This document shows, piece by piece, positions 1-24,264 of a DNA stretch of 24,264 nucleotides. A program made the position numbers and the translations under genes. The DNA lies in contig CAMLDR010000051.1 of the NCBI GenBank assembly GCA_946478775.1, forward strand, positions 1 to 24,264, written 5' to 3'. Origin of the DNA: an uncultured Flavobacteriales bacterium (GTDB lineage Bacteria > Bacteroidota > Bacteroidia > Flavobacteriales > Crocinitomicaceae). Under the pieces are notes generated by a model. It worked only from the letters and a program-made list of their open reading frames with translations, searched no databases and had not been told where the DNA came from. Position 1 is the stretch's first letter; every line of letters starts with the position of its first letter.

Positions 1-1859
1 CCTGCAACGGAACCTCCCCATCTGGTACAATGCGCGGCCATTTCAGGTGCAATTTGGTTTACCATACTATCCAGCAGGTTATTCATATACGGGCAAGAGA
101 AATGGGTGTTTACCAAATCAATGTATCTCGAAATATAGTATTGCTCTACCGTAGGATTTTCGTCAATCAATTTCTGAATAATATTTGTATGGCCCTGTCC
201 TCCCGGATTCGGAAGATTTTCTACGTTACAAGGATCCGCATTAGCACTCGGATCGGGAATACCGGTGAAATTGATGTAATGTCCGAAACAAGCATCCATA
301 TCCCAAAGAATATAGCGCCATTTCTTTTTGTCTCCATTCGGATCCATTCCACGCCACCAGCCGGTGTTCCAGTTCAACCAATCCTGGCTTACGATGTAAG
401 AATTGATTACGAAATAGTCGACCAAAGACTCCCAGTTTAACTGGCTGTCCACATACGTGAAACCAGGACCTGGACCCATATTATTGGTGTTGATGTAATT
501 TCTCAATGCGTTCCAGTCAGTCAATGCATTGGGCGCTCCATATTCTTCCCAGGTTCCGCCCCAGGTTTTCAAATATTGTAAGTTGAATTTATCCTGATCG
601 TAATAATGCTTGGTATAATCCGCATCGTCAATTTTTTCACGTAATTCGTAAACTCCCCAATACTGGCCGTTTAAATAAACAACACACGGTCTCCAGGTAC
701 GCTCATCCAGTTTCAGGTCTGCACGTTGGGATAAGGTATGTACAAATGCATCACGGATGTGAGCTCCACCTGTTTCAAACGGGTAATTATCACTTGCAGC
801 GGGTTTCAAAATCAAGCGCTGAAATTTATCGCGGTTCTCCGTTGGAAATATCTGATGTTCGATTTCATGATCGTATCCATACTGATCTCGCATAATAAAG
901 TCAAATCCTCTTTGCGGATAGGCCCAGGAATCATTTCCATGTTTGTTGAACTGACCTTCTCCCTTACCTGCAAAAGTCTCATCAGCTTCCCACAATTCAA
1001 AAAATCCCTGCGGTTCAATTTGGGTTCCTGCCAACAATGTTGCCACAGAATTGGGCCCGGCTCCTGCAATGGATACGATAGGAACGGTATGGTTCACATT
1101 GATAAAATAAGTTCCCGACATCGTGAAACTCGGTTGATCCGCTGAGAATGCTTTTGCACGCAAAACTCTGGTAGTAGTAATTGAAACCGGTCCGGAATAA
1201 AGTGTTGACGCTGCTGTAGGTTCGGAACCATCTATTGTATAACGAATTGTTGCCGACCCTAGCGGGCAAGTAATGGTAACGTTTTGTGTCGAAGCATAAA
1301 ATCCCGGTGTGATACTAAACACAGGTGTTGGAGTATAAAAGTTAATCCCTCCTGTATTCGACGCATTTGGCGTTGGTGTGGTGAAAAGTCTCCAGGTAGC
1401 AGCTCCATTTGTCTGACGACCGATAGAGTGATTTTGTTTGGTCATCTGAGTGAACTCAATGAAATCTACCGTAACGCCACCGGGATTAGTCAGAATAAAC
1501 CACTCATTCGAAGTTTGGGCCAGGTTAAAAGTAGGATGGATCTCATTTGCGGAGACGATCCCACGACCGCTGCAATAAATCATTTTATAACCTCCCGGAG
1601 CAATGGATGTAGATCCCGCAGGAATCTGCCACTTTTGCGGATTATTGTCATTATCTGACAAATAATAACCGGTTAGATCCACCGCGGCACCGCCGGCATT
1701 ATATAATTCGATCCAATCTTCCCGTTCTCCGAAAGCGTCCGTAGGACCATTGATATTTGAACAGGAATATTCATTGATTACGACCTGAGAGTTTACTGTG
1801 GAGGACAGCAAAATAAGGAACAGGAAACAAGCCGTTTTAAAGAGAGATAGCAATTTCAT
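1..1859 (-). CDS. Secreted lamin-tail / CotH-kinase family protein, partial (3' end outside window)
   Basis: Open from an ATG at 1859 through the left edge, giving at least 619 residues with no stop. Residues 1-24 form a signal peptide ending in NSQ. Residues about 25-135 read as a lamin-tail (LTD) domain (VVINEYSCSN, EDWIELYNAG, LTGYYLSDND, WFILTNPGG). Residues about 175-250 match a chitobiase/FN3-like domain (IRYTIDGSEPT around 210, then LYSGPV and LRAKAF). From about 290 on comes a CotH-like domain: LILKPAASDNYP, a VYLNGQYWGVYELREKID block, and WDMDACFG at 519-524, the position of the conserved Asp pair of CotH atypical kinases. Any C-terminal sorting domain would lie beyond the edge. Such proteins in Bacteroidota are usually exported to the surface; kinase activity here is inferred from the family only. 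It is divergent from the lipoprotein gene at 2041. Confidence 0.88.
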   Translation of the reverse strand, partial: MKLLSLFKTACFLFLILLSSTVNSQVVINEYSCSNINGPTDAFGEREDWIELYNAGGAAVDLTGYYLSDNDNNPQKWQIPAGSTSIAPGGYKMIYCSGRGIVSANEIHPTFNLAQTSNEWFILTNPGGVTVDFIEFTQMTKQNHSIGRQTNGAATWRLFTTPTPNASNTGGINFYTPTPVFSITPGFYASTQNVTITCPLGSATIRYTIDGSEPTAASTLYSGPVSITTTRVLRAKAFSADQPSFTMSGTYFINVNHTVPIVSIAGAGPNSVATLLAGTQIEPQGFFELWEADETFAGKGEGQFNKHGNDSWAYPQRGFDFIMRDQYGYDHEIEHQIFPTENRDKFQRLILKPAASDNYPFETGGAHIRDAFVHTLSQRADLKLDERTWRPCVVYLNGQYWGVYELREKIDDADYTKHYYDQDKFNLQYLKTWGGTWEEYGAPNALTDWNALRNYINTNNMGPGPGFTYVDSQLNWESLVDYFVINSYIVSQDWLNWNTGWWRGMDPNGDKKKWRYILWDMDACFGHYINFTGIPDPSANADPCNVENLPNPGGQGHTNIIQKLIDENPTVEQYYISRYIDLVNTHFSCPYMNNLLDSMVNQIAPEMAAHCTRWGGSVA

Positions 1860-2010
1860 GCGTAGTTTTCATTTAAAGAGTGTATAATTTTACGAATCTT
1901 TTATGTTATAATCCAAACACTAGACGTATTATTTCACGAAAAGTAGCCAGAAAGTTCATTTTTATTTTGTAATTCCTTATTATATCAGACTTATTTGAGT
2001 AAAATTCTCT

Positions 2011-2018
2011 TAATATTG
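2011..2018 (+). promoter_or_regulatory. Possible -7 promoter box for the lipoprotein gene
   Basis: TAATATTG differs at one base from the Bacteroidetes -7 consensus TAnnTTTG and lies 22 nt before the ATG at 2041. A TTTG at 1994-1997 is too close to be a well-spaced -33 box, so support is weak. The remainder of the divergent spacer 1860-2010 is AT-rich and shows nothing else clear. Confidence 0.25.
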
Positions 2019-2040
2019 TGACTCTTTAAAAACCAGACTA

Positions 2041-2466
2041 ATGAAAAAACTAATTTTTGGGATTGCTCTTCTCTCCGCAGTTTCAGCATGTAAAAAAGTA
2101 GAAGGTGACGGTGGTCGTGCATCTATATCGGGAAATGTTGTTGTAAATGAAAAGCTACGCGTAAACGGTGTGGTTACGGATACAGTAAGCTACGTCGGAG
2201 CGAAAGAAGATTTATACATCGTTTACGGTAATGGTGATGCTATGTTTGACGACAAAATTGAAGTTTCTTATGACGGATCTTTCAAATTTGAATTCCTGCA
2301 ACCAGGTACCTACACGATTTTCGGATACAGCGAAATTTTTAACCCGGGGCCCAATCTTCCTAATAACGACGATGATTACAAAACTTTGGAAGTTGTAAGT
2401 AAAACGGTGACGATCGGCAAAAAGGAAAATGCAGATCTCGGAACCATCACGCTAACCAAGAACTAA
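2041..2466 (+). CDS. Small predicted lipoprotein with carboxypeptidase-regulatory-like beta domain
   Basis: 141 residues. A short basic and hydrophobic leader ends in VSAC with the Cys at residue 17, a lipobox, so the protein is probably lipidated. The mature part is beta-rich and acidic. The pattern ISGNVVVNE, then DGSFKFEFLQPGTYTIFGYSE, then VTIGKKENADLGTITL is that of carboxypeptidase-regulatory-like or transthyretin-like modules, a single small beta sandwich. The stop TAA is followed immediately by the ATG of the DUF2490-type gene, so the two are probably co-translated and may act together at the outer membrane. No enzymatic residues are evident. Function is unknown. Confidence 0.8.
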   Translation: MKKLIFGIALLSAVSACKKVEGDGGRASISGNVVVNEKLRVNGVVTDTVSYVGAKEDLYIVYGNGDAMFDDKIEVSYDGSFKFEFLQPGTYTIFGYSEIFNPGPNLPNNDDDYKTLEVVSKTVTIGKKENADLGTITLTKN

Positions 2467-3192
2467 ATGAAGTCCTTATTAATTGCTGCTCTTTTCATCA
2501 CATTCAGTTTTCTGGCGTGGAATCAGAGCACGAGAGGCCAATTTTGGTTTAGTGCCGGACTAAAGCGTGAACTCAAATACGATCTGGATGCAAGTCTGAA
2601 TACCAATTTGCGTCTGAATAACTATGGACAGCTGGCAACTTTATACCAGGAAATAAGTTTAAAATATACCAAACTGGACTGGTTTAGACCCTCTGTTGAG
2701 TATCGTATTATAACGGATTACGATGAACTTAGAAATTTTGACAACAGTCACCGGTTGAATTTCAATGCTGATTTTCGTCACAAAGTCCAGCAAATCAAAT
2801 TCGGAGCTCGTCTGCGCTATCAAATGTTAATCGGTGGATTTGCAACAACCGGAGGCGATCTGGACCCTGCAATTCGCGTAAAACCCCACGTGGAATGGGA
2901 TAGACCGAAATCTAAGATCACACCTGAAGCTTCCGTAGAGTTTTTCTATAATCCGCAGAACGGTCCGTTTGGACGTACATGGAACAGGGTGCGGTATGGA
3001 TTGACCTTGAATTTTAATCTGCCGGGAGCAAATGAGATCGGATTGACTTATTATTACGGACAGAGATTCAATTCCAAGAGTAATTACAACGAGCACATCC
3101 TTTCTTTGGAATATACTTTTGAATGGAAAAAGGCTAAAAAGCAGAAAAAGAAAGACGACGAACTGGAAGAAGATGTTGAATGGCCTGAATAA
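2467..3192 (+). CDS. DUF2490-family outer-membrane-type protein
   Basis: 241 residues. A hydrophobic N-terminal leader (SLLIAALFITFSFLAW) precedes a mature part made of alternating strands rich in aromatic and charged residues (QFWFSAGLKRELKY, YQEISLKYTKLDWFRPSVEYR, HRLNFNADFRHKV, RYGLTLNFNLPG, GLTYYYGQRFN, HILSLEYTFEW). This is the usual look of DUF2490 proteins, which are predicted outer-membrane beta barrels. The C terminus is a highly charged Lys/Glu tail of about 20 residues, KKAKKQKKKDDELEE, unusual for a barrel that would normally end on an aromatic strand residue. Its ATG abuts the stop of the upstream lipoprotein. The role is unknown. Confidence 0.78.
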   Translation: MKSLLIAALFITFSFLAWNQSTRGQFWFSAGLKRELKYDLDASLNTNLRLNNYGQLATLYQEISLKYTKLDWFRPSVEYRIITDYDELRNFDNSHRLNFNADFRHKVQQIKFGARLRYQMLIGGFATTGGDLDPAIRVKPHVEWDRPKSKITPEASVEFFYNPQNGPFGRTWNRVRYGLTLNFNLPGANEIGLTYYYGQRFNSKSNYNEHILSLEYTFEWKKAKKQKKKDDELEEDVEWPE

Positions 3193-3273
3193 TTGAAAAT
3201 GTAAAATGTAGAATTGAAAAGGTTTTTTAAACCGATTCTATCTTTTCAATTTTTTCATTCTCAATTTTCAATT
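3191..3273. terminator. Long imperfect inverted repeat between convergent genes, probable bidirectional terminator
   Basis: AATTGAAAAT at 3191-3200 is exactly complementary to ATTTTCAATT at 3264-3273. A second pair lies inside: AATTGAAAAG at 3212-3221 with CTTTTCAATT at 3242-3251. The centre, 3221-3233, has the small palindrome GGTTT-TTT-AAACC. The repeat fills the gap between the stops of the DUF2490 gene and rodA and overlaps the rodA stop. It is AT-rich, so it is not a textbook GC stem. Confidence 0.55.
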
Positions 3274-4669
3274 AAAAAAGCACGTCTCTGCGCTGACTGT
3301 CTAACTTCAGCAGGATAAACAGAAGCATAGAGAACGACATCAGGGAAGATCCTCCATAGCTAAAGAATGGCAATGGAATTCCGATTACCGGCGCCAATCC
3401 GATATTCATCCCGATATTGACCGCAAAGTGATAGAAGACGATCATTGCGACACAATAGGCATAAACCCTGTTGAAAGTGGAGCGCTGTCGTTCCGCAATG
3501 ACTATGACCCGGAACAGCATTCCCATGAACAGGCCTACAATGACCAAACTTCCCATGAAACCCCATTCTTCGGCAAGCGGACAAAAAATAAAATCTGTTT
3601 CACTTTCAGGAACGTGATTCGAGCGAACACTGGCTACACTGGCTTTCTTGTACCCTTTTCCAAATAGGCCTCCCGAACCTACGGCAGCCATTGCACGATT
3701 TCGGTTGTAATCTTTTCCGTCATCATCTTTACGCAAACCCAAAACCAATTCAATGCGGTCTTTCTGGTGCTGGGCCAAACTCGAAAAAGAGAAGTTAACG
3801 GTCGTTGAAACGGCAACAGATAAAAACCAGCCGGTAATAATGACCAAAAGCACCCTTCTTTGCTCGCGTTTGGAAGAAACCCAGCGCAGGATCAAGTAAG
3901 CAATCAAAGCAATAACCGTAATCACCGTAATTACCCCGTAAAATCCGGGGATCAATACTCCGCGCATGAAGGTAAATTCATACTTGTTACTGCTCATTAA
4001 AAGCGTAATGATCGAAAGAAAAACCACGTAGAATAAAATCGGGATGAAGTGACTACCCACCCAGGTTTCTTTGAAGCGAACACCCGGAATCAAATTCACC
4101 ACTTTCAATACCAAAGGATCGAAAGTGATTCCCTCACGATACAAAACGAAGAAAAAGGAAGTAAAAACCACAAACGTTCCCGCATCAGGCTGAAGGAGGA
4201 TCATTACCATCGGAACGATGACAATCGCTAATGCCACCAATACTGTCTGCACATTCTGGTTCTTTACGTTAACCGTTGAAACATAACGAGAAAGAGCGAT
4301 GGCCGTTCCGATCTTCATGAATTCGGCGGGCTGAATTCCCATGGTACCGATTCCAAGCCAGGCACGTGCACCGTTAATTGGTGGTGTGAAAAGAACCACG
4401 ATCAGCAGGGAAAAGCAAAACAGGTAAATGGGTATTGCAAATTTCCGGTAAATGTCCGAATCTATCAGGAAAACAAGGAATCCAAGGAAAATGGAGATTC
4501 CAACCCACATGATCTGCTTGCCGTATTTCTGTGAAAAGTCAAAAATATTCGGATGGTCCGGATCGTAAGCTGCAGAATAGACATTGGCGATCCCCATACC
4601 CAACATAATGACTACTATTGAAAGTAACCACCAGTCTACGTGTTGTGTAAGTGAATCTTCTCTTCTCAT
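3272..4669 (-). CDS. rodA: RodA, peptidoglycan glycosyltransferase of the SEDS family
   Basis: 465 residues, polytopic, about ten hydrophobic segments. SEDS proteins polymerise lipid II into glycan strands with their partner PBP2 in the lateral-wall elongasome. SEDS signatures are clear: GARAWLGIGTMGIQPAEFMKI early in the protein, the loop HQKDRIELVLG followed by AMAAVGSGGLFGKG, VPESETDFIFCPLAEEWGF, and the C-terminal GIPLPFFSYGGSSL. It is longer than E. coli RodA (370 residues). The extra length is an inserted membrane region in the middle, around residues 190-290, as is common in Bacteroidetes homologues. It lies 45 nt downstream of mrdA and is last in the mre/mrd run, closed by an inverted repeat. 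Confidence 0.95.
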   Translation of the reverse strand: MRREDSLTQHVDWWLLSIVVIMLGMGIANVYSAAYDPDHPNIFDFSQKYGKQIMWVGISIFLGFLVFLIDSDIYRKFAIPIYLFCFSLLIVVLFTPPINGARAWLGIGTMGIQPAEFMKIGTAIALSRYVSTVNVKNQNVQTVLVALAIVIVPMVMILLQPDAGTFVVFTSFFFVLYREGITFDPLVLKVVNLIPGVRFKETWVGSHFIPILFYVVFLSIITLLMSSNKYEFTFMRGVLIPGFYGVITVITVIALIAYLILRWVSSKREQRRVLLVIITGWFLSVAVSTTVNFSFSSLAQHQKDRIELVLGLRKDDDGKDYNRNRAMAAVGSGGLFGKGYKKASVASVRSNHVPESETDFIFCPLAEEWGFMGSLVIVGLFMGMLFRVIVIAERQRSTFNRVYAYCVAMIVFYHFAVNIGMNIGLAPVIGIPLPFFSYGGSSLMSFSMLLFILLKLDSQRRDVLF

Positions 4670-4714
4670 TTATTCTTTCTTAGCCGCTAATCTCAACCTC
4701 TACTGAATGAAATC

Positions 4715-6598
4715 CTAGGGCTTTCTCTTCATAGGTCTGGCTTTAATATTCAACAGATTCGCATTAACGATCATCTGCTCTTTAGCTTTATCCTTTACTT
4801 TTCTGTGAATGTATTTCTCCATCATTAAGCTGGCAGTTGGAGCAGCCCAAACACCTCCGAATCCGGCATTTTCAATGAAAACTGCAATTGCAATTTTAGG
4901 GTTTTCCATCGGGGCAAATGCAATGAATACCGAGTGATCTTCTCCGTGCGGGTTCTGTGCTGTCCCGGTTTTTCCGCAAACCGTCATTCCCTCTACCTGC
5001 GATCTTTTTGCAGTACCTCCCGGTTCGTAAACCGCTCTTCGCATCCCTTCTATAATCGGATCGAAATTTGCTGCGTCTACTTTTGTTCTGTGGATCTTTT
5101 TGAACTGTGGAAGTGGACCTTTATTCCCGATTGACCGCACGAAATGCGGTGTGTAATACCATCCTTTGTTTGCAATAATTGCAGCAATATTTGCCATTTG
5201 CAGCGGGGTTACTTTCACCTCTCCCTGTCCGATTGAAATGGAACGGATGGTAGAAAATGCCCAGGTATTGTGGCCGTACCATTTGTCGTAGTAAGCTGAA
5301 TTCGGGATTAAACCCGGACGCATTCCCGTTACGTCTGTATCAAACTGACTTCCCAGGCCAAAACTCATGATGTAATCATACCAGTTATTCAAACCGATCT
5401 CTGCATCTGCAAAAACAGATCTTTTCTTTCCCTGCTGGATGATGCGGCGCATGACGTAATAAAAGTACGGATTACAAGAGTGTTTAATCCCATCCGGTAA
5501 ATTGGATGCGCTTGCATGGTCGTGGCAACCCACCATGGATTTGGTGCATGGAAATCCCGATTCGGGAGTAATGACCCCTTCCTGCAAACCAATCAATGAT
5601 TGAAGCAGTTTAAAAATCGATCCCGGAGGATATTCAGCCGCCAAAGGCCGTGGATACAACGGTTTTCCTTCGTCAAGCAATAATTTGGGATAATTCTTCC
5701 CGATATTTCTTCGGCCCACCAGAATATTCGGGTCAAAACTAGGAGCAGAGACCAATGCGAGGATTTCTCCCGTTTTCGGTTCAATTGCAACGATACATCC
5801 CCGTTTGTTCTGCATCAGTTTTTCTCCGTAAACCTGAAGCTGGATATCTAATCCTAAATGCAGTGCCGGACCTTGTTCCGCAAGGGTATCATACTTTCCT
5901 CCCGCATAAGATTCAATGGCATTATTCAAAGCAGAAGTTACAATGTACTTGATTCCTTTTCGACCACGGAGTTCCTTTTCATAGTAGCGCTCAATTCCTG
6001 CACGTCCAATTTGATCACCTCCCCGATAAAAGCGGTCTTCCTCTACTTCTTCGCGTGAAACTTCGTTCAGGTAACCGAAAATATTTGCTCCTCCCGCATA
6101 GGGATAGCTTCTCATGGAAGTCAGATCTTCACGAAAACCTGGGAATCTTTCCAAATGCGGAGCAATGCGGGTAATTTCATCAATGGTCAATTCCTTGATA
6201 AAAGGATATTCACGCTGGGGCTGATAGTTATCCTGTAATTTTCCGGTGCTCCGGTTGCGGTACTGTCCTTCTCCTTTTTTAATCTGATAGAAACGATCTT
6301 TTACTTCCTGAGGGGTCATCTCAACCAACCTGGCGAATGCAGCCGTATCAAAATCATGAATATCCTCTTCCTTCATCATCAGATTATAGTAACTTCTGTT
6401 CGTTACTACTTTCTTATTGCGTCTGTCAAAAACAATTCCCCTCGGCGGAGTAATTTCTTTTCGTTTCTCGGCAATTTCCTGCGCCCGCAATTTCCAGGAA
6501 TCATCTACTACCTGCATGAAGAACAGGCGAATCAAATAAATGGATCCGACCAGGATAAAAAACACCAGGATGACATATTTTCTTCCATCCAGATTCAT
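4715..6598 (-). CDS. mrdA: Penicillin-binding protein 2, elongasome transpeptidase
   Basis: 627 residues. PBP2 cross-links lateral-wall peptidoglycan together with RodA. One N-terminal membrane helix (residues about 8-28) is followed by a dimerisation region with PPRGIVFDRR at 51-60. The transpeptidase domain has the three active-site motifs: SIFK at 327-330 (nucleophile Ser327), SCN at 374-376 and KTGT at 543-546. The Phe/Ile form SIFK replaces the commoner STFK but keeps Ser and Lys. The start ATG overlaps the mreD stop by four bases (ATGA), indicating translational coupling. Length and motif order are normal for class B PBPs. Confidence 0.95.
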   Translation of the reverse strand: MNLDGRKYVILVFFILVGSIYLIRLFFMQVVDDSWKLRAQEIAEKRKEITPPRGIVFDRRNKKVVTNRSYYNLMMKEEDIHDFDTAAFARLVEMTPQEVKDRFYQIKKGEGQYRNRSTGKLQDNYQPQREYPFIKELTIDEITRIAPHLERFPGFREDLTSMRSYPYAGGANIFGYLNEVSREEVEEDRFYRGGDQIGRAGIERYYEKELRGRKGIKYIVTSALNNAIESYAGGKYDTLAEQGPALHLGLDIQLQVYGEKLMQNKRGCIVAIEPKTGEILALVSAPSFDPNILVGRRNIGKNYPKLLLDEGKPLYPRPLAAEYPPGSIFKLLQSLIGLQEGVITPESGFPCTKSMVGCHDHASASNLPDGIKHSCNPYFYYVMRRIIQQGKKRSVFADAEIGLNNWYDYIMSFGLGSQFDTDVTGMRPGLIPNSAYYDKWYGHNTWAFSTIRSISIGQGEVKVTPLQMANIAAIIANKGWYYTPHFVRSIGNKGPLPQFKKIHRTKVDAANFDPIIEGMRRAVYEPGGTAKRSQVEGMTVCGKTGTAQNPHGEDHSVFIAFAPMENPKIAIAVFIENAGFGGVWAAPTASLMMEKYIHRKVKDKAKEQMIVNANLLNIKARPMKRKP

Positions 6599-7113
6599 CG
6601 AACTGCCTTTTTATTAGAAATGAAAATAAATTGTACTAATAAACTTAATAAAAAAGAACTGGGTACACTTAGTCCGATCTTAATTAAGATCCAAACAAAC
6701 TCATTCAGCTTGAAAGATTCAATAGAAAAGAACCATACGTGGTGGATCAATAACAGGGTTCCATAGGAATAAAGAAACCACCGGCCACCCATGGAATAAA
6801 CGTTCACGGATTCCACACTGTCATACCCATCCCTGGGTGAAAGCCATTTGAAGATCAACGGACGGAAAAAAGCCATAATTACCGCACTGGATGCATGCAG
6901 TCCGAAAGTATTGGAAAAGGAATCAATAATTAGTCCGAAAGCGAAGCTTATGAGCATCAGCGGCACCGTTCCCATTTGAAAAGGCAGCATCAGAATGAAC
7001 ATCGGATAGATCATGGCATACAACCCCAATCCCGGTTCCAAATTATTCAATATCAGTACCTGGAATAGTACAAATAATACAAAACGAATGCTATTTAAAA
7101 CAAAAATATTCAC
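6595..7113 (-). CDS. mreD: MreD, rod-shape determining membrane protein
   Basis: 172 residues, strongly hydrophobic, with five to six predicted membrane segments, as expected for MreD, a membrane partner of MreC in the elongasome. The start codon is GTG, directly after the mreC stop (TAA-GTG). The next in-frame ATG lies about 33 codons downstream, beyond the first membrane segment. Seven bases before the GTG lies AGGAGGA (7121-7127), a strong Shine-Dalgarno match embedded in the Glu-rich C-terminal codons of mreC, which is notable in a phylum that seldom uses such sites. Identification rests on hydropathy, size and position between mreC and mrdA; MreD sequences diverge strongly. Confidence 0.88.
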   Translation of the reverse strand: MNIFVLNSIRFVLFVLFQVLILNNLEPGLGLYAMIYPMFILMLPFQMGTVPLMLISFAFGLIIDSFSNTFGLHASSAVIMAFFRPLIFKWLSPRDGYDSVESVNVYSMGGRWFLYSYGTLLLIHHVWFFSIESFKLNEFVWILIKIGLSVPSSFLLSLLVQFIFISNKKAVR

Positions 7114-7962
7114 TTAGATCTCCTCCTCTTCTTTGTCAGCTGGAATTTTCCCTTCCAATTCTCTCAATTCATCCAGCTTGATATTCTTGATCACGTAAAC
7201 GTGCTGGATCGTTCTAAAATCTTCTGCAATCCGAACCTGAAGGTCCCACAAAGGTTTTCCTTCGATGGATTTGCGTTTGGTAATGACTCCGACCGGAATT
7301 CCTTTCGGAAACATTCGTGAACCTCCGCGTGTAATTACTTTGGTGAATTTTTTAATGGTAATATCGTTTGAAATCCCTGAAATCTGGCAAATTTTTGGGT
7401 TTACTGCATCCCACTTCAGCAACCCGAAAGCACCGCCGTCACGCATGCTGACATCAAAGTTGATGTTTTTGGACAGAATGGTTTTTACAACTGCGTAAGA
7501 TTCTCCAACCAAATGGACCACTCCTACAACCCCTTTGGAAGAAGCCACTCCCCATCCTTTTTTAATGCCGTGATTTTTACCAATATCAATGGTCATGTAA
7601 TTGTTTCGCTTGTCGTAGGTATTATTAATGACTGTTGCTGCGATATACAAATACTGCTGCTGATAACTGGTGTCTTCAATGATAATTTTTTCGCGATCGA
7701 TCTTATAGTTGGAAAGTTTCAATTTTTCACGCAATCGGGCATTTTCCAATTGCAATTTCCGGTTAGTCTCAGCCAGGTTGAAATGTTTTGTTACCGAATA
7801 ACGCACTTCATACAACCCTGCGTTTATTCTTGAAGCACTGGAAAAAACCTGTAGTCTGGCAAACTGAGAATATTGGACATACGCAGAAAGTGCTACTATT
7901 TGGAGTAACACAAAGACCAAAAAGATCTGAAATCGTTTGAAAAAAGCAATCAAATTGCGCAT
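7114..7962 (-). CDS. mreC: MreC, rod-shape determining protein
   Basis: 282 residues. A single membrane helix at about 12-30 is followed by a coiled-coil region (about 60-85, TNRKLQLENARLREKLKL) and then the MreC beta domains, with YIAATVINN, NYMTIDIGKNHGIKKGWGV, and GVVGVVHLVGESYAVVKTIL. The typical role is a periplasmic scaffold that activates PBP2/RodA. The C terminus is acidic (KEEEEI). It heads the mreC-mreD-mrdA-rodA run. The gene just upstream encodes a predicted outer-membrane protein rather than MreB, which normally precedes MreC; mreB is not anywhere in this window. Confidence 0.93.
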   Translation of the reverse strand: MRNLIAFFKRFQIFLVFVLLQIVALSAYVQYSQFARLQVFSSASRINAGLYEVRYSVTKHFNLAETNRKLQLENARLREKLKLSNYKIDREKIIIEDTSYQQQYLYIAATVINNTYDKRNNYMTIDIGKNHGIKKGWGVASSKGVVGVVHLVGESYAVVKTILSKNINFDVSMRDGGAFGLLKWDAVNPKICQISGISNDITIKKFTKVITRGGSRMFPKGIPVGVITKRKSIEGKPLWDLQVRIAEDFRTIQHVYVIKNIKLDELRELEGKIPADKEEEEI

Positions 7963-7966
7963 GCCA

Positions 7967-7974
7967 CAAAATTA
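7967..7974 (-). promoter_or_regulatory. Possible -7 promoter box for mreC
   Basis: On the minus strand TAATTTTG is an exact match to TAnnTTTG and is followed by only four bases before the mreC ATG. Transcription from it would give an mRNA with almost no leader. No convincing -33 TTTG was found at normal spacing. Confidence 0.4.
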
Positions 7975-8028
7975 GTTAGATAAACGATTTTCTGAAGGAT
8001 GAAATGAAAATTTATTTGAGAATGTAAA

Positions 8029-8766
8029 TTAAAAAAGCGAAAGTGATACTCCGAAAGCTAATGCGCTGATCTTGTCGCTCTTACTGCTTTTAAACTGGGG
8101 AGCCAAAGTATAGTCTGCAAACAAGGCCCAGTTTCGAATTCCTACGCGCATATGAACGCCATAAACCAAGGGATTTATATCCGGAAGATCTTTGTTTTTG
8201 ACCGCGTGCTTTTGTTCCGGCCACACCTTTTGAAAGGTCTGCAATCGGTAGCCTATGGAACCGCCGATATGCATTTTAAAATGCTCCCATTTGGGGGTTC
8301 TGAACCGGAATTCAACAGGAAGTGCCAAAATGTGATTTCCAAACGTGTTTTTCCGGTAATCCGAATAACCCGAATCGGCGTAATAATGGGTGAACGAATT
8401 GGTACTATCCGGGAAAAATAACCCTTTCGGACCTGTTTTCTGATATTTGTATGCCAGGCCGACACCGAAAGACACGGTGTTTCCGTTGTTAACCGGAATG
8501 TCCCACATGGTATTGATGTTACATCCAAAAGATCTCCATGGATTGGATTTCACGCTTCCCGATCTCATTAACTGATTGTAGGTCAAGTCTATGATCAAAC
8601 GGTCATACTTTCTCAATTTTCCTGGTTTTGCGGGTCTCCAGCCGGTATTGTACCAAAAAATCCCGGGACGATGGCGGGAAACCAGACTGGAATCTTTTCC
8701 ATAGGGCTGAGCCAATCCCTGCAGGGAAAGCACCAAAAAGACCGGTAATAGTTTAAGAAATTTCAT
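8029..8766 (-). CDS. Predicted outer-membrane beta-barrel protein, unknown function
   Basis: 245 residues from the chosen ATG at 8766. The frame is open to an earlier ATG at 8799, but MKFLKLLPVFLVLSLQGLAQ at 8766 is a clean signal peptide, so the internal start is preferred. The mature protein has alternating strand-like segments (YDRLIIDLTYNQLM, TVSFGVGLAYKYQK, HILALPVEFRFRTP, FKMHIGGSIGYRL, RVGIRNWALFADYTLAP) and ends on ALAFGVSLSLF with a terminal Phe, as in outer-membrane barrels. It resembles the broad PorT/outer-membrane-beta-barrel group of Bacteroidota; no specific family is recognised. Its start overlaps the last 14 bases of galE, and it is followed 66 nt later by mreC, so it may link envelope synthesis and the mre run. 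Confidence 0.75.
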   Translation of the reverse strand: MKFLKLLPVFLVLSLQGLAQPYGKDSSLVSRHRPGIFWYNTGWRPAKPGKLRKYDRLIIDLTYNQLMRSGSVKSNPWRSFGCNINTMWDIPVNNGNTVSFGVGLAYKYQKTGPKGLFFPDSTNSFTHYYADSGYSDYRKNTFGNHILALPVEFRFRTPKWEHFKMHIGGSIGYRLQTFQKVWPEQKHAVKNKDLPDINPLVYGVHMRVGIRNWALFADYTLAPQFKSSKSDKISALAFGVSLSLF

Positions 8767-9778
8767 TTTCCAAGCGGTATTGTTCCCATTTCCAGGCATC
8801 TAAAATAGCATCTTCAATGGTTCTTTCGGTATTCCAGTTTAAAAATTTCTTTGCTTTTGAAACATCTGCAAATAAGGCGTCCACATCTCCGGGCCTTCTG
8901 TCTCCAAACTTGTAATTCAAAGGCTTTCCGGTTATTTTCTCAAATAACTTTACCAATTCAAGTACGGAAGTTCCTTTTCCGGTTCCCAGATTAAAAACCT
9001 CGTAGATCGGGCCGAAAGTGTGTTCCAGGGCTTTGACATGTGCTTTCGCAACGTCTGTTACGTGAATGTAATCCCTCACGCAGGTTCCGTCAGGAGTATC
9101 ATAGTTATTGCCAAATATGGTCAATTCTTTTCGAATCCCGGCGGCTGTTTGGGTGATGTAAGGAAGCACGTTATTCGGAGGTCCAAGCGGTAACTCTCCT
9201 AATTTCCCGCTTTCGTGTGCACCAATCGGATTGAAGTAGCGCAAAAAGACTGGTTTCAAAGTTGTTTTTGATGCAATATCTATCAGCATTTGTTCTGCCA
9301 TCCATTTCGTCCAGCCATATGGCGAATTTGGTGTTCCAACCGGCATCGTTTCAGATAAAGCCTCCAATGCATTTTCTGCTCCGTAAACCGTACAGGAAGA
9401 AGAAAAGACAAGCTTATTTACCTCAAATTCTTCCATGCAGCTCAATAAGTTGATGAGCGAAACAAGGTTGTTATCATAATAATCCAGCGGTTTTTCAACC
9501 GATTCCGCCACCGCTTTAAACGCAGCAAAATGAATGACACCGCTAACGGAATGCTTTTTAAAAACGGATCTCAGGAATGCTTTATCGCGCACATCTCCCT
9601 GGTAGAAAACGCATTCCTTTCCGCTGATTAACTGGATCTGCCTGATAATTGACGCACTCGAATTAGAGCAATTGTCTAAAATGATCGGGGTATAACCCAG
9701 TTCAAATAACGCTACTGCAGTGTGTGAACCGATAAAACCAGTCCCGCCGGTAACGAGGATTTCTTTGTTTTCAATCAT
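8753..9778 (-). CDS. galE: UDP-glucose 4-epimerase
   Basis: 341 residues, the usual length. GalE interconverts UDP-glucose and UDP-galactose (some members also the N-acetyl forms) with bound NAD. Visible are the Rossmann motif TGGTGFIGS at 10-18, GDVRD at 61-65, the catalytic set Ser128 (FSSSCTVYG), Tyr154 and Lys158 (YGWTK), the LRYFNPIGAHESGKLGE block and TCVRDYIHVTDVA. All are typical of true GalE. It is downstream of a flippase and an FkbM methyltransferase, suggesting it supplies sugar nucleotides for a surface glycan rather than for galactose catabolism. Substrate range cannot be read from the sequence. Confidence 0.94.
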   Translation of the reverse strand: MIENKEILVTGGTGFIGSHTAVALFELGYTPIILDNCSNSSASIIRQIQLISGKECVFYQGDVRDKAFLRSVFKKHSVSGVIHFAAFKAVAESVEKPLDYYDNNLVSLINLLSCMEEFEVNKLVFSSSCTVYGAENALEALSETMPVGTPNSPYGWTKWMAEQMLIDIASKTTLKPVFLRYFNPIGAHESGKLGELPLGPPNNVLPYITQTAAGIRKELTIFGNNYDTPDGTCVRDYIHVTDVAKAHVKALEHTFGPIYEVFNLGTGKGTSVLELVKLFEKITGKPLNYKFGDRRPGDVDALFADVSKAKKFLNWNTERTIEDAILDAWKWEQYRLENEIS

Positions 9779-9784
9779 CTATTG

Positions 9785-9792
9785 TAAATATA
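9785..9792 (-). promoter_or_regulatory. Possible -7 promoter box for galE
   Basis: Minus-strand TATATTTA differs from TAnnTTTG at one base and lies six bases before the galE ATG. A TTG is found 23 nt further upstream on the same strand. The 61-nt gap to the flippase stop would allow an internal promoter, but read-through from upstream is equally possible. Confidence 0.25.
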
Positions 9793-9839
9793 ACGCAATT
9801 CCCGTTTGCGACAGTCAATCAACAGTAAAATGCGGTTTA

Positions 9840-11309
9840 TCATTCTGCAACTCCTGATCCGGAATTCTCTTCTTTATTACCGCTAAGCATTTTCAGGATC
9901 TGGACCAAATCCACGATCTTTAATCCGAAAACGAGAAGCATCCAAAGGACACACAATCCAAGTGCGTAATACAATTGGTTCCATTGGAACTTAATTTCCA
10001 GGAACATGGCAGCGATCATCAAAGAAGTCATGATCATTAATTTTAACCAGGTATTCGAAGCCAAACGGTGCTTCATGCGGTAACGCACCACCAGGTATTG
10101 TAAAACTCCCAGAGTGGACTGTGCAACCAAAGAAGCAATGGAAGCTCCGACAGCTCCTAAATAAGGAATCAGGACCACATTCAGTATGGACATAATGATC
10201 AATGACATAAAAGCAATCTGGTTCATGGTGCGGAGCGATCCGTTTGCTGTCAAAAGTGTTCCGAAAACAACTGTGAAACACATGGGAATAAACGTAATGG
10301 AATGGAAAATCCATGCGTTGTAAGAATACCAGTTCGCATCATCGTACAACTTATCGAATAAGAATTCCTTGATCCCAATTGTCATGGTGATCATCAAAAC
10401 ACCCCCGGAAAACAGGATGTTCAATGCGCTCGTCATAATACCGGTTGTAGAAGTATTGTCTTTCAGAACACGGGAAAAAACCGGCAATAAAATACTTCCG
10501 AAAAGCACGGCAAACATCCAGCACGCATCGAGTAATCTAAAACTTTGCGTATAATACGAAACCTGGAATGTTCCATCCGGATGCAATTTCTCAAGGAATA
10601 CCGCATCCAAACGGGAAGTAAGCATCATGATAATCACCAAAATAGCATACGGATAGGATTGCCTGAAAATGGCCTTGAAGAAGTCTGAATCCCAATGCAA
10701 GCGGGGCAAGGCAACAATCTTTAAATAGATGAATGTTGCAACCAACAGCGAAGCGGTAGAAGATCCCACGAAAACAATGGTAAACCACTCCAGCGTCACT
10801 GGTTCTATAAACGTGGAATAGATCAGGATACTTCCAAAGACAAAATAAACCGAACGTTCCACCACTGAAAGTACCGCATCCAATCCGAATTTCAATAAAC
10901 CTCCGGTATACGCTCTTACATAATTGACAGTAATAATGCTGATTTGGTGCATGATCAATAAACCAAGTACCCACAGCCATTCAACCGGAAATCTTAGGAT
11001 AAAAAACAGGGAAACGGTCCAGAGGATATACACCAAAACCAAAATGAGCCGGAAGGTAAACAGCCGGTTACTGTATTTGTGGATCATGTGCGGGTGCTGC
11101 GCGATCATTCTTGTCATGAAATTGGTAATCCCCATATCCAGCAGCATGGAAAACAAGAAGGTAAAATTGAGCATGGTTTGGAAAATACCGTATGAATCGA
11201 GACCCAATTCATTTTGCATTTTGATATCCACCAGGAAAATGGTAGCGGGTTTAACCAGTAAATTTAATAACAGCGTAATGCCTAATCCCCTTAAAAACAG
11301 TTTTTGCAT
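9840..11309 (-). CDS. Wzx-like polysaccharide flippase (MOP superfamily)
   Basis: 489 residues with about 12-14 hydrophobic segments. The N-terminal layout (LLNLLVKPATIFLVDIKMQNELGLDSYGIFQTML, short loops, GITNFMTRMIA) and the C-terminal half (NQIAFMSLIIMSILNVVLIPYLGAVGASIASLVAQ) are those of polysaccharide/oligosaccharide flippases, which move lipid-linked glycan units across the inner membrane. Lipid II flippase MurJ is less likely given the size and context. It starts nine bases after the FkbM-type methyltransferase stop and precedes galE by 61 nt, so the three probably form one glycan operon. The substrate is unknown. Confidence 0.88.
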   Translation of the reverse strand: MQKLFLRGLGITLLLNLLVKPATIFLVDIKMQNELGLDSYGIFQTMLNFTFLFSMLLDMGITNFMTRMIAQHPHMIHKYSNRLFTFRLILVLVYILWTVSLFFILRFPVEWLWVLGLLIMHQISIITVNYVRAYTGGLLKFGLDAVLSVVERSVYFVFGSILIYSTFIEPVTLEWFTIVFVGSSTASLLVATFIYLKIVALPRLHWDSDFFKAIFRQSYPYAILVIIMMLTSRLDAVFLEKLHPDGTFQVSYYTQSFRLLDACWMFAVLFGSILLPVFSRVLKDNTSTTGIMTSALNILFSGGVLMITMTIGIKEFLFDKLYDDANWYSYNAWIFHSITFIPMCFTVVFGTLLTANGSLRTMNQIAFMSLIIMSILNVVLIPYLGAVGASIASLVAQSTLGVLQYLVVRYRMKHRLASNTWLKLMIMTSLMIAAMFLEIKFQWNQLYYALGLCVLWMLLVFGLKIVDLVQILKMLSGNKEENSGSGVAE

Positions 11310-11318
11310 TAGCGGTAG

Positions 11319-12053
11319 TTATTCTGCGATGAAAATAAAGTTTTGTGTGTGATGTTTAGAAGAATCAAACGGAACGATCCGGTTGTCCTCGCCTACAAAA
11401 ATGGAATAACTGAACGATTTCAGATACTCAAAACATTTGGACCGGTTTTCGTTGTCCCAAAGTTCAGCGTAAATGATCGGTTTATTGGATGTAAGTATTC
11501 GGTTTGCACCTTTCAGGGCAAAATACTCGAAATTCTCAATATCAATTTTAATAGCCTGAACAGGCTGGCCGTTTAGAATATTATCCAGTTTATCCAGCTG
11601 CACATCCACTTCTTTCCCCTCGTTCCACTCGGTAATGGTTTCGTGTTTGATGTGACTCAGGCCCTGCATCACCGTTTGTCCGTTAACAGGAAGTACCATT
11701 TTCGCCGTTCCGGATTCGTCACCTAAGGCAATTTCGTGAATTTTTGTCGTTTTCAGCTTGAATTTTGCGATAATTCGTTTCAGCACACTCACGTTTGCCG
11801 GCATCGGTTCGAAAGCATGGATGGTTGTATTCGGAAGTTTATTAGCCAGGTGAACGGTCATAATTCCCAGGTTCGCACCAATGTCCAGTACGTCTCCTTT
11901 ACCGTCTTTCAGCAAAGACAAGAAGGTGAAAAAATCATTCTCCTTTTTGTCCGAACGCAATGTCTTGATTTTGTACAACGCAAAGACATACAGATAGGTA
12001 TTTAAACCCAACAATTTCTGTAAAATATATTTAACGCTGTTCTTCATTTCCAC
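11319..12053 (-). CDS. FkbM-family SAM-dependent methyltransferase
   Basis: 244 residues. The SAM-binding motif VLDIGANLG is at 55-63, followed by an acidic strand end HAFEPMP at 79-85. The family motif normally reading KIDVEGxE appears as KIDIENFE at 169-176, with Asn in place of Gly, followed by ALKGANRIL. AELWD near 196-200 closes the fold. FkbM-type enzymes usually O-methylate hydroxyls on sugars, lipids or antibiotics. Beside a flippase and galE a sugar O-methyltransferase is the natural guess, but the acceptor is not determinable. A hydrophobic N-terminal stretch at 12-28 might associate with membrane. Confidence 0.88.
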   Translation of the reverse strand: MEMKNSVKYILQKLLGLNTYLYVFALYKIKTLRSDKKENDFFTFLSLLKDGKGDVLDIGANLGIMTVHLANKLPNTTIHAFEPMPANVSVLKRIIAKFKLKTTKIHEIALGDESGTAKMVLPVNGQTVMQGLSHIKHETITEWNEGKEVDVQLDKLDNILNGQPVQAIKIDIENFEYFALKGANRILTSNKPIIYAELWDNENRSKCFEYLKSFSYSIFVGEDNRIVPFDSSKHHTQNFIFIAE

Positions 12054-12063
12054 TAAGATGCCG

Positions 12064-12071
12064 CGAAGGTA
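12064..12071 (-). promoter_or_regulatory. Possible -7 promoter box for the FkbM/flippase operon
   Basis: Minus-strand TACCTTCG is one base off TAnnTTTG, 10 bases before the ATG at 12053. No good -33 box is visible. The rest of the 12054-12207 spacer shows no other feature. Confidence 0.3.
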
Positions 12072-12207
12072 GGAAAAGTTGGAAAGAAAGGCGTCTTATT
12101 ATTCCGGAAATTTTAGATAAATGTATTGGCAATTCCTGCAAATGAAGCGGATAAAATCCATTGGACGGAAAAATCCAGGCCCTCAAACGAGCACCTGCTT
12201 TGGGCAA

Positions 12208-12852
12208 TTACTTACTGAAACACTTCCTGGAATAGGGTTTCCCCCCAATTGTTATTGTTTCAATCCCCGACTCAAAAAAGACTGTCATTTCTTTTCCTTC
12301 CTGCTCGGGATAAAAGATAATCCGGGAATTTTTCTCGTCCAGGAAACCTTCTCCCCGTTCGGGAATTTCTTCGGATCCCCCGGAAATCACCAATTGGAAT
12401 TGAAAACTGCTTTTCGGAACGATCTGAATGTATGTTCCGTCTTTACCATCCCATTGCCCCAGCAGATTGTCTGTAAAATCATTAGTCGTGAGCGTTTCAT
12501 AGGTATCCGTAAAAGATTGGCCGAGTGAATAATAGCTCAACACCAATGAATCGACCGTTTGTTTTTTGATCCGGTAATCTGTCTTCAGCACTTTTCCGCT
12601 CTTTTTCGAACGGATCTCAACGAATAAATGATCCCCTTTGGTCCACCACTTTTCTCCGGTAAATCCATCGTAATTCAATAATTTCAGTTCTCCGTTCTTA
12701 CGAAATTCAAACCCGTCGTAACCACCCAGTTTATTGTCGATCAGCCAAATTTTATAACACAGGTAATCCGGCAAAATGGATTCTTGCGTCGACTGAGCGC
12801 TGGCCGAAAGCGTGAAAAAGAAGCTGAAAACAAGTAGGAATTGACTATTCAT
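12208..12852 (-). CDS. Small secreted beta-rich protein, lipocalin/META-like, unknown function
   Basis: 214 residues from ATG 12852, where MNSQFLLVFSFFFTLSASAQ is a standard signal peptide; an in-frame ATG at 12888 would put 12 residues in front of it and is disfavoured. The mature part seems to have two related halves. The first is KIWLIDNKLGGYDGFEFRKN then WWTKGDHLFVEIRS; the second is LLGQWDGKDGTYIQIVPKS then RIIFYPEQEGKEMTVFF. Both have the Trp/Gly-start, rising beta-hairpin pattern of small lipocalin-like or META-like proteins. No lipobox and no catalytic motif are visible. It is the first gene of the long minus-strand run and may be transcribed alone, since a 154-nt gap with its own promoter candidate follows. 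Confidence 0.7.
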   Translation of the reverse strand: MNSQFLLVFSFFFTLSASAQSTQESILPDYLCYKIWLIDNKLGGYDGFEFRKNGELKLLNYDGFTGEKWWTKGDHLFVEIRSKKSGKVLKTDYRIKKQTVDSLVLSYYSLGQSFTDTYETLTTNDFTDNLLGQWDGKDGTYIQIVPKSSFQFQLVISGGSEEIPERGEGFLDEKNSRIIFYPEQEGKEMTVFFESGIETITIGGKPYSRKCFSK

Positions 12853-13004
12853 TGAAAGAGGAATTGAGCTTTTAAAAGTAACGATCAATTGCTTTGCTGT
12901 TTCATTTCTTAGGAATATTTAAGAATACGGCAGTTAATGATCGTCATCCAATTACTTACGGAGAATAATTCGTTGTTCAACTTACCGGTTTAACAGATAG
13001 TTTG

Positions 13005-13012
13005 TAACTTCG
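13005..13012 (+). promoter_or_regulatory. Possible -7 promoter box for the GT4 gene
   Basis: TAACTTCG, one base from TAnnTTTG, sits five bases before the ATG at 13018. No clear -33 box at normal spacing. The rest of the divergent spacer (12853-13004) shows no further element. Confidence 0.3.
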
Positions 13013-13017
13013 AATCC

Positions 13018-14142
13018 ATGCGCATCGGAATAAACACTCGTTTCTTACTGTCTTCCAAAATGGAAGGTTTTGGCTGGTACACTTACGAAGTAGTGAAACG
13101 CATGGTGGAAGCTCATCCGGAACATGAATTCGTATTCTTTTTTGACCGGCCGTTCGATGAAAAATTTGTCTTCGCTAAGAATGTGACTCCGGTAGTACTT
13201 TTTCCTCCTGCCCGGCATCCGGTCCTGTTCGTTTGGTGGTTTGAATATTCAATCAAACGCGCATTGCGGAAATATCAAATCGATCTTTTTTATTCACCCG
13301 ACGGATATTTGTCGCTCCGCTCCCCGGTACCGCAGGTTGGAGTGATCCACGATCTGAATTTCGAACACCACCCGGAAGACATTCCTGCAAGTCCACTGAG
13401 GTATTTGCGCAAATACTTTCCGAAATTTGCCAAAAAGGCAGATCATATCCTCACAGTTTCCGAGTATTCCAAACAGGATATTATCCAATCTTATGGCATT
13501 TCACCTTCCAAAATAACGGTTGCGTGGAATGGGGCTTCTGAGTCATTTGTTGCCCTGGACGCGAAAGAAATCAGTGAAATCCGGGCAGCAAAAACATCCG
13601 GCAGACCTTATTTTATTTTTGTGGGGGCTATTCATCCCCGAAAAAATGTGGGACGGTTAATCGAAGCATTCGGGAAATTTGCCGAAGTAAATCCGGATAT
13701 CGATTTATTGATTGTCGGTGAAAGTCTGTGGGCAAACACCGCCTCTTCCATTCCGGAAGTTTCCGAAGCATTGAAAAAACGCATTCTTTTTTCCGGTCAT
13801 GTTTCTTTAGCAGAATTAACTAAATTGATGGGCGCTGCTTTTGCCTTAACCTACATTCCTTATTTTGAAGGATTCGGTATTCCACTCGTTGAAGCTATGC
13901 GCTGCGGACTTCCGATCATTTCCGGAAATCGAACTTGTTTGCCGGAAGTAGCAGGAGAAGCTGCCATTTACGTCGACCCGTTTAACGTGGAAGAAGTTTC
14001 AAAAGCAATGATCTACCTGGCTTCAGACGAACAAAAGCAAGCGGAACTCGCTCAAAAAAGTCTGGAACGTGCGGGTTTATTTTCCTGGAATTATACTGCG
14101 GAAGCTACCTGGAACGTTCTGGAAGAAATAGTGAAGAGATGA
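13018..14142 (+). CDS. Family 4 glycosyltransferase (GT-B fold)
   Basis: 374 residues. It is a retaining nucleotide-sugar glycosyltransferase acting in the cytoplasm or at the inner membrane face. The N-terminal half has MRIGINTRFLL and a Gly-rich acceptor loop near 15-21. The C-terminal half carries FVGAIHPRKNVGRLIEAF at about 201-218, LLIVGES, and the EX7E nucleotide-sugar motif from Glu284 to Glu292 (EGFGIPLVEA). TCLPEVAGEAAIYVDP follows at 307-321. The layout matches mannosyl/rhamnosyl-type GT4 proteins. Its last four bases overlap the start of the GH114-like gene (ATGA at 14139-14142), so the two are made together. Donor and acceptor are unknown. Confidence 0.92.
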   Translation: MRIGINTRFLLSSKMEGFGWYTYEVVKRMVEAHPEHEFVFFFDRPFDEKFVFAKNVTPVVLFPPARHPVLFVWWFEYSIKRALRKYQIDLFYSPDGYLSLRSPVPQVGVIHDLNFEHHPEDIPASPLRYLRKYFPKFAKKADHILTVSEYSKQDIIQSYGISPSKITVAWNGASESFVALDAKEISEIRAAKTSGRPYFIFVGAIHPRKNVGRLIEAFGKFAEVNPDIDLLIVGESLWANTASSIPEVSEALKKRILFSGHVSLAELTKLMGAAFALTYIPYFEGFGIPLVEAMRCGLPIISGNRTCLPEVAGEAAIYVDPFNVEEVSKAMIYLASDEQKQAELAQKSLERAGLFSWNYTAEATWNVLEEIVKR

Positions 14143-15077
14143 GAAAAGGATTTTTATTCGTTTTGATTGCCTGCTGTGGATTTGCCTGCAAGGAGAAGAA
14201 AACCGTGAAAGCCGGTGTCAGAATGCAGGATTTCGTCATTTCGATCAGCAATTATGCCCGTGCTCAAGACCCGGATTTCATCCTGATTCCGCAGAACGGT
14301 GAAGAAATTCTCTTTGAAGACATTGATCCGGATAAAGGACTGAGGCCGGATCTGATCCAGGCGATCGACGGATATGGCGCGGAAGAATTATTTTTCAACG
14401 GAGTGTATGCTCCGGACAATTATCGTCTGGGAATGCTTCGGAAAGTCAACACTTCCCTGAAGGTCCTGGCAGCAGACTATTTGAACAATGATTCCGATAC
14501 AACACAGTTATTTCAGTTAGCGGATGCAGAACAGTTCATTGCTTTTCCAAGGAATAGTGCAAACTACAATTATAAATTTGTTCCAAATGTGGTGCATCAT
14601 GAAAACAGCAATGATATCCACACTCTGGCACAAGCACAAAATTACCTGTATTTTATCAGTTCAGAAGATCTTCCTGACAAAGCGGCTTTTCTTTCCGTTA
14701 TTCAGCATACCAATTTCGATGTGGTGATTATTGATGCATTTTATAACGATGCGTTGTTAACTTCAGCAGAAGTTGCCAGTTTGAAGACTAAATTAAACGG
14801 AGGAAAACGACTAGTGATCGCTTATATGAGTATCGGTTCGGCTGAAAAATACCGATACTACTGGAAAAAGGATTGGGGATTGCATCATCCGCTTTGGCTG
14901 AAGAAAAAATACGAAGGTTACGAAGAGGAGTACTGGGTGAAATTCTGGAAAGACGAATGGCAGGAAATCATTTACGGGAATGATGATTCTTACACCAAAA
15001 AATTATTGAATGCCGGTTTCGATGGGGCGTATTTGGATAATATCGAAGGGTTTTACTTTCTTTATCACAAAGATTAG
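14139..15077 (+). CDS. GH114/TM1410-like (polygalactosaminidase-type) lipoprotein with circularly permuted motif order
   Basis: 312 residues. A short leader ends in a Cys-rich stretch (ACCGFAC, Cys17 the likely lipidated residue; LIAC ends at Cys12 but would leave a very short signal). The family barrel motifs are present but rotated. First comes DFVISISNYARAQDPDFILIPQNGEEIL (31-58), then AEELFFNG (81-88), VLAADY (109-114) and AFPRNS (135-140). Only then come NYLYFIS (168-174), FDVVIIDAFYND (193-204), VIAYMSIGSAEKYRYYW (226-242), YWVKFWKDEWQEII (265-278) and finally GFDGAYLDNIEGF (293-305), near the end. In TM1410 the second group is N-terminal and the first C-terminal. Known family members act on alpha-1,4-galactosamine polymers; activity here is inferred only. 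It is coupled to the GT4 gene. Confidence 0.82.
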   Translation: MRKGFLFVLIACCGFACKEKKTVKAGVRMQDFVISISNYARAQDPDFILIPQNGEEILFEDIDPDKGLRPDLIQAIDGYGAEELFFNGVYAPDNYRLGMLRKVNTSLKVLAADYLNNDSDTTQLFQLADAEQFIAFPRNSANYNYKFVPNVVHHENSNDIHTLAQAQNYLYFISSEDLPDKAAFLSVIQHTNFDVVIIDAFYNDALLTSAEVASLKTKLNGGKRLVIAYMSIGSAEKYRYYWKKDWGLHHPLWLKKKYEGYEEEYWVKFWKDEWQEIIYGNDDSYTKKLLNAGFDGAYLDNIEGFYFLYHKD

Positions 15078-15159
15078 AAATTAGTTGCAGGTACGCAATT
15101 AATCGGGATATATGTATTATTCGCACCCAACCTTGTATAGGATACAAAAACAATTATTT

Positions 15160-15317
15160 ACCGCAAATACGCAAATGTTTGAGGCGCTTACCAGTCGCCT
15201 CCGTATCGTATAAATAGTATTAATCAATGCTTATTTGGTTCAAAAGCGAGTGCGGTGCGCCTATGCTGAAGCTTCAGCGTAAGCATTAGCCGAGCCAATA
15301 ATTTGTGTATTTGTGGT
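15160..15317. repeat. Structured 158-bp non-coding element with inverted ends (MITE/REP-like)
   Basis: The left end ACCGCAAATACGCAAAT (15160-15176) and the right end ATTTGTGTATTTGTGGT (15301-15317) are inverted copies matching at 15 of 17 bases. Inside are GAGGCG...CGCCTC (15181-15186 / 15196-15201), AATGCTTA...TAAGCATT (15226-15233 / 15280-15287) and a perfect 14-bp palindrome GCTGAAGCTTCAGC (15265-15278). There is no ORF of note. It fills most of the 292-bp gap between two convergent genes and may act as a bidirectional terminator or be a mobile repeat; multiple genomic copies would be expected in the second case. Confidence 0.55.
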
Positions 15318-15369
15318 GAAAAATTAAGTCTGGGTGTCAATTGTGATTAATCCCCAATTAATCGCGTGC

Positions 15370-16518
15370 CTACTTGTTCATTTTCTGTAATACCTTTTGT
15401 TTCTTCCGTTCAAAATATGCCTCCAGCGTACGTTTTGACAATACACAAACTCCAATGATCAATGGAATGGAAACTCCGTAGTAGAATAATGTTTCCAGAA
15501 ATACTCCGGAGCCCGCAACAAAACCTTTCAGCAGCTCAATCACCTGGGAAAGGATCAATAAATGGAACATATAAATTCCGTAAGAGATTTCTCCCAAGTA
15601 GGAGAAAACACGATTTTCCAAGGTAAACAGGTTCTTGTCAACCACAGAAACTCCAATGATCAGGTACAGGAATAATGCATTCGGAACGATTGCCGAAACG
15701 ATGGGATTTTCAAAGAAGAAATGCCAAATCTGAACGTGGATATTCGCCCCGAAAATAATAAACACGAGGATTAACGAATACAAAACAATTTGTGCCGGAA
15801 TGCTGTAAATAAAAGACGCATTGATCTGTTTTCCATAATTGAAAACCCCGTAAGCACCCAAACCTCCGATCGCCATTGCTTCGAACTGGTGAATGCGGAT
15901 CAGGTAGCTCAAAACTCCGGGAAGCTGCCAAAAGGTGTTGATACTGATTAAGAGCAATTTGAAGGCAATCATTCCCAAAAGCAGTTTGAGAACGTGTTTC
16001 TTCAACCATTTAAACAGCGGTGCCCAGATCAGGTAGAACACTTCCTCCACTCCAATCGACCAAAGCGGTTCCAATAAGTTACTTCCGAAGAAATAATTAA
16101 CCATTCCCGGAACGAAGAACACAAAGTAATACCAGGTTTCACCAATGGTGTAAGGCATTTCGTAGGGAATATGGAACCATTCAATGAAATACGGCTGAAT
16201 AATTGCACCAATAATGACCATGAGAAAATACAAGGGCCAAATCCGGAAAATTCGTTTGATATAAAATTGCCTGATGGAAATATCGTTCTTTACTTCCCGT
16301 TCTTTCAGCAACAGGTAAGTAATCAGGAAACCGCTCAATACAAAGAAGAAACTTACTGCGTGTGCACCATTCTGAAACAATCCGAAGTCTCTGAAATGAT
16401 GGGGCAATTCGTGATCTTTCCGCAAAGATTCCGCGTGATGCAGGACCACCAAAAAGGCCGCAACAAAACGCAGGGTATTTAAACCCTTGAAGTGAGAAAT
16501 CGTTTTGTAATCCCTCAT
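15370..16518 (-). CDS. Acyltransferase family 3 membrane protein (OafA-like)
   Basis: 382 residues with about ten membrane segments. Family features are visible: NTLRFVAAFLVVLHHAE near 14-30 with the conserved His in the first helix, FFFVLSGFLITYLLLKE near 56-72, then FYIKRIFRIWPLYFLM, WSIGVEEVFYLIWAP and GEISYGIYMFHLLIL near the C terminus. Such proteins transfer acyl groups from the cytoplasmic side onto surface glycans such as O-antigen or exopolysaccharide. The start overlaps the stop of the TerB/LETM1-like gene by four bases, so expression is coupled. A structured repeat element follows its stop. The acyl acceptor is unknown. Confidence 0.92.
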   Translation of the reverse strand: MRDYKTISHFKGLNTLRFVAAFLVVLHHAESLRKDHELPHHFRDFGLFQNGAHAVSFFFVLSGFLITYLLLKEREVKNDISIRQFYIKRIFRIWPLYFLMVIIGAIIQPYFIEWFHIPYEMPYTIGETWYYFVFFVPGMVNYFFGSNLLEPLWSIGVEEVFYLIWAPLFKWLKKHVLKLLLGMIAFKLLLISINTFWQLPGVLSYLIRIHQFEAMAIGGLGAYGVFNYGKQINASFIYSIPAQIVLYSLILVFIIFGANIHVQIWHFFFENPIVSAIVPNALFLYLIIGVSVVDKNLFTLENRVFSYLGEISYGIYMFHLLILSQVIELLKGFVAGSGVFLETLFYYGVSIPLIIGVCVLSKRTLEAYFERKKQKVLQKMNK

Positions 16519-17765
16519 TCTTCCAATTCGTTATCCTTAAATGCTGATGGTACCAGGTTCGGGATGATCTTTAAAACGATCGGTAAAAGCAAAGCTCCTC
16601 CGGGTAAAAGGAAAATTGCCAGTGCCGGCATGGACTTAGCAATGTCCATAAACTGTGTTTTCACCTTTTCCTTTTCCTCCTTTGTCAATTCTTCCGAAGC
16701 TGATTTGCGGATCAGGTAAACCAATTCCTTGCTTTGTTTGATCTCCTGGGCCATTTTATCCTTATTTCTTCCCAAAATCTTGATCCAGCGTTTTGAAACA
16801 CTGTCCATCATTTGTTCCATGGAATTGGAGTCATTCAGGTAAGATACTTTCTGGTTATTCTCCAATAGGAATTGGTCCGTACAATAGATCGCTTCGTCCA
16901 GGTCCCGCTCCGAACAAGACATCCAATTTTTCAGGGTAGTCAAAGTTTCTATGTCATTTTCCCTGGAATTCTGGTTCATGTGCATGGTCAGAACCGAAAG
17001 ATCCAGGAGGTAACGCTTGAAGTTCCAGGAGTCGACCAGATCACAAGTAAGTTCATTCAGTGCGATCCCTTCTTTGAATCGCAGTTTGGCCAATTCCTTT
17101 TCATCTGAGTCTAAATCTGCAGAAAGCAAAAAGGTATTAAAAAGGTTCTTCTCATGTTCCTGGATCTCTCCATCCGAATAAGCAGAAATAGAAATAATTC
17201 CCAGTGCCAGTAATGCCAGTTTTTGGTAATCCAGTGTTTGTTTGCGTTTGTTCTTCAGGAAATCTTCAAACAAAATAACATCCAGGTAAACGAATGAATT
17301 GGTGAAATAACTCATCCAGGATTTGGTATTCGTGAGATTCTTCGGAACATCGGTGCGCTTTTCCAGTATCCGCTCAATTTTTTCAGAAGCACTTTCTTTC
17401 AGGAAGAACGTGAGAACAGAACTAAGTGATTGAACCCGGTGCTTTTTATAAAAGATATTCAGATCATTCAGGAATTCTTCCGACTTCAGCTTTTTTTTCC
17501 CCTGGATGTTGATATGTGTGAACAACAAAGATTCAAAAAGAAGCACAGTCAGCTGCTCATCGTGCGTCCATTTGGATGTATCCAGGCTTTTCCCAAACAA
17601 TAACTTGGAGGGATAACCAAAAATAATTCCTGTCTGCGAAAGGGTATAATGATTGAATTCCGCCCGCGTCAAATCATCTGGTTTTTGCAGGTCAATAGAA
17701 AGTTCACCTGACTCTATCAGCTGTAAGTATTTAGCAATCCATCCTTTCGAACCGGGAGCGATCAT
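16515..17765 (-). CDS. TerB-like / LETM1-like domain protein (flavobacterial LETM1-related type)
   Basis: 416 residues from ATG 17765, chosen because MIAPGSKGWIAKYL matches the family's usual N terminus and a -7 box covers the region before it; a start at 17783 would add six residues. The middle has a TerB-like helical segment, LLALGIISISAYSDGEIQEHEKNLF (about 185-209). The C-terminal part, LVYLIRKSASEELTKEEKEKVKTQFMDIAKSMPALAIFLLPGGALLLPIVLKIIPNLVPSAF, matches the LETM1 ribosome-binding region including the LPxxLKxxPNxxPS motif. Mitochondrial LETM1 affects cation exchange and ribosome binding; bacterial relatives are poorly understood and some have been named biofilm-associated. One C-terminal hydrophobic helix could insert in the membrane. 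It is coupled to the acyltransferase downstream. Confidence 0.82.
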   Translation of the reverse strand: MIAPGSKGWIAKYLQLIESGELSIDLQKPDDLTRAEFNHYTLSQTGIIFGYPSKLLFGKSLDTSKWTHDEQLTVLLFESLLFTHINIQGKKKLKSEEFLNDLNIFYKKHRVQSLSSVLTFFLKESASEKIERILEKRTDVPKNLTNTKSWMSYFTNSFVYLDVILFEDFLKNKRKQTLDYQKLALLALGIISISAYSDGEIQEHEKNLFNTFLLSADLDSDEKELAKLRFKEGIALNELTCDLVDSWNFKRYLLDLSVLTMHMNQNSRENDIETLTTLKNWMSCSERDLDEAIYCTDQFLLENNQKVSYLNDSNSMEQMMDSVSKRWIKILGRNKDKMAQEIKQSKELVYLIRKSASEELTKEEKEKVKTQFMDIAKSMPALAIFLLPGGALLLPIVLKIIPNLVPSAFKDNELEE

Positions 17766-17770
17766 GGAAG

Positions 17771-17778
17771 CAAAGTTA
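17771..17778 (-). promoter_or_regulatory. -7 promoter box for the TerB/LETM1-like gene
   Basis: Minus-strand TAACTTTG is an exact TAnnTTTG match, five bases before the ATG at 17765. It lies inside the codons that an upstream start at 17783 would use, which favours the 17765 start. A -33 TTTG is not clear (a TTTT lies 23 nt upstream). Confidence 0.45.
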
Positions 17779-17822
17779 AGCATATTTGAATAGGGACTGA
17801 GAAAATTTTCATTTAGTACGGG

Positions 17823-17850
17823 TTTGTTTCATTATTTCGGATTATATTTG
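17823..17850 (+). promoter_or_regulatory. Promoter for the peroxiredoxin/DUF4395 pair (TTTG ... TATATTTG)
   Basis: TTTG at 17823-17826 and an exact -7 box TATATTTG at 17843-17850 with a 16-nt spacer fit the Bacteroidetes housekeeping promoter, at slightly short spacing. Transcription from here would leave a leader of about 170 nt before the ATG at 18026. Confidence 0.5.
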
Positions 17851-17856
17851 TCTACT

Positions 17857-17953
17857 TATTCTATAGAATATATAGTTTAGATTACAATTCGCAAGGAAAA
17901 ATGATGTTCAAAGTGTTCAAAAATTGAACTTTTGATCTCTTTAACTTTTGAAC
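17857..17953 (+). promoter_or_regulatory. Palindromes in the leader of the peroxiredoxin gene, candidate operator or RNA control
   Basis: A perfect palindrome TATTCTATAGAATA lies at 17857-17870, seven bases past the -7 box. Further on, GTTCAAAG (17906-17913), GTTCAAAAATTGAAC (17915-17929) and TTTTGAAC (17946-17953) form overlapping inverted repeats that allow alternative hairpins. A repressor site near the start point, or an attenuator, is possible. No known regulator is recognised. Confidence 0.35.
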
Positions 17954-18025
17954 AAAAGAATGAATTGAGAAATAAATCATTTTGACCTGGAGACAAGACA
18001 TTTAATTATAGTAAAAACACGTATT

Positions 18026-18661
18026 ATGGCATTAAGACTCGGCGACACGGCACCCAACTTCACAGCAAAAACAAGCATCGGAGATCTTGATCTTCACCAA
18101 TTTTTAGGCGATTCCTGGGGAATTCTATTTTCTCACCCGGCAGATTTTACACCTGTTTGTACCACCGAATTAGGTCAGACTGCAAAATTAGCGAATGAAT
18201 TTATTGCACGAAACACCAAAGTCCTTGCACTTTCCGTCGACGGTGTGGATTCTCATCACGAATGGATTAAGGACATCAATGAAACACAACAAACGCAGGT
18301 AAATTTTCCGATTATAGCGGATGAAGACAGAACCATTGCAGCGTTATACGATATGATCCATCCGAATGCATCGGCAACATTGACCGTTCGTTCTTTGTTT
18401 ATCATCGCACCCGATAAAACGATCAAACTAATTATTACCTACCCGGCTTCAACAGGTAGGAATTTCCAGGAAATCCTGCGTGTTCTGGATTCCCTTCAAT
18501 TAACAGCAAATTACAGTGTGGCAACTCCTGCAGATTGGAAACACGGGGAAGATGTGGTGGTTATTCCAGCAATTAAAACAGAAGATATTCCTGCAAAATT
18601 TCCGAAAGGTTTTCAGGAAGTAAAACCGTACTTACGTTTAACTCCTCAACCAAATATCTGA
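18026..18661 (+). CDS. 1-Cys peroxiredoxin, Prx6-type
   Basis: 211 residues. Prx6-type enzymes reduce peroxides with one peroxidatic Cys. The active-site motif PADFTPVCTTE has Cys45 with Thr42 two positions before PV, and the N terminus (LRLGDTAPNFTA) and C-terminal arm (DWKHGEDVVVIPAI, FPKGFQEVKPYLRLTPQP) are typical of this subgroup. Cys45 is the only cysteine, so an external thiol must reduce the enzyme. Its stop overlaps the next start by one base (TGATG), indicating coupling to a DUF4395 membrane protein. It is preceded by a promoter and a long leader with palindromes. No signal peptide, so it is cytoplasmic. Confidence 0.93.
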   Translation: MALRLGDTAPNFTAKTSIGDLDLHQFLGDSWGILFSHPADFTPVCTTELGQTAKLANEFIARNTKVLALSVDGVDSHHEWIKDINETQQTQVNFPIIADEDRTIAALYDMIHPNASATLTVRSLFIIAPDKTIKLIITYPASTGRNFQEILRVLDSLQLTANYSVATPADWKHGEDVVVIPAIKTEDIPAKFPKGFQEVKPYLRLTPQPNI

Positions 18662-19113
18662 TGGAAAAGGTTGGTATAAGCTGTCCGGTGAATGACAGGC
18701 AGGTAAACGAGATCGTCATTCGGCTGGTAGCTATGCAGGTCATTTTTGTTGCTGCAACAGCTTTGTACTTTCAGAATTCCTACATCGCTGTGTTGTTATT
18801 CGCTGATTTCGGATTGCGTGCATTTGGTTTCAGCGCGGTTTCTCCACTGAAATACCTTGCTCAAAAAACCGTCACTCATTTTCAATTGGGTTATAAAGCA
18901 ACAAATGAAGCCCCAAAGAAATTTGCAGCCACCGTTGGCTTCTTGGTCGTAGGGCTTTTTTCTCTTTTATTATTTCTGGAACTTTCTCTTTTTACAAGTA
19001 TTATTGGCGGATTCCTGCTTCTTTTTGCAGCTTTGGAATCCGGTTTTGGAATTTGTGTCGGCTGTATGATCTATCAGCAGCTGGCGCGATTTCGTTGGTT
19101 CAATTCGTTTTGA
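18661..19113 (+). CDS. DUF4395 family membrane protein with CxxC
   Basis: 150 residues with about four hydrophobic segments (roughly 20-36, 40-55, 90-108, 110-130). It carries the DUF4395 signatures: SCPVNDRQVNEIVIRL at the N terminus (Cys8) and CVGCMIY at 132-138, a CxxC redox-type pair after the last membrane segment. DUF4395 genes often accompany thioredoxin-like or rhodanese genes, and function is not established. Here its ATG overlaps the peroxiredoxin stop by one base, so a role as membrane thiol partner is plausible but inferred. A strong hairpin terminator follows. Confidence 0.88.
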   Translation: MEKVGISCPVNDRQVNEIVIRLVAMQVIFVAATALYFQNSYIAVLLFADFGLRAFGFSAVSPLKYLAQKTVTHFQLGYKATNEAPKKFAATVGFLVVGLFSLLLFLELSLFTSIIGGFLLLFAALESGFGICVGCMIYQQLARFRWFNSF

Positions 19114-19143
19114 GCAGCAGTTAGGTTATAAATTAGTTAGCGT

Positions 19144-19172
19144 AAAAGGCTCTCCGCATTGGAGGGCCTTTT
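19144..19172 (+). terminator. Rho-independent terminator after the DUF4395 gene
   Basis: AAAAGGCTCTCC (19144-19155) pairs with GGAGGGCCTTTT (19161-19172), with one G-T wobble and a five-base loop GCATT. The right arm ends in a T run. It lies 31 nt past the stop. Confidence 0.8.
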
Positions 19173-19279
19173 CACTTAGGTATGTCAGAGCTTTTACTTT
19201 ACCCATTCCTTCATATGGTGTCGGCCCTATGCAACCAGACCCGATTGTTTCGAGTCTAAAATCTGAAAATCAGAGAACT

Positions 19280-21481
19280 ATGAAAACGCTTTTATTCCTG
19301 CTTACCATACTTGCAACACAAACCACACTGGCCCAGTCCGGAAATTGCGGATCGGATCCAATACAGGATTACCTGCGGCAACATTTCCCGGGATACACTG
19401 AAAAAGAGAATCAAAACAATCAGCTTCTCTATGATTACTTAACCTCCGATTTAGTGAATCAACAAGAAAAAACTACCTATACTATTCCGATCGTATTTCA
19501 CATCATGCACCAAAACGGACCTGAGAATATTTCGGATGCGACCGTGATCCAGGCAGTAGATGAATTGAATCAACGGTTTCAAAATTCGGGTCAATTTTTC
19601 GATGCAACCGGTCATGAGGTGGCTATTCAATTCTGTTTGGCATCGGTTGATCCGTGGGGGAATCCAACAAACGGAATTACACACGATTATTCTTCGATTC
19701 TAACCCTCAATTATTACAATTATGTTCAGGATTGGACTTTCAAAACACAAAACAGATGGAACCCGCTTTTATACCTGAACGTTTGGACTGTTGGACACAT
19801 CGCCACGGACCCGTTCCAAAACCCTTTGGGTGTGGGTGGTTACGCTACTTTTCCTGGCGGATCGATAGAGATAGATGGAATTGTTGGGCGTTACAATTTT
19901 TTCTTATCAAGTTTACTTGCTCATGAAGTCGGGCATTATCTGAACCTCTATCATACGTTCCATTCCTGTACCAACCTCAATTGCTTATTGGATGGTGACC
20001 GCGTTTGTGACACTCCGCCCGACGGTTCAAACGACAATACAGTGTGCCAGGGAAATTCCTGTAACACCGAAATGAGCGATACTTCCGGCTTCAATCCGTT
20101 TACCGGAGATGTGGTAGACCTGCCAAATTACATGGACTACACTTCTTGCCCATTATCGTTTTCACAAGGACAAGCAGATAGAATGCTTGCAGCTCTTACG
20201 CAGTTACGTCCCACTTTATTGCAATCGAACGGGTGTGGAATGAATCCCGGGGCACCTGTGCCAATTGCTTCATTTACTATCGATTCCTCCTTTTGTAAAG
20301 GAACCGGGAAATACGGATTTGAATCTACCGGCACGAATGGTTTGTATGCTGCATGGGATTTTGACGGAAACGGAAGTATTGATACGGTTGGTCAGCAAGT
20401 AGTGCATCGGTTTACCACTTCCGGAACTTATGCAGTTAAATTGTACCTGAGCGGTTACGGCGGATCAGACACATTAACTCAATGGATTTCTGTATTTGTT
20501 GCACCGCCCCACTATCCGATTTCAGCAACTTCGATTGGGACTACAATAGATCCTATCCTGAATGTTCCATATGCTTGTATTGGCTCGCAGATAACGTTAA
20601 TGGGCGCTCCCGGAATGAGCAGTTATTCGTGGAGCACCGGTAACACCACACAGAATGCCACCTTTACGATAGATACTACAACAGAGGTTTCATTAACCGT
20701 TACCACACCGTCCGGTCAAACGCTGACTTCCTGCCAGAATTTTAGAATTGGCGTAAATCCACGGATCCATTTGCAATTTGAGGCGGGCTCCGACACCGTC
20801 AATTGCGGCGATTTGGTGACCCTGAGATGGTACCCGATCCCATACTGGTTTCCTGCTACCAATACCTGGTATAGAAATGGAAATTGGTATTCCGCGAATC
20901 AAACGGTATTGGGGAGTTATGGAACTCCTCCGGGAGATCAGGCTGTTTGGGTAGAGAATAATGTGGATCCGATCGGGTGTCAAACCGACAGTGATACGAT
21001 CTATTATTTCGTTCATGACTCTGAACCGGTTCAATTACTTTTCGATGGAACTACTCTGAAAACAAGTTACGATTGTTTGTCAAATATGTGGTACAAAGAT
21101 GGTGTTCTTTTGACTAATCAACCGGATAGTGTTCTGGTTGTGCTGCAAAACGGATGCTATTGCTGCGCATGCACCACTTGTAAATACATGATGACAGACA
21201 CCATTTGTATTACGAATCTTGGAGTGAGCGATTTTGCTGAAACAACCATTGAAGTTTTCCCGAATCCATTTTCGGAAACTTTGAACATTCGCTTTTCCAA
21301 AGAACAGCATAGCACTTCGGTTGAGTTACTGGATCCTTCAGGGAAGTTGGTACGTGAAGTAAAAATCAACGGGAAAGAACTTTCACTGAAACGCGAGGGA
21401 TTAGCTTTGGGAGTTTATTTCATTCACATTTACAATGAAAGCACCCATTTAAACGAAACCCGATTTATATTGATTGAATAA
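19280..21481 (+). CDS. Secreted M43-type metalloprotease with PKD domain and T9SS C-terminal signal
   Basis: 733 residues from ATG 19280, where MKTLLFLLTILATQTTLAQ is a signal peptide; an ATG at 19229 would add 17 residues ahead of it. The propeptide precedes a metalloprotease domain with the zinc motif HEVGHYLNLYH (215-225; His215, Glu216, His219, His225) and the Met-turn sequence LPNYMDYTSC. This fits pappalysin/cytophagalysin-type proteases of family M43. A PKD-like domain (AAWDFDGNGSIDTV, HRFTTSGTYAVKLYL) and Ig-like modules follow. The end (IEVFPNPFSETLNIRF, LVREV, LALGVYFIHIYN) is a type A T9SS sorting domain, directing export through the type IX system. A Cys cluster (CYCCACTTC) precedes it. 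It degrades proteins outside the cell. Confidence 0.92.
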   Translation: MKTLLFLLTILATQTTLAQSGNCGSDPIQDYLRQHFPGYTEKENQNNQLLYDYLTSDLVNQQEKTTYTIPIVFHIMHQNGPENISDATVIQAVDELNQRFQNSGQFFDATGHEVAIQFCLASVDPWGNPTNGITHDYSSILTLNYYNYVQDWTFKTQNRWNPLLYLNVWTVGHIATDPFQNPLGVGGYATFPGGSIEIDGIVGRYNFFLSSLLAHEVGHYLNLYHTFHSCTNLNCLLDGDRVCDTPPDGSNDNTVCQGNSCNTEMSDTSGFNPFTGDVVDLPNYMDYTSCPLSFSQGQADRMLAALTQLRPTLLQSNGCGMNPGAPVPIASFTIDSSFCKGTGKYGFESTGTNGLYAAWDFDGNGSIDTVGQQVVHRFTTSGTYAVKLYLSGYGGSDTLTQWISVFVAPPHYPISATSIGTTIDPILNVPYACIGSQITLMGAPGMSSYSWSTGNTTQNATFTIDTTTEVSLTVTTPSGQTLTSCQNFRIGVNPRIHLQFEAGSDTVNCGDLVTLRWYPIPYWFPATNTWYRNGNWYSANQTVLGSYGTPPGDQAVWVENNVDPIGCQTDSDTIYYFVHDSEPVQLLFDGTTLKTSYDCLSNMWYKDGVLLTNQPDSVLVVLQNGCYCCACTTCKYMMTDTICITNLGVSDFAETTIEVFPNPFSETLNIRFSKEQHSTSVELLDPSGKLVREVKINGKELSLKREGLALGVYFIHIYNESTHLNETRFILIE

Positions 21482-21506
21482 AAACAGAGCATAAACGATA
21501 TAAAAC

Positions 21507-21538
21507 ACGTAAGGCTGCGATTAATCGCAGCCTTACGT
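21507..21538. terminator. Perfect 32-bp palindrome between convergent genes, bidirectional terminator
   Basis: ACGTAAGGCTGCGATT at 21507-21522 is followed by its exact reverse complement at 21523-21538. With a small AT loop this is a GC-containing stem of at least 12 bp, with A/T runs on both sides (TAAAAC before, TTTATC after). It sits 25 nt past the protease stop and 19 nt from the infB stop, so it could stop transcription in both directions. Confidence 0.82.
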
Positions 21539-21556
21539 TTATCAATATAAATCGAA

Positions 21557-24264
21557 TTACAATTTTCTTGCAACTTCTACTTCTTCGTAGGCTTCAACCA
21601 AGTCACCAATTTTGATATCGTTGAATTTATCGATGTTCAAACCACACTCGTAATTGTTTTTCACTTCTTTTACGTCGTCTTTGAAACGTTTCAATGATCC
21701 AAGAACTCCTGTGTGAATTACAATTCCATCGCGGATAACACGGATTTTGGATGTACGTTTGATCAAACCGTCTGTTACATAACATCCTGCAATCGTACCC
21801 ACTTTCGTGATCTCAAATGTCTCACGGATTTCAGCAGTACCCAATATCTTCTCTTCGATATCCGGAGACAACATTCCTTCCATTGCTGCTTTCAACTCGT
21901 CAATCGCTTTGTAGATCACAGAATACAAACGGATATCAATCTGTTCCTGTTCTGCCAATTTACGTGCAGCAACTGATGGTCTTACCTGGAATCCGATCAC
22001 AATCGCATCTGATGCAGACGCTAAGTTTACATCGGCTTCGGTAATTGCTCCAACTCCTTTATGAACGATGTTCACTTGGATTTCTTCAGTAGAAAGTCTC
22101 AATAATGAATCGGACAATGCCTCGATAGATCCATCCACATCACCTTTCACGATCAGGTTCAATTCCTTGAAATCCCCAATCGCCAAACGACGACCGATCT
22201 CATCCAAAGTAATGTGTTTGTTTGTACGAAGACCCTGCTCACGGTACAACTGCTCACGTTTGGTAGCAATTGATTTCGCTTCGCGTTCGTCATCCATGAT
22301 ATGGAAAGTATCTCCTGCAGAAGGTGCTCCGTTGATCCCTAAAACGGAAACCGGTTGTGCCGGTCCTGCTTCTTTCAAAGCAACTCCATGCTCATCATGC
22401 ATTGCACGGACACGACCGTAGTTACGTCCTACCAATACAATATCCCCAACTTTCATTGTTCCTGCATGGACCAACATATTTGTAACGTATCCTTTTCCTT
22501 TATCCAAAGAAGATTCGATCACCGTTCCAACTGCATTTTTATTAGGATTTGCACGCAGGTGCAGAATTTCTGCCTCCAACAATACTTTATCCAATAATTC
22601 ATCGATATTTAAATTCTGTTTTGCAGAAATTTCCTGGCACTGGAATTTTCCACCCCACTCTTCCACTAAGATATTCATAGCTGAAAGCTGTTCGCGGATC
22701 TTATCCGGATTTGCACCCGGTTTATCAATTTTATTGATTGCGAATACCATAGGAACGTTTGCTGCCTGGGCATGTGAGATTGCTTCTTTTGTTTGAGGCA
22801 TCACATCGTCATCTGCCGCTACAATGATAATTGCAACGTCAGTTACCTGAGCACCACGAGCACGCATTGCTGTAAAGGCTTCGTGACCCGGTGTATCCAA
22901 GAAAGTCATCTTACGACCATCTTTCAATGTAACAGAATAAGCACCGATATGCTGCGTAATTCCTCCGGCTTCACCAGCGGTTACGTTCGCATTACGGATT
23001 TTGTCCAATAAGGAAGTTTTACCGTGGTCAACGTGGCCCATTACCGTAATAATCGGCGGACGTTCGATCAGATCTTCTTCTTTATCTTCTATTTCCGGAA
23101 TTGCTTCCTGAACATCTGCAGAAACGAATTCTGTTTCAAATCCAAATTCTTCAGCTACGATCTGGATCGTTTCAGCATCCAAACGCTGATTGATGGAAAC
23201 AAAGATTCCCAAAGACATACAAGCCGAGATAACCTGGGTTGGAGAAATGCTCATCATCGATGCCAATTCTGACACGGTAACGAACTCCGTCAACTTCAGG
23301 ATTTTTTCTTGTAGTTCCGCTTCTAATTGTTCTATTTCACGACGTTGCGCACGGTCATCCCGTTTCGCACGGCGATTCTTGGACCCTTTTGATTTACCTC
23401 CCTGAGAAGATAAACGAGCCAAAGTATCTTTAACTTCTTTTTGGATATCCTGTTCCGAAGCAGCTGGTCTGTCAGTTGGTCCTCCTTTACGGAAGTTGCT
23501 TCCACCACCACGGTTGAAGCCTCCTCCACCCGGACGGTTCCCGCCTGGTCCACTCTGGCCCGGAGGGCGATTTCCGCCAGGACCGCCTGTTCCTCCCTGA
23601 GCACCACCTTGTGGGTTCGTACCAGGAGTTTTCGGCATTTCTTTCTTAATGCGTTTGCGTTTCTTGCGGTCATCACCCGGGCGAGAAGAACCAACAGATT
23701 TTGGTTTCTCAACAGGTAATTCAATTTTTCCGAGTACCGTTGGGCCGGATAATTTGGTGCGGTCTACGCGAATAGTTTCTATTTCTTTTGGAGCTTCAGG
23801 CCCCGGAGTTTCCTTTGGTTTTTCTGCCGCAACGGGCTCTTTTTCCGGTACAACCGGTGCAACCGGAGATTTCGGATACTCGCTCTTGTCGATTGGTCCG
23901 TCCTCTTTCTTGCGTTTATCAGGTCTTGTTTTGGTGTTCAACTTATCTAAGTCGATCTTCCCGATTACCTGGATTCCACCATCAGCGGTTTGAGCAGCAG
24001 GCTCTTCTTCCACTACCGGCTTCTTCTCTTCAACTGGTTTCTCAACAACAACAGGTTCAGGAGCTTCCACCTTTTCCTCTGCTTTTGGAGTTTCAACTTT
24101 CGGAGTAGTAACAACAGGGGCAGTTTTTGGTTGCTCTGACACGTTATTATCAAAATCGTCCTCGTCTTCCTGAGACTTCGGTTCGTCTTTGATATCGCGT
24201 AAGGTAATTGTCTCACGCTTCTCTCTTTTAACTGCTGTCATTTTGGATTGCTCCTTTAAATTTT
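21557..24264 (-). CDS. infB: Translation initiation factor IF-2, partial (5' end outside window)
   Basis: IF-2 is the GTPase that places initiator tRNA on the 30S subunit and promotes subunit joining. Numbering from the internal ATG at 24241 (894 residues): a long acidic, Pro/Lys-rich linker (1-200), a Gly/Asn/Arg-rich stretch (about 210-255), an IF2_N-like helix domain (about 316-365), then GTPase motifs G1 GHVDHGKTS (402-410), G2 GITQHIG (427-433), G3 DTPGHE (449-454), G4 NKID (503-506) and G5 SAK (539-541), and the C-terminal domains. The frame stays open upstream of that ATG to the window edge, reading NLKEQSK just before it. This resembles the end of the N-terminal IF2_N domain, so the real start is probably outside. 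AAGGAG nine bases before the ATG might allow a shorter second form. Confidence 0.93.

Follow-up and report, generated by a model that had tools for sequence, protein, structure and literature searches.

Why a single gene should encode the two halves of a glycosidase-like barrel in the reverse of their usual order, and what such a protein may do for the cell, is the question raised by positions 14139..15077 (+) of the window, by which we mean the whole stretch of 24,264 nucleotides analysed here. The gene is a single open frame of 312 codons plus stop (protein P0001). An earlier note, made from the sequence alone, had described the product as a circularly permuted GH114/TM1410-like barrel, with the second half first (residues 31-140) and the first half last (residues 168-305). 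According to Roth et al. 2025 (PMC12054363), TM1410 (TmGH191) and Env-GH191 were proposed in that year as a family of their own, GH191, separate from GH114.

Swapped order of the barrel halves

A phmmer search of PDB chains (E up to 10) returned four sequences, three of TM1410 and one of Env-GH191, and all of them matched in two stretches whose order was swapped. The similarity to GH191 is significant, with E-values of 5.3e-26 to 8.3e-26 for the TM1410 chains and 2.8e-17 for the Env-GH191 chain 9ep5. Against 2aam, query residues 165-307 align with chain residues 19-149 (64.0 bits) and query residues 25-123 with 161-257 (32.1 bits), and against 9ep5 the corresponding pairs are 185-303 with 50-158 and 28-129 with 178-269. 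The linear relative P0121 gave the same picture in BLASTP (188-307 with 51-165 and 24-136 with 181-304, E 1e-18 and 3e-16, the next best at E 2.5). Both halves of the barrel are thus present, each once and in swapped order, as defines a circular permutation. The ancestral second half, now first, holds alpha4 and beta5-beta8 (residues 29-140, 14223..14558 (+), matching 2aam 161-257). Between the two matched halves sits a linker that joins the old C and N termini (residues 141-167, 14559..14639 (+)), and the ancestral first half, now last, contains beta1-beta4 and a three-stranded insertion after beta3 (residues 168-305, 14640..15053 (+), matching 2aam 19-149).

When the query was rotated, so that residues 168-312 were joined to 29-167, scores rose and the two stretches became one. 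For TIGR01370 (MJ1477/TM1410 hypothetical equivalog), the native order reached 141.8 bits in two stretches, the best running from residues 163-306 to profile positions 42-173, and the rotated order 149.5 bits in one stretch over positions 56-282 of 315; native and rotated sequences alike miss the cut-off of 181.25 bits. For PF03537 (Glyco_hydro_114), the native score of 54.5 bits (best stretch 192-305 to profile 16-118) lies above the cut-off of 27, and rotation raised it to 66.1 bits in one stretch (profile 16-220 of 231). An HMM built from 40 linear relatives was also run on rotations of the mature protein, with the best single-domain score recorded each time. This score increased from 88.4 to 153.0 bits, with the peak at start residue 168 and starts 123-186 within 3 bits of it. 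Twenty permuted relatives, sampled from 98, all peaked at start residues 129-183; 18 of them gained at least 34 bits, and two (L028 and L079) only about 2 bits. Rotation brought no more than 1 bit to any of the 12 linear proteins sampled from the 120 Env-like ones. The limits given in the earlier note for the two halves agree with the phmmer, HMM and rotation-scan matches, and the rotated search that it had proposed came out in favour of the permutation with all three models. An end-to-end collinear match of the native order to relatives, which would have spoken against the claim, did not appear.

The AlphaFold2 model of the protein is a barrel (pLDDT 89.7, pTM 0.87), so the lack of a closed barrel, named beforehand as the other outcome that would count against a permutation, was not seen either. 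In the predicted structure the fold is complete despite the new termini. Its strands lie at residues 48-52, 78-88 and 108-115 and in short bridges at 134-138 in the second half, which now comes first, and at 169-172, 195-199, 225-231 and 296-300 in the first half, which now comes last. According to DSSP, beta8 consists of short bridges only, and the loop around residues 241-260 has low confidence. The insertion after beta3, with predicted elements at 225-231, 234-236, 254-257 and 264-267, parallels that in the model of a linear relative, on the level of prediction.

In Foldseek, all 11 matches of the permuted model with E <0.001 were GH191 chains and covered 145-146 columns, which is half a chain, and a linear relative modelled alike gave full-length GH191 matches of 289-292 columns. 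These half-length against full-length matches, together with the order of elements compared with the linear model, stand in for a topology-independent superposition on 2aam. GH191 was absent among the best 50 VIA-align matches listed; as this aligner, as far as could be told, follows chain order, its result is no argument against kinship.

The 312-residue protein is therefore a naturally circularly permuted GH191-type (beta/alpha)8 barrel. A fusion or a truncation is rejected, as the earlier note had also held from motifs occurring once each, because each half is single and the model is complete. An assembly or frameshift artefact is ruled out as well, because the swapped order recurs in 80 of 80 loci from different records.

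A permuted family found mainly in Bacteroidota

Homologues with the same order are numerous. A protein search yielded 993 proteins at E <1e-3, and all 120 of those listed, the window's own included, have the PQN motif before the LD motif. A scan of genome contigs found 311 relatives, of which 80 were kept, and each of the 80 loci carries a swapped match. Seventy-six of these loci are titled Bacteroidota; the remaining ones come from a Treponema (L064), a record titled Glaciecola (L005) and uncultured bacteria (L067, L080). We classed the order in each frame of the fetched loci that was matched by the rotated-order HMM (E <=1e-4). Swapped matches were found in 113 frames (102 distinct proteins), collinear ones in 8 frames (6 distinct proteins), and one half only in a short frame of L036. 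Among 30 loci fetched by TIGR01370, 24 were swapped and six linear. Linear proteins keep company of their own kind: the 120 relatives listed for the linear Bacteroidota protein L089 (of 1293) and the 120 listed for Env-GH191 (of 422) are all collinear. The swapped order is a family-wide trait, not that of a single odd protein.

The permuted proteins form two subfamilies, I, which includes the window protein, and II (L091-L112). In trees built on rotated sequences, the permuted rows fall on one side of a branch, with 39 of 100 rows (SH-aLRT 99), with 39 of 89 rows once distant Pel-cluster paralogues are left out (support 100), and with 27 of 53 rows (UFBoot/SH-aLRT 100/98). It is not clear that subfamily II forms a clade (51/85). 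The simplest reading, consistent with the tree, would be that the permutation arose once. Among 118 Treponemataceae genomes, two carry a permuted gene (L064, L131) and one a linear gene; the permuted ones probably result from horizontal transfer between phyla or from misbinning. In one genome (G373), two linear genes lie 2 kb from each other and are not fused. In L005 (CP034120.1, titled Glaciecola amylolytica), the neighbours of the barrel gene share 77-93% identity with those of the window and of Fluviicola loci, and the title or the genome of this record is probably mislabelled.

Sources name the family proteins polygalactosaminidase or cysteinyl-tRNA synthetase; the latter name, which one source gives to many of them, is an old misannotation of the TM1410 family. 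To our knowledge, few glycosidase barrels have undergone natural circular permutation. In the open-licence PMC literature, which most subscription papers lie outside, we found no description of a permuted GH114 or GH191 protein, and PMC12054363 has no word beginning with permut. Here, the permutation characterises a whole conserved family, whose proteins are seen in halves by order-dependent models, and which offers a natural test of how a TIM barrel copes with new chain ends placed next to the nucleophile.

Putative catalytic pair and candidate substrates

In TmGH191, the putative catalytic residues are Asp156 and Glu225, according to Roth et al. 2025 (PMC12054363). In the TM1410 chain, 69 residues separate the D of YLD from the E of VENLFY, as they separate 156 from 225, and with this spacing the pair maps to D300 and E82 of the window protein. 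D300, the candidate nucleophile equivalent to Asp156 (15036..15038 (+)), lies 12 residues before the C terminus, and E82, the candidate acid/base equivalent to Glu225, is encoded at 14382..14384 (+). Four of the 102 distinct swapped proteins have at most 290 aa; the window protein and the 98 longer relatives gave 99 rows for conservation. Position 300 is D in 98 of the 99 rows, the other being a gap, and position 82 is E in all 99. The catalytic residues would hence come from opposite halves of the re-ordered chain. The glutamate of PQNGE does not belong to this pair: that residue, E55, is E in just 19 of the 99 rows, and E56 is E in 87.

Of the characterised families, GH191 is the nearest. 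Its chains (TmGH191: 2aam, 9eux and 9euz; Env-GH191: 9ep5) share with the window protein the strand set, the insertion after beta3 and the positions of Asp and Glu, with Foldseek identities of 29% (TmGH191) and 26% (Env-GH191) over the matched half. They run from beta1 to beta8, however, whereas the window protein runs alpha4-beta5..beta8-beta1..beta4. GH114 (Ega3, 6oj1; FsGH114, 9ep6) has the same type of barrel, its profile PF03537 scores above cut-off in the window protein, and the linear control model also matches 6oj1 and 9ep6 in Foldseek. Its members are linear, though, and less similar to the window protein than GH191; 6oj1 and 9ep6 were absent among the Foldseek matches listed for the permuted model. 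The kinship with TM1410 seen in the earlier note thus stands, but the family to name beside it is GH191 and not GH114. GH166, the hydrolase domain of PelA (5tcb), is a Pel-hydrolysing barrel with a related catalytic pair, according to PMC12054363. It is linear and a portion of the larger PelA, and phmmer against PDB chains gave no GH166 sequence match to the window protein. GH70 glucansucrases, which are permuted GH13 enzymes, provide a natural permutation of a glycosidase TIM barrel, but belong to an unrelated family of large multidomain enzymes with a different cut point. We thus place the window protein neither in TIGR01370, since it stays below that cut-off, nor among ordinary GH191 proteins, since its strands come in a different order. 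In the other testable features it looks, and should work, like GH191.

As regards activity, mechanism, substrate and lipid anchoring, we infer that this permuted GH191-type barrel is probably a retaining endo-alpha-1,4-(N-acetyl)galactosaminidase that acts on a polymer of the Pel kind, Pel being a sticky sugar of biofilms. The ancestral chain would have been opened between beta4, which carries the nucleophile, and alpha4, and a linker of some 27 residues would have connected the old termini. From its probable lipid anchor at Cys17, the mature N terminus would run straight into alpha4. D300, near the C terminus, would attack the anomeric carbon, with E82 in the N-terminal half as acid/base. The substrate would be a cationic GalN/GalNAc polysaccharide; in the Fluviicola-type lineage, the polymer may come from another organism, or the cell may itself make one that contains GalN but differs from Pel. 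Among the GH191 enzymes, Env-GH191 cleaves Pel, according to PMC12054363.

The distribution of Pel genes bears on this reading in both directions. Among 395 Bacteroidota genomes, in which the PelF-type DUF3492 (PF11997) served as marker for PelF, TIGR01370 matched in 35, 24 of these carried a permuted gene, and PelF was found in 26. PelF is present in 21 of the 24 genomes with a permuted gene (not in G005, G053 and G343) versus 5 of the 371 without (G019, G024, G251, G282 and G372), which gives a Fisher p of 3e-27 with kinship ignored. By subfamily, this amounts to 21 of 22 genomes for II and to neither of the two for I. The permuted gene directly adjoins PelF in G138, G142 and G312, and in 25 of the 26 PelF genomes (all but G138) TIGR01370 gives a weaker match, in collinear order, at a distance from PelF of about 5 kb or less. 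Among 25 genomes chosen from subfamily I loci, PelF was found in nine (eight Flavobacterium and the Treponema L064, in which PelF and PelG matches lie on another contig). In the other 16, Fluviicola genomes among them, PelF (PF11997) was not found, which means that Pel cannot account for the gene in the lineage to which the window belongs. For PelG, PF16933 matched in only 1 of the 395 and 1 of the 25 genomes; this profile apparently misses most PelG forms of Bacteroidota, such as the candidate at L118 6043-7647, which has no Pfam match, and is unsuited as a marker, hence the choice of PelF.

It is possible, if clearly less probable, that a permuted GH191-type hydrolase has moved to an envelope or environmental polysaccharide without GalN. 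The 16 subfamily I genomes without a PelF match, which are of the window's kind, fit such a shift, as does the inactivity of TmGH191 on GAG, which it neither bound nor cleaved according to PMC12054363. Furthermore, the window gene overlaps an unrelated gene, that of a GT4-type glycosyltransferase at 13018..14142 (+) (PF00534 92.5 bits, PF13439 71.3 bits), whose 3' end shares 4 bases with the start of the barrel gene. Against this, subfamilies I and II share an invariant catalytic pair and many invariant groove residues, and subfamily II is the one that so regularly occurs with PelF. An inactive relative that binds polysaccharide, for example as a surface lectin, is quite improbable: the free end 12 residues behind the nucleophile could disturb it, and there is no permuted member with known activity, but D300 and E82 are kept in all filled rows and binding needs neither. 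That the half-barrels pair between two chains in a swapped dimer, or that the gene arose by joining two half-barrel pieces, is compatible with the sequence order alone, yet of all readings we give this one the least credence.

The Pel-hydrolase reading also drew attention to Pel-like clusters in Bacteroidota that have a linear GH114-like gene, often with the permuted enzyme elsewhere in the genome. Such clusters (L118 1-9191, L119 7194-16000, L124 1071-9499 and L126 2-9945) encode a PelF-type DUF3492 glycosyltransferase, a putative PelG, a linear GH114-like protein, a large membrane protein and a DUF2194 protein, with Pfam assignments for L118, including that of its DUF2194 protein. The linear GH114-like protein has 268-284 aa in all four and adjoins a multispan protein, which by eye we take to be PelG; in G147, PF16933 matches at that place. 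We found no paper on these clusters in the open-licence PMC literature.

Probable membrane anchoring and gene neighbourhood

The protein begins with a hydrophobic signal sequence that leads to Cys17 in a probable lipobox (residues 1-17, 14139..14189 (+)), read from the sequence and with the cysteine aligned in many relatives, and it is probably lipid-anchored through this residue. By a crude rule, a lipobox-like pattern occurs in 75 of 98 permuted, 67 of 120 TM1410-like and 46 of 120 Env-like proteins. In linear proteins the lipobox precedes beta1, except in four Env-like rows with the pattern behind that point. The last cysteine of permuted proteins lies 11-14 residues before alpha4 in 66 of 98, and 20 of the 98 have no cysteine ahead of this helix. 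In Bacteroidota, the export signal of surface lipoproteins is an acidic stretch behind the cysteine; in the window protein, KEKKT with its one acidic residue follows Cys17. The surface location named in the earlier note is thus no more than a possibility.

In beta/alpha barrels, the catalytic face is where alpha4 begins, beside the beta4-alpha4 loop, and beta1 begins on the other side. An anchor before alpha4 rather than beta1 should therefore place the barrel the other way up on the membrane. The permutation might thereby have re-aimed the enzyme, with a short tether and a groove facing the membrane, where it could trim a GalN polymer as it exits, and this orientation might have been selected. 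We regard the proposal as rather unlikely; if true, nature would here have used a permutation to point an enzyme in a new direction.

The flanking genes are most similar to Fluviicola-type loci. A homologue of the GT4 gene is found in 9 of the 80 loci and abuts or overlaps the barrel gene in four (L001, L002, L003 and L005). Across the 80 loci we found no conserved neighbourhood: the barrel gene aside, even the commonest cluster of neighbours occurs in just 18. Near the barrel gene in the window are genes for GalE, an FkbM methyltransferase and an acyltransferase, and for a protein that by eye resembles a flippase and has no NCBIfam match. These surroundings suggest that the barrel protein may help to make or trim a surface polysaccharide. 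Close to the sugar genes, positions 3272-7962 (-) hold what by eye we take to be a cell-shape cluster of RodA, PBP2, MreD and MreC.

Behind the barrel gene, the intergenic stretch 15150-15325 has long terminal inverted repeats and folds at -65 kcal/mol (z -5.0). A second copy was not found in the window or in the fetched loci; the stretch is possibly a small mobile or repeat element. A long frame at 3-1868 (-), which runs off the window edge, by eye encodes a secreted protein with a CotH-like part. At 19229-21481 (+), a metalloproteinase-like protein carries a T9SS type A sorting domain, as expected for Bacteroidota.
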